A stretch of DNA of 64,000 nucleotides from Rhizobium jaguaris (lineage in GTDB: Bacteria > Pseudomonadota > Alphaproteobacteria > Rhizobiales > Rhizobiaceae), in the NCBI RefSeq assembly GCF_003627755.1, contig NZ_CP032694.1, positions 549,501-613,500 of the forward strand. Direction: 5' to 3'. Below the pieces are notes generated by a model. It had not been told where the DNA came from. It saw only the letters and a list, made by a program, of their open reading frames with translations, and did not search any database. Shown here piece after piece: positions 1 to 64,000 of the stretch (positions within the stretch are counted from its first letter, which is position 1; each line of letters opens with the position of its first letter). A program made the translations under genes and the position numbers.

Positions 1-173
1 AGGGACGGAGGCACCGCAATTGCCTCCGGTGTCTCGGCGAGATCGAGCAGCGTCCCGTCGATATCGAGGAACAGTGCCCATTCCTGAGGATACAATGAGA
101 GTGCGGTGAGCGCCGGCTCATTCGGCGGCGCTGGTTCGGCTTCACCCTGTTCGGGCTGTTCCTTGTAAGTCAT
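1..173 (-). CDS. otsB: Trehalose-6-phosphate phosphatase, N-terminal part (runs off the window)
   Basis: The first 57 codons are present; the rest lies beyond base 1. After a short acidic, proline-rich leader the protein reads WALFLDIDGTLLDLAETP. This is HAD-phosphatase motif I (DxDGT/L), with the nucleophilic Asp of the LFLDIDG segment, and it is typical of OtsB. The enzyme dephosphorylates trehalose-6-phosphate from OtsA in osmoprotectant synthesis in the cytoplasm. The ATG at 173 is the only start before the motif; its Shine-Dalgarno is weak. Other sugar-phosphate HAD enzymes share motif I, so the symbol rests on this segment alone. Confidence 0.75.
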   Translation of the reverse strand, partial: MTYKEQPEQGEAEPAPPNEPALTALSLYPQEWALFLDIDGTLLDLAETPEAIAVPPS

Positions 174-282
174 GGGGGGTAGCTATGGCACGCTTTTCGT
201 TCGGCAAGAGAAAAACGATCACAACAAAGTTTATTCCGGGCACAACAACCCGAACTATCGCAAAATCAGCAACCGATAGATG

Positions 283-310
283 CAAAAAAGGGCCGCCCGA
301 AGCGACCCTT
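283..310 (-). terminator. Hairpin followed by T tract (minus strand)
   Basis: On the minus strand AAGGGTCGC, a short TTCG-type loop and GCGGCCCTT form an imperfect stem directly followed by six T. It would end transcripts coming from about 440 toward otsB, so it supports a short transcript starting near the 459-486 palindrome. Confidence 0.5.
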
Positions 311-366
311 CCATGAGTTTTGGCCCGTAACTGGCCTGAAGCGCAAGACGCCTCCGGAAGGCTTGA

Positions 367-441
367 TCAGAGCGAGGGCTGCCTCGCAACGCTCACAACC
401 ATTTCCATGCCTGTTACGCGGACCGAAATCTCACTAGACAT
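367..441 (-). CDS. Possible 24-residue small ORF or leader peptide
   Basis: Minus-strand ATG at 441 preceded by GGAAGGTGA at good spacing, open for 24 codons (begins MSSEISVRVTGMEM, ends at TGA 369-367). It lies between a palindromic operator-like site (459-486) and a terminator-like hairpin (283-310), an arrangement expected of a short regulated transcript. I know no homologue. The TGM plus a Cys-x-x-Cys in another frame recalls a heavy-metal-binding domain, but the match is too short to use. Could be fortuitous. Confidence 0.2.
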   Translation of the reverse strand: MSSEISVRVTGMEMVVSVARQPSL

Positions 442-458
442 TGGATCACCTTCCTTTC

Positions 459-486
459 GTTACGTTGACGATATGCCTAACGTAAC
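459..486. promoter_or_regulatory. Perfect 8-bp-arm palindrome, putative operator
   Basis: GTTACGTT, 12 bases, AACGTAAC: a perfect inverted repeat lying about 18 bp upstream of the 24-codon ORF on the minus strand. Arm length and spacing suit a dimeric repressor site (TetR, MarR or LuxR type). The cognate regulator is not identifiable here. Confidence 0.45.
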
Positions 487-550
487 TCAAATTTCGTCGA
501 ATTCAAGAGCCTATACATGAGGGATGCTTCACTCTTCGTGTCGTATTGAA

Positions 551-577
551 ACGCAAAAGTTCGTTCAACTTTTGCGT
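551..577. promoter_or_regulatory. Perfect 11-bp-arm inverted repeat
   Basis: ACGCAAAAGTT, five bases, AACTTTTGCGT. All 11 pairs match. It could be an operator or an RNA hairpin; no T tract follows on the plus strand, so a plus-strand terminator is unlikely. It is about 230 bp before the amidotransferase start. Confidence 0.4.
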
Positions 578-805
578 GAGTTATGCAGCGAGAGGCCCAA
601 TAGCCGCTTCAAAGCAGGCATGTTCACAGAAGAATAATGCTGCAACGCCAAAATGTGATCGGACGGCGTGTCAAATATCTGTCACCTTCTCGGCTCAATC
701 CCTGGCAAATTAAGAGTTTATTACCTATTCCGCACGAACAATCGTCCTTGATTTTGACATTCTCCCGCGGGACAGGAAGCGAGCGGGAATTGGAGCGAAA
801 GACGC

Positions 806-1621
806 ATGTGTCGCTGGGCAGCCTATCGTGGAGACCCCCTCTATCTGGAGGAGCTGGTGTCTTCACCCGCCCACTCCCTGATCGAACAATCGCACTGTGC
901 CACGCGCGCTAAGACCGCGACCAACGGCGACGGATTCGGCATCGCCTGGTATGGCGACCGGCCGGAGCCGGGCCGCTATCGCGATATCCTCCCGGCCTGG
1001 TCCGATTGCAATCTCAAGAGCCTCGCGCGGCAGATCCGCTCGCCGCTCTTTCTGGCCCACGTCCGCGCCGCGACCGGCGGCGGCACGCGTCGCGACAATT
1101 GCCATCCCTTTGTGCATGAGAACTGGTCCTTCCAGCATAATGGCCAGATCTCCAATTTCGACCGCTTGCGCCGCCCGATGGAATCCATGCTCGATGATCG
1201 GTTGTTTCACGCCCGCGGCGGCACGACCGATTCCGAGCTTCTATTCCTGCTGGCACTGCAGTTCGGTCTTGCGGCCAATCCGGTTGCGGCGATCTCGGAG
1301 ACCATCAGCTTCGTCGAGGGCCTATCCGCCCATCTGATCGGTTCGGCGCTGGTGCGCTTCACGGCCGCTTTTTCCGATGGAAAGGCGCTGTATGCGGTGC
1401 GCTACGCCACAGACCGTAAGGCGCCTACGCTTTATGCCTCGCCTGTCGGCATCGGCTATTGCCTTGTATCCGAGCCGCTGAACGACGATGTCGATGCCTG
1501 GACGGAAATTCCGGACGGCAGCAGCGTGTTGATCGACGATATGGGCGTCCACATCACGCCCTTCCAGCCGGAAAAGCGCGCATCTGCCGAGCCGCAGACA
1601 TCTGCCGCTATTCCTGCTTGA
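806..1621 (+). CDS. Class II glutamine amidotransferase (YafJ/GATase_4-like)
   Basis: 271 residues starting MCRWAAY. Removal of Met1 exposes Cys2, the N-terminal nucleophile of class II (Ntn) amidotransferases. RSPLFLAHVRAATGG (about 80-95) and the HPFVHENWSFQHNGQI segment (about 100-115) are the arginine and Asn-Gly elements of the glutamine site. There is no synthetase or phosphoribosyltransferase domain, so it is a stand-alone glutaminase-fold protein like YafJ/EgtC; its acceptor is unknown. EgtC, the hydrolase of ergothioneine synthesis, is in the same broad family, but no egtB/egtD neighbours are present, so that role is not supported. Its last 14 bases overlap the end of convergent coaBC. 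Confidence 0.85.
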   Translation: MCRWAAYRGDPLYLEELVSSPAHSLIEQSHCATRAKTATNGDGFGIAWYGDRPEPGRYRDILPAWSDCNLKSLARQIRSPLFLAHVRAATGGGTRRDNCHPFVHENWSFQHNGQISNFDRLRRPMESMLDDRLFHARGGTTDSELLFLLALQFGLAANPVAAISETISFVEGLSAHLIGSALVRFTAAFSDGKALYAVRYATDRKAPTLYASPVGIGYCLVSEPLNDDVDAWTEIPDGSSVLIDDMGVHITPFQPEKRASAEPQTSAAIPA

Positions 1622-2819
1622 ATTGTTCGGCGATCAAAGCCGCCAGACGCGCCGCCACTTCATCCTTCTCAAGATCCGGCCATTGTTCCACGCCGTCATG
1701 GCGGATGAGTTTCACGCTGTTGCGCATGCCGCCCATGATGCCGGTTGCCGGCGAGACATCATTGGCGACGATCATGTCCGCGCCCTTGCGATCCAGTTTC
1801 GCCCGGGCATTCGCCTCCACATCCTGCGTTTCGGCGGCAAAACCGATGACGAGCTTCGGCCGCTGCGTGTGGTGGCCGACGGTTTTCAGGATGTCGGGAT
1901 TTTCGGTAAGCGCCAGCGTCGGAATGGATTCGCCCGGATGTTTCTTGATTTTCTGATCGGCGGCGGAGGCCACGCGCCAATCAGCAACAGCCGCGACCAT
2001 CACGGCGATATCGGCAGGAAGCGCGCAAAGCACGGCATCGCGCATCTCTTCCGCCCGCTCGACATGAACGACATGCACGCCCATAGGATCGGGAATGGAG
2101 ACAGGCCCGGATACGAGCGTGACGTCGGCGCCGAGGGCCGCGAGTGCTGCAGCGATGGCATGGCCTTGGCGGCCGGAGGAACGGTTGGCGATATAGCGCA
2201 CCGGGTCGATCGGCTCATGCGTCGGACCCGAGGTGACGACGGCCTTTCTGCCGGCGAGCGGCCTTGCACCGTCGTCCAGCCGCATCTCGACGGCAGCGAC
2301 GATCTCCAGAGGTTCGGCCATGCGGCCGGTGCCAGCTTCCTTGCTCTCGGCCATTTCGCCTGACATCGGGCCAACGAAGCGGATGCCGTCGCCCCTCAAC
2401 GTCTCGATATTGCGCTTTGTCGCCGGATGCGCCCACATCTTCGGATTCATGGTGGGCGCTGCGAGCACGGGCCGGTCGGTCGCGAGCAGCACGGTCGATG
2501 CAAGGTCGTCCGCCAGACCGTTCGCCATCTTGGCCAGGAGATCGGCGGTCGCTGGCGCGATCAGCACAAGGTCGCAATCGCGCGCCAGTCTGATATGGCC
2601 GACGTCCTGTTCGTCCTGTCGGGAAAACAGGTCGGTGAAGACATGCTCCGCGGCCAGGGCGCCGACAGCAAGCGGTGTGATGAATTGCTGTGCCCCCGAC
2701 GTCATGATCGGACGGACGCTTGCGCCGCGCTCGCGCAGCCGCCGAATGAGGTCGAGGCTCTTATAGGCCGCGATGCCGCCGGAAATGATGAGAAGGATGC
2801 GTTTTCCCGCGAGAACCAT
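1608..2819 (-). CDS. coaBC: Bifunctional phosphopantothenoylcysteine decarboxylase / phosphopantothenate-cysteine ligase
   Basis: 403 residues, the usual length. The N-terminal CoaC flavoprotein half begins with ILLIISGGIAAYKSLDLIRRL and carries the PXMNXXMW signature as APTMNPKMW near residue 120. The C-terminal CoaB half has the Rossmann-like GPTHEPIDPVRYIANRSSG and a late GGMRNSVKLI segment with the conserved Lys. It converts 4'-phosphopantothenate and cysteine (with CTP) to 4'-phosphopantetheine in CoA synthesis. The gene is convergent with the amidotransferase (14-nt overlap). In many rhizobia I expect it next to ubiB; here about 17 kb of accessory DNA separates them. Confidence 0.96.
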   Translation of the reverse strand: MVLAGKRILLIISGGIAAYKSLDLIRRLRERGASVRPIMTSGAQQFITPLAVGALAAEHVFTDLFSRQDEQDVGHIRLARDCDLVLIAPATADLLAKMANGLADDLASTVLLATDRPVLAAPTMNPKMWAHPATKRNIETLRGDGIRFVGPMSGEMAESKEAGTGRMAEPLEIVAAVEMRLDDGARPLAGRKAVVTSGPTHEPIDPVRYIANRSSGRQGHAIAAALAALGADVTLVSGPVSIPDPMGVHVVHVERAEEMRDAVLCALPADIAVMVAAVADWRVASAADQKIKKHPGESIPTLALTENPDILKTVGHHTQRPKLVIGFAAETQDVEANARAKLDRKGADMIVANDVSPATGIMGGMRNSVKLIRHDGVEQWPDLEKDEVAARLAALIAEQFKQE

Positions 2820-2894
2820 GGCCCGAACCCGTCGCTTGTTTTTATGGTCAAGAACCTAAGCTTTTGGCACACAATAGGCAATCGGCAGCGGTGG

Positions 2895-3803
2895 TCAGCC
2901 GAGAATGTCAACGCAGAAGTCGATGAAGGCGCGCACCTTTGCCGGCACATGGTGGCGGGACGGGTAAAAGGCGTAAAGCGGGTAGAGTTCGTCCTTCCAG
3001 TCCGGAAAAAGGTCGACAAGCTCTCCACGGTCCAGAAAGTCCGTAATGCCGAGCGTGAAGACCTGAGCGATACCGAGACCCGCAAGGCAGGTTCCCAACG
3101 TCGTTCCGGCATCATTGACCAATATGCGGCCGCGCGTTTCGACCGGGATGACTTTGTGCCCGTGCCGGAATTCCCACTCGAATGCGCGCCCGGTGCTCGG
3201 ATCCTGATAGTGGATGCAGAGATGGTTCGCGACATCGGCCGGCGTTTTCGGCCGGCCATAACGCTCGATATAGGCTGGAGCCGCGACGGTGACCACACGG
3301 GTTTCGAGAAGCAACCGGGCAATCAGCGATGTCTGCGGCGGTTCGCCGAAGCGCAGGGCGACATCTATGCCGTCGGCCACAAGGTCCCCGATCTCGTTGC
3401 GGGTCAGGATCTCGATCTGCAGGTCGGGATAGCGGTCGAGGAAAGCGCCGAGGCGCGGCGCCAATAAAAGGCGGGAAAAATAGGGATCGACATTGATGCG
3501 CAAGCGGCCGCGCACGGACTGGGCGACGCCGGCTACCGTCGTCGCGGCCTCCTCGATGCCGCTGAGAAGCGGCACCACCTGCTCGTAAAACCGCGCGCCG
3601 TCATCGGTCAGCCGCAACGCCCGCGTCGTGCGGTCCAGCAGGCGCACGCCGATCCGGGCCTCCAACCGCGAGACCGCTCGGCTGACTCCCGATGGCGTGA
3701 GACCGAGCACCTCTGCGCCCCGTACGAAGCTGCCGCCTTCCACAACGGCCATCAACACGCTGACACCGTTCAGCAATCGTCCGTCGAACATCGTCCCATC
3801 CAT
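2895..3803 (-). CDS. LysR-family transcriptional regulator
   Basis: 302 residues. An N-terminal winged helix-turn-helix (about 10-70, with the GGSFVRGAEVLGLTPSGVSRAVSRLEARIG pattern split over helix 2 and 3) is followed by a LysR substrate domain (about 95-300). The ISxVNDAGTT-type and CLAGLGIAQVF segments resemble the CrgA/DmlR-like branch. The ATG at 3803 has GACGGAAAA just upstream. It lies downstream of and in the same direction as two SDR genes, which suggests but does not prove that it controls them. The effector is unknown. Confidence 0.9.
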   Translation of the reverse strand: MDGTMFDGRLLNGVSVLMAVVEGGSFVRGAEVLGLTPSGVSRAVSRLEARIGVRLLDRTTRALRLTDDGARFYEQVVPLLSGIEEAATTVAGVAQSVRGRLRINVDPYFSRLLLAPRLGAFLDRYPDLQIEILTRNEIGDLVADGIDVALRFGEPPQTSLIARLLLETRVVTVAAPAYIERYGRPKTPADVANHLCIHYQDPSTGRAFEWEFRHGHKVIPVETRGRILVNDAGTTLGTCLAGLGIAQVFTLGITDFLDRGELVDLFPDWKDELYPLYAFYPSRHHVPAKVRAFIDFCVDILG

Positions 3804-3921
3804 GATTTTCCGTCAGCAATCATGAGGCGGCCGCACATTTCAGTCAAAGTCTTTTGAATACGGAAAGGCCGCGGAGGGGGAGGGCTCTGCGGCCTTTCTT
3901 CAGTCACTCTGGGTTTGGACC

Positions 3922-4662
3922 TCAGAGATTGCTCATGCCGCCGTCGATGACCAGTTCGCTGCCGACGATATAGGCGGCTTCATCAGAGGCGAGGAAGACG
4001 ATCGTCTTGGCGACTTCGCTCGGGTCGCCGAACCGTCCGACGGGGATCTGCGCCTGGATGCCGGCGGCCATCGCTTTAGCATCGGCTTCAGAATCGGCGA
4101 GCTTGCCGTAGAGCGGTGTGGCGATTGGGCCGGGGCTGACGGCGTTGACGCGAATGCCGCGGCCGATGAGTTCGCCGGACAATGTCTTGGCGAGTGTCAG
4201 CAAGGCGCCCTTGGTGAGCGAATAAACGCTGGAGTTCGGCATGCCGATATGGGCGTTGATCGAAGTGTTCAGCACGATCGAAGCAGGTTTCGAGAGAATC
4301 GGCAGCAGCGCCTGGATCAGGAAGAACGGACCCTTGACATTGATCGCGACCGACTTGTCGAAAGCGGCTTCGCTCCATTGCTCGAGCGGGCCGAATTCGG
4401 CAACGCCCGCATTGACGAAAAGAATATCGAGATGGCCGAAAGCATTCTTCTCGGCATCCGCGACCACCTTCTGGCCGTCGATGTTGCCGGCATCGGCCTG
4501 GATGACCAGCGCCTTGTCTCCAAGTGCGGCGCGCGCCGCTTCGATACCGGCGGCGCTGCTGCCCGTGACGGCGACGCGGGCGCCTTCGGCGATGAATTGG
4601 CGGGCGGTTTCCAGACCGATACCGCTGGTGCCGCCGGTGATGAGAGCCGTCTTGTTCTGCAA
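3922..4662 (-). CDS. Short-chain dehydrogenase/reductase (classical SDR)
   Basis: 246 residues. The NAD(P) motif TGGTSGIG lies at about 9-16, NAG near 86, the catalytic Ser near 134-140 and YSLTK (Tyr-x-x-x-Lys) near 152; the C-terminus has the usual FLASDEAAYIVGSELVIDGG. The only canonical start is TTG at 4662. The strong GAGGAAA ribosome site is five to six bases before an in-frame ATC 12 codon-bases further upstream, so the true start may be non-canonical. It lies in tandem with the SDR at 4809-5573. Substrate not inferable; related to 'oxidoreductase YkvO-like' SDRs. Confidence 0.88.
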   Translation of the reverse strand: MQNKTALITGGTSGIGLETARQFIAEGARVAVTGSSAAGIEAARAALGDKALVIQADAGNIDGQKVVADAEKNAFGHLDILFVNAGVAEFGPLEQWSEAAFDKSVAINVKGPFFLIQALLPILSKPASIVLNTSINAHIGMPNSSVYSLTKGALLTLAKTLSGELIGRGIRVNAVSPGPIATPLYGKLADSEADAKAMAAGIQAQIPVGRFGDPSEVAKTIVFLASDEAAYIVGSELVIDGGMSNL

Positions 4663-4808
4663 GCGTGATGTGATGAATTTCCTCTGAATCCGGTTGGTTG
4701 GTTGTAGCCGTTCTATAGTCTGAGTGTGCAGTGAAAAGGGTGGCGCGATAATCCGGTCCCTTTAGAAAGGATCGTCAAGCGAAGGCGGATAATCGCGCCG
4801 CAGGTTGC

Positions 4809-5573
4809 TTACGTGCGAGTGATCGAAGCGCCGCCATCGACCAGCGATGCAGTGCCGGAGACAAAGCTCGCATCGTCGGAGGCGAGGTAGAGAACCGAGC
4901 GGGCAACCTCGTCAGGACCGGCGACACGCTTCAGCGCATGCAGATTGGTGACAAAGCCCTGCTTGTCGGGGGTATCGTTCATCTCGCGATACATGTCGGT
5001 ATCGACAGCACCCGGCAGCACGGCATTGACGCGCACATTCTGCGGGCCGAATTCGGCTGCCAGTGCCTGGGTCAGGCCGATCAGGCCGGACTTGCTGGCG
5101 GCATAGGCGGCAACACCGGGGAAGGCAAAGCTGTAGCCTACAAAGGTCGAAGTGAAGATCACCGAACCGCCGCCATGCTTGACCATTTCGCCGATCTGGT
5201 GCTTTGCGGCAAGGAACGAAGCGGTGAGATTGATCGTCAGCGCTTCGGCAAAACCTGCTTCCGAGACCTCAGTGCTGGGGCCGGCTTCGCCCAGTATGCC
5301 GGCATTGTTGAAGGCGATGTCGAGTTTGCCGTAGCGCTCGACAGCCAGGGCGACCAACGCCTTGTGATAATCTTCCGAACGCACGTCGCCGGCAAGCGCT
5401 GCGGCCTCGCCGCCTGCGTCCTTGATTTCAGCGACCAGGCTTTGCAATTCAGGCGCGCGGCGTGCGCCGACGATGACCTTGGCGCCTTCGGCAGCGAAGA
5501 GTTTGGCTGTAGCGCGGCCGATGCCGGAACTGGCGCCGGTGACGATTGCGACTTTTCCATTCAAGCGATTCAT
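4809..5573 (-). CDS. Short-chain dehydrogenase/reductase (classical SDR)
   Basis: 254 residues. TGASSGIGRA (about 13-22) binds the NAD(P) dinucleotide, NNAG is near 90, the catalytic Ser lies in IFTSTFVG and the YAASK motif gives Tyr/Lys near 157-161; the tail reads LYLASDDASFVSGTASLVDGG. The ATG at 5573 has AGGAGATGGAACA before it, a good ribosome site. It is divergent from the LysR at 5693 across 119 bp, the classical arrangement for a LysR and its target. It is followed on the same strand by a second SDR 147 bp away. The substrate cannot be told from sequence. Confidence 0.9.
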   Translation of the reverse strand: MNRLNGKVAIVTGASSGIGRATAKLFAAEGAKVIVGARRAPELQSLVAEIKDAGGEAAALAGDVRSEDYHKALVALAVERYGKLDIAFNNAGILGEAGPSTEVSEAGFAEALTINLTASFLAAKHQIGEMVKHGGGSVIFTSTFVGYSFAFPGVAAYAASKSGLIGLTQALAAEFGPQNVRVNAVLPGAVDTDMYREMNDTPDKQGFVTNLHALKRVAGPDEVARSVLYLASDDASFVSGTASLVDGGASITRT

Positions 5574-5692
5574 TGTTCCATCTCCTGTGCGAGGACGTGT
5601 CTGTTGTTCCGTCCGATGCGCAGAGAATGGTGTTTTTCGATCGTTCGGATTAGTCTTTAAATCATGGAACTCGAATTCGGGATTGCCGAACG

Positions 5693-6598
5693 ATGCTCAA
5701 GATTGAAGGAATCGCTGCTTTTGTGGCCGTTGCCGAAGCGGGGTCGGTTAGCGAAGCCGCCCGCCGCCTGCGTCTGTCGAAATCCGTCGTCAGCGAGCGG
5801 TTGGCGGAGATGGAGAAAACGCTCGGCGCCACGTTGCTGCATCGTACGACGCGTAAGCTGACCTTGACGGAAGATGGCCTCGCTTTCCTGGAGCGTGCAT
5901 CACGGATCGTACAAGAGGTGCGGGAGGCGGCGGCAGATTTGGCGGAAAGGCGGGGCACGCTGACGGGCTCCTTGCGCATCGCCGCCCCGGTCACCTTCGG
6001 CCGCATGCATCTCGGCCCGGCGCTCTATCCATTTTTGGCCGATCATCCCGAAATCGAGCTGACGCTCGATCTCGACGACCGCCGTGTCGACGCCTCCTCG
6101 GACGGCTATGACGCCATCGTCCGCCATGGGCCGATTGCCGATTCGCGCCTCGTTGCTTGGAAGCTCGCTCCCAGCCGCCGGCTTCTTGTCGCATCGCCGG
6201 ACTATCTCAGGGGCAACGGCATGCCGGCATCGCTGGCGGACCTCGGGGATCAGCGAGGCATATTCTACACCAACCGCGGTGTTGCCGATTGGCGGTTCCA
6301 GGGGCCGGACGGAGCCATCATCGTCAGAGGCAAGTTGGCGCTCGGCATCAACAATGGCGATATGTGTCGCGATGCTGCGATTGCAGGATTGGGCATTGCG
6401 CTGCTGCCGGCCTTCATTGTCGGTCCGGCGATCAATCAAGGACTGCTCGTCGAAATCGATGTCGGTTACAGGCCGGAAGTCGAATTCATCTTCATGGCGC
6501 ATCCCGAGGGGCGCAATCCCTCCGCAAAGCTGCGCGCCATCGCCGATCATCTGAAGAAGACATTCGGCGATCCGCCCTATTGGGACCCTGCTGGATAG
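5693..6598 (+). CDS. LysR-family transcriptional regulator
   Basis: 301 residues: LysR helix-turn-helix at about 1-60 (AEAGSVSEAARRLRLSKSVVSERLAEME) and an effector-binding domain typical of the CrgA/DmlR group (LRIAAPVTFGRMHLGPAL near 95). It is transcribed away from the SDR at 4809-5573, its most likely target. Its stop codon is three bases before a RIME-like repeat. The effector is unknown. Confidence 0.9.
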   Translation: MLKIEGIAAFVAVAEAGSVSEAARRLRLSKSVVSERLAEMEKTLGATLLHRTTRKLTLTEDGLAFLERASRIVQEVREAAADLAERRGTLTGSLRIAAPVTFGRMHLGPALYPFLADHPEIELTLDLDDRRVDASSDGYDAIVRHGPIADSRLVAWKLAPSRRLLVASPDYLRGNGMPASLADLGDQRGIFYTNRGVADWRFQGPDGAIIVRGKLALGINNGDMCRDAAIAGLGIALLPAFIVGPAINQGLLVEIDVGYRPEVEFIFMAHPEGRNPSAKLRAIADHLKKTFGDPPYWDPAG

Positions 6599-6600
6599 TT

Positions 6601-6700
6601 AGAGCACTCCAGGAAAAGTGCGAAGCGGTTTTCCGTCCGGAATGCGTAAAAACAAAGGGATAGAGCGGGAATGCGTCTCCGTGAAACGCTGAGCCGCTCT
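6601..6700. repeat. RIME-like intergenic mosaic repeat, copy 1
   Basis: About 100 bp, starting AGAGCACTCCAGG and ending GCCGCTCT, with an internal GGAAAAG...GTTTTCC inverted repeat and outer AGAGC/GCTCT ends. Copies at 12095-12151 (partial) and 45103-45206 share the same core (CCAGGAAAAGTGCG then GGTTTTCCG). This resembles the Rhizobium-specific intergenic mosaic element. Its last two bases fall in the stop codon of the LysR gene at 6699. Confidence 0.8.
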
Positions 6701-7574
6701 AGGCGATCAGGCTCATCAGATTGGCGGCAACCGGCGAGCGCTGCGCCTTGAGGATGGCGAGCCCAAGCCGTGCCACGAGTGGCGGCCCGTCGATCGGGCG
6801 ATAGGCGACGCCGTCAAGCTTGATCTGGGCAATCGAGGCGGGAACGATGGAGACCCCGAGATTGGCGGCGACGAGATTGACGACGGAAGGAATCTGCGGC
6901 GCTTCCTGTGTCACCACCAATTCGAAACCGGCATCGCGGCAAGCGGCGACGATATCGTCATAGAGACTTAAACCCACCATGCGCGGGAAGAGAATGAAGG
7001 GCTCGTTCGCCAGGGCGGCAACCGGCACGCGATCCTTCGTTGCAAGCGGATGATTGGCGGGCAGCGCGATCAGCATCGGCTCGTCGGCGAAGCGCTTGAG
7101 CCGGACGTCGCGCGGGTCTTCGAGGCCGGGGCGAATGAAGACGGCGTCGATCTCGCCACGCATCAGCCGTTCCATCAGCGCATTGGTGTTCATCTCGGTC
7201 AGCGATAGCCGCACCTCCGGCCAGCGATTGCGGAATTCGCGAATGGTAGCGGTGACGATCGTGTTGAAGGCCGAGGATGCAGTGAAGCCGAGTGCCAGGC
7301 GGCCGATCTCGCCGCGATTGGCACGCTGGGCGGCAAGCTTCGCTTTTTCCGCCGCATCCACGGCGGCCTTGGCTTCCGCAAGAAAAGCCTGACCTGCCGC
7401 CGTCAGCTCCGCCCCATGCGGAACACGGTGAAACAGCATAGCGCCTACTTCGTTTTCGAGGTCGCGGATCTGCTGGCTGAGCGGCGGCTGGCCGATGCCG
7501 AGCTTGGCAGCGGCACGCGTGAAGTTTCCCGCTTCCGCCAATGCCAGAAAATAGCGGATATGACGGAGCTCCAT
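6699..7574 (-). CDS. LysR-family transcriptional regulator (BenM/CatR-like)
   Basis: 291 residues starting MELRHIRYFLALAEAGNFTRAA, the standard N-terminus of this LysR branch, with helix-turn-helix (about 18-60) and an effector domain to the end. A TTG four codons upstream is open, but GGAGAT sits correctly for the ATG at 7574 and would lie inside the longer form. It is divergent from the MFS exporter at 7672 with 97 bp between, including the quasi-palindrome TCCATATATTGGA (7607-7619), so it is probably the exporter's regulator. Its stop codon overlaps a RIME-like repeat. Confidence 0.9.
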   Translation of the reverse strand: MELRHIRYFLALAEAGNFTRAAAKLGIGQPPLSQQIRDLENEVGAMLFHRVPHGAELTAAGQAFLAEAKAAVDAAEKAKLAAQRANRGEIGRLALGFTASSAFNTIVTATIREFRNRWPEVRLSLTEMNTNALMERLMRGEIDAVFIRPGLEDPRDVRLKRFADEPMLIALPANHPLATKDRVPVAALANEPFILFPRMVGLSLYDDIVAACRDAGFELVVTQEAPQIPSVVNLVAANLGVSIVPASIAQIKLDGVAYRPIDGPPLVARLGLAILKAQRSPVAANLMSLIA

Positions 7575-7671
7575 CGTTATCTCCAAAACCTATTGAGATC
7601 ACCTGTTCCATATATTGGACTAATGAGGTGGGCCTGGCTAGATTTGACGGCAAGAAAGGTTGTGTGTCCCC

Positions 7672-8955
7672 ATGTCCCGCGCCGTGCAAAAGCAAGAGCT
7701 CACCGTCTCGGAAGCCTCCTCCCGCCCCGAATTGAAGCTTGTCGAAAGCGAGCCAAAGCTTGAGCTTCGCCAATTTCTGACGCGGGGTACGCCCGCGTTC
7801 AGGCGAGCAACCATTGCGCTGTTCCTCTCCGGCTTTGCGACTTTTTCCCTGCTTTATTGCGTGCAGCCGCTGATGCCGATCTTTTCGGATGATTTTGGCG
7901 TGACGCCGGCTGCGAGCTCGCTGTCTCTGTCGCTTTCGACCGGCTTCCTCGCCTTTGCGATCTTCTGCGCCGCTGCCGTTTCCGAAAATCTCGGTCGACG
8001 CAGCCTGATGTTCTTTTCGCTGCTGGGTGCCGCTCTCTGTACGCTCGCCTGCGCCATTGCACCGAACTGGCAGATGCTGCTGGTCTTCCGTTCGCTCGAG
8101 GGCTTCCTGCTCGGCGGCGTGCCGGCGGTAGCCATGACCTATCTTGCGGAAGAGATTGATCCGCGTGGCCTTGGCGGCGCCATGGGCCTCTACATTGCCG
8201 GCAACGCCTTCGGCGGCATGGCCGGTCGTGTCGTGACGGGCACGATCGCGGAATTCTTTAGCTGGCGTCCGGCGCTTGCTGCCGTCGGCGTCCTAGGGCT
8301 GATTGCCGCCACCGGCTTCCTGCTTCTACTACCGCCGTCGCGCAATTTCACGCCACGCAAGGGGTTCGACGTCGCTTTTCACGTCAGGGCCTGGGCGGGT
8401 CACTTCCGCAACCCGGCGCTGCCGTTGCTTTTCGCCATCGGTTTCCTGGTCATGGGCTCCTTCGTCACGGTCTATAACTATGCCGGCTTCCGGCTGGTTG
8501 CCGATCCCTATGATCTCAGCCAGACCGAACTCGGCCTGATCTTTACCGCCTATCTCTTTGGCATCGTCGCCTCCTGGCTCGCTGGCCTGCTCGGCGACCG
8601 TATCGGCCATTTCGTCGTGCTGCCCGCCGGCGTGCTGGTCGCCGCGCTCGGTGCGGCGATTACGCTCGCTGCACCTCTGCCATTGGTCATTCTCGGCATC
8701 GTCTTGGTGACCATCGGCTTCTTCGTTACTCATTCCGTCGCCAGTGCCTTGGTCGGGCGCCTCGCCCGGGGGGCCAAAGGCCATGCCTCGTCGCTCTATC
8801 TTCTGGCCTACTACCTCGGCTCCAGCATTGCCGGCTCCGTCGGTGGTTATTTCTGGCTTGCCGACGGCTGGTCAGCCGTGGTTACCTTCATTCTCGCCAT
8901 GCTGGCCTTCTGCCTCGTGGCCGCGTTCGGTGTGGCCAGGCTGGCGCGACGCTGA
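7672..8955 (+). CDS. MFS transporter, YnfM/AraJ-like drug:H+ antiporter-1 family
   Basis: 427 residues from ATG 7672 (a GTG 12 bases earlier is possible). About 40 polar N-terminal residues are followed by 12 predicted membrane helices beginning ATIALFLSGFATFSLLYCVQPLMP. Segments such as MTYLAEEI, GLYIAGNAFGGMAGR and GHASSLYLLAYYLGSSIAGSVGG closely follow E. coli YnfM. Members are proton-driven inner-membrane exporters whose substrates are mostly unknown. It is followed after 22 bp by a VOC protein, likely co-transcribed, and is divergent from a LysR gene. No defect seen. Confidence 0.92.
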   Translation: MSRAVQKQELTVSEASSRPELKLVESEPKLELRQFLTRGTPAFRRATIALFLSGFATFSLLYCVQPLMPIFSDDFGVTPAASSLSLSLSTGFLAFAIFCAAAVSENLGRRSLMFFSLLGAALCTLACAIAPNWQMLLVFRSLEGFLLGGVPAVAMTYLAEEIDPRGLGGAMGLYIAGNAFGGMAGRVVTGTIAEFFSWRPALAAVGVLGLIAATGFLLLLPPSRNFTPRKGFDVAFHVRAWAGHFRNPALPLLFAIGFLVMGSFVTVYNYAGFRLVADPYDLSQTELGLIFTAYLFGIVASWLAGLLGDRIGHFVVLPAGVLVAALGAAITLAAPLPLVILGIVLVTIGFFVTHSVASALVGRLARGAKGHASSLYLLAYYLGSSIAGSVGGYFWLADGWSAVVTFILAMLAFCLVAAFGVARLARR

Positions 8956-8962
8956 GCAATGA

Positions 8963-9364
<402 letters not shown>

Positions 9365-9421
9365 GATTTCAGGCGCCGCATCGTCGGCGTTCTGCTCCCA
9401 AAGTAGGCCAGCCTAGGCCAC

Positions 9422-9479
9422 TTGACATGCATCGGTGTCAGCATTATTAAACCGATAAGTTAATTAACAATACGGTTTA
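9422..9479 (+). promoter_or_regulatory. Sigma-70-type promoter with overlapping ArsR-like inverted repeat
   Basis: TTGACA (9422-9427), 17 bases, TATTAA (9445-9450). Overlapping the -10 and start region are TAAACCG (9448-9454) and CGGTTTA (9473-9479), a 7-bp inverted repeat with an 18-bp AT-rich spacer. It lies seven bases before the ArsR-family start codon, so autorepression is the natural reading. Confidence 0.7.
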
Positions 9480-9486
9480 GAACAGC

Positions 9487-9828
9487 ATGGACACGTTGAG
9501 CATGACCCTGTCCGCTCTTGCCGATCCGACCCGTCGGGCGATCCTGGCGCGACTCGCAACCGGCGAAGCTTCCGTTTCCGAGCTGGCGGAACCCTTCGAC
9601 ATCTCGCTGGTTGCCGTTTCCAAGCATCTGAAGGTGCTGGAGAAAGCCGGCCTGATCTCAAAGGGCAGGGAAGCGCAGTGGCGTCCCTGCCGCTTGGAAA
9701 CCAAACCGCTCATGCAGGTGGATGACTGGCTGGAAAGCTATCGCCAGTTCTGGAACGAAAATCTCGATCGCCTGGAAGCATACGCCGCAGCATTGCAACA
9801 AGGAGGAGCTGATGACCGCAGCAAGTGA
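9487..9828 (+). CDS. ArsR-family transcriptional regulator
   Basis: 113 residues: a single winged helix-turn-helix (LSALADPTRRAILARLATGEASVSELAEPFDISLVAVSKHLKVLEKAGLI, about 7-55). It has no ELCVCDL-type cysteine metal site, so this is the non-metal subgroup that regularly precedes SRPBCC (AHSA1) genes. Its last 17 bases overlap the next gene, implying translational coupling. A promoter and inverted repeat immediately upstream suggest autoregulation. Confidence 0.93.
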   Translation: MDTLSMTLSALADPTRRAILARLATGEASVSELAEPFDISLVAVSKHLKVLEKAGLISKGREAQWRPCRLETKPLMQVDDWLESYRQFWNENLDRLEAYAAALQQGGADDRSK

Positions 9829-10294
9829 GATCGAGAGGCCGCGCCCATTGCGCGAAATTGTGCTGACACGCGACATTGCTGCGCCGCGCACATTGCTGTT
9901 TCGCCTCTGGACTGAGCCGCAGCATCTGATGCGTTGGTGGGGTCCGCAGAACATGACCGCACCATCCGTCTCCGTCGATCTGCGCGAAGGCGGTGCCTGG
10001 CGGCACTGCATTCTCAACCCGGATGGCAGGGAATATTGGAGCCACGGGCGCTATCTGGAAATCGTCCCGCCCGAACGTCTCGTCTTTACCTTCTCCTGGG
10101 AAGGTCAGGACAATAAGCCCGGCCACCCGATGCAAGTTACTGTGGAATTTCATGAGCTTGGCGAGAAGACGCGTCTCGTCTTCCGCAAGGCCGAGCTCCC
10201 CGACGACACCGAGTTGAAGTTGCAGACCGGCGGTTGGGAGCAAGCACTCGACAAATATGCCGCCTATGCGGAAGCAGCCTCAAGGGAAGGATGA
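9812..10294 (+). CDS. SRPBCC (AHSA1/Aha1-like) domain protein
   Basis: 160 residues from the ATG at 9812, which has AGGAGG eight bases upstream; the frame is open further upstream, inside the ArsR gene, but without a better start. One START-like domain: IVLTRDIAAPRTLLFRLWTEPQHLMRWWGP at the N-terminus and a C-terminal GGWEQALDKYAAY helix. These hydrophobic-cavity proteins are found in operons with ArsR regulators; ligand unknown. ATGA overlap or near-contact with the GFA gene supports a three-gene operon. Confidence 0.9.
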   Translation: MTAASEIERPRPLREIVLTRDIAAPRTLLFRLWTEPQHLMRWWGPQNMTAPSVSVDLREGGAWRHCILNPDGREYWSHGRYLEIVPPERLVFTFSWEGQDNKPGHPMQVTVEFHELGEKTRLVFRKAELPDDTELKLQTGGWEQALDKYAAYAEAASREG

Positions 10295-10299
10295 GAGTG

Positions 10300-10701
10300 A
10301 TGAAGAAGACCTATCATGGAAGCTGCCATTGCGGCGCAGTCAGCTACGAAGCCGATCTCGACCTGCAGGGCGGCACCTTCAAATGCAACTGCTCGATTTG
10401 CAAGAAGAAACGCAATTGGCTGGCGGTCGCCACGCCGGCGGATTTCCGCCTGATCTCGGGCGAGGACAGCATCCGCGAATACCAGTTTGGTCGGCGCGTC
10501 CTGCATCATCTGTTCTGCCAGAATTGCGGCATCAGCTCCTTCAATTGGGGTGAAAATCCCGCGCGCGGCAAGTTCTATGCGATCAGCATCAGCTGTCTGG
10601 ACGATGCCACCGACGAGGAACTCGCCGCCCTTCCGGTCGGCTATTTCGACGGCCGTGATGATCGTTTCGATCGTGCGCCGGAGGAAACGCGTTATCTCTA
10701 A
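10300..10701 (+). CDS. GFA-family (glutathione-dependent formaldehyde-activating enzyme-like) zinc protein
   Basis: 133 residues from ATG 10300; GGAAGG is nine bases upstream, better than for the ATG at 10291 that overlaps the previous stop. CHCGAV near 8, CNCSICKKK near 30 and CQNCGI near 75 supply the paired zinc cysteines of the GFA/CENP-V fold. The family includes a glutathione-formaldehyde adduct enzyme, but most members have no proven activity. Third gene of the ArsR-SRPBCC-GFA operon; its end overlaps convergent vapC by four bases. Confidence 0.88.
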   Translation: MKKTYHGSCHCGAVSYEADLDLQGGTFKCNCSICKKKRNWLAVATPADFRLISGEDSIREYQFGRRVLHHLFCQNCGISSFNWGENPARGKFYAISISCLDDATDEELAALPVGYFDGRDDRFDRAPEETRYL

Positions 10702-11102
10702 CTGCTCGGCAAGGACTCCCAGTCCTCGAAACGCAACTGGTGAATAAGCTGAAATTCCCTAACGTTGTGCGTAATGAGCATCAGATCGCGGGCAACGGCC
10801 TGACCCGCGATCAAAACGTCATAGGCACCGATCGGTGTGCCGAGTGAAGCGAGGTTGGCGCGAATTTCGCCAGCCATACGGGCATCCGCCTTGTCGAAAT
10901 CCAGCGTCTCGAATTGCAATGCCTCAACACGTGCAAGGTTCTCGGCAACACGCTGGCCTTTATAGACGCGGTAAAACAATTCGTGCGCGACAACGGCTGG
11001 AATAGCGAAATCCTGCGGCTTGTGTTTACGGATCTCGGCCACAAAACCGGGATGACCTTTCATCAGGGCGATGACGGCATTACTATCCAGCAGGTATTTC
11101 AC
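10698..11102 (-). CDS. vapC: PIN-domain ribonuclease toxin of a type II toxin-antitoxin pair
   Basis: 134 residues. LLDSNAVIALM holds the first PIN-domain Asp (about residue 6), a Glu lies near 41 (VVAHELFYR), and IGAYDVLIAGQAV plus LITHNVREF give the later acidic/Asn residues. VapC toxins cleave tRNA or rRNA in a metal-dependent way. The ATG overlaps the vapB stop (ATGA), the usual TA coupling. The sequence appears intact. Confidence 0.92.
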   Translation of the reverse strand: MKYLLDSNAVIALMKGHPGFVAEIRKHKPQDFAIPAVVAHELFYRVYKGQRVAENLARVEALQFETLDFDKADARMAGEIRANLASLGTPIGAYDVLIAGQAVARDLMLITHNVREFQLIHQLRFEDWESLPSS

Positions 11103-11341
11103 TTGAAGATATCCAGCTCAGGGCTTTGCTGCTCTGCAGGCTGTTCGGTCGCGGCCTCTGCGAAGTCCTGATCGACGGGGCCTGTGACGGTCTCCAGCCA
11201 ATCCCAATCTTCGACGATCGGCTCCAGAATGATTGCTTTTCCCTGCCGTCGGATGCGCACTTCTTCGCCGTCGAGACGGAATTCCTTTGGCAAACGCACG
11301 GCCTGCGAGCGGCCGGACCAGAAGATTTTTGCGGTGTCCAT
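11099..11341 (-). CDS. vapB: AbrB/MazE-type antitoxin
   Basis: 80 residues from the ATG at 11341. TAKIFWSGRSQAVRLPKEFRLDGEEVRIRR is the swapped-hairpin AbrB DNA-binding module (about 2-32), followed by WDWLETVTGP and an acidic, glutamine-rich tail expected to bind and block the PIN toxin. AAGGA lies eight bases before this start; a frame extending 13 codons further up lacks a site. It autoregulates vapBC in known systems, and a palindrome sits in the promoter just upstream. Confidence 0.9.
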   Translation of the reverse strand: MDTAKIFWSGRSQAVRLPKEFRLDGEEVRIRRQGKAIILEPIVEDWDWLETVTGPVDQDFAEAATEQPAEQQSPELDIFK

Positions 11342-11368
11342 GCCATAATTCCTTTGAGATATGACATT

Positions 11369-11397
11369 GATATATAGCATCCGCAGGATGATTTCAA
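11369..11397 (-). promoter_or_regulatory. vapBC promoter with operator between -35 and -10
   Basis: Minus strand: TTGAAA (11397-11392), 17 bases, TATATC (11374-11369). Between the boxes is CATCC-TGC-GGATG (11390-11378), a short palindrome placed so that a bound VapBC complex would block RNA polymerase. Confidence 0.6.
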
Positions 11398-11407
11398 TTC
11401 GAGGACG

Positions 11408-12088
11408 TCACGGCCCTGTCTTTGTTGCCAGCCAGATGACGTGGCGCGCGCCGCTCTTGCCATTGGCGCGCGTATTGACCACCTCGGCGGCAAAGCCGCT
11501 GTCGCGCAGGCGTCTTGTGAAGCGATCGTCAGGTCCCGAAGACCAGACGGCGAGGACGCCTCCCGGGCGCAATGCATCGCGCGCCGCCTTGAGGCCCTGA
11601 TAGTCATAGAGGCCGTCATTGGCCTCGGACGTGATGCCATCGGGGCCATTGTCGACATCTAACAGAATGGCGTCATAGGTCGTCTTGGTGGAGCGGATGA
11701 GCGGACGCACATCGCCTTCATGAACGGCGACGCGCGGGTCGTCGAGGCAGCCGTCGAAGACCGTTGCCATCGGCCCGCGTGCCCAGGCGACGACAGCCGG
11801 AACCAGTTCGGCAACCGTAACCTTGGCATCCGCACCGAGTTCTCCGAGCGCCGCGCGCAACGTAAAGCCCATGCCGAGGCCGCCGATTAGTATATGCGGT
11901 GCCTTCTGACCTTTGATCTTCTCGCAGGAGAGCGTCGCAAGCGCGCGTTCCGAGCCGCTGAGGCGGCTGTTCATCAGCTCGTTGGTGCCGAGCATGATGG
12001 AAAACTCCTGACCGCGCTGCTTCAGTCGCAACTCGCCGCCGCCGGGGATTTTCGCAGTGTCGAGCAAGGTCCAGGGGATCACGGGCAA
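11408..12088 (-). CDS. Spermidine-synthase-like / class I SAM-dependent methyltransferase-fold protein
   Basis: 226 residues. HILIGGLGMGFTLRAAL (about 66-82) is the glycine-rich nucleotide loop, VTVAELVPAVVAWAR the acidic strand-2 motif, and YDAILLDVDNGPDG the strand-4 motif seen in spermidine synthase-like proteins. It is shorter than true spermidine synthases and lacks the N-terminal beta domain, so aminopropyl transfer is not assured. A truncated RIME-like repeat begins seven bases upstream of the start codon and probably forms part of its promoter region. No obvious operon partner. Confidence 0.8.
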   Translation of the reverse strand: MPVIPWTLLDTAKIPGGGELRLKQRGQEFSIMLGTNELMNSRLSGSERALATLSCEKIKGQKAPHILIGGLGMGFTLRAALGELGADAKVTVAELVPAVVAWARGPMATVFDGCLDDPRVAVHEGDVRPLIRSTKTTYDAILLDVDNGPDGITSEANDGLYDYQGLKAARDALRPGGVLAVWSSGPDDRFTRRLRDSGFAAEVVNTRANGKSGARHVIWLATKTGP

Positions 12089-12094
12089 CTCTCC

Positions 12095-12151
12095 AGAGCA
12101 ATTCCAGGAAAAGTGCGTAGTGGTTTTCCGCCCGGAATTGCGTGTAAAACA
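12095..12151. repeat. RIME-like intergenic mosaic repeat, copy 2 (5' half only)
   Basis: AGAGCAATTCCAGG, then AAAAGTGCG, GGTTTTCCG and GGAATTGCGT match the first half of copies at 6601 and 45103. The second palindrome (TAGAGCGGG...CCGCTCT) is absent. It lies between two minus-strand genes. Confidence 0.7.
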
Positions 12152-12207
12152 GGTCGTTTCGAATTGCCCGGACCATAGTCTTTCAGAGCTGGCAAGAACA
12201 GACGTGC

Positions 12208-13869
12208 TTATCCGAGACGGATATAGGGCACATCCTTCTTCGCAACTTCGTCCAGCGCTTCCTCATAGCCGGCATCGGCATAGCGCATGACGCCAAGCGC
12301 CGTGTCGTTGGTCAGGGCATGATCGAGCCGTTCGTCGGCGGCGGGCGTGCCGTCGGCGACCACGGTAACGCCGCAGCTCGTCATATAGCCCGCATAGCCG
12401 CCGCCGCCGGAATGGACGACGACGAGATCAGCCATCGACGAGCAGAGCATCATGGCATCGATCAGCGGCCAGTCGGCAATCGCGTCGGAGCCGTCCTTCA
12501 TGCGTTCCGTCATGATGTTTGGATGTGCCATGGCGCCGGCATCGAGGTGATCACGCGAGAAGGCGATCGGGCCATTGAGTTCGCCGCTCGCGACCAGCTC
12601 GTTGACCCTGCGTGCCAGTTCCGTGCGCTCGCCATGGCCAAGCCAGGCGATGCGTGCCGGCAGGCCTTCGAAGGGCACATGCTCGCGGGCGAGGCGTATC
12701 CAGTTGGTGATGATCTTGTTGTCGGGGAACATCTCGAGCAGCAGATCGTCAATGCGGGCGATATCGCTTTCCTCGCCGGAAAGAGCCATCCAGCGGAACG
12801 GACCGATGGCGCGGGCAAACAGCGGCCGCAGATAGGCCTCGGTGAAGATCGGGATGTCGAAGGCGTTGGCGACGCCTCCCTCCTTCGCCTGGGTGCGGAT
12901 CAGGTTGCCGTTGTCGAAAACTTCGGACCCCTTTTTCTGGAAGTCGAGCATGGCCTTCACATGCTCGACGATCGAAGCGCGGCTTGCTGCCATTAGCTGA
13001 CCCTGGCCATCATCGCGCAAATCCTTGACCTGTTGTAGGTTCATGCCCTTCGGCACATAGCCATAGACGAGATCGTGGGCCGAGGTCTGGTCGGTGACGA
13101 TATCGGGCACGATGCCGCGCCGGGCGATCTCGGGATAGATCTCCGCCGCATTGCCGACGAGGCCGACGGAAAGCGCGCTCTTTTCCTTCACCGCGGCATC
13201 GATCATCGCAAGGGCTGAATCGATGTCCGGCGCGATCTCTTGGAGATAGCCGATCTGCTGGCGCTTTTTCGCCCGCTCCGCATCGATATCGACGCAGAGG
13301 ATGGCGGCACCCGCCATGCGGCCAGCCAGAGGCTGCGCGCCGCCCATGCCGCCGAGGCCGGCGGTCAGCACGAAACGACCGAGGAGATCGCCGCCGAATC
13401 GGCGCTCGGCGATGCGCATGAAGATTTCATAGGTGCCCTGAATGACGCCCTGGCTGCCAATATATTGCCATGCGCCGGCGGTAAGCCCACCCCAACAGAT
13501 CAAGCCCTTGCGCTGCAGCTCATAAAAGACTTCTGCTTTCGCCCATTGCCCGACGATGTTGCAGTTCGCCATGATCACCAGCGGCGCTTTCGCATGCGTG
13601 CGCACCAGTCCGATCGGCTTGCCGGATTGGATCAGCAGCGTCTGATCCTCTTCCATTTCGGTTAGCGCCTTGACGATGCCTTTATGCGCAGCCCAGTTGC
13701 GCGCCGCCTTGCCGAGGGCTGCGTAGACGACGAGATTGTCCGGGTCCTCGCCGACCGACAGTACGTTTTCCAGCAGGCGCAGCAGCGCCTCCTGCCGCCA
13801 ACCCTTGGCACGCAGCTCCGGGCCGCCCGGAATGGGGAATTTCGGGTGACGTGGATTGGCTTTCGGCAT
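12208..13869 (-). CDS. Urocanate hydratase family protein, probable thiourocanate (or substituted urocanate) hydratase
   Basis: 553 residues, full length for the family. LIQSGKPIGLVRTHAKAP, YIGSQGVIQGTYE and GRFVLTAGLGGMGGAQPLA are the N-terminal and NAD-binding signatures; IAFSRDHLDAG and RMKDGSDAIADWPL come from the C-terminal half. Urocanases add water across the imidazole-acrylate using NAD+ as electrophile. A clear difference from classical HutU is VHSGGGGYAGYMTSCG where HutU has LHHGGGVGMGFSQHSG near the active site, so substrate specificity has probably changed. Last gene of a six-gene operon without hutI or hutG; in context I infer hydration of thiourocanate to a thiohydantoin-propionate. 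It could still be annotated hutU by similarity. Confidence 0.85.
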   Translation of the reverse strand: MPKANPRHPKFPIPGGPELRAKGWRQEALLRLLENVLSVGEDPDNLVVYAALGKAARNWAAHKGIVKALTEMEEDQTLLIQSGKPIGLVRTHAKAPLVIMANCNIVGQWAKAEVFYELQRKGLICWGGLTAGAWQYIGSQGVIQGTYEIFMRIAERRFGGDLLGRFVLTAGLGGMGGAQPLAGRMAGAAILCVDIDAERAKKRQQIGYLQEIAPDIDSALAMIDAAVKEKSALSVGLVGNAAEIYPEIARRGIVPDIVTDQTSAHDLVYGYVPKGMNLQQVKDLRDDGQGQLMAASRASIVEHVKAMLDFQKKGSEVFDNGNLIRTQAKEGGVANAFDIPIFTEAYLRPLFARAIGPFRWMALSGEESDIARIDDLLLEMFPDNKIITNWIRLAREHVPFEGLPARIAWLGHGERTELARRVNELVASGELNGPIAFSRDHLDAGAMAHPNIMTERMKDGSDAIADWPLIDAMMLCSSMADLVVVHSGGGGYAGYMTSCGVTVVADGTPAADERLDHALTNDTALGVMRYADAGYEEALDEVAKKDVPYIRLG

Positions 13870-13909
13870 GGAATTCCCTTCCCTGGTGGATCGTTGTTTC
13901 GGCGGCCGG

Positions 13910-14239
13910 CTATTTTGGCGGGAGGCCTTCGACGAAATTCAGCGCGGCCAAAAGCAGCCGCTTGCGCAGCATGTCATTGCCATAAGCCTCCGGCCCGGCG
14001 CGCACCCATCCCTGCATCTCGCGGCTGCCATGCAGCATCGGTTTGATATCAGGCTGCTCCAGCGCCCAGGCGTCATTGCCTTTGCCGAGCCGGATCAGCA
14101 TCCCATCTTCGCGGGCGCCGCAAAGCAGGTTGCCGTTGAGCAGAACGGCCCAGCCCCCGAACATCGTTTTTTCGCTGAGGCCCGGCCGTTGCCCGATTTC
14201 TTCTTTCAGCAATTCCTCAAGACCTGCGTCGCGTGCCAT
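13910..14239 (-). CDS. TfoX N-terminal domain protein
   Basis: 109 residues: one TfoX/Sxy N-terminal domain (KTMFGGWAVLLNGNLLCGAREDGMLIRLG near 25-52). There is no C-terminal TfoX domain, so it is not the full competence regulator. It lies 18 bp after the DUF917 gene and 40 bp before the urocanase-like gene, on the same strand, hence in the operon. Single-domain TfoX_N proteins are widespread in Rhizobiales but uncharacterised; a role in regulating or assembling these enzymes is only a guess. Confidence 0.85.
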   Translation of the reverse strand: MARDAGLEELLKEEIGQRPGLSEKTMFGGWAVLLNGNLLCGAREDGMLIRLGKGNDAWALEQPDIKPMLHGSREMQGWVRAGPEAYGNDMLRKRLLLAALNFVEGLPPK

Positions 14240-14257
14240 TGTCTTCTCCTGGTGCTG

Positions 14258-15358
14258 TCAGCCCTTCTTGCCGGCCAGCGCGTATTTGGCGATCTCGATA
14301 CCCATCGCCTTTTCGACAGACGGATAGACGGTCGGATCCAGCACGCTGGCCGAAAGCGGAATGATATCCATCGGCACATGCAGGATGAAGACGTGCATGC
14401 CCTCATGTAGTTGACCGACGCTCAAGGGCTCGCCCTCCGGCGACAGCGTGGTGATGACCGAGGGGAATGTTGCCAGGCGCTTACCGTTGGCATTCTCGAT
14501 CGCCATATATTCGTTCATCACATGCATGGTGACGGCCTTCTCGCCAGAACCCACCGCGATCGTGCCGATGTCGAAGGCTTCCTTGGTATAGACCACATCC
14601 TTTTTGCCGATGGTGCCTTCGGCGAGGATATGGCCGCCGGTGGTCTTACAGATGGCGTCTATGACGGCGCTGCCACCCTTCTTTTCCGCCTCGATGATCG
14701 CTTCGCCGAGCGACAGCGCCATGGAGATGCCGCCAAGGGCGGCATGCGTGCGAACATAGGAAGCGCGCAGCGGATTCCGGCAGGAGGCGATGAAGCCGCC
14801 GGATTGGTCGGAGGCGGCGCGCAGGATCGGCGATATCTTCGCCGTTGCGCCCTTCACGACCAGCTCGATATAGCGATTCTCGGCGCGGTTGCCGCCGACA
14901 GCGGTCTGGATCATCTGCTCAGGCGAACCGGCCATACCGATCGAGCCCATATCGCCCGTCGGGTGCGCGCGGATGTCGCCGACGGCATCCACGACCTTTG
15001 TTCCGAGAATGGCCGACGGCAGCCAGCCGTTCAGCGTCGAGGACCGGCCGTTCTGGCCGATGATCAGGCCGGAGAGCTTTTCGCCGAGCTCGTCTTGCAG
15101 CAGCTGCACGGCCTTGACGTAATCGATGCCCTGCATCTCCCAGGGCGTGGTGGACGCCGGCGCGCCGATGGCGGCTGCCGTCGCGATCCAGTCGTTGTCA
15201 TTGAGTTCGTCGATCGACACCAGCTCCGGCTTGCCGACATTGACGGCAGCATAGCCGAGCATGCGCCCATGATCGGCCCAGCCGCCGCCGCCCGCCGCAT
15301 AAACCGAGCCGCCCTTGACGGCCGCTTCCACATCCTTGGCAACGAGTACGCGTCCCAT
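14258..15358 (-). CDS. DUF917 family protein, probable thiohydantoin desulfurase
   Basis: 366 residues covering the whole DUF917 family, which to my recollection has been renamed S-methyl-thiohydantoin desulfurase. The N-terminus has a glycine-rich YAAGGGGWADHGRMLGYAAV; HPTGDMGSIGMAG is near 130 and CKTTGGHILAEGTIG near 240. It lies three bases after the carbamoylase stop, so the two are tightly coupled. Inferred role: removal of the 2-thio group from the thiohydantoin-propionate made by the urocanase homologue, yielding hydantoin-5-propionate for the hydantoinase. The link rests on family and operon context, not on a catalytic residue I can identify. Confidence 0.85.
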   Translation of the reverse strand: MGRVLVAKDVEAAVKGGSVYAAGGGGWADHGRMLGYAAVNVGKPELVSIDELNDNDWIATAAAIGAPASTTPWEMQGIDYVKAVQLLQDELGEKLSGLIIGQNGRSSTLNGWLPSAILGTKVVDAVGDIRAHPTGDMGSIGMAGSPEQMIQTAVGGNRAENRYIELVVKGATAKISPILRAASDQSGGFIASCRNPLRASYVRTHAALGGISMALSLGEAIIEAEKKGGSAVIDAICKTTGGHILAEGTIGKKDVVYTKEAFDIGTIAVGSGEKAVTMHVMNEYMAIENANGKRLATFPSVITTLSPEGEPLSVGQLHEGMHVFILHVPMDIIPLSASVLDPTVYPSVEKAMGIEIAKYALAGKKG

Positions 15359-15361
15359 TGG

Positions 15362-16636
15362 CTACCCCCGGTTCTGTTTCAGGTTCTTGTCCATGTCGCG
15401 CACTGCTTCGAAGAGCACTGCGGCGCCCATGGCGATGTCGTCATTCTCGGCCCATTCCTCGGCGCAATGGCTGCGGCCTTCTTTGCAGGGTACAAAGATC
15501 ATGGCGGCAGGCGCGACTTTGGCGATCCAGGCCGTGTCGTGGCCGGCGCCGGAGGCCATGCGGCGATGCTTTGCGCCGACTGTATCGCAGGCGCGTTCAA
15601 GCGTCTCGAGCAGGATCGGAGCGCCCGGCGTCGGAAAATTGTCGGAGACGCGCACGGGCGACTTGATGGTCACTCCGTAAGCTTCGGCTATCTGTTGCAC
15701 TGCACCGTCGATCCAGGCCAGGAACTCTTCCATGTCGTTGCGGATTTCGGCGCGGCCGTCGATCAGCAGCACGACTTTGGACGGTACGACATTGGCGGCA
15801 TTCGGCTCGATGCGGAATTCGCCCACGGTGGCGGCGAAATGGCCCGGCGTCTTTGCCTGCTCGGCCGCTCGGCTCCGGATGTCGAGCACGAGCTGCGAGG
15901 CGGCCACCAGCGCATCCGCACGCCGATCCATCGGCGTCGTGCCAGCATGGTCGGCGCGGCCTTCGACGGTGATTTCGATGCGGGTGATGCCGGCGATCGC
16001 GGTGACGATGCCAATATCCTTATGCTCCGCTTCGAGCACTGGACCCTGCTCGATGTGCAGCTCCAGGAATCCTGCGAGATCCGGGCGCTTCTGGGCAAGC
16101 AGCACCGAAGGGTCGCCGCCGACCTCGGTAATGCCTTGGAAAAGCGTGCGGTCACCACTGGTGCGGCTGAGCCACGCCTCGGGTATCTGCCCCGTCATGC
16201 CGCGGCTGCCGATGCAGGATACGCCGAAGATACTGACTTCCTCGGCCAGGAAATCGACGATCTCCAGATCATGATCGAGTTCGATGCCGCGATCCTTCAA
16301 GGAACGCGCGACTTCGAGCGCCGCAATTGTGCCGGCGATGCCGTCGAACCGGCCGCCATCGGGAACGGTGTCGGAATGCGAGCCGACAAGGATCGTGCCG
16401 AGGTCGGGCTTGGCGCCTGCGCGCCGGCCGATCAGGTTGCCACCGGCATCGATGCGGGTTTCCAACCCGGCCGCCTTCATGCGCGCCTCGATGTAAGCGC
16501 GGCCTTCCAGAAACAGGGGCGAGAAAGCGCGTCGCGTCCAGGGGTGATCAGGCTCGGTGATCCCGGCAAGCGCGTCGATATCTTCGGCGATACGATCGGC
16601 GTTGACGGGCAGATTATGGCGTTTTGATTGGTTCAT
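15362..16636 (-). CDS. M20-family N-carbamoyl-L-amino acid hydrolase (hydantoinase/carbamoylase family)
   Basis: 424 residues. GSHSDTVPDGGRFDGIAG (about 85-102) gives metal ligands His87 and Asp98; the FLAEEVSIFGVSCIGSRG segment has the Glu-Glu base/ligand pair; FLELHIEQGP and a C-terminal GAGHDTAWIA supply further His ligands. The lid domain (about 210-330) has the GRADHAGTTPMDRRADAL signature. Family members hydrolyse N-carbamoyl amino acids, allantoate or ureidoglycine. Its start overlaps the hydantoinase stop by one base (TAATG). Next to a hydantoinase and urocanase homologue the likely substrate is N-carbamoyl-glutamate, giving glutamate, CO2 and ammonia. Allantoate amidohydrolase is the main alternative, but no allantoin genes are nearby. 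Confidence 0.9.
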   Translation of the reverse strand: MNQSKRHNLPVNADRIAEDIDALAGITEPDHPWTRRAFSPLFLEGRAYIEARMKAAGLETRIDAGGNLIGRRAGAKPDLGTILVGSHSDTVPDGGRFDGIAGTIAALEVARSLKDRGIELDHDLEIVDFLAEEVSIFGVSCIGSRGMTGQIPEAWLSRTSGDRTLFQGITEVGGDPSVLLAQKRPDLAGFLELHIEQGPVLEAEHKDIGIVTAIAGITRIEITVEGRADHAGTTPMDRRADALVAASQLVLDIRSRAAEQAKTPGHFAATVGEFRIEPNAANVVPSKVVLLIDGRAEIRNDMEEFLAWIDGAVQQIAEAYGVTIKSPVRVSDNFPTPGAPILLETLERACDTVGAKHRRMASGAGHDTAWIAKVAPAAMIFVPCKEGRSHCAEEWAENDDIAMGAAVLFEAVRDMDKNLKQNRG

Positions 16637-18018
16637 TATAGGGCCTCTCCGGCAATGATCTGGCGAGGAAGCGGGCGGACGAATCTACCGTTGCCCGCCT
16701 CGGCCAGCACTTTGTTTCCGTCGGCAATCTGCTTGCCTCTCAGATAGGCGGCGGATACCGTCCAGGGCAGGCGGATGCCGTTATAAGGGCTCCAGCCGAC
16801 GACGTTGTTGCCGCTCGAAGCGGCGTCATAGACGGTTTCGCGTGGCTCCAGCACGACGATGTCGGCGTCCTTGCCCGGCGTCAGCGCACCCTTGATATGG
16901 TCGAGGCGGAAATGCTTGGCAGGATTCTCCGCCATGAGCTTCGCCGCCCAGGTGAGCGGCACGCCTCGTTCCAATGCGCCCTTGACGAAGAGCGGCACCA
17001 TGACTTCCAGCCCCGGCACGCCCGACGCATTCGCCAGCATGTCCGGATTGGTCTTGCGGTTTTCAGACCAACTGACATGATCGGTCGAAACCAGCCAGAC
17101 ATTGCCTTCCGCCACCTTGCGCCACAGCGTCTCCACTTCGGCGCGCGGGCGGATCGGCGGATTGATCTTCGCCTTGCCGCCAAGGCGCTTCACGTCGTTT
17201 TCCTCGTCCAGCGTCAGATAGTGGATGCAGCACTCCACCGTCGCCTCGAAGCCGTCGCGACGGTAGGCGCGGGCAATATCGTAGCCGCGGCCGAGCGAGC
17301 AATGCACCACATGCGCCGGACAGCCGGTATCCGCGCCGGTCTCGAAGATCGTGTGCATGGCAAGCAGCTCGGTGATCGGCGGCCGCGACAGGCCGTGCGC
17401 GCGGTAATCGGTGATGCCGCTGGCCTTGACCTCATCCATATAGGTCCGAACCGCTTCGTCATCCTCATTGTGGACGCCGGCCGTCAGTCCCGTCGGTGCG
17501 ATCGCGGCGAAGCAGGCGTCCAGCAGGGCGGGCGGGATGCGCGGGAAGCGCTTCGGGTCCGTGCCGAAAGTCGAGAATTTGAAGGCGGCGACGCCGGCCT
17601 CCACCATTTCGCGGATACGCGCGGGACCTTCCTCCGGGTCGACCGTGCCATAAAGCGCGAAGTCGACGCGCGCCTGTGGCGAGGCATGGTCGATCTTCTT
17701 CTTCACGGCTGCCGCCGAACAGACGAGATTGCCCTCGTCATAGGGCATGTCGACGATGGTGGTGACGCCGCCCGCCGCTGCCGAGCGCGTCGACCAGATG
17801 AAGTCCTCCTGATCCCTCTGGGAGAGGGAATGCACCTGTGCGTCGATCGCGCCGGGCAGGATCAGTGCTTTTCCGAGGAGATGCCGTTCGCGCGCTGCGG
17901 GTGGGGTGCCGACACCGATCTGGACGATCTTGCCGTCACGCACGGCGACATAACCCTCCTCCACGATACGTTCGGGCAGAACCACAGTGCCCTGCAGAAC
18001 GAGATCGAAGTCAGCCAT
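16636..18018 (-). CDS. Cyclic amidohydrolase (hydantoinase/dihydropyrimidinase/allantoinase family), probable hydantoin-5-propionate hydrolase
   Basis: 460 residues from ATG 18018, which has GGAGA six bases upstream; the frame is open 39 codons further but that part reads into the lyase gene. The metal-dependent TIM-barrel fold is clear: carboxylatable Lys147 in AAFKFS, His in GVHNEDDE, His in HVVHCSLG and Asp in STDHVSW. The first metal motif, normally DxHxH, reads Asp59-Ala-Gln61-Val-His63, so one histidine ligand is replaced by Gln. The composite beta-sandwich ends (DLVLQG, VVLEPRETV) are intact. It overlaps the carbamoylase start by one base and follows the lyase by 25 bp. Inferred reaction: opening of hydantoin-propionate to N-carbamoyl-glutamate. 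Confidence 0.88.
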   Translation of the reverse strand: MADFDLVLQGTVVLPERIVEEGYVAVRDGKIVQIGVGTPPAARERHLLGKALILPGAIDAQVHSLSQRDQEDFIWSTRSAAAGGVTTIVDMPYDEGNLVCSAAAVKKKIDHASPQARVDFALYGTVDPEEGPARIREMVEAGVAAFKFSTFGTDPKRFPRIPPALLDACFAAIAPTGLTAGVHNEDDEAVRTYMDEVKASGITDYRAHGLSRPPITELLAMHTIFETGADTGCPAHVVHCSLGRGYDIARAYRRDGFEATVECCIHYLTLDEENDVKRLGGKAKINPPIRPRAEVETLWRKVAEGNVWLVSTDHVSWSENRKTNPDMLANASGVPGLEVMVPLFVKGALERGVPLTWAAKLMAENPAKHFRLDHIKGALTPGKDADIVVLEPRETVYDAASSGNNVVGWSPYNGIRLPWTVSAAYLRGKQIADGNKVLAEAGNGRFVRPLPRQIIAGEAL

Positions 18019-18043
18019 ATCCAGTCTCCGTTCACCCGTTTGT

Positions 18044-19627
18044 TCAGATCGCGACAGCGTCGCGATAAAGCCGCTCTTCGACCCGCTCCAGCGAGCCGAG
18101 GGCGAAGAAATCATCGTAGGCGAGGATCGGCGCATGGGCGATCATCTCGGACACGAAAGCCTCGGAGCCCAGTTCCTCTTCGATGGCCTCGACCTCAGCC
18201 GAAAGCGGCCGGTCGACCACATAGAAGTCTGCATGTTTGCGCACGACGTCGTAGAGCATGCGAGCCACGCCTTCCGGCTTGTCGCCGAGAATGTCGATCG
18301 CCTGCGCCGAGAGTAGAGCTTCCAGCGCTGCAAGGCGTTTCAGAGCACGCATCTGCCGCTCGAAACGTTCGATGACCAGCGGCAGGAAAGCAGCTTCGTC
18401 CTCCAGGCCGGCGGCCACCACCAGCGACTGCGCCGATACCGGATTGGACATGGACAGCACCCGCGAGAAGATTTCGCCGGCAAGCTTGATGATCGGGCCG
18501 AAGCCGGTGGCGATTTTGCCTTCGGGCACCAGATTGACCGGCAGGCCGCGCCGCTGGCCATTGCCGAGCAGGACGCAGCGATTGAAGGCATTGCGCGCTG
18601 CATGGGCCATGCAGATGACCGCAGCCTCGAGCAGGATCGTCACATCGAGCGGCAGAGAGCCACCTGACGTCATGACGCGACCGTCGACGATGACGGGATT
18701 GTCGTCTGAGCGACCGGTCGCCGCCAGGATCTTGTGGCCGGCGGCCAGGAGATTCTCGATCACCGCGCCGAAGACCTGGCCGATCATGCGTAGGCTCAGG
18801 GGGTCCTGCACATGCGTCGCGACGGGCCATTGCCATTCTTCCGAGGCCTTGCAGAGCCAAGCGCCAATCAGGGCTTCACGCGCCGTGCCAACGTGGCGCA
18901 CAGCATGCCAGGGATCACGCGAGGAACCGAGGGCGCCAGCCGCCATCATGCCGGTCGCGAGCAGCACCCGGATAGAAGAGGCGGCATTGCGGGTCGTCTC
19001 GGCTGCCGCCGCGAAACTGACGGCATTGACGCTGAGCGAGGCCAGGCTGTCGCGCGGCAGCATCCTCACCGGACTGATGCCGGCCGCTGCAAACGCATCG
19101 GCCGCCTGCATGCGCCGGCCGTGATAGACGGCCTCGCCGACCCCAGTCAGCACTGCACCGATCTGGCCCATGAGGCCGATATCGGCGCAGCCGATCGAAC
19201 CGGTGCGGCGGACGACGGGAATGACATCCGTATGCAGCAGCTGAAGATAGGCGTCGATCAGCTCCGGCGAGCAGCCGACCTGGCCGGTCAGCGCCGTATT
19301 GACGCGGATCGCCATGGCGTTGCGTACGATGGACATGGAAAAAGGCGCGCCGGTGCCGAAATGGTGTGCACGCACCAGACCGAGATTGAAGGTGTCGAGG
19401 TCTTCTGGCGACCATTCCACATCCTTCATAGCTCCGACGCCGGTGGTCGAGCCATAGACGGGCATGCCGGACTGGATCGTGCTTTCAAGAACCTCGCGCG
19501 CCGTGCGCACACGCGCCAGGCCAGTTTCCGATGCCGTGGGCATCACGACACCAGCGCCGATCCGCACCAGATCGCTGAAGCCCAAGGGCTGTCCGGTGAG
19601 TTCGATGCTGGCTTTCTGACGCTCCAT
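18044..19627 (-). CDS. Aromatic amino acid lyase-fold protein lacking the MIO triad, probable ergothionase-type lyase
   Basis: 527 residues, the size of histidine ammonia-lyase. Family landmarks: VYGSTTGVG (Tyr58, like HAL Tyr53), HVQDPLSLR (273-280) and TGRSDDNPVI. The cofactor-forming site differs: HAL has GSVGASGDLAPL, this protein has GSIGCADIGLMG (143-154), with no Ala-Ser-Gly, so 4-methylideneimidazole-5-one cannot form. The Tyr of HAL's QDPYSLR is Leu277. A lyase without MIO fits ergothionase, which eliminates trimethylamine from ergothioneine without needing that electrophile. AAGGAGAA sits eight bases before the ATG. First gene of the operon; a 16-bp palindrome lies upstream. Histidine itself is an unlikely substrate. 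Confidence 0.85.
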   Translation of the reverse strand: MERQKASIELTGQPLGFSDLVRIGAGVVMPTASETGLARVRTAREVLESTIQSGMPVYGSTTGVGAMKDVEWSPEDLDTFNLGLVRAHHFGTGAPFSMSIVRNAMAIRVNTALTGQVGCSPELIDAYLQLLHTDVIPVVRRTGSIGCADIGLMGQIGAVLTGVGEAVYHGRRMQAADAFAAAGISPVRMLPRDSLASLSVNAVSFAAAAETTRNAASSIRVLLATGMMAAGALGSSRDPWHAVRHVGTAREALIGAWLCKASEEWQWPVATHVQDPLSLRMIGQVFGAVIENLLAAGHKILAATGRSDDNPVIVDGRVMTSGGSLPLDVTILLEAAVICMAHAARNAFNRCVLLGNGQRRGLPVNLVPEGKIATGFGPIIKLAGEIFSRVLSMSNPVSAQSLVVAAGLEDEAAFLPLVIERFERQMRALKRLAALEALLSAQAIDILGDKPEGVARMLYDVVRKHADFYVVDRPLSAEVEAIEEELGSEAFVSEMIAHAPILAYDDFFALGSLERVEERLYRDAVAI

Positions 19628-19671
19628 ATTGCTGTTCTCCTTTCCTGCAAGGCTATGCGAGCATCATTGAT

Positions 19672-19687
19672 TTTGGGATATCCCAAA
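19672..19687. promoter_or_regulatory. Perfect 16-bp palindrome upstream of the catabolic operon
   Basis: TTTGGGATATCCCAAA, fully symmetric, centred about 52 bp upstream of the lyase start codon. GntR (FCD or HutC) and LacI-type repressors bind sites of this shape. No such regulator is encoded in the window, so it would act from elsewhere. Confidence 0.6.
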
Positions 19688-19803
19688 TGACGAACACCTG
19701 CCGCGCCGCATATGCAAAACCTGCCGCAGCGCCTTCAATGACGCACTACAACCGATAGGGGGAGATATACATTTCCATTAAACGGCATAGCCGTAGAAAT
19801 AGG

Positions 19804-21378
19804 TCAGCTCAAATGCCATGCAATATAAAGCAGCGTGAGCGCGATGATCCAGAGCGCCAGGCGTCCCGAACGGCTGTGCTTGGCTTCCGCCTTGCCGATC
19901 GCTTCTGCCGTCTGCGGGTCGAAGCGCAGGCCGGTTTCGCTCATGGCGAGGAGTTCGTGATGGAACTTCTCGGTCTTGGCAGCGATTTCGGGGGCAGCTT
20001 CGGCGAGTTTCACGGCCGCTTTCAAACCGTCCCGCAGGTCGGTTACAATGCGCTTAGGCCCGAGATTGGTGCGTATCCAGTCACCGACGACGGGTTCCGA
20101 AGCTTTCCACATATTGAAGCGCGGATTGAGCATGCGCGACACGCCCTCGACCACCACCATGGTCTTCTGCAGCATGACCAGTTCCGGCCGCGTCTCCATA
20201 TCGAAAAGTTCGGTCACTTCGAAGAGCAGCGTCAGCAGCTTGCCCATGGAGATCGTTTCGGCCGGCTGGCCGTGAATTGGCTCGCCGATGGCGCGGATCG
20301 CCTGCGCGAAACTCTCGGTATTGTGATGCGCCGGTACGTAGCCCGCTTCGAAATGCACCTCGGCAACCCTGACATAGTCGCGGGTGATGAAGCCGAAGAG
20401 AATTTCGGCAAGGAAGCGCCGTTCCTTTTTGCCGAGCCGTCCGACGATGCCCATGTCGACGGCGACGATCTGCCCTTCGGCGTCGACGAAGAGATTGCCG
20501 GGATGCATGTCGGCATGGAAGAATCCGTCGCGCAGCGTATGCCGCAGGAAGGATTGGATCAGCGTGTCAGCGAGCACGTTGATGTCGTGGCCCGCCGCTT
20601 TCAGCCCCTCGACATCGGACATCTTGACGCCGTCGATCCATTCCATGGTGATGACGTCGCGGCCGGTGCGCTCCCAATCGACTTTGGGGACGCGGAAGCC
20701 GGGATCCTTCTCGGTGTTTTCGGCGATCTCGGAAAGTGCTGCCGCCTCCAGTCGCAGATCCATCTCGACCTTGGTCGTCTGCTCCAGGGTCCGCGTCACT
20801 TCGACGGGCCTCAAGCGGCGGCTTGACGGCATGAAGCGTTCCTGCAGACCGGCGACAAGATACATCGCCGTGATATCGTTGACGAAACGCTGGCGAACGC
20901 CGGGCCGGATTACCTTGACGGCAACGCGCTTGCGGCCTTCCGGGGTTGTTATTTCGGCAGGATGCACCTGCGCAATCGAAGCGGCGGCGATAGGTTCGTC
21001 AAAACTTACATAGAGGTCGTCGAGCGGGCGACCGAGCGAACCCTCGATCGCAGCCTTTGCCGCCGCGTGCGGAAAGAAAGCCATGCGGTCCTGCAGCTGC
21101 GACAGATCGTTGGCCATGTCGACGCCGACGACATCCGGTCGCGTCGCCAGGAACTGGCCGATCTTCACATAGGAAGGTCCGAGGCGCTCGACGGCCTTGG
21201 CCAGACGATCGCTGCGCGCCTGGGTCTTGGCGCGTTTGCGGGCAAAAATGCTGACAAAGGACTTGGCAAGGCTGACGGAGGGCGGCAATCCTTCGGACGG
21301 AAGCGCGATCACCACGCCTTCGCGCACCAGCACCCAGCCGACCCTGATAAGGCCGAAATATGCGTTGAAAGCACTCAT
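19804..21378 (-). CDS. ubiB: UbiB/ABC1/AarF atypical kinase for ubiquinone biosynthesis
   Basis: 524 residues. The KxGQ motif occurs in SYVKIGQFLATRPDVV (about 70-84); AAASIAQVHPA is the A-rich nucleotide loop with Gln-Val-His; KVIRPGVR carries the phosphate-binding Lys; FFHADMHPGNLFVD (about 285) is the HxDxxxxN catalytic loop and VDMG replaces DFG. One or two C-terminal membrane helices (LALWIIALTLLYIAWHL) anchor it. UbiB is an ATPase that helps extract ubiquinone intermediates for the Ubi complex at the inner membrane. It follows ubiE by 62 bp on the same strand. A weak hairpin (ACGGC-TAT-GCCGT) follows the stop. Confidence 0.96.
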   Translation of the reverse strand: MSAFNAYFGLIRVGWVLVREGVVIALPSEGLPPSVSLAKSFVSIFARKRAKTQARSDRLAKAVERLGPSYVKIGQFLATRPDVVGVDMANDLSQLQDRMAFFPHAAAKAAIEGSLGRPLDDLYVSFDEPIAAASIAQVHPAEITTPEGRKRVAVKVIRPGVRQRFVNDITAMYLVAGLQERFMPSSRRLRPVEVTRTLEQTTKVEMDLRLEAAALSEIAENTEKDPGFRVPKVDWERTGRDVITMEWIDGVKMSDVEGLKAAGHDINVLADTLIQSFLRHTLRDGFFHADMHPGNLFVDAEGQIVAVDMGIVGRLGKKERRFLAEILFGFITRDYVRVAEVHFEAGYVPAHHNTESFAQAIRAIGEPIHGQPAETISMGKLLTLLFEVTELFDMETRPELVMLQKTMVVVEGVSRMLNPRFNMWKASEPVVGDWIRTNLGPKRIVTDLRDGLKAAVKLAEAAPEIAAKTEKFHHELLAMSETGLRFDPQTAEAIGKAEAKHSRSGRLALWIIALTLLYIAWHLS

Positions 21379-21440
21379 CGGGTCTCAAGGTCTCGCTTGA
21401 TGCCAGCCGAAAACCGCCTCACATTTTTCGGTATCATGCG

Positions 21441-22217
21441 TCAGAGCTTCCAGCCGGAGTGCAGAGCGGCGATACCGCCGGTATAATTGGTAAAGCTCAC
21501 ACGCGAAAAGCCGGCTTCGCGGATCATAGTCGCGAAATCCTGCTGGTTCGGAAATTTGCGGATCGATTCCACCAGGTACTGATAGGGTTCGGCATCGCCG
21601 GTGATCGCCTTGCCGAACTGTGGAATGGCGTTGAAGGACCAGGCATCATAGACACGGTCGAGCAGCGGCAGGTCGACTTCGGAAAATTCCAGCACCAGCA
21701 GCCGGCCACCGCGCTTCAGCACACGATAGGCTTCCTTCAGTGCCACATCGATATGCGGCACGTTGCGGATGCCAAAGGCAATCGTATAGGCGTCGAAGGA
21801 ATTGGGCTCGAAGGGCAGTTCCTCGGCATTGGCCTCGACGAAGGTGAGATTGTCGGTGAGCTTCTTCTTCGCCGCGCGCTCGGCGCCGACGGTAAGCATC
21901 GAGCCGTTGATGTCAAGCACGGTCGCATGCGCCAGCCGGTTCGAGGCTTCGACGATGCGGAAGGCGATGTCGCCCGTACCGCCGGCGACGTCGAGAACTT
22001 TGTAGGCAGGGTCCTTGCGCGGATTGAGCGCAGCGATCATCGCATCCTTCCAGGCCCGGTGCAGGCCCATGGACATGACGTCGTTCATGATGTCGTAGCG
22101 CTTGGCGACCTTGTGGAACACCTCGTTGACAAGGCCCTGCTTCTCGCCATCGGCCACTTCGCGGAAGCCATAGGATGTTTCCATGCCGCCTTGGGCGGAG
22201 GTGCGGCTTTCTACCAT
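21441..22217 (-). CDS. ubiE: Demethylmenaquinone/2-polyprenyl-6-methoxy-1,4-benzoquinol C-methyltransferase
   Basis: 258 residues from ATG 22217 (19 upstream codons are open but lack family similarity). [26 protein letters not shown] is UbiE signature 1, [15 protein letters not shown] the SAM loop, and [34 protein letters not shown] signature 2. It performs the C-methylation step of ubiquinone synthesis in the cytoplasm/inner face. It probably forms an operon with ubiB and is divergent from mutM, the usual rhizobial arrangement as I recall it. Confidence 0.97.
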
Positions 22218-22359
22218 CAGCTCAACTCCATTACATAAATCAGCGGCGGACCATAGCGAAACAGCGCTTGCCACGCTATCTCATGAGCCAGGTCACCAGC
22301 CGCAACGCCTTGGGCTATAGCTCAGATCATAAGCGGTTGAAACATAAAGATGGATAGCA

Positions 22360-23250
22360 ATGCCGGAATTACCAGAGGTCGAAACCGTCAGGCGCGGGCT
22401 TGCGCCCTCGATGGAAGGCGCGCTGCTTGCCGAACTCGAGTTGCGCCGCAACGACTTGCGCTTTCCCTTTCCGCTTGGGTTTTCGCGTCTGGTTTCCGGC
22501 CGCGGCATCACGTCGCTGTCGCGACGCGCGAAATATCTTCTGATCGATCTCGATGATGGCATGACGATCATATCGCATCTCGGCATGTCCGGCTCGTTCC
22601 GCATCGAGAATGAAACGGCTGCCGATACGCCGGGTGAATTCCATTATCCACGCTCCAAAGACGAGAAGCATGATCATGTCGTCTTCCATTTGAAGGGCGC
22701 CAACGGCGATGCGCGCGTCATCTACAATGATCCGCGCCGCTTCGGTTTCATGGACATCGCCCGGCGTGCCGATCTCGCCAGCCATCCGTCCTTCCGCGAT
22801 CTTGGTCCCGAGCCGACCGGCAATGAACTGAGCGCCGACTATCTCGCCGAACGCTTCTCGGGCAAGGCACAGCCGCTGAAGAGCGCGCTGCTCGACCAGA
22901 AGAATATTGCCGGCCTCGGCAATATTTATGTGTGCGAGGCACTGTGGCGTTCGCATCTGTCGCCGCTGCGCGCCGCCGGCACATTGGTGACCGAAGCCGG
23001 CAAGCCGAAAGAGGAATTGCTGCTGCTGGTCGTCGCGATCCGTGAGGTCATCGCCGATGCAATCGCCGCCGGTGGTTCGTCATTGCGTGACCATATCCAG
23101 ACGGATGGTTCGCTCGGCTATTTCCAGCATTCATTTTCCGTCTACGATCGCGAGGCTGAGCCTTGCAGGACGCCCGGCTGCGGCGGTACGGTCGCCCGCA
23201 TCGTCCAGGCGGGGCGCTCTTCTTTCTATTGCGCCTCCTGCCAGAGCTAA
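22360..23250 (+). CDS. mutM: Formamidopyrimidine-DNA glycosylase
   Basis: 296 residues starting [14 protein letters not shown]: Pro2 (after Met removal) is the nucleophile and Glu3 the acid. The central helix-two-turn-helix has [19 protein letters not shown], and the C-terminal zinc finger is C-x4-C-x16-C-x2-C (CRTPGCGG ... YCASC). It removes 8-oxoguanine and formamidopyrimidines and nicks the DNA. It is divergent from ubiE and 17 bp upstream of the enoyl-CoA hydratase gene, likely co-transcribed with it. Confidence 0.97.
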
Positions 23251-23267
23251 TGTGAAGGGAGAGACAC

Positions 23268-24041
23268 ATGGCCTATGAAACCTTGATCGTCGAAACGCAT
23301 GAAGCCGTCGGTCTCATCAGGCTCAACCGGCCTCAGGCGCTGAATGCGCTGAATTCGACGGTACTCGCCGAATTGAAACAGGCCTACGGCTCTTTTCATG
23401 TCGACGAGACGATCGGCGCGATCGTGCTGACGGGCTCGGAAAAGGCCTTTGCCGCCGGCGCCGACATCAAGGAGATGCAGCCACTCGATTTTGCGGATGT
23501 GTACAAAAGCGATTTCATCAGCGGCTGGGACGAGATCGCCAAGGCGCGCAAGCCCGTTATTGCTGCCGTCAGCGGCTTTGCGCTCGGTGGCGGCTGCGAG
23601 CTTGCCATGATGTGCGATTTCATCATTGCCGCCGATACCGCAAAGTTCGGCCAGCCCGAGATCACGCTCGGCATCATCCCTGGCATGGGCGGCTCGCAAC
23701 GCCTGACGCGCGCGGTCGGTAAAGCGAAGGCGATGGATTTGGTCTTGACGGGCCGGATGATGGATGCCGCCGAAGCGGAGCGTTGCGGCCTGGTATCGCG
23801 CATCGTGCCGGCCGACAAGCTGGTCGAAGAGGCATTGGCCGCTGCCGCCAAGATCGCCTCGCTGTCGCGCCCCTCGGTATTGATGGCCAAGGAGGCGGTC
23901 AACCGGGCGCTGGAGACGACCCTGGAAGAGGGCCTGCGCTTCGAGCGCCGGCTTTTCCATAGCCTGTTTGCCACCGAGGATCAGAAGGAAGGCATGGCCG
24001 CCTTCATCGAAAAGCGCAAACCCGTCTTCAAGAACAGGTGA
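23268..24041 (+). CDS. Enoyl-CoA hydratase (crotonase family)
   Basis: 257 residues. The oxyanion-hole segments [13 protein letters not shown] (about 60-72) and [16 protein letters not shown] (about 101-116), and catalytic Glu residues in [19 protein letters not shown], match short-chain enoyl-CoA hydratases such as FadB1/EchA8. It hydrates trans-2-enoyl-CoA to 3-hydroxyacyl-CoA in beta-oxidation. GGGAGA precedes the ATG. It sits between mutM and rpsT; no other beta-oxidation gene is near. Confidence 0.93.
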
Positions 24042-24232
24042 AACGAGATTCCGGAATTGCGCGGGTTCCGTGAGAATCCGCGTTGACGCCGCCGCTCATT
24101 CCGGCTATATGCCCGCCACAGTTTGGAAAGCCGATCTGGTTTTCCGCAATTGCTCCCGCATTGCTGGATGAAGAGGCCGCAGGGCCCGCGCTGCACTGAC
24201 GGAGTTATGTTCGAATTCTAAGAGAGGCATAC

Positions 24233-24508
24233 ATGGCCAATACCAGCTCGGCGAAAAAAGCGACCCGCAAGATCGCCCGCCGCACCGAAGTCAACAAGGC
24301 TCGTCGCTCGCGCGTTCGCACTTTCGTCCGCCAGGTCGAAGAAGCCATCGCATCGGGTGATGCGGATCGTGCGAAGGAAGCCTTCCTCGTAGCGCAGCCG
24401 GAACTGGCTCGCGCAGCCACCAAGGGCGTCCTGCATGCCAACACCGCTTCCCGCAAGGTCTCGCGTCTTGCCAAGCGTGTGAAGGCGCTTTCGGCTCCGA
24501 CCGCGTAA
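24233..24508 (+). CDS. rpsT: Small ribosomal subunit protein bS20
   Basis: 91 residues, highly basic and all-helical, starting [38 protein letters not shown], the standard S20 pattern; C-terminal [26 protein letters not shown] lies before the ATG. It binds 16S rRNA helices of the 30S body. A canonical terminator follows at 24541. It has its own 190-bp upstream spacer. Confidence 0.98.
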
Positions 24509-24515
24509 TTTTTCC

Positions 24516-24534
24516 TTAACGATTTAATCGTTAA
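24516..24534. repeat. Palindrome TTAACGATT-T-AATCGTTAA
   Basis: Nine-bp perfect arms around one central base, seven bases after the rpsT stop and before its terminator. It may be a protein site or part of the terminator's upstream AT-rich region. Confidence 0.45.
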
Positions 24535-24540
24535 ACTTGA

Positions 24541-24565
24541 GCCCGGCCCTTGTGCCGGGCTTTTT
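24541..24565 (+). terminator. Intrinsic terminator of rpsT
   Basis: GCCCGGC, loop CCTTGT, GCCGGGC followed by five T: a textbook rho-independent terminator 32 bases after the stop codon. Confidence 0.93.
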
Positions 24566-24566
24566 G

Positions 24567-24840
24567 GATTCGGTCAGAATCGACCCGTATCGTTAAAATG
24601 TAGCCGGCTGATCATGTCACTGAAGTGACAGAAAAATTTGTTTAAAAACAAATACTTATGGCAGGATGCCATAATGTTGGGTGATCTGCGTGACGTGCTG
24701 CAGGCTCGTAGGTGAGTCAAGGGATTTTTTATTTTTTTTGTTTTGAAAGCTGTGTGAATCGCGCTGAACGCGAATCTCCTTGATTCAAAAGCGATTCTTT
24801 TTTGACGGGGTTGTGACACTCAAAAACGGCCTCCAGAGTC
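24567..24840. promoter_or_regulatory. GANTC (CcrM) site cluster in the dnaA upstream region
   Basis: Eight GANTC sites start at 24567, 24577, 24714, 24756, 24772, 24782, 24793 and 24836, against about one expected in 275 bp. CcrM methylates GANTC in Alphaproteobacteria and in Caulobacter its state affects dnaA transcription. Also here: palindromes TGTCACT-GA-AGTGACA (24615-24630) and ATTTGTTT-AA-AAACAAAT (24636-24653), and a long T-rich stretch (24721-24745). Confidence 0.6.
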
Positions 24841-25388
24841 AAGGACCGCCTCTTAATTTTGTGTAAAATTCATCGTTGATCTCCGCCTGCGATCCTGCCT
24901 AAATGGCTTCCAACAAGGGGCGCGGACATCATCTGAAACGGCTTTGGCAAGCACTGCCACTAAAGGCAGTGAGGGTGGTTTTTTGTTCCTTGTGACGGAG
25001 CGGTTCAGTTCCGTTTTTTCAAACAGTTGACGAGTTAAGGCCGCAAGCGGTAACGCCTGCGGAACGAGGAAACTTGTCTGCTCTTTGCAGCCTAAGTCCC
25101 AAGCGTGGCTGCGGGGAGGGGAGAAAAATTGACAGCCGTTTGGCGCAGTCGCTCGGAGTACGAGGACCGAGTGGCTGCTCCAGATGCAGGCACCAAGGCG
25201 AAAACCGCTCGAGGAGCAGTTTTCGCCAAGGTGTTTCGCATAAGGTCCGTTTGGCTGGACCAGGCTGATGAACCGGCATGCGGCGAGCTCACAGCAACGA
25301 GCGCGACCGTTATGCCATGGCGTAGACCTAAGGGCGGCGGTATTATCTAATTTCCGTCCTATAAAAAGAGACTGTGGAAGGCGGCATT
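24841..25388. other. Long dnaA leader region with hairpins; possible small RNA
   Basis: No protein gene is convincing here. CACTGCC-ACTAAA-GGCAGTG (24953-24972), then AGGGTGG and six T (to about 24985), looks like the end of a short transcript beginning in the GANTC-rich segment. Further on GGCGAAAAC, 13 bases, GTTTTCGCC (25197-25227) is a perfect 9-bp stem. I found no run of DnaA boxes, so this is not an obvious oriC. The length before dnaA suggests a long 5' untranslated leader. Confidence 0.4.
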
Positions 25389-26942
25389 ATGCAGATGATT
25401 ACGAGAACGACGGGTGCATTTGAAAATGGGGACAATGCACAGCAGGCGTTCAGTACGGTTTGCCTTGAAGCGGCGGGGGAAAAGGGAGACATGAAGCATA
25501 ACGTGTTGTTCGAGCGTGTCAGTGCACGCTTGAAGGCCCAGGTCGGTCCGGATGTTTATGCCAGCTGGTTTGCACGGCTTAAGCTGCACTCGGTATCGAA
25601 GAGCGTCGTACGGCTGACTGTTCCGACGACCTTTCTGAAATCCTGGATCAACAATCGTTATCTCGATCTGATCACCAGCCTGTTCCAGGCAGAAGATGCT
25701 GAAATCCTGAAGGTTGAAATTCTGGTGCGCACGGCGACCCGGCCCGGTGCGAAGTCCTGCGCGGATGAACACGTGGCTGTTCCCGACGCGGCTTCGGTGG
25801 CGCCGATCCGCCGCCCTGTGGCTCAGCCGGCCGGTCAGGTCGTTGCCCAGGCGGTCAGTGCGGCAGTCGCCGCGCGGCCGGCGACCGCGGGTACGCCGCT
25901 GTTCGGCTCGCCGCTCGATTCCCGCTTCACCTTCGATACCTTTGTCGAAGGCAGCTCGAACCGCGTCGGCCTCGCCGCGGCAAAGACCATTGCCGAAGCC
26001 GGCTCCGGCGCCGTGCGGTTCAATCCGCTCTTCGTTCATGCAACGGTCGGACTCGGCAAGACGCACCTCTTGCAGGCGATCGCCAATGCCGCCGTGCAGA
26101 ACCCGCGCGCTCTGCGCGTCGTCTATCTGACGGCGGAATATTTCATGTGGCGCTTTGCCACCGCAATTCGCGATAATGATGCGTTGACGCTGAAGGACTC
26201 GCTGCGCAACATCGATCTTCTGATCATCGACGACATGCAATTCCTGCAGGGCAAGATGATCCAGCACGAGTTCTGCCATCTGCTCAACATGCTGCTCGAC
26301 AGTGCCAAGCAGGTCGTCGTTGCGGCCGACCGCGCGCCTTGGGAGCTGGAATCGCTGGATCCGCGCGTGCGTTCGCGTCTTCAAGGCGGTGTTGCCATCG
26401 AAGTCGAAGCACCGGATTACGAGATGCGTCTCGAAATCCTCAAGCGCCGGCTGGATGCTGCCCGTCAGGATGATCCGTCGCTGGATATTCCGACCGAACT
26501 TCTCTCGCATGTCGCGCGCAATGTAACGGCAAGCGGCCGCGAGCTCGAGGGCGCTTTCAATCAACTGATCTTCCGCCGTTCTTTCGAGCCCAACCTGACG
26601 GTTGAGCGCGTCGACGAACTGCTTGCCCATCTCGTCGGCTCAGGCGAACCGCGCCGCGTCCGTATCGAGGACATCCAGCGTATCGTGGCGCGCCATTACA
26701 ATGTCTCGCGTCAGGAGCTGGTCTCCAACCGCCGCACCCGCGTCATCGTCAAGCCGCGCCAGATCGCCATGTATCTGTCGAAGACGCTGACGCCGCGCTC
26801 CTTCCCGGAGATCGGTCGTCGCTTCGGTGGCCGCGATCACACGACGGTATTGCATGCGGTGCGCAAGATCGAGGAGCTGATTGCCGGTGACAGCAAGCTG
26901 TCGCATGAAATCGAGCTGTTGAAGCGTCTGATCAACGAATAA
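25389..26942 (+). CDS. dnaA: Chromosomal replication initiator protein DnaA
   Basis: 517 residues from ATG 25389 (GGAAGG seven bases upstream; an in-frame GTG at 25374 is less likely). Domain I about 30-105 ([24 protein letters not shown]), proline/alanine-rich domain II, AAA+ domain III with [13 protein letters not shown] as Walker [14 protein letters not shown] as Walker B, and domain IV ending with the box-binding signature [16 protein letters not shown]. The first Gly of the usual GGxGLGKT loop is Ala-Thr, which I believe is normal in rhizobia. It binds DnaA boxes with ATP and opens oriC. The upstream spacer is long and GANTC-rich. Confidence 0.98.
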
Positions 26943-26968
26943 TCTGCGACGCTATCAGCATTTTATCC

Positions 26969-26997
26969 ACGGCCGGCTTCATTGCCGGCCGTTTTCA
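26969..26997 (+). terminator. Intrinsic terminator of dnaA
   Basis: ACGGCCGGC, loop TTCATT, GCCGGCCGT followed by TTTCATTT, 26 bases after the stop. A DnaA-box-like TTATCCACG (26963-26971) overlaps its left edge. Confidence 0.85.
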
Positions 26998-27075
26998 TTT
27001 ATGCGGTTTTTATTCTATAGGTGTCTGAAATACTGAATCGGATACCGGCCGGAGTACCGAAGGGAGAGGATACCT

Positions 27076-28158
27076 ATGGGTTTTGACAGGATTGCCGTTC
27101 TCGGCCTCGGCAAGGTCGGGCGGCTTGCCGCCACATTGCTGCATGAAAGTGGTTTTGTCGTCACCGGCGTCGATGCGCGTTTGCCTGCGGAGACCGTGCC
27201 TTTCGCCTGCGAAGCAGGCGATGTCTCCAATCCGGCATTGATCGGCAATCTCTTTTCCCGCGTCGATGCCGTGCTCTCCTGCCTGCCGTTTCACCTGAAC
27301 GCTGAACTGGCACGCCTGGCCCATGGCGTCGGCATTCATTACTTCGACCTGACCGAGGATGTGCCGACCACGAACGGTATTATCGAACTTGCAAGGAGCG
27401 CCCGCGGTCTGATGGCGCCACAATGCGGCCTGGCGCCCGGTTTCGTCGGCATTGTCGGCGCAAGCCTTGCAGACGTCTTCGATCGCTGCCGCTCGATCCG
27501 GATGCGCGTCGGTGCTTTGCCGCAGAATCCGACCGGACTGTTGGGTTATGCCTTCAACTGGTCGCCGGAGGGCGTGGTCAACGAATATCTGAACGACTGC
27601 GAAGTCATCGAGGGCGGTGTGCGCAAGCTGGTCTCGCCAATGGAATGGCACGAGACGCTCTATGTGAACGGCGTCAAGCTCGAAGCCTTCACCACCTCCG
27701 GCGGTCTCGGAACCATGTGCAGCACCATGCTCGGCCGGGTGGAAAACCTCGACTATAAAACCATGCGGTATCCCGGCCACATGGAACTGATGAATTTCTT
27801 CTTCCATGAGTTGCTGATGCGCGACCGCCGCCAGCTTGCAGGCGAGATCCTGACCGAGGCGAAGCCGCCGGTCGATGACGATGTCGTCTATGTCCATGTC
27901 TCGGCTGAAGGTATGATCAACGGCAATCTACGCCGGCGGGAATTCGTGCGGGCCTACTATCCGATCGAGATTGCCGGCGAGAGCCGCACCGCCATCTCCT
28001 GGACCACGTCGGCTTCCGTCGTGGCCGTCATCGAGCTGGTGCGCGCCGGGCGGCTGCCGTCGACCGGCTTCCTGCACCAGGAGCATATCCCGCTCCACAC
28101 ATTCCTGGAGACGCGGACCGGCAGCCTGTTCAAGGGCGGTATCACGCATCACGGATGA
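27076..28158 (+). CDS. Saccharopine dehydrogenase-like oxidoreductase
   Basis: 360 residues. An N-terminal Rossmann fold (IAVLGLGKVGRLAATLLHESGFVVTGVDAR, GxGxxG at about 10-15) is followed by CLPFHLNAELARLAHGVGIHYFDLTEDVP, the saccharopine-dehydrogenase NADP-domain pattern, and a C-terminal catalytic domain. Family members include saccharopine reductase, lysine 6-dehydrogenase and homospermidine-related enzymes; length and the early FDLTED motif are closest to lysine-dehydrogenase-like proteins. GAAGGGAGAGG precedes the ATG. It stands alone between dnaA and a convergent LysR gene, so context gives no substrate. Confidence 0.82.
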   Translation: MGFDRIAVLGLGKVGRLAATLLHESGFVVTGVDARLPAETVPFACEAGDVSNPALIGNLFSRVDAVLSCLPFHLNAELARLAHGVGIHYFDLTEDVPTTNGIIELARSARGLMAPQCGLAPGFVGIVGASLADVFDRCRSIRMRVGALPQNPTGLLGYAFNWSPEGVVNEYLNDCEVIEGGVRKLVSPMEWHETLYVNGVKLEAFTTSGGLGTMCSTMLGRVENLDYKTMRYPGHMELMNFFFHELLMRDRRQLAGEILTEAKPPVDDDVVYVHVSAEGMINGNLRRREFVRAYYPIEIAGESRTAISWTTSASVVAVIELVRAGRLPSTGFLHQEHIPLHTFLETRTGSLFKGGITHHG

Positions 28159-28167
28159 TGTGCGCCT

Positions 28168-29061
28168 CTATGCCTGTGTCGTCTGCGGGACCTCGGAGAG
28201 CAGCCAGGCGCGAAAGGCGGCGACGGCTGGCCGCTCCAGAGCGGTCGGCGGATAGACCAGATGGTAGGCCAGCGTGCTGGCAAGCCCAATCGGAAAGGGC
28301 GCGACGATCGTGCCGTCAGCCAATTCCTTTTCAATGAAAGAGCGACGCATCAGCGCAATGCCGAGCCCCGCCTTCATGGCATGGTAGGCGCCGGTGCCGT
28401 CGGTAAAGATCGGCCCCCGCATGGCGTCCACCTTGGTTGTGCCTGCTGCCTGCAGCCAGAGCTGCCAGTCCCGCCGGTAGACATCATGGATCAGGGTCAG
28501 GCCGGCTAACGCGTCGGCTGCGGGTGAGGGGCCGAGGGTGGCGGCAACCTCGGGCGTGCAGACCGGCACATATTCGTCATCGAGCAGCCGCTCGCTTGCC
28601 AGCCCTTCGTAGCCGCCGAGGCCATGGCGAATGGCGATGTCGATGCCGTCGCGCTGGAAATCCATCATCCGGTGCGAGGCGCTGATCCGCAGATCGATCT
28701 CTGGATGCGCCTGTTCGAAACGCATCAGCCGCGGCACCAGCCAGTGCGTGGCAAAGCCGGCGGTGCAGGTGACGGTCAGCACCGTGTCCCGCGTTCGCAT
28801 CGTCAGCGCCGCGGTCGCCTCCCGTACCAGGCGGAAGGCTGTGCGCAGCGTCGCGAAATAATCCGCACCATCAGCCGTCAATGCCAGGCCGCGCGCGCGG
28901 CGGTCGAAAAGCCGCACACCGAGCGCGGTTTCGAGATCGCGCACCTGCAGGCTGACCGCACCGGGGGTCACATGCAGCTCCCTGGCGGCGATCGTCATGC
29001 TCAGATGACGCGCCGAGGCTTCGAAGGCGCGCAGCGCCGAAAGGGAAGGCAATTGATCCAT
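28168..29061 (-). CDS. LysR-family transcriptional regulator (GcvA-like)
   Basis: 297 residues. LPSLSALRAFEASARHLSMTIAARELHVTPGAVSLQVRDLETALGVRLFDR is the GcvA-type LysR DNA-binding domain, and GIDIAIRHGLGGYEG is the matching effector-domain signature. It is divergent from the EamA transporter at 29208 over 146 bp that contains ATAATC-GCGA-GATTAT (29117-29132), so it most likely controls that transporter. Its 3' end is nine bases from the preceding gene's stop. Confidence 0.92.
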   Translation of the reverse strand: MDQLPSLSALRAFEASARHLSMTIAARELHVTPGAVSLQVRDLETALGVRLFDRRARGLALTADGADYFATLRTAFRLVREATAALTMRTRDTVLTVTCTAGFATHWLVPRLMRFEQAHPEIDLRISASHRMMDFQRDGIDIAIRHGLGGYEGLASERLLDDEYVPVCTPEVAATLGPSPAADALAGLTLIHDVYRRDWQLWLQAAGTTKVDAMRGPIFTDGTGAYHAMKAGLGIALMRRSFIEKELADGTIVAPFPIGLASTLAYHLVYPPTALERPAVAAFRAWLLSEVPQTTQA

Positions 29062-29116
29062 GACGATTGAGTTAAACTAAACAATTGAGCGAAAAAGACT
29101 CGTTTGCAAGAGCCTT

Positions 29117-29132
29117 ATAATCGCGAGATTAT
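29117..29132. promoter_or_regulatory. LysR-type operator candidate
   Basis: ATAATC, GCGA, GATTAT: a 6-bp-arm AT-rich palindrome midway in the LysR/EamA divergent intergenic region, typical of LysR recognition boxes. Confidence 0.45.
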
Positions 29133-29207
29133 CTCATCGATCTCGATGGTTGGCAAGAAAACCTATTCTCGCGGTCATCGAGCCAAACTAAAACATGAGA
29201 TATCGCC

Positions 29208-30170
29208 ATGGCGCAGAAATCAATGGGCGCGGCGGAATGGGTCATGCTGTTCGGATTGTCGATCCTGTGGGGCGGCTCGTTTCTGTTCAACGGCATCCTG
29301 GTACACGAACTGCCGCTCTTCACCATCGTCGCCGCACGTGTCGCGTTGGCGGCGATAGCCTTGCATGTCATCGTCCGGATGACCGGGCAGGCCATGCCGC
29401 GCGACCGGCAGGCTTGGGCTGCCTTCTTTGGCATGGGTGTCCTCAACAATGCCATTCCCTTCCTGCTGATCGTCTGGGGCCAGACGCACATCGCCAGCGG
29501 CCTGGCCTCCATTCTCAACGCTACGACGCCGCTTTTCGCCGTCGTGGTGGCGCATTTTCTGACGACGAATGAGAAAATGACCGGCAATCGCCTGATAGGC
29601 GTTGTCGTCGGTTTTGCCGGCGTCGCGCTGATGATCGGCCCGTCGGTCCTGAGCAGCCTCGGCTCGAATGTGCTCGGGCAGCTTGCCGTGCTCGGTGCTG
29701 CCTTCTCCTATTCGCTCGCCGGCATTTTCGGTCGCCGCTTCCGCCGCATGGGTCTCGCTCCGATCATCCCCGCGGCCGGACAGGTCACGGCCTCGACTGT
29801 CCTGCTGCTGCCGGTCGCGCTTTTTGTCGACCATCCTTGGATGCTCGACATGCCTTCGATCGAAACCTGGATGGCACTGGCTGGTCTGGCGATCCTCTCG
29901 ACAGCAATCGCCTATGTCCTGTATTTCCGTATCCTGGCAACGGCGGGCGCCACCAACCTGATGCTGGTCACCTTCCTTATCCCCGTCAGCGCCATCCTGC
30001 TCGGCGCGCCGATTCTCGGCGAACAATTGCAGCCGAAGCACTTTATCGGCATGGCGATGATCGCGGTCGGCCTTGTGGCGATCGATGGACGATTGCTTAC
30101 CCTCGCCCCTTCGGCAGGGGAATCGCATATGAGGAAGTTGTGGCGTTTGGTGAGGAATTGGATTCTGTAG
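29208..30170 (+). CDS. EamA/DMT-family transporter, C-terminus altered by an IS element
   Basis: 320 residues with ten predicted membrane helices in two EamA repeats (first FGLSILWGGSFLFNGILV..., second GQLAVLGAAFSYSLAGIFGRRF). DMT proteins export metabolites or amino acids across the inner membrane. The last helix ends at GLVAIDGRLL; the following 25 residues include about 18 encoded by the left end of the ISAs1 element (from 30115), so the native stop was probably lost or lay just beyond. All helices remain, so function may be kept. Divergent from a GcvA-like LysR. Confidence 0.88.
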   Translation: MAQKSMGAAEWVMLFGLSILWGGSFLFNGILVHELPLFTIVAARVALAAIALHVIVRMTGQAMPRDRQAWAAFFGMGVLNNAIPFLLIVWGQTHIASGLASILNATTPLFAVVVAHFLTTNEKMTGNRLIGVVVGFAGVALMIGPSVLSSLGSNVLGQLAVLGAAFSYSLAGIFGRRFRRMGLAPIIPAAGQVTASTVLLLPVALFVDHPWMLDMPSIETWMALAGLAILSTAIAYVLYFRILATAGATNLMLVTFLIPVSAILLGAPILGEQLQPKHFIGMAMIAVGLVAIDGRLLTLAPSAGESHMRKLWRLVRNWIL

Positions 30171-31321
30171 GTTCTCCAGAAGTTGGTCTGGAGAGATTGC
30201 ATGCGAGGCTTGCAGGATCTGTTTTGCGAATTGCCGGATGGTCGGGCAGCGAATGCCCGGCATTCTTTGGCTGATGTGTTGCTGATAGCCTTTGCTGCCA
30301 TGTTGTGCGGGGCGGAAAGTTGCGTGGACTTTGCCGCCTTTGGCCGCGACAAGCAGGATGTGCTGAGCGAATTTCTGCAGTTGGATCATGGCGTTCCCAG
30401 TCACGACACATTTAGCCGGACGTTTCGTCTGCTGGAGCCTGCGGCATTCGAGGTGGTGTTTCGTCGCTTCATGACGGCCTTTGCCGCCGCGCTTGCCCAT
30501 GCGCAAGGGGATCAGGACGAAAGACTGCCGGTGCTGGCGATTGACGGCAAATCGCTGCGCGGAGCGGTCGAGGCTGCTGGCAGCACGACGCCGCTGCATT
30601 TGGTGACGGTCTGGAGTGCCGAGCAACGGCTGGTTCTGGGCCAACGCCTGGCCGCCGGCCGCAGTGAAGTGACGGCGGCGCGTGAGATCATCGCCCTGTT
30701 AGATCTGGCCGGCAGCATCGTTACCGCCGACGCCTTGCATGGCAGTCGCCGGACGGCGCAAGCCATCCGGGCACGCAGTGGCGATTATGCCCTGATGATC
30801 AAAGGCAATCGCGGTCCGCTTCATCGGGCCGCGGCAGCCTTGTTCGCCAATGTCGAGCCGGCTGCCGCCGCAAGCCCGCACACATCCGCCGCGCACGGCC
30901 GGGTGGAAGAGCGTCGCGCCTGGGTCCGGGCGGTCCCGGATTGGGCCGAGACCTATCGCTTCGACGGCTTGGTCGCCATGGCCAGGATTGATGCGCGCCG
31001 CCTCGTCAACGGGCAGGAAGAACGCCAGACGCGATATGTCGCCCTATCGTGCCTGCTTCATCCCGACGAGGTCCTCAGGGTGGTGCGGGCTCATTGGTCC
31101 ATCGAAAACAGCCAGCATTGGATTCTCGACGTCGCCTTCGGCGAAGATCGTATCCACACACGAAACGATCACACTGCGCAGAACCTCGCCATCCTCCGCC
31201 GTCTCGCCCTCAACCTGCTGCGATCCGATCCAACGAAGGACTCCATCCGCCTCAAAGTCAAAAAGGCGGGATGGAACAACTCCTTCCTCAAATCTCTCCT
31301 CGCTCAAATGCGATAGCCCTG
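30115..31321 (+). mobile_element. ISAs1-family insertion sequence, apparently intact
   Basis: About 1207 bp. The ends match as inverted repeats: the left begins CAGGG then ATCGCAT and TGAG at 30115, the right end read inward from 31321 gives the same blocks, 18 of 23 positions identical. It carries one full transposase. No clear 8-10 bp target duplication is visible, and the outer flanks are themselves C/G-rich hairpin-like sequence, so the exact ends are uncertain by several bases. Confidence 0.8.
30201..31316 (+). CDS. ISAs1-family transposase (DDE, H-repeat associated type)
   Basis: 371 residues from ATG 30201 (GGAGAG nearby). The N-terminal domain has DGRAANARHSLADVLLIAFAAMLCG; the DDE catalytic residues are in AIDGKSLRGA, VTADALHGSRRTAQA and AHWSIENSQHWILDVAFGED; the C-terminus reads NLAILRRLALNLLR. 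Full length with no stop or frameshift, so the element could be active. It fills almost the whole IS. Confidence 0.95.
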   Translation: MRGLQDLFCELPDGRAANARHSLADVLLIAFAAMLCGAESCVDFAAFGRDKQDVLSEFLQLDHGVPSHDTFSRTFRLLEPAAFEVVFRRFMTAFAAALAHAQGDQDERLPVLAIDGKSLRGAVEAAGSTTPLHLVTVWSAEQRLVLGQRLAAGRSEVTAAREIIALLDLAGSIVTADALHGSRRTAQAIRARSGDYALMIKGNRGPLHRAAAALFANVEPAAAASPHTSAAHGRVEERRAWVRAVPDWAETYRFDGLVAMARIDARRLVNGQEERQTRYVALSCLLHPDEVLRVVRAHWSIENSQHWILDVAFGEDRIHTRNDHTAQNLAILRRLALNLLRSDPTKDSIRLKVKKAGWNNSFLKSLLAQMR

Positions 31322-31338
31322 CCTCGAGGGGGAGGTGA

Positions 31339-32532
31339 TTAGCACGCTAGGTCCGCAACCACCGAATCGAGGATCAGCATGCCCGCCGGCGTGCAGCGCA
31401 GGCGGGAATTGCCGAGGCGCTCGATAAAACCGTGCTCCAGCAGAAGCTGCTCGCGCTTCGGATCCGGCTCCCTGCCGGAGAGCTGTTGCCAACGCACGAG
31501 ATCGATCCCTTCCTTCAGGCGCAGGCCCATCAGCAGCAGCTCGTCGGCCTGCTCGTCGAAGCCGAGCATCTCTTGCTCGACCATGCCATGGCCGTCGCGC
31601 TCGACCAGCTCCAGCCAGCTTTCCGGCTTCCGCTCGGTGGATGTCGCCAGTTTCTTCGGGCCTTGGGTCAGCCGGCCGTGGGCACCGGGGCCAATGCCGG
31701 CATAGTCGCCATAGCGCCAATAGGTGAGATTGTGGCGGCTCTCCGCGCCGGGGCGTGCGTGGTTGGAAACCTCGTAGGCCGGCATGCCCTCGCGCTCGGT
31801 GATCTCTTGCGTCGCCTCATAGAGCAGCGCCGACTGGTCGCCATCCGGCACGATCAGCTTGCCCGCCTTGTGCAGCCCATAAAAGGGCGTGCCTTCCTCG
31901 ATCGTGAGTTGATAGAGCGAGAGGTGATCGACGGCATAGGAGATCGCCTCCTTCAACTCACGCTCCCATTCCTCGACGGTCTGGTTCGGGCGAGCATAGA
32001 TCAGGTCGAAGGACATGCGCGGGAAGATCTCGCGCGCCAGCTTGATCGCCTTCAACGCATCGGCGACGTCGTGGAGCCGGCCCAGGAATTTCAGGTCGCG
32101 ATCGTTCAGCGCCTGCACGCCCATCGACACGCGGTTGACGCCGGCCGCACGATAACCGCGGAAACGCTCGGCTTCGACGCTGGAGGGGTTGGCCTCCATG
32201 GTGATCTCGATACCATCCGGCACATGCCAATACCTGGAAATGCCGTCGAGAAGGGCAGCGACCGTCTCCGGCTTCATCAGCGAGGGCGTGCCGCCGCCGA
32301 GGAAGATGCTGGTCACCGTCTTCGGGCCGCTGATCGCCCGCATCGACGCCATTTCCTTGAGGAAGGCGGCGGCGAAACGCTCCTGGTCGACCGGCTGATG
32401 GCGGACATGGCTGTTGAAATCGCAATAGGGACATTTGGCCGCACAGAAGGGCCAATGCGCATAGACGCCGAAACCGGGTTCACCGGTATCGGGTAACAAC
32501 TGCGCCTCACGCGTCATTTCTTGCGAATCCAT
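31339..32532 (-). CDS. hemW: Radical SAM heme chaperone HemW
   Basis: 397 residues from ATG 32532 (start is 19 bases after the rdgB stop; an upstream open stretch lies inside rdgB). GVYAHWPFCAAKCPYCDFNSH holds the CxxxCxxC iron-sulfur site with the HemW-type trailing Cys spacing; IFLGGGTPSLM, EANPSS and RVSMGVQALND are SAM-binding signatures; the C-terminal HemW domain follows. HemW delivers heme and is often mis-annotated as HemN. It follows rdgB in the same operon and ends 17 bp from the IS. Confidence 0.94.
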   Translation of the reverse strand: MDSQEMTREAQLLPDTGEPGFGVYAHWPFCAAKCPYCDFNSHVRHQPVDQERFAAAFLKEMASMRAISGPKTVTSIFLGGGTPSLMKPETVAALLDGISRYWHVPDGIEITMEANPSSVEAERFRGYRAAGVNRVSMGVQALNDRDLKFLGRLHDVADALKAIKLAREIFPRMSFDLIYARPNQTVEEWERELKEAISYAVDHLSLYQLTIEEGTPFYGLHKAGKLIVPDGDQSALLYEATQEITEREGMPAYEVSNHARPGAESRHNLTYWRYGDYAGIGPGAHGRLTQGPKKLATSTERKPESWLELVERDGHGMVEQEMLGFDEQADELLLMGLRLKEGIDLVRWQQLSGREPDPKREQLLLEHGFIERLGNSRLRCTPAGMLILDSVVADLAC

Positions 32533-32551
32533 GATATCCACGGGCTTGAGC

Positions 32552-33196
32552 TTACGCCTCCAGGCAGGTTTCGACAAAGATCTTGAAGGCACGGGCCCGG
32601 TGCGACAGCGCCTGCGGTTCACCGGGCTTCCAGCCGTGCTTCTGCTCGGCGCTCATCTCGCCAAAGGTCACGTCGTAACCCTCAGGTTGGAACACCGGAT
32701 CGTAGCCGAAGCCCTGTGTGCCGCGCGGCGGCCAGACGACGGTGCCCTCGACTTCGCCACGGAAAAGCTCGGTGTGTCCATCCGGCCAGGCAAGGCAAAG
32801 CACGCTGACAAAGCGCGCTGTGCGGCTCTCCGGCGACGTGGCGCCGGCCTTTTCCAAGGCGGTCTCGACCTTCTGCATCGCCATGGCGAAATCGCGCGTG
32901 CCATCAGGCGTTTCTGCCCAGTTGGCAGTGTAAACGCCGGGATCGCCGCCAAGTGCGTCGACCGCCAGGCCGGAGTCGTCGGACAATGCCGGCAGGCCGG
33001 AAGCAAGAGCGGAGGCCAGGGCCTTGATCGTCGCGTTTTCCTCGAAGGTGGTGCCGGTCTCGTCCGGTTCGATGAAATTGAGATCGGCGGCCGACTTGGC
33101 GGTAAAGCCGAATGGACCGATCAGGTCCTGGATTTCACGGATCTTGCCGGCATTGTGGCTGGCGACGACGATGGTCTTGGTATCGAGCTTGCGCAT
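32552..33196 (-). CDS. rdgB: dITP/XTP pyrophosphatase (RdgB/HAM1)
   Basis: 214 residues starting [22 protein letters not shown], the family's SHNxGKxxE nucleotide motif; FEENATIKA and [15 protein letters not shown] (catalytic Asp) follow, then SHRARAF near the end. AGGA is well placed before ATG 33196; the ATG at 33211 overlaps the VOC stop and is less likely. It removes deaminated purine triphosphates from the pool. In operon with a VOC protein upstream (11 bp) and hemW downstream. Confidence 0.95.
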
Positions 33197-33207
33197 ATGC
33201 TTTCCTG

Positions 33208-33624
33208 TCATAGGCCCCAGATCCGGGGTTCGGCGCATTCCAGGCTGTTGCCGGCCGGATCGCGGAAATAGATCGAGCGGCCGCCGTTCGGCCAATGAAA
33301 ATCGGCCTCGATCGCGACGCCGGCGGCCTTCAGCTTTTGGGCCATCGCTTCGATATCGTTGCCACTGACCCGGAAGCAGACGTGACCGTGGCCTTTCGTG
33401 CCATGCGGCGGCACCGGCAAGGAACTCGATTCCGGCGGCTTCACCGTCTCATTACTGTTGAAGATCAATAGCACGCCCGGTCCGCAGCGATAGAAGACGT
33501 GACGGTTACCGGCGCGCGTGATCTTCTCCAGCTCGAGAACGCCGCCATAAAAGGCCTCGGCCGCATCCAAATCATTGGCATAGAGTGCGGTTTCAAGGAT
33601 ACTTTCGATTGTCGCATTGCTCAT
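33208..33624 (-). CDS. VOC (glyoxalase/bleomycin-resistance fold) protein
   Basis: 138 residues. [24 protein letters not shown] starts the first module and [24 protein letters not shown] ends the second, with metal-ligand candidates His (GHGHVCFRV) and Glu near 131. Similar to fosfomycin-resistance/glyoxalase-type small VOC proteins, with no specific substrate evident. It is the first gene of a likely rdgB-hemW operon. Two REP-like elements lie directly upstream. Confidence 0.88.
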
Positions 33625-33631
33625 CGAGTTG

Positions 33632-33673
33632 GCCCCTCGCCCTAGCCCTCTCCCCGCTCGCGGGGCGAGGGGG
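33632..33673. repeat. REP-like palindromic element A
   Basis: GCCCCTCGCCCTAGCC, then CTCTCCCCGC-TC-GCGGGGCGAGGGG: strong GC hairpin. Near-identical to the element at 63613-63654 (CCTAACC for CCTAGCC). Confidence 0.8.
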
Positions 33674-33736
33674 CGACCTCATATATGGACGCCTCCCGAT
33701 TCCCACGAAGCTGAGGGACGACGGCAGGCGCGTCTT

Positions 33737-33790
33737 GCCCTTCTCCCCGTGAAAACGGGGAGAAGGTGGCCGATAGGCCGGATGAGGGGC
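33737..33790. repeat. REP-like palindromic element B
   Basis: CCCTTCTCCCCGT-GAAA-ACGGGGAGAAGG hairpin followed by TGGCCGATAGGCCGGATGAGGGGC. Opposite orientation to element A. Counterpart of the element at 63440-63512. Confidence 0.75.
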
Positions 33791-33820
33791 AAGCTGCACA
33801 CTCCGCATTTGCTGATATCC

Positions 33821-34537
33821 TCAGGCAATCGCCTGCTTCTGCAGCTCCACCAGTTCGGCAATGCCGTTCTTGGCGAGATGCATCAGGGTGGTAAATTCCT
33901 CTTCGCTGAAGGGTGTTCCTTCCGCAGTGCCCTGGATTTCGACGATGCCGCCGGCGCCGGTCATGACGAAGTTGGCGTCGGTCTCGGCCGACGAGTCTTC
34001 GAGATAGTCGAGGTCGATCACCGGTTGGCCTGCGAAGATGCCGCAGGAAATCGCGGCGATATGATCCTTCAGGACACGGTCCGTCTTGATCATGTTGCGG
34101 TTTTCCATCCACTTCAGGCAGTCGTAAAGCGCGATCCAGCCGCCGGTGATCGAGGCCGTGCGGGTGCCGCCGTCGGCCTGGATGACGTCGCAGTCGAGCG
34201 TGATCTGGCGTTCGCCGAGCGCCTGCAGGTCGACGACGGCGCGCAGTGACCGGCCGATGAGGCGCTGGATCTCCTGCGTGCGGCCGCCCTGCTTGCCTGA
34301 GGCGGCTTCGCGCTTCATGCGTTCGCCGGTGGCGCGCGGCAGCATGCCGTATTCGGCCGTGATCCAGCCCTTGCCGCTATTGCGGAGCCATGGTGGCGTT
34401 TTTTCTTCCAGGCTTGCCGTGCAGAGCACATGCGTGTCGCCGAACTTGACCAGGCACGAGCCTTCCGCATGCTTGGAAAAATTGCGCTCGAATGACACCT
34501 TGCGCATCTGGTCGGTTTTTCTGCCTGAAGGCCGCAT
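33821..34537 (-). CDS. rph: Ribonuclease PH
   Basis: 238 residues, the usual length, starting [79 protein letters not shown] contains the substrate-phosphate arginines, and [17 protein letters not shown] plus [20 protein letters not shown] are family signatures. It trims tRNA 3' ends phosphorolytically. It is divergent from hrcA, the common alphaproteobacterial arrangement. Confidence 0.97.
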
Positions 34538-34629
34538 TCCACTCTCCTGAACGTTTATCGACCGCTTCTACGATCCATAGGCGGCTTTTGCAAAGGAAAA
34601 GCAGGATGAAGCGCCTCGTTTTGGCACCA

Positions 34630-34658
34630 TTGACATTTTTCCCTTTTGCCATTGCTAA
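34630..34658 (+). promoter_or_regulatory. Promoter candidate for hrcA
   Basis: TTGACA (34630-34635), 17 bases, TGCTAA (34653-34658), about 50 bp before the preferred hrcA start. The -35 is perfect, the -10 weak. I see no CIRCE inverted repeat here. Confidence 0.5.
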
Positions 34659-34708
34659 CCGAATGATTATATTTGACTAAGGCTCAACAGAACGGGTTTG
34701 ACAGCGAA

Positions 34709-35797
34709 ATGGGGTTCACGACATCGTCGGTTTCGGATGCCATTGCCGCGCTGGACGAACGCTCGAAGGAAATCTTCCGCCGTATCGTCGAAAGTTATCT
34801 TGAGAATGGCGAACCGCTCGGCTCGCGCAATCTCTCGCGCCTGCTTCCCATGTCCTTGTCGCCAGCCTCCGTGCGCAATGTCATGAGCGACCTGGAAGAG
34901 CTTGGTCTGATTTATTCGCCGCATATCAGTGCTGGCCGCCTGCCAACGCAGGTCGGCCTGCGCTTTTTCGTGGATGCCTTCATGCAGGTCGGCGATCTCT
35001 CGGCGGAAGACCGCGCCACCATCGACCGTCAGGTGCGCGGCAGCAATCGCGCTCAGCCCATTGAATCGGTCATGACCGAGGCGAGCCGCATGCTTTCGGG
35101 CATTTCCCGCGGCGCCGGACTGGTGATCACCTCCAAGAGCGATCCGATACTGAAGCACGTCGAATTCATCCGGCTGGAGCCGACCAAGGCGCTCGCCGTG
35201 CTCGTCGGCGACCACGACCAGGTGGAAAACCGCATTATCGAATTGCCGGCCGGCGTTACCTCATCGCAGCTCACGGAAGCGGCGAATTTCCTCAACGCCC
35301 ATATGACAGGCCAGACCCTGCCCGAGCTGCGCCGCCAGCTGCAGACGCTGAAGGAGAACGTGCGCCAGGAACTGGATACGCTGTCACGTGTGCTCGTCGA
35401 ACGCGGCATCGCCGTCTGGTCGGGCGATGGCGATGACGGCAAGCCGACGCAGCTTATCGTGCGCGGCCGCGCCAATCTGCTGGCCGAAGTGGGGGGAGCT
35501 GAGGATCTGGACCGGCTTCGCCTGTTGTTCGACGATCTGGAGAAGAAGGACAGTCTGATCGAGATCCTGAACCTCGCCGAAAGCGGACCGGGCGTGCGCA
35601 TCTTCATCGGCTCGGAAAACAAGCTCTTTTCGCTCTCCGGTTCCTCGCTGATCGTTGCACCTTATCGCGATGACGATGACCGGATCATCGGCGCCGTCGG
35701 CGTCATCGGCCCGACGCGGCTGAATTACGCACGCATCGTGCCGATGGTGGACTATACCGCCCAACTGATTTCCAGGCTGTCGCGGCCGGGGATGTGA
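34709..35797 (+). CDS. hrcA: Heat-inducible transcription repressor HrcA
   Basis: 362 residues from ATG 34709; an in-frame TTG at 34673 would add 12. The N-terminal winged helix ([54 protein letters not shown]...[10 protein letters not shown]) and the GAF-like core with the inserted dimerization domain are complete, ending [17 protein letters not shown]. HrcA binds CIRCE operators of groE and related operons. It is grouped with rph and grpE as in many Alphaproteobacteria. Confidence 0.96.
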
Positions 35798-35846
35798 CGA
35801 GAAGCGGCTGCAGAGCGGACGCCAATTTGAACGCACAAAGATCGTT

Positions 35847-36269
35847 TTAGTCGGGAAGCAGGGTTCCCGATCCGCCCATCTCCGCCGGCATGTCTTTTTG
35901 CTTCGGCAGGCCGTCCCTCAGGTGCAGCACGGTGTTCCCGTAGTTGACATGAAGCATCGGCTGGAAGTCGAGCGTGGAAATGATGGCGGCGTAAACGTCG
36001 GTCACGCCCCATAAAGGATGCTCGGTCAGCAGATGGCCGCCGCAAATCTCGCACCATTTGCGCACGCTCTTTTCGCTTCTTTGATAGCCGCGGATGTGAT
36101 CGGCACCCTTGGTCACGTGAACGGCGGCCGGCGGCCAGAGCGAGAAGGCGTTGACCGGCCCCGCGGACCATTCCCGACAGGAGTCGCAATGGCAGTAGCC
36201 CATCGCGGCCGGCTCGCCGTCGACCGCGATTTCCACCGCGCCACAGAAACATTTGCCTGAATAGGACAT
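35847..36269 (-). CDS. GFA-family zinc protein
   Basis: 140 residues. SYSGKCFCGAVEIAV, GYCHCDSCREWSAG and KWCEICGGHLLTEH supply the two zinc-binding Cys sets of the GFA/CENP-V fold. No experimental function can be inferred. It sits alone between convergent hrcA and divergent grpE. A second, unrelated-looking GFA gene is at 10300. Confidence 0.88.
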   Translation of the reverse strand: MSYSGKCFCGAVEIAVDGEPAAMGYCHCDSCREWSAGPVNAFSLWPPAAVHVTKGADHIRGYQRSEKSVRKWCEICGGHLLTEHPLWGVTDVYAAIISTLDFQPMLHVNYGNTVLHLRDGLPKQKDMPAEMGGSGTLLPD

Positions 36270-36490
36270 GGATCATACCTCACGCTGTGTTGAAACGGCG
36301 CCGACTATACCGGGAAAGGCTCTTCGATGGTAGAAGCCCCAACGGGGGAGGCCCATTCACCCGGTTGGTATTCGTGCAAATGCGATGGGATTGCCGGGAA
36401 TCACCTGTTCTTCGCGACAAAGCCTTGATTTTTTCCGGCTAAACCTCGATATCGGGCACATTCAAAAGACAAAGCAATTCGGAGACCGTC

Positions 36491-37132
36491 ATGACCGACG
36501 AAACAACGAAAACCGGACCTGACGCCACGGCGACTGACAATCCCGCGGGCTTTGCGCAAGAGGATGCTGAAACCGTGGAAACGGGCCAGCCCTCACAGCC
36601 GGATCCGGTCGAGCTGCTGAAGGCCGAAAATAGCGATCTTCGCGACCGCTATCTGCGCCTTGCCGCCGAGATGGATAACTTGCGCCGTCGTACCGAGCGC
36701 GACGTCAAGGATGCCAAGTCCTATTCCGTCGCCAGCTTCGCCCGCGACATGCTCGCCGTGTCGGACAATCTGCGCCGCACGCTGGAGGCCATCCCGGCGG
36801 AAGCCCGGGCCGAGGCCGATGCTGGCCTGAAGACGCTAATCGAAGGCGTGGAGATGACCGAGCGTTCCATGCTGTCGGCCTTAGAGCGCCATGGTGTCCG
36901 TCAGATCGAGCCTGTCGGCCAGAAGTTCGATCCCAACTTCCATCAGGCAATGTTCGAGGTCCCGAACACCGAAGTGCCGAACAATACGGTCGTGCAGGTG
37001 GTGCAGGCCGGCTTCGTCATCGGTGAGCGCGTTCTGCGTCCGGCGATGGTCGGCGTTGCCAAGGGCGGCCCGAAGGTTGCCGAGATTTCCGAACCGGGCG
37101 CCAACAGCCCGTTCGACGAAAAAGACGCCTGA
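36491..37132 (+). CDS. grpE: DnaK nucleotide exchange factor GrpE
   Basis: 213 residues: an acidic disordered N-terminus (about 1-45), a long dimerization helix ([38 protein letters not shown]), and the C-terminal beta domain with [47 protein letters not shown] lies before the ATG. GrpE releases ADP from DnaK. A strong bidirectional hairpin terminator follows. Confidence 0.97.
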
Positions 37133-37156
37133 GCCTCAAGCCGTGTATAAAAAGCC

Positions 37157-37186
37157 AGAGCCGGATGACCCTGGTCGTCCGGCTCT
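37157..37186. terminator. Bidirectional terminator between grpE and ptsN
   Basis: AGAGCCGGATGACC-CT-GGTCGTCCGGCTCT: a 14-bp stem with one G-T wobble. TTGCTTTG follows on the plus strand and TTTTTATA on the minus strand, so it can end both converging transcripts. Confidence 0.85.
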
Positions 37187-37219
37187 TGCTTTGTCCGCGT
37201 TTGAGTTCGGGTCGATCCG

Positions 37220-37684
37220 TTAGGCTGCGTTGGACGCCTGCTCTTCGTTGAGGAAAGCATAGATTGCCGAGGCCGATTCCGTGGCGCGCAGCTTGGCGAC
37301 GAGATCTTGGTCACGCAGCACGCGGGCAATACGCGACAGCGCCTTTAGATGGTCTGCGCCGGCGCCTTCGGGAGCGAGTAGCAGGAAGACGAGGTCGACG
37401 GGTTGGTCGTCCAGTGCCTCGAAATCAACCGGTACTTCCAGACGCGCGAAAATACCGATGATGGATTTGATGCTGGTGAGCTTGCCGTGGGGAATGGCGA
37501 TGCCGTTGCCGACGCCCGTGGAGCCCAGGCGCTCGCGCTGCAACACGACGTCGAAAATCTCGCGCTCGGGCAGTCCGGTCAATTTGGAGGCCTTGGCTGC
37601 CAGCTCCTGAAGCAATTGTTTTTTGGAATTTGCCCTCAAGGCGGGGATGATCGCATCTTGGTGCAGCAAATCTGCCAATGCCAT
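37220..37684 (-). CDS. ptsN: PTS IIA-like nitrogen-regulatory protein (EIIA-Ntr)
   Basis: 154 residues of the PTS EIIA fructose/Ntr type. The phosphorylated histidine is in GNGIAIPHGK (about 62-71), and FLLLAPEGAGADHLKALSRIARVLRD is the conserved second half. EIIA-Ntr receives phosphate from PtsP/NPr and adjusts potassium and nitrogen regulators. It lies after hpf on the same strand, 86 bp apart, in the classical rpoN-hpf-ptsN cluster. Confidence 0.96.
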   Translation of the reverse strand: MALADLLHQDAIIPALRANSKKQLLQELAAKASKLTGLPEREIFDVVLQRERLGSTGVGNGIAIPHGKLTSIKSIIGIFARLEVPVDFEALDDQPVDLVFLLLAPEGAGADHLKALSRIARVLRDQDLVAKLRATESASAIYAFLNEEQASNAA

Positions 37685-37770
37685 TCTCTTTATCCTTCGT
37701 GTCGCCGAGATCCGATAACGGAGGAGCGGCGGCCGGCTGATTGTGTGGAGCCGCCGCTCATCTTCTTTTC

Positions 37771-38346
37771 TCAGCCTTTGATATTGGCTGCGTCGATCCA
37801 GCCAATGTTGCCGTCCTGACGACGGTAAACGATGTTCAAATGTTCTTTGCCGGGGCTGCGGAAGAGCAGCAGCGGCTCGTCGGTCATGTCGAGCGCCATC
37901 ACGGCGGTCGCGACCGACATGGTCTTCAGCTGTTTCGTGCTTTCAGCGACGATCGCCGGCGCGAAATCGGCAGGGACTTCATCCTCGTCATCCGGTACGC
38001 CGTCCATGACGGTATAGGCGACCTCAGCGAGGCCGTTTGTGTGGTTGCCGGCCTGATGATCCTTCAGCTTACGCTTATAGCGGCGCAGGCGCTTTTCGAT
38101 CCGTTCGGACGCTGCATCAAAAGCCAATTGCGGATCCATCGCCTCTCCGGCGGCATGCAGAACGACGCCACTGTCGAGATGAAGTTTGCAATCGGCCGCG
38201 AAGCGGGAACTGGATTTCTGTACCGTCACCTGGCCTGAATACCCCCCGTCGAAGTATTTCGTAACGGCCGTTCCGATCTGGTCTTCAATCCGTTGGCGGA
38301 AGGAGTCACCAATTTCCATATGTTTCCCGGAGACACGCACACTCAT
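37771..38346 (-). CDS. hpf: Long-form ribosome hibernation-promoting factor
   Basis: 191 residues: N-terminal HPF/YfiA domain (about 1-105; MSVRVSGKHMEIGDSFRQRIEDQI, basic EKRLRRYKRKLKDH helix) and a C-terminal dimerization domain (about 130-190; PAIVAESTKQLKTMSVATAVMALDMTDEPLLLFRS). Long HPF dimerizes 70S ribosomes in stationary phase. Between rpoN and ptsN as expected. Confidence 0.95.
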   Translation of the reverse strand: MSVRVSGKHMEIGDSFRQRIEDQIGTAVTKYFDGGYSGQVTVQKSSSRFAADCKLHLDSGVVLHAAGEAMDPQLAFDAASERIEKRLRRYKRKLKDHQAGNHTNGLAEVAYTVMDGVPDDEDEVPADFAPAIVAESTKQLKTMSVATAVMALDMTDEPLLLFRSPGKEHLNIVYRRQDGNIGWIDAANIKG

Positions 38347-38595
38347 GGAGTTTCCCTTCTTGTCGTGGTTATTGCGCGTATCAGTTTACGCCAAGCCTCA
38401 AGCTCATCCAAGCACTTCACGCGGTCAAAGACAAATTGCCTTTGTCAGGCACCTTGGGGATGATGGGGATAAGTTCATGGCAGTGATGTCCTGCAACGAT
38501 TGCGGCGGGCTTCTAGCCCCGCCACATCGGAAAGTCAACTGAATCTTAAGGATCCGTTAGCGGATTCGCAGTCTGCGGTTGCGCCTGAGCAATTG

Positions 38596-40152
38596 CTAAA
38601 AGCTGGCGACTTTTGCCAATGCGCGCTTCTCCCGGCGACGCTGTACGGAGGAGGGGATGTTCATCGCCTCGCGATATTTCGCAACCGTGCGGCGAGCAAG
38701 CTCGATGCCGCCCTTCTTTAGCGTATCAACGATATCGTCGTCGGAGAGGACAGCGTCCGGGCTCTCGTGCGAGATCAGCAGGCGGATCTTATGACGCACC
38801 GCTTCGGCGGAATGGCTGTCGCCACCCTCGACGGCGCCGATCGAGACGGTGAAGAAATATTTGAGTTCGAACAGGCCGCGCGGCGTCAGCATGTATTTGT
38901 TCGAGGTCACGCGGCTGACGGTCGACTCATGCATCTTGATGGCGTCCGCCACGGTCTTCAGATTGAGCGGGCGCAGATGATCTACGCCGTACATCAGGAA
39001 AGCGTCCTGCTGCCGGACGATCTCGCTCGCCACCTTCATGATCGTCTTGGCGCGCTGATCGAGGCTGCGCGTCAACCAATTGGCATTCTGCAGGCATTCC
39101 GAGAGGAAGGCATGATCCTGGCTGGTCTTGGAGACGGAGGCGAAATAGGACTGGCTCACCAGGACGCGTGGCAGCGTATCGGGATTGAGTTCCACCAGCC
39201 AGCCTCCGTCGGAGGAGGGGCGCACGACGATGTCCGGCATGATGGCCTCGGACATGCCGGTCTCGAAGCCGCTGCCGGGTTTCGGGTTCAACTGGCGGAT
39301 CTCCGCCATCATGTCGAGCAGATCTTCCTCATCGACACCGCAGAGCCGCTTCAAGGTCGCGAAATCGCGCCGGGCGAGAAGTTCGAGGTTCTGGATCAGC
39401 CGTTCCATGGCCGGATCGAAACGATCCTTCTGCCGAAGCTGGATCGACAGGCACTCGCTGAGGGAACGGGCAAAGACGCCGGGAGGGTCGAGCAACTGAA
39501 GTGTGCCGAGCACGCGCTCGACATCCGCAGGGGTGGCGCCGAGGCGCTCTGCGGTTTCGCCCAAATCGGCCTGCAGATAGCCGGCATCGTCGAGCTGGTC
39601 GACGAGATACTGGGCAATCAGCCGATCGGCCATATTGGGCAGGGAAAAGGGAATCTGTTCGTTCAAGTGGTCGCGCAGCGAAATCTGGCCGGCGACGAAA
39701 TCATCGAGATCGTAGCTTTCACCGGCTTCGCCGCCCGGCATGGATTTCCACTGGCTGAGCAGTTCCGGTGCATCCGCGCGCTGCGGGTTGCCGTCGTCGG
39801 GAAAGACATTGCTGAAGTTGGTATCGAGCTCGTCGTTCAGCCGGTCGGCATGACCAGTATTCTCGCTCTCGTACCAATCGCTCGTCAGTTCGCCGCTGTT
39901 GCGGTCGAAACCATCATCGCCGCTCTCCTCCGAAGCATCGAATCTTTCGTCCTTCGCCTCGCGATCGCCGCTGCTGCCTATATCCTCGTCATTTGACGTA
40001 AATTCGAGCAGCGGATTTTTTTCGACTTCCTGAGCGATGAATTGGGTCAGTTCAAAATGCGTCATTTGCAGCAACTGGATGGATTGCATCAGTTGCGGTG
40101 TCATCACCAGGCTTTGGCTTTGGCGCAGGAAAAGATTGGCCGATAATGCCAT
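38596..40152 (-). CDS. rpoN: RNA polymerase sigma-54 factor
   Basis: 518 residues. The N-terminal activator-interacting region (LFLRQSQSLVMTPQLMQSIQLLQMTHFELTQFIAQEVEKNPLLE) is followed by an acidic region II, the core-binding domain (about 150-330), the helix-turn-helix LKTVADAIKMHESTVSRVTSNKYM, and the RpoN box ARRTVAKYREAMNIPSSVQRR at the C-terminus. Needed for nitrogen, dicarboxylate and nif/fix gene expression in rhizobia. It follows lptB by 190 bp in the lpt-rpoN cluster. Confidence 0.98.
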   Translation of the reverse strand: MALSANLFLRQSQSLVMTPQLMQSIQLLQMTHFELTQFIAQEVEKNPLLEFTSNDEDIGSSGDREAKDERFDASEESGDDGFDRNSGELTSDWYESENTGHADRLNDELDTNFSNVFPDDGNPQRADAPELLSQWKSMPGGEAGESYDLDDFVAGQISLRDHLNEQIPFSLPNMADRLIAQYLVDQLDDAGYLQADLGETAERLGATPADVERVLGTLQLLDPPGVFARSLSECLSIQLRQKDRFDPAMERLIQNLELLARRDFATLKRLCGVDEEDLLDMMAEIRQLNPKPGSGFETGMSEAIMPDIVVRPSSDGGWLVELNPDTLPRVLVSQSYFASVSKTSQDHAFLSECLQNANWLTRSLDQRAKTIMKVASEIVRQQDAFLMYGVDHLRPLNLKTVADAIKMHESTVSRVTSNKYMLTPRGLFELKYFFTVSIGAVEGGDSHSAEAVRHKIRLLISHESPDAVLSDDDIVDTLKKGGIELARRTVAKYREAMNIPSSVQRRREKRALAKVASF

Positions 40153-40345
40153 GGCGGACGCGAGACTCCCCTTGATCTCTTCGGGAATCCGCGTTTTCCA
40201 TTAAGAAATACCCGCAAATTCCAACTGGCCCAAAAATTGCTTTTTTATTGGGTTTGGTCAAGCGGAACTGTGACGGGACGATGAATTTCCGAGGCGTCGC
40301 GCCTTCTGGTAAGGCACGGAGACGCCGCGGCTCAACCTAAGCTCA

Positions 40346-41005
40346 TCAAAGACTGAAATTGTCGCCGAGATAGAGCTTGCGCACCTCCGGATTGCTGACG
40401 ATGTCGTTGGCCCTGCCATGGGTCAGCACTTCGCCGGCGTGGATGATATAGGCGCGGTCGATCAGACCGAGCGTCTCACGGACGTTATGGTCCGTGATCA
40501 GCACGCCGATGCCGCGCGCCGTCAGGTGATGCACGAGGTTCTGGATGTCGGCGACCGAGATCGGGTCGACGCCGGCAAAGGGTTCGTCGAGCAGCATGAA
40601 GGTCGGATCAGTGGCCAATGCGCGGGCGATTTCCAGACGTCGCCGCTCGCCGCCCGAAAGAGCGATCGCCGGCACCGTACGCAGATTGCGGATGTGGAAT
40701 TCCTCCAGCAGCTCGTCGATCTTCCGCTCTCGCTTGTTCTTGTCCTTTTCATGGACTTCGAGCACGGCGCGGATGTTCTCCTCCACCGTAAGGCCACGGA
40801 AGATCGAAGCTTCCTGCGGCAGATAGCCGACCCCAAGGCGAGCGCGACGGTACATCGGCATCGACGTGACATTGTTGCCGTCGATCTCAATCGTGCCTTC
40901 ATCGACCGGTACCAGCCCGGTGATCATGTAGAAGCAGGTCGTCTTGCCCGCGCCGTTCGGCCCGAGCAGGCCAACAGCCTCGCCGCGCCGCACGACAAGC
41001 GACAC
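40346..41005 (-). CDS. lptB: LPS export ABC transporter ATP-binding protein (5' end ambiguous)
   Basis: The stretch from GTG 41005 encodes 219 residues with Walker A GLLGPNGAGKTT, Q-loop YLPQEASIF, ABC signature LSGGERRRLEIARAL, Walker B FMLLDEPFAGVDP and the switch His in TDHNVRE. LptB powers LPS transport with LptFG. The frame stays open upstream to the lptA stop (41173-41171) and encodes the conserved first strand LIARGLTKTYRTRRVVNGVS, so the real protein is longer; yet no ATG, GTG or TTG exists in that extension. A run of six C on the minus strand (41135-41140) would, if seven, join it to GTG 41158. The gene may be frameshifted or use a rare start. Confidence 0.85.
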   Translation of the reverse strand: MSLVVRRGEAVGLLGPNGAGKTTCFYMITGLVPVDEGTIEIDGNNVTSMPMYRRARLGVGYLPQEASIFRGLTVEENIRAVLEVHEKDKNKRERKIDELLEEFHIRNLRTVPAIALSGGERRRLEIARALATDPTFMLLDEPFAGVDPISVADIQNLVHHLTARGIGVLITDHNVRETLGLIDRAYIIHAGEVLTHGRANDIVSNPEVRKLYLGDNFSL

Positions 41006-41170
41006 GCCGTTGACGACGCGCCGTGTGCGGTAGGTCTTGGTCAGGCCGCGCGCGATCAGGGTGCCCTGATAGCGCGCTTTGTCCGCGGTCGGCGCGCCGG
41101 AAGTCGCAGAGGTCGATCCGGGCGTGCCGGGCAGGGGGGTGTGGTCGATATCGTCACGAGGAGACCGGGA

Positions 41171-41833
41171 TCAGTTCTTTTTTTGCTGTTGCTGCTGCAC
41201 TTGCTGCGACTTCGGATCGAGCTGGATCTGGACGCGGCCCCCGCAGGCATCCAATTGCGCTTCGCCCGTGGCCATATGCACGGTGAGCTGACAACCCGTG
41301 AAAACGTTCGGCCCGTCGGTCAGTACAACCTTCTGGCCCTTGAGTATGGCAAGCTGGTTGGCCATGTCGAAGGAGCCGTCGTCAGCCGTTGCCGTCTGCG
41401 TGCCCGAGACCAGGTAGACTTTGTCGGTGACCAGAATGTGATCGATGTCGGCATCGCCGGAGACCAGCGACTGGTTCTGCTGCTTGGCAGCGGTTGTGAC
41501 CGGATTTTCGGTTGCCGGCTTGGCATTGGCATCGGCAGGCTGCTTCTTCTTGTAGAAGACTGTCATCTTGCCTGCCTGCATCGTCGTGGTGCCTTGGACG
41601 ACCTTGACGTTGCCGGTGAATACCGCCTGGCTTTCCGCATCGTGGATCTCCAGCTTGTCGCTTTCGATCTGGATCGGCTGATCCTTGGAAAGCTTCAGGC
41701 CGGGCATATTGCTCGTCGTCGCCTGGGCGCCGGCTTCAGTTGCCACAAAAATTGCAAGTGCGCTAAGCGCGCAGAAAAGGCCCGCCTTGCGCAGACCGGA
41801 ATTGAAAAGGGAATGTCGCCAATCGTTTGTCAT
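41171..41833 (-). CDS. lptA: LPS transport periplasmic protein LptA
   Basis: 220 residues. A signal peptide (basic start, then AGLFCALSALAIFVATEAGAQA) precedes an OstA/LptA beta-jellyroll (IQIESDKLEIHDAESQAVFTGNVKVVQGTTTMQAGKMTVFY...). The C-terminus is glutamine-rich. It forms the periplasmic LPS bridge between LptC and LptD. Its start lies 71 bases inside the end of lptC. The rhizobial lptC-lptA-lptB-rpoN order is kept. Confidence 0.94.
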   Translation of the reverse strand: MTNDWRHSLFNSGLRKAGLFCALSALAIFVATEAGAQATTSNMPGLKLSKDQPIQIESDKLEIHDAESQAVFTGNVKVVQGTTTMQAGKMTVFYKKKQPADANAKPATENPVTTAAKQQNQSLVSGDADIDHILVTDKVYLVSGTQTATADDGSFDMANQLAILKGQKVVLTDGPNVFTGCQLTVHMATGEAQLDACGGRVQIQLDPKSQQVQQQQQKKN

Positions 41834-42515
41834 GAACCGCCCGGCTGTTGCTCGCTAGCTGAATTATGGAGTGGGCTGGCTCGATATGCATCCGAACCTG
41901 CCCGTCGAATTCGATTACGCTTCCCTTATCCGTCATCTTGAGCGACTGTGCAACAACCGACATGCCTCCTCGGTATATTGCAACCTGATCCTGGCTGGAT
42001 AGGTCGCCCTTCTTCACATCGAGGAATGCTGTCTCGAATTCGGCGCGCAAACCGTTGTCCATCAGGATGGTGAAGGGCGCGGTGAGCTTCAGCGTGTCGG
42101 CCTGGCGGTCGAAATCTGCGCTCTGGGCTGTCACATGCGCGATCACCTGGTTGTTGACCGGCATCGAGGCCTTGATGGTTTTGAGCGTGATCATATTGGG
42201 ATTCTTGATGTCCTGCAGCGCCTTTTCCGCGAGCAGGGAATAGTTGATGCCGTCCTTGTTACGGCCGGCGATGGCCGGACGCTCCATCACGACCTTGCCG
42301 TCCTCGATCTTCGCGCCTTCGATCTGAATGTTCTCCGGCAGATATGCGCGCACGACCGACACCGCGATGAAGATCAGCGAGATGATCACTGCGGCCACCG
42401 GAAGCAAAATCCTCAGTCTTCTCACGCGCGCAGAATGAAAGATCGCGTCCTTATACGCGTTTCTTCCCTGCTCGGCGCTGATCGGTTGCCCGGAAGTCTC
42501 GATGGTATTGAGCAT
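41763..42515 (-). CDS. lptC: LPS export system protein LptC
   Basis: 250 residues from ATG 42515. One N-terminal membrane helix (RILLPVAAVIISLIFIAVSVVRAYL, about 36-60) and an LptC periplasmic jellyroll (IEGAKIEDGKVVMERPAIAGRNKDG ... QVRMHIEP). The last 30 residues, in the part that overlaps lptA, show no family pattern. The frame is open for a further 390 bases upstream but that part resembles no protein I know. LptC anchors the LPS bridge at the inner membrane. Confidence 0.88.
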   Translation of the reverse strand: MLNTIETSGQPISAEQGRNAYKDAIFHSARVRRLRILLPVAAVIISLIFIAVSVVRAYLPENIQIEGAKIEDGKVVMERPAIAGRNKDGINYSLLAEKALQDIKNPNMITLKTIKASMPVNNQVIAHVTAQSADFDRQADTLKLTAPFTILMDNGLRAEFETAFLDVKKGDLSSQDQVAIYRGGMSVVAQSLKMTDKGSVIEFDGQVRMHIEPAHSIIQLASNSRAVHDKRLATFPFQFRSAQGGPFLRA

Positions 42516-42843
42516 GCAACAGGTCCGTCTTCTCTGTCCCGGAAAAAACACGTTCGAGTCATGCACAGACTGTGCCAACAAGCCTGCCAGATCGTTTCGC
42601 ATTATTGCATTGGCTTGCCAATATGGATTTTTGTCTCCGACAAGCAATTTTAGCAAAAATATAATGGGTGGCGGTTTCGCCCGATCCGCAATCGCCCTAT
42701 CTGACGAAGCGCCGGGCGGAAGGCCTGCAACATAATCCTCAAAAAATTGAAGTGGATTTTTGCCAAGGATTATGCCCGTTTCAAGGTGTTGTATATCCGG
42801 TTCGTCGTATATCCAATTTATGACAGGGGAGAGATAGGGCGTC
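42516..42843. other. Divergent lptC/sppA intergenic region
   Basis: 328 bp with no gene I can support. It contains CATAATCC (42731-42738) and GGATTATG (42767-42774), an 8-bp inverted repeat with a 28-base spacer, and GGGGAGA before the sppA ATG. Promoters for both directions must lie here. A ribonuclease D gene that I would expect upstream of lptC in some rhizobia is not present. Confidence 0.4.
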
Positions 42844-43794
42844 ATGGACAGTTCTGCAATCGCAGATCGACGGCAATTGCGCCGCAAGCTTGGCTTCTGG
42901 CGCGTCATCGCCGTTCTTCTCTTGGTGGCGCTTGGCTTCGCGCTTTACCGTTTCATCGCTGGTGACCTGGTACGTGGACCGCAGATCGCCCGCGTCGAGG
43001 TTACCGGGCTTATCCTGGACGACAAGGAGCTTTTGGAGCGGCTGAAGAGGATCCAGGATAACGATCAGGTCAAGGCGCTGATCGTGTCGATTTCATCGAC
43101 CGGCGGCACCACCTATGGCGGCGAACGCATCTTCAAGGCCATTCGCGCCGTTGCCGCGAAGAAGCCGGTCGTCTCCGATATCCGCACCGTGGCGGCGTCT
43201 GCTGGCTATATGATCGCCACGGCGGGCGACGACATCGTTGCCGGCGATACGTCGATCACTGGATCGATCGGCGTCATTTTTCAGTATCCGCAGGCGAAGG
43301 ACCTGTTCGACAAGCTCGGCGTGTCGTTGGAAGATATCAAGTCGGCACCGCTCAAGGCCGAGCCGTCGCCTTTCCATCCGGCAAGCGAAGAGGCCAAGAA
43401 CATGATCCGCAACATGGTCATGGACAGCTATGGCTGGTTCGTCGATCTTGTCGCCGACCGCCGCAAATTGCCGCGCGAGGACGTGCTGAAGCTCGCAGAC
43501 GGCAGTATCTTCACCGGTCGGCAGGCACTGCAGAACAAGCTGATCGACACGCTCGGTGGCGAGGACGAAATTCGCACCTATCTCGCCACGCGCAAGGTCA
43601 AAAAGGATCTGCCGATCGTCGATTGGAAGGCCGAGGACAAAACCTCATTCTTCTCTTGGTCTGGCGCCGCTTCCCGGTTGCTAAATCTCTTCGGTTATGA
43701 TGATTTTATGAAGGGAGAGGATCTCCAGAAATTTATGACCGAGAAGTTGTTTCTTGACGGCCTGCTTTCTGTTTGGCAGGGTGCAGCCAATTGA
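42844..43794 (+). CDS. sppA: Signal peptide peptidase SppA, short (36K) type
   Basis: 316 residues. One N-terminal membrane helix (FWRVIAVLLLVALGFALYRFIAG), then a ClpP-like S49 domain: SSTGGTTYGGERIF, nucleophile Ser in VAASAGYMIATAGDDIVAG, and the general-base Lys in IKSAPLKAEPSPF. It degrades cleaved signal peptides in the inner membrane. GGGGAGA precedes the ATG. It is followed after 26 bp by ihfB; likely co-transcribed. Confidence 0.94.
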   Translation: MDSSAIADRRQLRRKLGFWRVIAVLLLVALGFALYRFIAGDLVRGPQIARVEVTGLILDDKELLERLKRIQDNDQVKALIVSISSTGGTTYGGERIFKAIRAVAAKKPVVSDIRTVAASAGYMIATAGDDIVAGDTSITGSIGVIFQYPQAKDLFDKLGVSLEDIKSAPLKAEPSPFHPASEEAKNMIRNMVMDSYGWFVDLVADRRKLPREDVLKLADGSIFTGRQALQNKLIDTLGGEDEIRTYLATRKVKKDLPIVDWKAEDKTSFFSWSGAASRLLNLFGYDDFMKGEDLQKFMTEKLFLDGLLSVWQGAAN

Positions 43795-43820
43795 TAAATC
43801 AATGATTTAAGGGGGCAACC

Positions 43821-44126
43821 GTGATTAAGTCGGAATTGGTGCAGATTGTTGCGGCACGTAACCCACATCTCTACCACCGGGACGTCGAAAATATCGTCAA
43901 CGCTGTCCTCGACGAGATCACCGATGCGCTTGCCGCCGGAAATCGAGTGGAATTACGCGGTTTCGGCGCTTTTTCCGTCAAAAACAGGCCCTCGCGCTCT
44001 GGTCGCAACCCGCGCACCGGCGATACGGTGTTCGTCGAAGAAAAATGGGTTCCCTTCTTCAAGACGGGCAAGGAGCTGCGCGAGCGCCTCAATCCCGGCG
44101 CCGGTGACGAAGAAGACGACAATTAA
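43821..44126 (+). CDS. ihfB: Integration host factor subunit beta
   Basis: 101 residues with GTG start and GGGGG upstream. [37 protein letters not shown] and [49 protein letters not shown] are the dimerization helices and DNA-bending arm (with the intercalating Pro in RNPRTG). It forms a heterodimer with IHF-alpha and bends DNA in sigma-54 promoters and recombination. Follows sppA. Confidence 0.97.
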
Positions 44127-44282
44127 TCGTCGTTTTGACCGATAGTCTTCGCCAATGTCCCCGGTGGACATGATTGTGCCGCGACCAGGTGGCACTTGAA
44201 CTCGGCCCGGTCTTTCTTATTCTGCGGCTATAGGCGATAGAAGTGCATGGCACGGATGCGCCTGGACAAAGGAGCGTTCGCC

Positions 44283-44615
44283 ATGGCCAAGAAGATCATC
44301 AATCTGCTGATATTGCTGCCGCTCGGCATCATCCTCATCATCTTCTGCGTCGCCAACCGGCAGTCCGTGACGCTGGCGCTCAATCCGTTTAGACCCGACG
44401 ATCAGGTGCTGTCGCTGAACGCGCCGCTTTTCGTGCTGCTGTTTGTCGCATTGATCATCGGTATGATGGTCGGCGCAGCGGTCACCTGGTTCAATCAGGG
44501 CAAACACCGCAAACTCGCCCGCAGCCAATCGCGCGAAGCCGTACGCTGGCAGGCGGAAGCCGACAAGCACCGCACTCGCGCCGAACAGATTGCCGGCCAG
44601 CTTCCGGCAAAGTGA
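44283..44615 (+). CDS. LapA-family (DUF1049) inner-membrane protein
   Basis: 110 residues from ATG 44283, with AAGGAG eight bases upstream. Two membrane helices (INLLILLPLGIILIIFCVA and LFVLLFVALIIGMMVGAAVTWF) flank a short NRQSVTLALNPF loop, then a charged C-terminal helix. This is the LapA/YciS topology; in E. coli such proteins regulate LPS assembly. The same order ihfB-lapA occurs in many Proteobacteria. Confidence 0.88.
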   Translation: MAKKIINLLILLPLGIILIIFCVANRQSVTLALNPFRPDDQVLSLNAPLFVLLFVALIIGMMVGAAVTWFNQGKHRKLARSQSREAVRWQAEADKHRTRAEQIAGQLPAK

Positions 44616-44643
44616 CCAAAGCGCCGAGCGTTCATTGAACGCT

Positions 44644-45093
44644 CTATTCGCCGCTGAGCCGCATGTCCTTGTAATCGCCCTCAGGCGATGAGCCGTCGCC
44701 CACGATTTCGAAACCAAGGGTGCGGTAAAAGGCCATGGCGCGCGTATTCTTCACCAGGCATTTCAGCCGGTAGCGCCGCTTCGGCCATTCTGGCAGCGCG
44801 GCGAGGAGCGCCTTGCCGGCGCCTAGGCCCTGAAATGCGGGCTCGATATAGAGCATATGGATGAAATCATCCGGTTCCCACAGCGCCATGAAGCCGGCGA
44901 TGGTCCCATTCCGGTCCTCGCAGACGAAGATGCGTTCGCCCTGCGTGTGAATGACGAAATCCGTATTGTGAAATTCGCGTGGATCGACCCAGAGAAACGT
45001 GATGCGGCGTACGCGGAGATAAATATCGGCGAGAACGTCCGTATCCCGCTCGCATGCCGGCCGGATGGTCCAGAGATCTGATTTTGACGTCAT
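44644..45093 (-). CDS. GNAT-family N-acetyltransferase
   Basis: 149 residues. The acetyl-CoA pyrophosphate loop is in HMLYIEPAFQGLGAGKALLAAL (Q/RxxGxG/A), and KCLVKNTRAMAFYRTLGFEIVGDG is the C-terminal GNAT motif. Substrate unknown. It is convergent with lapA and has a RIME-like repeat ten bases upstream of its start. Confidence 0.9.
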   Translation of the reverse strand: MTSKSDLWTIRPACERDTDVLADIYLRVRRITFLWVDPREFHNTDFVIHTQGERIFVCEDRNGTIAGFMALWEPDDFIHMLYIEPAFQGLGAGKALLAALPEWPKRRYRLKCLVKNTRAMAFYRTLGFEIVGDGSSPEGDYKDMRLSGE

Positions 45094-45102
45094 GAGCAGC
45101 CT

Positions 45103-45206
45103 AGAGCCATTCCAGGAAAAGTGCGAAGCGGTTTTCCGTCCGGAAATCGCGTAAAAACAAAAGGATAGAGCGGGAAAGCGGTTCCTTGAAACGCTGAACC
45201 CGCTCT
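45103..45206. repeat. RIME-like intergenic mosaic repeat, copy 3
   Basis: About 104 bp, AGAGCCATTCCAGG ... CCCGCTCT, with both palindromic halves as in copy 1 (6601-6700). It lies between two minus-strand genes. Confidence 0.8.
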
Positions 45207-45230
45207 ATGGGCGTCTGGTGACGATCGCTA

Positions 45231-45683
45231 TCAAGCGGTGGCCTGGCCATTCAGGGCCGCGGTGAAATCCGCGAAGAACTGCTGAGCCAGTTTCTTGGCG
45301 CTGGAATCGACCAGCCGCGAGCCGAGCTGGGCGATCTTGCCGCCGACCTGGGCCTTGGCCTCATAGCGCAGGATCGTCTCGCCGCCTTCTTCTTCCAGAG
45401 TAACATCGGCCCCGCCCTTGGCAAAGCCGGCAATGCCGCCCTTTCCTTCACCGGAGATCGTATAGCTCTCCGGCGCATTGATATTGGACAGCGTCACTTC
45501 ACCGTTGAAGGAAGCGGAGACCGGGCCGATCTTCAATTTCACCGTTGCCGTCAGCTCGGTCGGTGAAATCTTTTCCAGGCTCTGACAGCCGGGAATGCAC
45601 TGCTTGAGGATATCGGGGTCGTTCAGCGCGGCCCATACGACGTCCCGCGGCGCGGCAATCCGTTCTTCACCGGTCATATCCAT
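45231..45683 (-). CDS. CoxG-like SRPBCC carbon-monoxide dehydrogenase subunit G family protein
   Basis: 150 residues from ATG 45683. MDMTGEERIAAPRDVVWAALNDPDILKQCIPGCQSLEKISPTELTATVKLKIGPV is the diagnostic N-terminus of CoxG/DUF1857-like SRPBCC proteins; the C-terminus has GGKIAQLGSRLVDSSAKKLAQQFF. CoxG helps anchor or mature molybdenum hydroxylases; no coxMSL genes are in the window, so the partner is elsewhere or different. Lies between two oppositely placed transcription units. Confidence 0.9.
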   Translation of the reverse strand: MDMTGEERIAAPRDVVWAALNDPDILKQCIPGCQSLEKISPTELTATVKLKIGPVSASFNGEVTLSNINAPESYTISGEGKGGIAGFAKGGADVTLEEEGGETILRYEAKAQVGGKIAQLGSRLVDSSAKKLAQQFFADFTAALNGQATA

Positions 45684-45794
45684 GGCAATCCTCCCGATCT
45701 GGCATTTTGTCCGGGGATAATCGCAGATCGGAAAGCGCTTTGCCAAGTGGCGGCCAGATGCTATTTGCACGCACATATCAATTTTGAGACAAGC

Positions 45795-46952
45795 ATGGTG
45801 AAACAGAAGGAACGCCGGCCCGGCCAGAAAGCTGCAGGCAACCCCGGCACAAAGCCCCAAAGGGATGCCAGGCGTGACGGGCCGATAAAGACCGGCAAGC
45901 CATCGGCAAAGCCCGCACGTGATGCCGGCGCGAGATCTGCGCCGGCTGTGCGTGACCGTGGCGAGCGGACGGCGGAGCCGCGGATTGCGGCATCTGTTTC
46001 GGTAGCGCCCGAACGCCCGTTGATCGTGCGAAACGGCGAGCGTCCGGCTGAGCGCGTACCTGTCATCCTCGAATCGCTGGGTGCTGGGGATTTCCACCTG
46101 ATCGACAGCGGCAACGGGTTGAAGCTCGAACAATATGGCCCCTATCGCATCGTCCGACCGGAGGCGCAGGCATTATGGCAACCATCGCTTGCGAACCGCA
46201 TCTGGGACAATGCGGATGCGATCTTCACCGGCGATACCGATGAAGACGGCATGGGCCGCTGGCGGTTTCCACGCGAAGCGCTCGGCGAGACCTGGCCGCT
46301 GCAATTGCTCGGCATCGATTTTCTGGGCCGCTTCACCGCCTTCCGCCATGTCGGCGTGTTCCCGGAGCAGATCGTCCACTGGGCCTGGATGAAAGAACAG
46401 GTCGAAATCGCAAACCGGCCGCTGAAAGTGCTGAACCTCTTCGGCTATACCGGCGTCGCCTCGCTGGTCGCTGCGGCTGCCGGCGCAGAAGTCACCCATG
46501 TCGACGCCTCGAAGAAAGCGATCGGCTGGGCGCGGGAAAACCAGGCGCTCGGCCACATGGAAAAGCTGCCGATCCGCTGGATCTGCGAAGACGCCATGAA
46601 ATTCATCCTGCGCGAGGAACGTCGCGGCAGCAAATACGATATCATCCTGACTGACCCACCGAAATTCGGCCGCGGCCCGAATGGCGAGGTCTGGCATCTC
46701 TTCGAACACCTGCCGTCGATGCTCGACATCTGCCGCGAGATCCTGTCGCCCAAGGCGCTTGGTCTGGTGCTGACGGCCTATTCCATCCGCGCCAGCTTCT
46801 ATTCGATCCATGAGCTGATGCGCGAAACCATGCGCGGCGCCGATGGTGCTGTCGAATCCGGCGAACTGGTCATCCGCGAGGCGGGCCTTGACGGCAAGAC
46901 GCCGGGCCGGGCGCTCTCCACATCCCTCTTCAGCCGCTGGGTGCCGAAATGA
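45795..46952 (+). CDS. Class I SAM-dependent rRNA methyltransferase (RlmI-like C-terminal domain)
   Basis: 385 residues from ATG 45795. A basic, proline/alanine-rich disordered tail (about 1-75) precedes a methyltransferase domain: VLNLFGYTGVASLVAAAAGAEVTHVDASKKAIGWARENQ (SAM loop and acidic strand 2) and YDIILTDPPKFGRGP (DPPxF catalytic motif), as in RlmI/RlmK m5C/m7G rRNA enzymes. A PUA domain is not evident. Its stop overlaps the next RNA methyltransferase (ATGA), suggesting joint rRNA/tRNA modification. Confidence 0.88.
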   Translation: MVKQKERRPGQKAAGNPGTKPQRDARRDGPIKTGKPSAKPARDAGARSAPAVRDRGERTAEPRIAASVSVAPERPLIVRNGERPAERVPVILESLGAGDFHLIDSGNGLKLEQYGPYRIVRPEAQALWQPSLANRIWDNADAIFTGDTDEDGMGRWRFPREALGETWPLQLLGIDFLGRFTAFRHVGVFPEQIVHWAWMKEQVEIANRPLKVLNLFGYTGVASLVAAAAGAEVTHVDASKKAIGWARENQALGHMEKLPIRWICEDAMKFILREERRGSKYDIILTDPPKFGRGPNGEVWHLFEHLPSMLDICREILSPKALGLVLTAYSIRASFYSIHELMRETMRGADGAVESGELVIREAGLDGKTPGRALSTSLFSRWVPK

Positions 46953-47809
46953 TTCACGATTTCCGCAATGACGGCCCTCGCAAGGTCGGACATGTCAAGG
47001 AGGTCACCTCCCTTGCCAATCCGATCATCAAGGACATCAAGGCGCTGACCAATAAGAAGTCGCGCGAGGAAAGCGGCGACTTCCTCGCGGAAGGCTTGAA
47101 GCTGGTTATCGATGCCTTGGAGCTCGGCTGGACCATTCGCACGCTGGTCTACGCCAAGGCAGCGAAAGGCAAGCCTCTGGTCGAGCAAGTCGCTGCCAAA
47201 ACCGTCGCTGCCGGCGGGCTTGTGCTCGAAGTCAGCGAAAAGGTTATCGCCTCCATCACCCGCCGCGACAATCCCCAGATGGTGGTTGGCATTTTCGATC
47301 AGCGCTGGCGGCAGCTCCGGGACGTCAGGCCGAAGACCGGCGAGACCTGGGTGGCGCTCGATCGCGTACGTGACCCCGGCAATCTCGGCACGATCATCCG
47401 CACCTCGGATGCAGCCGGTGCCTCAGGCGTCATCCTCGTTGGTGAGACGACGGACCCGTTTTCGCTGGAAACCGTCAGGGCAACCATGGGCTCGGTCTTC
47501 GCGGTTCCCGTCGTCAAGGCGACGCCGGAGGAATTTCTGGCCTGGAAGAGGACGGCCGGAGTCTCTGTCGTCGCCACCCATCTGGCCGGCGCCGTCGATT
47601 ACCGGACGATCGACTACAAGAAAAGGCCCATCGTACTGCTGATGGGCAACGAACAATCCGGTTTGCCGGATGCCTTGGCGAAGGAGGCCGATGCGCTTGC
47701 TCGCATCCCGCAGGCCGGCCGCGCCGACAGCCTCAATCTGGCGGTGGCGACGGCCGTGATGCTGTTCGAAGCCCGCCGCCATCTTCTGACCCTCAGCGAG
47801 ACGCGATGA
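46949..47809 (+). CDS. SpoU/TrmH-family RNA 2'-O-methyltransferase
   Basis: 286 residues. An N-terminal L30e-like substrate domain ([31 protein letters not shown]) is followed by the SPOUT knot: [28 protein letters not shown] (motif 1), [13 protein letters not shown] (motif 2) and [22 protein letters not shown] (motif 3). It methylates ribose 2'-OH in rRNA or tRNA; target not determinable. Overlaps the preceding gene and lspA by four bases each, so the three are translationally coupled. Confidence 0.94.
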
Positions 47810-48324
47810 CCGACAGCGAGATGAACGAACAAACGCCCGCAAAACCCGCGCTGTTTTCCCGGCCGTTGCCGATCCTGATTTTCATTGTGGTCGCCGTCAT
47901 CCTTGACCAGGCCGTCAAGATCATGGTCGACAATTGGCTGCCTTTGCAGGAGATGGTGCCGGTCGTTCCGATGCTGGCGCTCTATCGCACCTATAATCTC
48001 GGCGTCGCTTTTTCGATGCTGTCGGGCATGGACGGCTGGTTCATCGTCGGCATGCGGCTCGTCATCGTAGTTTTCGTGCTCTGGCTCTGGCGGCGTACGC
48101 CCAATCATCGCTGGCTCGCCCATCTGGGCTTTGCCTTGATCATCGCGGGCGCGCTCGGCAACCTGGTCGACCGGTTCCTCTACGGCCATGTGATTGATTA
48201 CATTCTTTTCCATACGGAGACGTGGTCGTTCGCCGTCTTCAATCTCGCCGACAGTTTCATCACGGTCGGGGCGGGTTGCGTCATTCTGGACGAGCTGCTC
48301 CTGCCGAAAAAGGCGAAAGCGTAA
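47806..48324 (+). CDS. lspA: Lipoprotein signal peptidase
   Basis: 172 residues, four membrane helices. The catalytic aspartates are in [19 protein letters not shown] and [36 protein letters not shown] and NLGVAFSML are the other conserved blocks. It cleaves prolipoprotein signal peptides after diacylglyceryl modification. Four-base overlap with the TrmH-like gene. Confidence 0.97.
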
Positions 48325-48379
48325 AATTCTAGCGAATCCCTGAAGGCATCGGGAAGAGTGCGCATGTTAGCAAGACTAC

Positions 48380-50671
48380 ATGAGCACTCTGGCAAACCTG
48401 CAGGAAAAGCTTGTCGCCGCCATCGCCGACGACCACACTAAGCCGCGCGAACGGCCGGTCGAAGACGCGCCTCTCGCCGCCGCCGATCCCATCGAGATTT
48501 CGCCGGCTAATATTCCGGATGCGCCACAGTCTGCGTTTCCCCAATGGCTGCAACGCCATTGGCTGAGCGGCGGCGGCTTGATCGGCGGCGTGGCGCTCAT
48601 GTCGGTCGGCTATGCGGGTGGCCCGCTGGCACTTGCCGCGCTGCTTGGCCTGATCGCACTGACGATCGTCGTTGCCGGCATCTTCCGCAGGCGGCATGCC
48701 GCCCGCAAGATTCTGACGGATGCGCCCACACTTAGCGAACACGAGCATGATCGTCTCTGGGAGAGCAACGAAAGCACGAGCTTGCTTGCCACCATCCACG
48801 ATGCGCTTGGCGATATCACCGTGACGCGCGACATCGAACGCCGCATCGTCCATGCCAATGCCACCTTCCGCAAACTGACCGGCAAATCGAACCCAGAAGG
48901 TTTGACGCTGGAGGAGGCAGGTCTTGCCTTCCGCACCGCGACAGCTTCGCAGCGTCAAGACGCCGAGATTTCCACGCCGGAAGGCCCGCGCATCTTTGCC
49001 TGGCACGATGTCATGTTCCGCGATCCCGCGACTGGACAGTTGAGAATCCAGAGCGTCGCCCGCGATGTCACTGAGGAGCGGCAGGCCGCGCGTCTCCGCG
49101 AAGAAGCACGGCTGAAGGCAGAATATAACAGCGCCGCCAAATCGCGGCTGCTCGCCACCGTCAGCCACGAGGTTCGAACGCCGCTGTCGGGAATTCTCGG
49201 TATGAACCACCTGCTTGCCCAGACGCCGCTGACGCGGGAGCAAGCCAACTATCTGACCGGCATCCGCCAGTCCGGCAATGCCCTCGTACAACTCGTAGAA
49301 GACCTGCTGGATTTTTCGACGATCGAAGTCGGCCGCTTCCAGCTACGGCCGCGCGCAGAGCACCTGCGGCCGCTGCTGGAAGGCGTCGTCGAAATGCTCG
49401 CCCACCGCGCCCATGAAAAAGGTATAGAAATTGCCGCGACCGTCGCGGCGGACGTTCCCGAAACCATGGAATTCGATCCCGCCCGGCTCCGCCAGGTGTT
49501 GTTCAACGTCATCGGCAATGCGGTGAAATTTACCCAGAGCGGCGGCGTCCTGATCCGCGCTGGCCTCGATGGCGATAATCTGGTGATATCGGTCCGCGAC
49601 AGCGGCCCGGGAATGACTGAGGAAGAGCAGGCGCATATCTTCGGCGAATTCGAACAAGCCGGCAATGTGTTGGACAGAAGCGCCGGCACCGGCCTGGGGC
49701 TTGCGATCTCCGCCCGCATCCTGCGCGAGTTCGGCGGCGCATTGAGCGTCGCCAGCGAGCGCGGCAAGGGCAGCGAATTCACCATCCGCTTTCCCATTTC
49801 CATCATCGCTGGAGAAAGCGAACACAGCAGGCGCGGCGACCTGCTCGAAGCGTCCGGCGTCCTGCTGCTGGCACCCGAGGGGGCGGCAAGCACCGCAATT
49901 GCCGAGACCATCCGCACGCTCGGCGGCCGCTGCCGCCTGATCGGTCCCGACGATGTGGAAAATCTGACACACTCTGCCGTCCGTTGTGAAGACGGGCCTC
50001 TGACGGATGTCATCGTCGATCATCGCATGGCGCCATGGTATTTCCGGGAGGGAACCGAACTGGCCGCCTCCGGCTTCAGAAAGATTTTTCTGGTCAATCC
50101 CGAGGAGCGCAACACGCATCCGCTCGATCTTTTCGATGCCTGGTTGATCCGTCCGTTGCGCGAACAATCGCTGATCGATGTGCTGAGCGGTCGCATGCGC
50201 GGCATGGAAAAGCGCGATGTGCTAAACGACAGCCCATCCGGATTCGGTCTTGTGACGCCGGAAGCGACGGATATCGCCCTTAACGTTCTGCTCGGGGAAG
50301 ATGATCCCGTCAATGCCATGCTGGTGCGCGCCATGCTCGCCAAAGCTGGCCACAGGGTTCGCCTCGTCGAGGATTTCGGCGGCCTGCTCGCCCGTGCCGA
50401 AAATAGCGAGAATCGCCCTGACGTCGTCGTCACCGATCTCACCATGCCCGGCGGTGAGGGTGCCGCGATGCTCGCACAACTGAGGGCGCTGGAGCGCCGG
50501 TACGGGCTTTCACCGCTGCCAGTGATCGTGCTGACGGCCGACAGCCGCGACGCTATCCGCCGTCAGGCTCTGCTGGCCGGGGCCGACGCCGTCATCGTCA
50601 AGCCGGTCGACCCCGGGCGCCTGATTGCCGAAGTACAAGGCCTGTCGCGGCAGGCTCTCCGGCGTACCTAG
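48380..50671 (+). CDS. Hybrid sensor histidine kinase / response regulator
   Basis: 763 residues: two membrane helices (about 63-101) with hardly any periplasmic loop, a PAS domain (about 138-235), a dimerization/phosphoacceptor domain with His263 in LLATVSHEVRTPLSG, an HATPase domain (N-box NVIGNAVKFTQ, G1 DSGPGM, G2 GTGLGLAI), a linker resembling a degenerate receiver (about 480-610), and a C-terminal receiver (LLGEDDPVNAMLVRAML, phospho-Asp in VVVTDLTMPGGEG, Lys in VIVKPVD). The signal is probably cytoplasmic or membrane-sensed. No cognate regulator is adjacent. It ends in a three-base overlap with a convergent small gene. Confidence 0.93.
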   Translation: MSTLANLQEKLVAAIADDHTKPRERPVEDAPLAAADPIEISPANIPDAPQSAFPQWLQRHWLSGGGLIGGVALMSVGYAGGPLALAALLGLIALTIVVAGIFRRRHAARKILTDAPTLSEHEHDRLWESNESTSLLATIHDALGDITVTRDIERRIVHANATFRKLTGKSNPEGLTLEEAGLAFRTATASQRQDAEISTPEGPRIFAWHDVMFRDPATGQLRIQSVARDVTEERQAARLREEARLKAEYNSAAKSRLLATVSHEVRTPLSGILGMNHLLAQTPLTREQANYLTGIRQSGNALVQLVEDLLDFSTIEVGRFQLRPRAEHLRPLLEGVVEMLAHRAHEKGIEIAATVAADVPETMEFDPARLRQVLFNVIGNAVKFTQSGGVLIRAGLDGDNLVISVRDSGPGMTEEEQAHIFGEFEQAGNVLDRSAGTGLGLAISARILREFGGALSVASERGKGSEFTIRFPISIIAGESEHSRRGDLLEASGVLLLAPEGAASTAIAETIRTLGGRCRLIGPDDVENLTHSAVRCEDGPLTDVIVDHRMAPWYFREGTELAASGFRKIFLVNPEERNTHPLDLFDAWLIRPLREQSLIDVLSGRMRGMEKRDVLNDSPSGFGLVTPEATDIALNVLLGEDDPVNAMLVRAMLAKAGHRVRLVEDFGGLLARAENSENRPDVVVTDLTMPGGEGAAMLAQLRALERRYGLSPLPVIVLTADSRDAIRRQALLAGADAVIVKPVDPGRLIAEVQGLSRQALRRT

Positions 50672-50838
50672 ATCGAAAACATATCTTCGAATCGTGATTC
50701 GGCGCCATCCGCTTGCTCGATGACGAACTGAGCCAAAAGCCGCTTCGCATCTTGTAAGAGCATCGCCTGGGATATAAAGGCTTCATCCAAATTCGGTGTT
50801 TGAAACAGGCACGGTTCTTGCTTTTCGCAAAGCACCAT
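50668..50838 (-). CDS. Small conserved-looking hypothetical protein (56 aa)
   Basis: Starts at ATG 50838 with AGGA seven bases upstream. The product, MVLCEKQEPCLFQTPNLDEAF then a helical LLQDAKRLLAQFVIEQADGAESRFEDMFSI, is amphipathic with two Cys. It occupies the gap between the kinase and olsB and its stop overlaps the kinase stop. I do not recognise a family; the ribosome site and exact fit into the gap support it being real. Confidence 0.45.
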   Translation of the reverse strand: MVLCEKQEPCLFQTPNLDEAFISQAMLLQDAKRLLAQFVIEQADGAESRFEDMFSI

Positions 50839-50902
50839 GTCACTTTCCTGTCGCACGAATTTGCTTTATGGCGCCTATATCAACCCGTAGAGGGGAGTCG
50901 CC

Positions 50903-51780
50903 ATGTCCATCGAAATTTTGAATCGCGAAGCTCAGGGCGAAATGGTTCAGTCCTCTAAGGCAACGGTTGCGCCGGTTGCCAGCGATGTGTTCGGACGCAT
51001 CGGAAATCTAGAAACACGCCTTGCTCGCACGGCGCGGGAGATCGACGCGGCTCAAGCCGTGCGCTATCGCGTCTTTGTCGAGGAGATGAATGCTCAACTG
51101 CCGGCCGAAGCCATGCGTCGCCAGCGCGATATCGATAGCTGGGATTCGATCTGCGATCATCTCTTGGTGCTCGATCGCTCGCTGGAAGGTGATTCGGAAG
51201 ATCAGATCGTCGGCACCTACCGCCTGCTGCGTCAGGATGTGGCGATGGCAAATGGCGGTTCTATTCCTCCTCGGAATTCGACATCGATGCTCTGCTTACC
51301 CGTCACCCCGACAAGCGCTTCATGGAACTTGGCCGCTCCTGCGTGCTGCCGGAATACCGCACGAAGCGTACGGTCGAGCTGCTGTGGCAGGGCAATTGGG
51401 CCTATTCGCTGAAACACGGTATGAACGCCATGTTCGGCTGCGCCTCATTCCCCGGCATCCGTCCGGAGCAGCATGCGCTGGCTCTCTCCTTCCTCTACCA
51501 TAACGTTATTGCCAAGGACGAATGGGCTGTTGGCGCGCTGCCATCGCTTGCCCGCACCATGGACCTGATGCCGGTCGAAGCTGTCAATTCCAAGAAGGCG
51601 CTGATGGCGCTGCCGCCGCTGATCAAGGGCTATCTTCGCCTCGGCGCGATGGTCGGCTCCACTGCCGTCGTCGATCATGCCTTCAACACGACGGACGTCT
51701 TGATCGTCCTGCCGATCGCCAGCATTTCGGACCGCTACGTCAACTATTACGGCGCCGACGCCGGTCGGTTCGCGAGCTGA
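50903..51780 (+). pseudogene. olsB: L-ornithine N-acyltransferase OlsB, frameshifted
   Basis: Two overlapping frames together make one OlsB-like GNAT protein of about 290 residues. The first (from ATG 50903) runs through LARTAREIDAAQAVRYRVFVEEM and IVGTYRLLRQDVAMANGG, the typical N-terminal half. At about 51258 the frame must shift by one base to continue FYSSSEFDIDALLTRHPDKRFMELGRSCVLPEYR and the rest, ending at 51780. A GGCGG-TTC run there looks one base short. In the original frame translation stops at 51412 after unrelated residues. OlsB transfers a 3-hydroxyacyl chain to ornithine in ornithine-lipid synthesis. Either a true mutation or a sequencing error; olsA is not in the window. Confidence 0.85.
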
Positions 51781-51814
51781 TCACGCAAGCCGGACTAGGC
51801 CGGCAACGGCCTCC

Positions 51815-53224
51815 TCAGGGAATCGCAAAAATATCGATCTCATCCTTAATTCCGCGAAGCGAAACGTGATGAGATTGCGGCTTCAGGCCGCGCGTCGTCA
51901 GAAATTCGGCGGCACCGGGGTTGTCGAGTACGGAACCGGTGGCGAATATCTCGCGCGAATTGGCGAGATGCTGCACGCGAGAGGCGATGTTGACCGTCTG
52001 TCCGAAGTAGTCCTGCCGCTCATTCAAGCTGACCGCGATGCACGGTCCCTCATGAATGCCGATTTTTAGAAGTAGATCGTCGCTGCCACGTTGCTCGTTG
52101 AGGTTGATCATTGCTTCGCGCATGCGCATTGCCGCGACCAATGCCCGGTCCGGGGTCGGGAAAGTGGCCATGACTGCATCGCCGATGGTTTTGACGACAG
52201 CTCCAGCCTCTGCGCCGACGATCTCATGCAGGATGCTGAAATGGGTCCTGACCAGATCGAATGCGGCAAGGTCGCCGACCCTTTCGTACAGCGCCGTCGA
52301 ACCGCGCAAATCGGTGAAAAGAAAGGTAAGGCTGGTGATCTTCAGCCGCTGGTCCACGTCGATCGTGTCCGTGCGGTGGATGTCGCGGAAGGTTTGGTTG
52401 GAGAGCAACCGCTTGGCGGTCAGGAATGGGCGTCGCCTGCCCAGCAGGCCGTGAAGTACGTCGTTGGCCACGCAGATCGACGGCAGTGTGCGGACCTCCG
52501 TATGATTTTCCATCAGAATGCGTAGGGGGCCGGGTCGCAAGGTGATGGCTTCGCCATGTCGGTGCACGCGATCGAACACGAGCGAAATGGTCTGCCGTTC
52601 CTTCGAGGGTTCGCCTTTCACGTCCAGGAATTGTGCCGCGTGCGTGACCGGCTCGAAGATGATGACGTATTCCGCCGGCAACTGAAGCGACACAACAGCT
52701 TTTTCGCCGGCAGGCAGTTCCAGCGCTTCCAGCATGAATTGGTCGACCGTCTCCTCGTAACCATCATCGGGAAGATCGACGCCCGAGCCCCAATAGATCT
52801 GGCGAAAATATTCGAAGGCCGACAATTCGTGTGGAGTGTGAGCCTCGATGTGACGCACACGCGGGGTGACGGTGAATGTAACCTCGACCATCTCGTCGAG
52901 GGTCGGCTCATAACCGGCGGCGCAAAGCGCGCAGCTATATGTCTCGCTCTGAACAGTCTTCAGCGAGGTATTGGCATCCAGCACCCCGCCGCAACCGGGG
53001 CAAAGAACATTCCAGGATATCTCGAAGAGGCCCAGGCGAGATGCATGCAGGAAAGCGTTGATGGTCTGCTCTTCATCGAAGCCGTGCTCGGCTGCGAAGG
53101 CAAGCGCGTTCACACGATTGAGCTTGCGGTCCGGTGCGTTAAGAACCAGCCGTTCGATGGCGTCGACAATTTCTGGCCGCGCTGAATGGCGCAGCACTTC
53201 GAACAGGGGCTGGGCTTCACTCAT
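51815..53224 (-). CDS. Class III adenylate/guanylate cyclase with DUF5939-like N-terminus
   Basis: 469 residues. The N-terminal half (about 1-270) matches cyclase-associated regions of DUF5939 type and contains a zinc-ribbon-like pair, Cys75-x-x-Cys78 and Cys98-x-x-Cys101. The C-terminal cyclase homology domain has FLFTDLRGSTALYERVGD (first metal Asp), VKTIGDAVMATF (second metal Asp), and DYFGQTVNIASRVQHLA (transition-state Asn/Arg). It likely makes cAMP in the cytoplasm in response to something sensed by the N-terminus. Rhizobia have many such cyclases. It stands alone, convergent with olsB. Confidence 0.92.
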   Translation of the reverse strand: MSEAQPLFEVLRHSARPEIVDAIERLVLNAPDRKLNRVNALAFAAEHGFDEEQTINAFLHASRLGLFEISWNVLCPGCGGVLDANTSLKTVQSETYSCALCAAGYEPTLDEMVEVTFTVTPRVRHIEAHTPHELSAFEYFRQIYWGSGVDLPDDGYEETVDQFMLEALELPAGEKAVVSLQLPAEYVIIFEPVTHAAQFLDVKGEPSKERQTISLVFDRVHRHGEAITLRPGPLRILMENHTEVRTLPSICVANDVLHGLLGRRRPFLTAKRLLSNQTFRDIHRTDTIDVDQRLKITSLTFLFTDLRGSTALYERVGDLAAFDLVRTHFSILHEIVGAEAGAVVKTIGDAVMATFPTPDRALVAAMRMREAMINLNEQRGSDDLLLKIGIHEGPCIAVSLNERQDYFGQTVNIASRVQHLANSREIFATGSVLDNPGAAEFLTTRGLKPQSHHVSLRGIKDEIDIFAIP

Positions 53225-53302
53225 CCACCTATCTTACACCGAATTGGCCCGGCGGCCATCGCCTTTCTCCGGCCACCGGTCCAGCCACCCAGATTGTCGT
53301 TA

Positions 53303-55588
53303 CTATCCCGCCCCATAGGCAGCGATGGCTGCCATGTTGACGATGTCGGAATCCTTGGCGCCCATCGAGGTGATCTGCACTGGCTTGTCGAGGCCGACGA
53401 GCAGGGGGCCGATGACGGTGGAGCCGCCGAGTTCCTGCAGCATCTTCGTTGAGATCGAGGCCGAGTGGAAGGCCGGCATAACCAGCACGTTGGCAGGACC
53501 GGAGAGACGCGAGAAGGGATACTGGGTCTCGATGATCTTGCGATTCAGCGCCACGTCGGCGGCCATTTCGCCGTCGAATTCGAAATTGACATAGCGCTTG
53601 TCGAGAATGTTCACCGCTTCGCGCACTCGCTCGGAGCGTTCGCCCGGGGGATGGCCGAAGGTGGAATAGGCGAGCATGGCTACACGTGGTTCATAGCCCA
53701 TGCGCCGCGCAAAGCCGGCGGCTTCCTCCGCGATATCTGCCAGTTCCTCCGATGTCGGCATGTCATGCACGGCGGTATCGGCGACGATGACGGTGCGGCC
53801 GCGGGCAAGCACCAGCGACGCGCCGATAACCCGGTGTCCCGGCTTGGCGTCGATGCAGCGGCGCACGTCGCCGAGCGCGGTCGAATAGTTGCGCGTTACC
53901 CCCGTCACCATGCCATCGGCGTCGCCGAGTGCCACCATGCAGGCGGCGAAATGGTTGCGGTCGTTGTGGATCAGGCGTGTCACATCGCGGTGCAGGTAGC
54001 CTTTGCGCTGCAGCCGCGCATAGAGATAGTCGATATACGCCTCTACACGCTTGGAAATGCGGGCGTTGACGATCTCGAGGCCTGGCCGGGTAAGGTCAAT
54101 CCCGGCGCGTTCGGCGGTCGCATAGAGCAGATCCTCGCGGCCGAGCAGGATGGCGGTGCCGAGCCCTTGGTTGGCATAGGACAAGGCAGCGCGCATGACC
54201 TGCTCTTCTTCGGCTTCGGCAAAGACAATGCGCTTTGGATGCCGGCGTACGCGTTCGTAGAGTTGCGCCAGTGTCGAGGCGATCGGGTCGCGCCGGGCCG
54301 ACAGTTCGCGGGCATAGGCAGCCATATCGGGCATGGCGCGGCGGGCGACGCCGCTTTCGATGGCGGCTTGCGCGACGGCAACCGGGATCGCCGAGATCAG
54401 GCGCGGATCGAAGGGCACGGGAATGATGTATTGCGCCCCGAAGCGCGGCCGCGCGCCCTGGTAAGCGGCAACCACATCGTCCGGCACGTCTTCGCGTGCC
54501 AGGCTCGCCAGGGCCTTGACGGCGGCAATCTTCATTTCATCGTTGATCGTCGAAGCCCGTACATCGAGCGCGCCGCGGAAGATATAGGGGAAGCCGAGGA
54601 CGTTGTTCACCTGGTTCGGATAGTCCGAGCGTCCGGTCGCCATGATGGCGTCGTCGCGGATGCGGGCGACTTCTTCCGGTGTGATTTCCGGATCGGGATT
54701 GGCCATGGCGAAGATGATCGGCCTTTCGGCCATGGAGCGGATCATCTCGGCGGAAAAGGCACCCTTCTGCGACAGGCCGAAAACGACGTCGGCGCCCTTC
54801 ATCGCTTCAGCCAGCGTACGGCTGTCGGTCTTCACCGCATGCGCCGACTTCCACTGGTTCATGCCTTCGCTGCGGCCCTGGTAGATCACGCCCTTCGTGT
54901 CGCAGAGCACGATGTTGTCAGAATTGAAACCCATCGCCTTGATCAGTTCGACGCAGGCAATCGCGGCGGCACCCGCGCCGTTGCAGACGAGCTTGGTGGT
55001 CTTGAGGTCGCGGCCGGTCAATTCCAGTGCGTTGATCAGGCCGGCGGCGGCGATGATCGCGGTGCCGTGCTGGTCGTCGTGGAAGACGGGGATGTCCATC
55101 AGCTCCCGCAGGCGCTGTTCGATGATGAAACAGTCGGGTGCCTTAATGTCCTCGAGGTTGATGCCGCCGAAGGAGGGGCCGAGGTAGCGGACGCAGTTGA
55201 TGAACTCGTCGACATTTTCGGTGTCGATCTCGAGATCGATCGAATCGACATCGGCAAAGCGCTTGAAGAGAACGGCCTTGCCTTCCATGACCGGCTTGGA
55301 GGCCAGCGCTCCGAGATTGCCGAGGCCGAGAATGGCTGTGCCGTTGGAGATGACGGCCACCATATTGCCGCGAGACGTATAGTCGTAAGCCGTCTGCGGA
55401 TCGGCGGCGATCGCCTTCACGGGAACAGCCACACCAGGCGAATAGGCAAGCGAGAGATCGCGCTGCGTCGCCATCGGTTTGGTCGGATTGATTTCAACCT
55501 TGCCGGGGCGGCCAAGCTTGTGGAAGTCGAGCGCTTCCTGATCGGTGATCCCCGTTCCCGGACGCGGCGTGCTGCTGGTGTCAGACAT
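53303..55588 (-). CDS. tme: NADP-dependent malic enzyme with C-terminal phosphotransacetylase-like domain
   Basis: 761 residues. The malic enzyme half (about 1-430) has [24 protein letters not shown] and [18 protein letters not shown]; the second half (about 440-760) is a phosphotransacetylase-like domain ([17 protein letters not shown] ... [18 protein letters not shown]) that is catalytically silent in rhizobial enzymes but promotes oligomerization. It converts malate to pyruvate and CO2. Length and the N-terminus favour Tme (NADP) over Dme (NAD), but this cannot be settled from sequence. GGAGGATAC precedes the ATG. Divergent from mutS. Confidence 0.93.
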
Positions 55589-55701
55589 GTATCCTCCAAA
55601 CCTCCTGTGGGCGACCGGTCCCTCTTGCCCGATAGCTGTTGTCTTCTATAGCTGCGCGCGGGTAGGGTGGCACCTCATTTTTTGGGAAAAACTGCACCTC
55701 C

Positions 55702-58443
55702 GTGAACGAACGAATAATTGCCAGCATCGATGCTTTCTCGGCTACCGAGCTTGCCTCGGAAGAAAGCCGCGCCTCGGCCACGCCGATGATGGAGCAATAT
55801 ATCGAGATCAAGGCGAACAATCCCGGTTCGCTGCTGTTCTATCGCATGGGCGATTTCTACGAGCTGTTCTTCGAGGATGCCGTCGACGCGTCGCGCGCAC
55901 TCGGCATTACGCTCACCAAGCGCGGCCAGCATATGGGCCAGGATATCCCGATGTGCGGCGTGCCGGTGCATGCCGCCGACGACTATCTGCAGAAGCTGAT
56001 TTCGCTGGGTTTCCGTGTTGCTGTCTGCGAGCAGGTGGAGGATCCGGCGGAGGCGAAGAAGCGCGGCGGCAAGTCAGTGGTCCGGCGCGATGTCGTGCGC
56101 CTGGTGACGCCGGGCACGATCACCGAGGAAAAGCTGCTGTCGCCCTCGGAATCGAACTATCTGATGGCGCTCGCCCGCATTCGCGGCGGCACGGAGCCAC
56201 AACTGGCGCTCGCCTGGATCGATATTTCGACCGGCGTTTTCCGACTGGCGGAGACGGAAGCGTCCCGGCTGCTCGCCGATATCCTGCGCATCGATCCGCG
56301 CGAGCTGATCCTGCCGGATACGATGTTCCACGATCCCGAGCTGAAGCCGGTCTTCGACGTGCTCGGCCGCACGGCAGTGCCGCAGCCGGCCGTACTTTTC
56401 GATAGCGCCAGCGCCGAGGGCCGCATTACCAGATATTTCGGCGTCTCGACGCTGGACGGTTTCGGCTCCTTTACCCGCGCCGAACTTGCCGCTGCTGCCG
56501 CCGCCATCGCCTATGTCGAAAAGACCCAGATCTCCGAGCGGCCGCCGCTCGGGTTGCCGGAGCGCGAAAGCGGCGCATCGACACTGTTCATCGATCCCGC
56601 CACCCGTGCCAATCTGGAACTGGTACGAACGCTTTCCGGCGACCGCAATGGTTCCTTGCTGAGGGCGATCGACCGCACGGTGACCGGCGGCGGTGCACGT
56701 TTGCTTGCCGAGCGCCTGATGTCGCCGCTGACCGATCCGGCGCGCATCAACGAACGGCTGGATTCGATCGGCTTCCTCGCCGAAGAGCCTTCGCTTTGCA
56801 ACGATCTCAGGACAGCGCTGAAACATGTGCCGGACATGCCGCGCGCGCTCTCGCGCCTTGCGCTGGACCGCGGTGGCCCGCGCGATCTCTGGGCGATCCG
56901 CCAGGGGCTCGGTGCGGCCGCCGGCGTTGCCGATCTGCTGGGCAGCGCATTGCTGCCCGAGGAGTTGGGAGCAGCGCTTGCCGGGCTCCGCGCCTTGCCC
57001 CACGGCCTCGAAGCGCTGCTTGCCGGCATGCTCGCCGACGAATTGCCGCTGCTCAAGCGCGACGGCGGGTTCCTGCGCGAGGGAGCGAATGCGGAGCTAG
57101 ACGAAGTCCGCGCGTTGCGCGACCAGTCGCGACGCGTCATTGCCGGATTGCAGCTGCAATATGCCGAGGAAACCGGCATCAAATCGCTGAAGATCAAGCA
57201 CAACAACGTGCTCGGCTATTTCATTGAGATCACAGCCAGCAATGCCGGTCCGATGACGGATACTGCCGAGGCCAAGGCACGTTTCATCCATCGCCAGACC
57301 ATGGCCAACGCCATGCGCTTTACGACGACCGAACTAGCCGATCTTGAAAGCCGCATCGCCAACGCCGCGGACAAGGCGCTCGCGATCGAGCTGGAAGCTT
57401 TTGATCGCATGGTCGCAGCCGTTGTCGCAGAGGCCGAGGCGGTCAAGGCCGGCGCTCGGGCACTGTCGGTGATCGATGTCGGGGCTGGGCTGGCACTGCT
57501 TGCCGAGGAACAGGGCTATTGCAGGCCGGTGGTCGACGACAGCCGGATGTTTGCGATCGGCGGCGGCCGCCATCCTGTGGTCGAGCAGGCATTGCGCCGG
57601 CAAGCGGGCGGCCCCTTCGTCGCCAACAATTGCGACCTGTCGCCGATGCCGGATGGCAAGGACGGCGCGATCTGGCTGCTGACCGGCCCGAACATGGGCG
57701 GCAAATCGACCTTCCTGCGCCAGAACGCGCTGATCGCCATTCTTGCCCAAACAGGTTCCTTCGTGCCCGCTGCCTCCGCCCACATCGGCATTGTCGATCG
57801 GCTGTTCTCGCGCGTCGGCGCTTCGGACGATCTGGCGCGTGGCCGGTCCACCTTCATGGTCGAGATGGTCGAGACAGCGGCGATCCTCAACCAGGCGACC
57901 GACCGGTCGCTGGTCATCCTCGATGAAATCGGCCGTGGTACCGCGACTTTCGACGGTCTCTCCATAGCTTGGGCGGCGGTCGAGCATTTGCACGAGGCCA
58001 ATAGATGCCGAGGTCTCTTCGCCACCCATTTTCACGAGCTGACAGTATTGTCGGAGAAGCTCGGTCGGCTCTCGAATGCCACAATGCGCGTCAAGGAGTG
58101 GGATGGCGACGTGATATTCCTGCACGAGGTTGGGCCAGGTGCCGCCGACCGCTCCTATGGTATCCAGGTGGCGCGGCTCGCGGGCCTGCCGGCTTCGGTG
58201 GTGGCGCGCGCCCGCGACGTTCTGACGCGTCTGGAGGATGCCGACCGCAAGAACCCCGCGAGTCAATTGATCGACGACCTGCCACTCTTCCAGGTCGCGG
58301 TCCGCCGCGAGGAGGTGGCCGGCCGGCGCGGGCCGTCCAAGGTCGAGGAGGCGCTGAAGGCGCTCGATCTTGACGATCTGACGCCGCGTGCCGCGCTCGA
58401 AGCGCTTTACGAACTGAAAAAGACCCTGAACAAGACCGGCTGA
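55702..58443 (+). CDS. mutS: DNA mismatch repair protein MutS
   Basis: 913 residues from GTG 55702 (an ATG pair at 55786 is an alternative). The mismatch-binding domain has the wedge [11 protein letters not shown] (Phe-x-Glu); the connector, lever and clamp domains follow; the ATPase has [20 protein letters not shown] (Walker A), [17 protein letters not shown] (Walker B/signature) and FATHFHEL. It binds mismatches and recruits MutL. The C-terminal helix-turn-helix ends [12 protein letters not shown] small gene follows after 27 bp. Confidence 0.98.
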
Positions 58444-58470
58444 CAATAGGCGATTTCCAAGGATAACCCG

Positions 58471-58764
58471 ATGCATATCGAACATCTTCTCGCCGAGGTC
58501 CGTATCCTGGCCGAGCGTTTTTCTCCGATAGCGGCCCGTGGCAAGATCTGCGGCGAGGGCGATCCGCCGGATTGCGAATCCGATCGCGGGCTCCTCAATA
58601 TCGCTCTTTCCTGCAGCCGGATTTCCGACATCAGCTCGAACATCGCCAAGGCAGGCTATTGGGAATGTGAACGGGAAATGTTGATGCAGATCGGCGCCCA
58701 ATCGCGAAACATATTATATAGCATAAACGAACTCAGACGGTCGCTTGAGCTGCCGCAGCCCTAA
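58471..58764 (+). CDS. Hypothetical protein (97 aa)
   Basis: 97 residues, helical, no signal peptide or membrane segment. The sequence has four Cys (KICGEGDPPDCESD, LSCSRISD, YWECE), none in a clear zinc pattern. It follows mutS by 27 bp and lies before glnD. I do not recognise a family; codon use matches the neighbours, so it is likely expressed. Confidence 0.6.
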   Translation: MHIEHLLAEVRILAERFSPIAARGKICGEGDPPDCESDRGLLNIALSCSRISDISSNIAKAGYWECEREMLMQIGAQSRNILYSINELRRSLELPQP

Positions 58765-58921
58765 AACTGCCGATTTCTGCATCAACAGCCGTCACGCTTC
58801 GTCAACTTTGGCCCGATAGAACTTCCGAAGCTGTTGATTCGGGAAATTTGGCTCGGGCTAAATTGTGAGGATTCGAGCGTAGAATGCCTGTGTCAATCGC
58901 CGGGCAAAGAGGCTATAGCGC

Positions 58922-61837
58922 ATGCAGACGAAAAGACAGGCGCGCCGCAAATGGGCCGCGGTCAATGAACAGGATCCCGGTCGGCAGAGCATGGTGACGC
59001 ATGACATCGATTTTTCCGTCATTCTCGATGTCCCCGCGCTGAGGGCGGAATGCGAGACCCTCGCCAAGCGCCATCGGGACGACAAAGACCAGCGCTCCGC
59101 TCTCCTTGCCTTGTTGAAGAAGGCAAGCCAGGAAGGCCGCGAAAAGGCGCGCCGCCTGCTTTCGGAGGACGGAAGCGGGCTCGATTGCGCCTACCGCATT
59201 TCCTGGCTGCAGGATCAGATAATCACCGTTCTCTACGACTTCACCGTCGGCCACGTCTATCCGAAGCAGAAAGACAGCTTCGCCATAACTGCCGTTGGCG
59301 GTTATGGCCGTGACACGCTTGCGCCGGGCTCGGATATCGACCTTCTCTTCCTCTTCAAGCCGAAGCCCGCGGAAGAGACGCACAAGGCGGTGGAGTTCAT
59401 TCTCTACATGCTCTGGGACATGGGCTTCAAGGTCGGCCATGCCACGCGCACCGTCGAAGAGTGCATGCGCCAGGCAAAGTCCGACATGACGGTGCGCACC
59501 GCCATTCTCGAAACGCGCTATATCTGCGGCAACCAGCCCTTGGCGCGCGAGCTGGAAACGCGTTTCGACAAGGAAATCGTCACCAATACCGGCCCGGAAT
59601 TCATCGCCGCCAAGCTCGCCGAGCGCGACGAGCGCCATCGCAAGGCCGGCGACACGCGCTATCTGGTCGAGCCTAACGTCAAGGAAGGCAAGGGCGGTCT
59701 GCGCGACCTGCATACGCTGTTCTGGATCTCGAAATATTATTACCACGTCCGCGATGCGGCCGAGCTGGTGAAGCTCGGCGTGCTCTCGAAGCAGGAATAC
59801 CGTCTCTTCCAGAAGGCCGAGGATTTCCTCTGGGCCGTGCGCTGCCATATGCACTTCCTGACCGGCAAGGCGGAGGAGCGGCTCTCCTTCGACATCCAGC
59901 GTGAGATTGCCGAGGCGCTTGGCTATCATGCTCGCCCCGGCCTTTCCGCCGTCGAACGCTTCATGAAGCACTACTTCCTCGTTGCCAAGGATGTGGGGGA
60001 TCTCACGCGCATCCTCTGTGCGGCGCTTGAGGACCAGCAGGCCAAGGCGACGCCGGGTCTGACCGGCGTCATCAGCCGCTTCGCCCATCGCTCGCGCAAG
60101 ATCCCCGGCACGCTCGAGTTCGTCGAGGATCGCGGCCGTATCGCACTCGCCAATCCGGATGTTTTCAAACGCGATCCGGTAAACCTAATCAGGCTGTTTT
60201 TCGTCGCCGACATCAACGGGCTGGAATTTCATCCTGACGCCCTGAAGCGTGTCACCCGCTCGCTGGGGCTGATCGATAACGACCTGCGCGAGAACGAAGA
60301 GGCGAACCGCCTGTTCCTCTCCATTCTCACCTCTAAGCGCGATCCGGAACTGATCCTGCGCCGTATGAACGAGGCCGGCGTGCTCGGCCGCTTCATTCCG
60401 GAATTCGGCAAGATCGTCTCGATGATGCAGTTCAACATGTATCATCACTATACGGTCGACGAGCACCTGATCCGCACCGTCGACGTGCTCTCGGAGATCG
60501 ATAAGGGCAAGGCCGAGGAGATCCATCCGCTGGTCAACAAGCTGATGCCCGGCATCGAAGACCGCGATGCGCTCTATGTCGCCGTGCTGTTGCATGACAT
60601 CGCCAAGGGCCGGGAGGAAGATCACTCGGAGGCCGGCGCCAAGGTGGCCCGCAAGCTTGGCCCTCGTTTCGGCTTGTCGCCGAAGCAGACCGAACTGGTC
60701 GTCTGGCTGATCGAAGAGCACCTGACGATGTCGATGGTCGCTCAGACCCGCGACTTGACCGACCGCAAGACCATCATCGATTTTGCGGACCGGGTGCAGT
60801 CGCTCGACCGGTTGAAGATGCTGCTGATCCTGACCGTCTGCGACATCCGCGCCGTTGGTCCCGGTGTGTGGAACGGCTGGAAGGGCCAGCTTCTGCGCAC
60901 GCTCTACTACGAGACCGAATTGCTGCTTGCCGGCGGTTTTTCCGAAGTGTCGCGCAAGGAGCGGGCGGAAGAAGCAGCCAAGGCGCTCGAAAAGGCACTG
61001 GGGGACTGGAGCCAGAAGGAGCGCAAGGCCTATGTCAGGCTGCACTACCAGCCCTACCTTCTCTCTGTGCCGCTAGAAGATCAGATCCGCCATACGCAAT
61101 TCATTCGCCAGACCGACAAATCGGGTCAGGTCCTGGCGACAATGGTGCGGACCGACAGTTTCCACGCCATCACGGAAATCACCGTGCTGTCGCCTGACCA
61201 TCCGCGCCTTTTGACGGTCATTGCCGGCGCTTGCGCCGCCGCGGGTGCCAATATCGCCGATGCGCAGATTTTCACGACGTCGGACGGCCGTGCGCTCGAC
61301 ACCATTCATGTCAGCCGCGAGTTCGCCGACGACGCCGACGAGCTGCGGCGCGCCGCCACCATCGGCAAGATGATCGAGGACGTGCTTGCCGGCCGCAAGC
61401 GCCTGCCGGAAGTCATCGCCACCCGCACCAAGAACCGCCGCAAGAACAAGGCCTTCGTCATTCCGCCATCGGTGACGATCTCCAACAGCCTGTCGAACAA
61501 GTTCACCGTCATCGAGGTTGAATGCCTCGACCGTCCCGGCCTTCTGTCTGAGATCACCGCGGTCCTCTCGGATCTGTCGCTCGACATCCAGTCGGCACGC
61601 ATCACCACGTTCGGCGAAAAGGTCATCGACACCTTCTATGTGACCGATCTCGTCGGGCAGAAAATCTCGAACGAAAACAAGCGAGCCAACATCACCGCGC
61701 GCCTGAAGGCGGTGATGGCCGGCGAAGAGGACGAGGTGCGCGAGCGCATGCCGTCCGGCATCATCGCGCCCGCTGCCACGCGGTCGCTCGCCGTTGAAAA
61801 GCCCAATACTGAAAAGAAAGCCGGTTCAGCCGCATGA
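58922..61837 (+). CDS. glnD: Bifunctional uridylyltransferase/uridylyl-removing enzyme GlnD
   Basis: 971 residues from ATG 58922 (an ATG at 58991 is an alternative start). An N-terminal nucleotidyltransferase ([20 protein letters not shown], GSDxD), a central HD domain ([18 protein letters not shown]) and two C-terminal ACT domains (about 730-820 and 845-930; [26 protein letters not shown] and [25 protein letters not shown]) are all present. It uridylylates or de-uridylylates PII proteins in response to glutamine. It overlaps murJ by four bases. Confidence 0.97.
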
Positions 61838-63435
61838 GTCTGGTCAAGAAATTCATCACCGTCGGCGGGGCGACGCTCGGCAGCCGTGTTTTCGGGTTCG
61901 CCCGCGAAACGCTGATGGCCGCCGCCCTCGGCACCGGCCCGATGGCCGACGTTTTCTATGCCGCCTTCCGCTTTCCGAACCTGTTCCGTCGCCTTTTTGC
62001 CGAGGGAGCCTTCAACGCCGCCTTCGTACCGCTCTTTGCCAAGGAGATCGAGGCGAACGGCATCGATGGCGCCAAGCGTTTTTCCGAGGAGGTCTTCGGC
62101 GTTCTCTTCTCGGTCCTGCTGCTGATCACCATCGTCATGGAACTGGCCATGCCGCTCCTGGTGCGTTGGGTCATCGCGCCTGGTTTCACCGACGATGCCG
62201 AGAAATTCGACCTGACGGTCCGGTTGGCCGCCGTGATGTTCCCCTATCTCATGTCGATGTCGCTGACGGCGATGATGAGCGGCATGCTGAATTCGCTGCA
62301 TCATTTCTTCGCCGCCGCCGTGGCTCCGATCTTCCTCAACCTGGTGATGATCAGCGCGCTGTTCTACGCGATCTATTTCGGCGCCGATCCGCTAACCACC
62401 GCCTGGTACCTGTCCTGGTCGGTGCTGGTGGCAGGCGTGCTGCAGCTGGCCGTCGTCTATATCGGCGTGCGCCATGCCGGCATCAGTATCGGCCTGCGCT
62501 TTCCGCGCTTCACGCCCAATGTCAAGCGGCTCCTGCTTCTTGCCATCCCGGCGGCCATCACCGGCGGCGTCACCCAGATCAATCTGGTGATCGGCCAGGC
62601 GATCGCCTCGGGCAAGGAAGGCGCGATCGCCGCCCTGCAATATGCAGACCGCATCTACCAACTGCCGCTCGGCGTCGTCGGCGTCGCGGTCGGAATCGTG
62701 CTTCTGCCGGAACTGGCCCGTTCGCTGAAGTCAGGCCATATCAAGGAAGCCGCCAATATCCAGAACCGCTCGATCGAATTCGTGCTGTTCCTGACCCTGC
62801 CGGCCGCTGTCGCCCTCTGGCTTCTCTCCGACGATATCATCCGCGTGCTTTACGAGCGCGGCGCCTTTAACCCGAACAATACAACGCTGGTCGGCTCCAT
62901 CCTCGCCATCTTCGGCCTGGGCCTGCCGGCTTTCGTGCTGATCAAGGCGCTGCAGCCCGGCTTTTATGCCCGCGAAGATACGAAATCGCCGATGCGCTAC
63001 ACGGCGGTCGCCGTCTTCGTCAATTCGGCGCTGTCCATCCTGCTTTTCCCGGTGCTGGCCGAACGCGGCATAGCGCTCGCCGAGGCGGTTGCCGGATGGC
63101 TGAACGCTGTGCAGCTCTTCGTCACGCTCTATCGCCGCGGACATCTCGCCTGGGAATGGTCGCTGGCGCGCCGCACCGTCATGCTGCTCGTCTCCTCCGC
63201 CGTCATGGGCGGCGTCATCGTATATTTGTCTCATCGCTGGGAGCCGCTTCTGGGATCCAGCTCGACGCTGCTCACCAAGACCGGCGTCCTGGGCTTAGTC
63301 ATCTTGATGGCGATGGTGGTGTATTTCGTCGTCGCCTTGCTGATCGGCGGCGTGGATTTGGGCATGGTACGCCGCAATTTGAAGCGCAAGCCGGCGCCTT
63401 CCTCGCCGGATGCGAAGGTGGTGAATGGGGAGTGA
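61834..63435 (+). CDS. murJ: Lipid II flippase MurJ
   Basis: 533 residues, about 14 predicted membrane helices. The N-terminus ([62 protein letters not shown]) is the MurJ/MviN signature, including the cavity arginines. It flips lipid II across the inner membrane for peptidoglycan synthesis. ATGA overlap with glnD, the usual alphaproteobacterial pair. Confidence 0.97.
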
Positions 63436-63439
63436 TCAA

Positions 63440-63512
63440 CTCCTTCGCCCCGTGAAGCGGGGAGAAGGTGGCTTGGAGCGATCGAACGGAGTGAGATTGG
63501 GCCAAGTCGGAT
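63440..63512. repeat. REP-like palindromic element C
   Basis: CTCCTTCGCCCCGT-GAA-GCGGGGAGAAGG hairpin followed by a tail ending GTCGGATGAGGGGCT. Same type and orientation as element B (33737-33790), with a longer tail, just after murJ. Confidence 0.75.
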
Positions 63513-63612
63513 GAGGGGCTCTCACCCATGTCCCCGCAGAAGTGCGGTATGCAGGCGCCGCCATTTTTGCGGGTGGCCAGGATAGTCTGCCTACGCCGTA
63601 CTTTTGTGCCTG

Positions 63613-63654
63613 GCCCCTCACCCTAACCCTCTCCCCGCAAGCGGGGCGAGGGGA
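63613..63654. repeat. REP-like palindromic element D
   Basis: GCCCCTCACCCTAACCC then TCTCCCCGC-AA-GCGGGGCGAGGGGA; the near-twin of element A (33632-33673), about 30 bp before the VOC start. Confidence 0.8.
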
Positions 63655-63683
63655 CGATTTTTTGCCCAAGGCGGAGAGTTCCC

Positions 63684-64000
63684 ATGTCCCAATCCCTGTT
63701 CGTCGTAACCCTCGTCGTCGACGATTACGACCGCGCCAAGGCATTCTATTGCGATTGCCTCGGCTTCGAATGCTTGGCCGACGAAGTGCAGCCGGAGGGC
63801 AAGCGGTGGGTGATGGTGAAGCCGAAGGGTGCTGAGGGGGCGGCATTGCTTCTGGCACAGGCCGCCGACAATGAACAGCGTGCCGCCATCGGCAACCAGA
63901 CCGGCGGCCGCGTCGGCTTTTTCCTCAAGACTGACGATTTCGCCCGCGATCACGCGGCAATGACGGCTAGGGGCGTGCAGTTCCGGGAAGAACCGCGCCA
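63684..64000 (+). CDS. VOC (glyoxalase/bleomycin-resistance fold) protein, 3' end beyond the window
   Basis: 105 codons visible. SLFVVTLVVDDYDRAKAFYCDCLGFECLADE opens the first VOC module, and GGRVGFFLKTDDFARDHAAMTARGVQF the second. GCGGAGAG sits before the ATG. Like the VOC gene at 33208, it is immediately preceded by paired REP-like elements. Function unknown. Confidence 0.85.
   Translation, partial: MSQSLFVVTLVVDDYDRAKAFYCDCLGFECLADEVQPEGKRWVMVKPKGAEGAALLLAQAADNEQRAAIGNQTGGRVGFFLKTDDFARDHAAMTARGVQFREEPR

Follow-up and report, generated by a model that had tools for sequence, protein, structure and literature searches.

Organization of the ert cluster

Inspection of the open reading frames in the window (the entire 64,000-nucleotide stretch of Rhizobium jaguaris DNA under analysis) revealed six genes on one strand, which together form a cluster that we term ert (Table 1). 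From the lyase gene to that of the urocanase homologue, the intergenic gaps measure 25, -1, 3, 18 and 40 bp. This layout agrees with the first-pass annotation, which had described six same-strand genes with gaps of -1 to 40 bp, and Pfam backs each of the protein families that it had named. The start codon of ErtD is the ATG at 18018, and the listed 499-aa ORF begins further upstream. Of 80 related loci, 79 hold all five core genes together, and the five enzymes show median dN/dS values of 0.04-0.12 in comparison against the window, which argues that the cluster is not a chance assembly.

Table 1. Predicted features of the ert locus, with positions in the window
Feature	Position	Strand	Basis
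Thiourocanate hydratase (urocanase family)	12208..13869	-	NF058530, 1061.2 bits (cut-off 930)
TfoX_N-domain protein, accessory	13910..14239	-	PF04993, 32.4 bits (cut-off 30.1)
Thiohydantoin desulfurase (DUF917, now S-Me-THD)	14258..15358	-	NF058529, 603.9 bits (cut-off 440)
ErtE, N-carbamyl-L-glutamate amidohydrolase (M20)	15362..16636	-	NF058540, 632.9 bits (cut-off 520)
ErtD, hydantoin-5-propionate amidohydrolase	16636..18018	-	NF058538, 788.3 bits (cut-off 600)
MIO-less HAL-family lyase, predicted ergothionase (ergothioneine trimethylamine-lyase)	18044..19627	-	PF00221, PDB match, fold, residues
Perfect palindrome TTTGGGATATCCCAAA, overlapping the operator	19672..19687	.	16 bp
Predicted operator TGTTC-N9-GATATCCC (LysR-type T-N11-A box)	19675..19696	-	conservation

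The lyase resembles ergothionase

The lyase is nearest to the Treponema denticola ergothionase both by sequence (6s7j/6s7q as best PDB match, E 1.9e-48) and by fold (6s7j as best Foldseek match, TM 0.85, with HAL close behind), and is 26% identical to the characterised enzyme over the structural alignment. The claim that it lacks the MIO group is borne out: the ASG triplet of the genome's own HutH is replaced by the two residues CA, and by EG in the T. denticola ergothionase. Two lysines missing from that HutH, K68 and K381, are kept in the lyase and, together with Y58 and E409, are invariant in all of the 18 hand-chosen lyases aligned. The NCBIfam search returned no curated ergothionase model for this protein. 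Its sequence features and nearest fold identify it as a predicted ergothionase that has diverged from the T. denticola enzyme.

Assignment of the substrate

The remaining four enzymes, namely the hydratase (best PDB match 7ned), the desulfurase, ErtD and ErtE, all pass NCBIfam equivalog cut-offs for ergothioneine catabolism, although on ErtE the general Zn-dependent hydrolase model NF009531 (799.9) outscores NF058540. The first-pass annotation had read the locus as a five-step route from ergothioneine to glutamate or as a sister pathway for S-methyl-ergothioneine or a methylhistidine. The curated models support the first of these readings, and the operon very probably encodes the complete catabolism of ergothioneine to glutamate, a conversion predicted here from sequence. 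The route by which bacteria degrade this fungal antioxidant is already known, and one study is said to have reconstituted its five steps in vitro; in the known system, likewise, all five functions lie in a single operon. Searches for papers on DUF917 and thiohydantoin, on thiohydantoin desulfurase and on ergothioneine catabolism with thiohydantoin found no matching paper.

Family models and residues suggest the following five catalytic steps. The lyase would eliminate trimethylamine to yield thiourocanate, a quaternary amine being able to depart without an MIO group, and the urocanase homologue would hydrate thiourocanate to the thiohydantoin of propionate. The DUF917 protein would then desulfurate this thiohydantoin to hydantoin-5-propionate and sulfide. 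ErtD would open the hydantoin-5-propionate ring to give N-carbamyl-glutamate, which ErtE would cleave to glutamate, ammonia and CO2. Ergothioneine could thus plausibly serve as a carbon, nitrogen and sulfur source. For ergothioneine biosynthesis, no protein of the genome reaches the cut-off of the EgtD model (32.9 bits versus 290.9).

Degradation of S-methyl-ergothioneine through S-methyl-thiourocanate, with release of methanethiol, would employ the same families and a similar logic, and the two S-methyl models do score strongly here. Besides the bona fide pair, some genomes, such as G086 (locus L109), even carry a further, more distant desulfurase next to a urocanase homologue. However, both S-methyl models stay below their cut-offs in R. 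jaguaris (hydratase, NF058531, 741.3 bits versus 880; desulfurase, NF058532, 278.9 versus 450), whereas the corresponding thiol models exceed theirs (Table 1), and this alternative appears highly improbable. Since four NCBIfam models pass and both S-methyl models fail, we assign the substrate to ergothioneine. A methylhistidine or histidine route is expected to need an MIO ammonia-lyase; with the triplet absent from the lyase, the methylhistidine reading was rejected as unlikely.

The T. denticola ergothionase also takes the sulfonate of ergothioneine. The physiological substrate might accordingly be oxidised ergothioneine, with sulfite rather than sulfide released, as in a bacterial pathway reportedly reconstituted in 2022, a work that is cited in the literature, by its title, for Agrobacterium radiobacter, a relative of Rhizobium. 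Against this stands the dedicated thiohydantoin desulfurase of the operon, above its cut-off, which would presumably be superfluous if sulfite leaves unaided; we regard the sulfonate as a very unlikely substrate.

The first-pass annotation had rightly cautioned against confusing the cluster with hut: those relatives of the lyase that bear a name appear in databases as "histidine ammonia-lyase" or "aromatic amino acid (ammonia-)lyase", and the hydratase also passes the hutU cut-off (697.9 versus 375). Like ert, a hut operon pairs a HAL-family lyase with a urocanase, and ErtD resembles the allantoinase and dihydropyrimidinase models, albeit with scores below their cut-offs. That the cluster is another hut pathway, or one for hydantoin or pyrimidines, is nevertheless barely conceivable: the ert lyase lacks the MIO triplet, the ErtD and ErtE models pass, and a separate hut cluster with hutI, hutF, a HutH-like lyase and a stronger hutU lies on contig 1 at about 4.26 Mb. 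The ert operon itself contains no hutF, and hutI and hutG are missing from it as previously noted, in that neither imidazolonepropionase (HutI) nor HutG is a leading Pfam or NCBIfam match of any of the six proteins (among the best 25 families for two of them).

A conserved, predicted operator upstream of the lyase gene

The lyase start is preceded, at a distance of about 50 bp, by a predicted operator, TGTTC-N9-GATATCCC, which follows the T-N11-A site rule of LysR-type regulators. Of 78 related ert promoters, 73 carry it without a mismatch and the other 5 with one, and it also stands in front of ert in genome G015. In the form with 18 fixed bases, it matches the 8.03-Mb genome exactly at a single place, the ert site. 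The pattern TGGGATATCCCA, with at most one mismatch, occurs at 13 places in the genome, one of them exact. We considered the overlapping palindrome as the conserved element and rejected it in this form: its last bases differ from locus to locus, and the core TTTGGGATATCCC is conserved. The end that the first-pass annotation gave to the locus, 19687, is the end of this palindrome.

The same predicted site recurs 147 kb from ert, between a LysR-type gene and an OsmF-type ABC transporter. Genome-wide pattern searches did not return this second site because its TTTGG half reads AAAAA there; it was found by a half-site scan around the two OsmF homologues, that is, at chosen places, and its support therefore rests on conservation. 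All 30 of the closest orthologous loci have it without a mismatch, as do 17 of 17 more distant, hand-chosen ones.

A LysR-type protein as the probable regulator of ert

The LysR-type gene (contig 1:716144-717397) encodes a protein with HTH_1 and LysR_substrate domains. It resembles other LysR-type regulators in these domains, in its divergent promoter and in its T-N11-A site, but differs from the usual ones by two HTH_1 stretches per chain (a tandem HTH), which are also present in the LysR proteins of genomes G040 and G262. Among 15 other genera of the family (one genome each), LysR is divergent from ert in 10 and was not found in the fetched ert loci of the other 5. The divergent arrangement is also seen in G040, G262, Metarhizobium and two Brucella loci, the Metarhizobium record probably being counted a second time as L239. 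By comparison with the known pathway, the regulator is unlinked in Rhizobium: of 80 fetched ert loci, 3 include LysR, and none of these three is from Rhizobium.

Each of the 12 LysR-ert intergenic regions examined contains one ert-ward TGGGATAT, against an expectation of 0.03 in all. In 6 of these 12 loci, the first half-site does not conform to yGTTC. Within the genus, LysR is present in 17 of 17 sampled ert-plus genomes and in 0 of 17 ert-lacking ones. Two changes on the tree of the transporter's binding protein suffice to explain this distribution, so that as few as two events may underlie the co-occurrence (sign test, 0.5). No full-length LysR match was found in G086; in G015, LysR is unlinked to ert, and the loose pattern occurs near it only with one mismatch.

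Conservation and linkage suggest that the LysR-type regulator would bind TGTTC-N9-GATATCCC upstream of the lyase gene and respond to the substrate, and ert transcription is most likely under its control. Alternatively, some other protein might bind the upstream site, with LysR controlling only itself and its neighbours; LysR binding is a prediction, and in Rhizobium the gene is not adjacent to ert. We consider this unlikely, given that all 12 of the examined loci in which LysR and ert are adjacent have a matching site between the two, that such a site precedes ert where they are not adjacent, and that LysR tracks ert rather than the transporter. Genome G332, for example, keeps ert, LysR and both sites, and the transporter beside LysR is reduced to permease remnants.

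The OsmF-type transporter as an uptake candidate

The OsmF-type transporter also occurs inside the ert loci of G040, G262 and two other genera. Because it lies beside LysR with a shared site, and because some other bacteria have this transporter type within their ert operon, we favour it, with some reserve, as the leading uptake candidate for ergothioneine. The known ergothioneine ABC transporter EgtU likewise has a betaine-type (OpuAC) binding protein, but the ert-linked binding protein of G262, the one compared, is OsmF-type rather than EgtUC-like (it scores 424 bits against the nearest chain and no more than 97 against EgtUC).

Co-occurrence of the transporter with ert failed as a criterion of function: its binding protein is found in 147 of the 148 genomes of the genus, also in those that lack ert, so that the transporter is not ert-specific. 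All four transporter genes are present in 16 of the 17 ert-lacking genomes, and in the 17th, G408, they are cut by a contig end. Paralogy was rejected as the cause of the missing LysR beside the transporter in ert-lacking genomes, as the solo paralogues (three genomes) form their own branch.

A dedicated ergothioneine regulon in alphaproteobacteria appears somewhat more likely than not; in it, a two-HTH LysR would sense ergothioneine or an intermediate, bind a T-N11-A box and switch on ert and the OsmF importer. The predicted box would read TGTTC-N9-GATATCCC in Rhizobium and a looser yGTnn-N9-GATAT elsewhere; in Rhizobium, regulator and transporter would have become separated from ert while the shared site was kept. 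What is new here is the regulation, that is, the predicted operator, the LysR-type regulator and the candidate transporter, whose roles are predictions. The portions of the literature retrieved on ergothioneine (Rhizobium degradation, LysR, OsmF, S-methyl, urocanase) contain no pointer to an ert regulator or transporter. Neither regulator nor transporter had featured in the first-pass annotation, nor had the operator's recurrence.

Distribution in the genus and the accessory TfoX_N gene

Using the thiohydantoin desulfurase as a marker for the ert operon, we found it over the cut-off in 131 of 148 genus genomes searched; ergothioneine use therefore looks near-core in these soil- and plant-associated bacteria, even though databases call the lyase a histidine or aromatic amino acid lyase. 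With a predicted regulator, operator and uptake system, the trait becomes testable by single-gene deletions, and the same parts would offer a starting point for an ergothioneine biosensor.

Compared with the known pathway, most of the fetched Rhizobium operons add the TfoX_N gene. It is present in 72 of 80 related loci but in only 2 of 15 ert loci from other genera, of which L241 ends before the relevant place, and was not found in L084-L087 of four distant genomes. A role as a sixth enzyme was rejected on this distribution (no gene found in 8 of the 80), and the TfoX_N protein is accessory. The median dN/dS of its gene is 0.17. Its structure model (mean pLDDT 87) matched none of the solved structures with an E-value of 0.001 or lower; VP1028, a DUF1801 protein and YjbR came closest.

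Operon architecture and pathway assignment

The six genes of the predicted ergothioneine catabolic operon (ert) form a leftward run with gaps of 25, -1, 3, 18 and 40 bp, and their products belong to the Pfam families Lyase_aromatic, Amidohydro_1, Peptidase_M20, S-Me-THD (formerly DUF917), TfoX_N and Urocanase. The genome comprises 8.03 Mb in four contigs, and the nearest named relatives of the desulfurase (95-98% identical) come from Rhizobium of the R. tropici/lusitanum group. The five-step route from ergothioneine to glutamate has reportedly been reconstituted.

To assign the pathway, we applied the NCBIfam 20.0 equivalog models for ergothioneine catabolism at their curated cut-offs. Four models passed: thiourocanate hydratase for the urocanase homologue (1061.2; cut-off 930), thiohydantoin desulfurase for the DUF917 protein (603.9; 440), ErtD for the amidohydrolase (788.3; 600) and ErtE for the M20 protein (632.9; 520), the last scoring higher (799.9) with a general Zn-dependent hydrolase model. 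The first-pass annotation was therefore correct in reading ergothioneine catabolism here, a known pathway mislabelled in this group; the profile search it had proposed bore out these four enzymes and left the lyase without a match to a curated ergothionase model. One of its alternative substrates, S-methyl-ergothioneine, is disfavored by both S-methyl models, as the hydratase scored 741.3 (cut-off 880) and the desulfurase 278.9 (cut-off 450). The pathway itself is established, since NCBIfam 20.0 already carries names for its enzymes. That several bacteria degrade ergothioneine to trimethylamine and thiourocanate, and further to glutamate, has long been known from passages in two papers, the first with references dating from 1957-1963 (PMC7653990; PMC13405746), and a passage in the second states that BLAST with a Burkholderia ergothionase gave only HAL/PAL/TAL-like names.

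The urocanase homologue also exceeds the older hutU cut-off (697.9 versus 375), and such operons are therefore mistaken for hut. Names, where given among the 120 lyase relatives listed, read histidine ammonia-lyase or aromatic amino acid (ammonia-)lyase, and the earlier warning of confusion with hut thus holds. A separate hut cluster encodes hutU (976.5 bits), a HutH-like lyase, hutI, hutF and a GntR-UTRA regulator.

Gene assignments come from models and alignments, whereas reactions, regulation and uptake are what we infer. Ergothioneine would be taken up, perhaps via an OsmF-type transporter; the lyase would remove trimethylamine from it; and the hydratase, desulfurase, ErtD and ErtE would lead on to glutamate, giving off sulfide, CO2 and ammonia. 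A LysR protein, cued by ergothioneine or an intermediate, would activate ert at a site immediately before the lyase gene.

Coordinates of features (bare numbers are window positions)
Feature	Location	Remark
ert operon	19627 to 12208	minus strand
Palindrome TTTGGGATATCCCAAA	19672-19687	perfect; upstream of lyase
TfoX_N gene	13910-14239	
Spermine_synth-domain match	11408-12088	
PIN-domain protein	10698-11102	
OsmF-type transporter	contig 1, 711817-715709	four genes; 57-69% identical to G262's
LysR gene	contig 1, 716144-717397	
hut cluster	contig 1, ~4.26 Mb	
Second binding-protein gene (L151)	G000:C2:836001-836903	84% identical to first
Variant locus L126	G086:C3:70000-88000	genes at 6814-13000
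Diverged locus L233	G603:C5:351000-363000	
Second desulfurase (L109, L127)	G086:C6:271947-273014	261 bits

Fold and discriminating residues of the lyase

A sequence search gave T. denticola ergothionase (6s7j/6s7q) as the best solved relative (E 1.9e-48). In the AlphaFold model, mean pLDDT is 86 but drops under 50 at MIO-loop residues 145-149. Its first structural match was 6s7j (TM 0.85, rmsd ~2.5, 26% identity), followed by P. putida HAL (TM 0.83-0.84, rmsd ~3.4). The predicted fold puts ergothionase ahead of HAL, yet does not by itself exclude HAL.

Judged from aligned sequences, residues are the better discriminator. In a 10-row alignment, where the genome's own HutH has ASG, the seven ert-linked lyases of this type have two residues instead (CA or CG), confirming the earlier description of the lyase as MIO-less, and T. 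denticola ergothionase has EG at this position. K68 and K381 (query numbering) occur in these seven and in T. denticola. HutH, in contrast, carries the ASG (MIO) triplet with Ala and Val at the two lysine positions. Y58, K68, K381 and E409 are invariant across 18 rows (the window protein, 14 proteins among the 120 relatives listed and three distant loci); a 2019 structure paper is said to have found residues of this kind essential in ergothionase.

A predicted LysR-type regulator and its operator

The 78 related loci whose upstream sequence is long enough share a consensus block, TGTTCG-NC-ATTTGGGATATCCC, which also precedes ert in the distant genome G015; TGTTC-N9-GATATCCC matches exactly in 73 of them and with one mismatch in the other 5. 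The second T of TGTTC and the first A of GATAT are 11 bases apart, so that the predicted operator shares the T-N11-A spacing classical for LysR-type sites.

Two distant genomes, G262 and G040, harbor an OsmF-type ABC transporter within the ert operon, together with full-length LysR relatives directly divergent from the lyase gene, each with two HTH_1 stretches. About 350 bp upstream of the homologous transporter in the genome under study, TGTTCTCAAAAAAAGATATCCC contains two operator blocks at the same spacing as in the ert site and adjoins a divergent LysR-type gene whose product likewise has two HTH_1 stretches. G015 has a full-length LysR relative unlinked to ert.

Linkage was tested on new data, with one genome from each of 15 other family genera whose desulfurase exceeds the cut-off. 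The LysR gene diverges from the first ert gene in 10/15, counting a partial match (L241) and a locus (L239) that probably duplicates the record of the Metarhizobium locus L072. Each of the 12 LysR-linked intergenic regions examined (these 10 plus G262 and G040) contains one ert-ward TGGGATAT, against an expected total of 0.033 from base composition. At fixed spacing before it stands yGTTC in six (L235, L237, L238, L239, L244, G040), TGTAC in L245 and L246, TGTCC in G262, TGTTT in L241 and CGTAT in L240 and L243. What is new and testable here is the predicted regulator with its operator; among the papers listed from an open-access library, we found no report of a regulator of ert or of an ergothioneine transporter of the OsmF type.

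Distribution and co-occurrence

The desulfurase model exceeded its cut-off in 131/148 genus genomes, 40/297 drawn from the family and 5/289 from the class (own genome included in each). All 17 genus genomes without a desulfurase over cut-off (ert-lacking) were compared with 17 hand-chosen from the other 131, whose transporter binding proteins are 83-86% identical to our genome's. Beside the binding-protein gene, the LysR gene and exact site occurred in 17/17 ert-plus genomes, whereas 17/17 ert-lacking ones showed neither (in G421 the available upstream sequence is just 340 bp long); a search of whole genomes at E 1e-40 found the LysR gene in 17/17 and 0/17, respectively (at most 53 candidates scored per genome). 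The ert-lacking genomes retain the transporter, not the solo paralogue of its binding-protein gene, with all four genes in 16/17 and a contig end cutting the other. In G332 the reverse holds: ert, LysR (89%) and both sites are present, with only permease remnants beside LysR and no close binding protein found. LysR thus tracks ert, not the adjoining transporter. On binding-protein-gene trees, only two changes are needed to explain the ert-lacking state, too few for the co-occurrence to reach significance. The binding protein occurs in 147/148 genus genomes, so the transporter must also serve some purpose besides ert.

The five core genes occur together in 79/80 related loci (a contig end cuts the 80th), all six in 71 and the TfoX_N gene in 72. 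TfoX_N lies between desulfurase and hydratase in 2/15 loci of other genera, and was not found in the distant loci L084-L087. Its median dN/dS is 0.17 versus 0.04-0.12 for the five enzymes. We regard it as a passenger, dispensable yet under constraint. The gene occupies the desulfurase/hydratase interval in three genera, and Cys at residue 40 is invariant in 16 aligned copies.

Variant loci and paralogues

L126 combines thiourocanate hydratase and desulfurase with an MIO-triplet lyase (GSVGASGD), which in the tenth row of the 10-row alignment has ASG and only the first ergothionase lysine. No ErtD or ErtE match was found in the 18 kb of this locus, a sulfide:quinone-reductase-like gene is near (below cut-off), and entry is possibly from a primary-amine thiohistidine. 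The same genome has a second, more distant desulfurase, below cut-off, beside a urocanase homologue, perhaps an S-methyl branch.

L233 holds all the ert genes, although its lyase is strongly diverged (28%), and the locus contains no relative of LysR. L234, L236 and L242, from three other genera, group ErtD, ErtE, desulfurase and hydratase, but a search of the 12 kb fetched gave no lyase relative at E 1e-6; L242 has a GntR-FCD regulator close by. The second OsmF-type binding-protein gene of our genome has no transporter relatives within 12 kb fetched, and solo copies also occur in G300 and G334. On the ert strand, the operon is followed downstream by the gene with the Spermine_synth-domain match and that for the PIN-domain protein.
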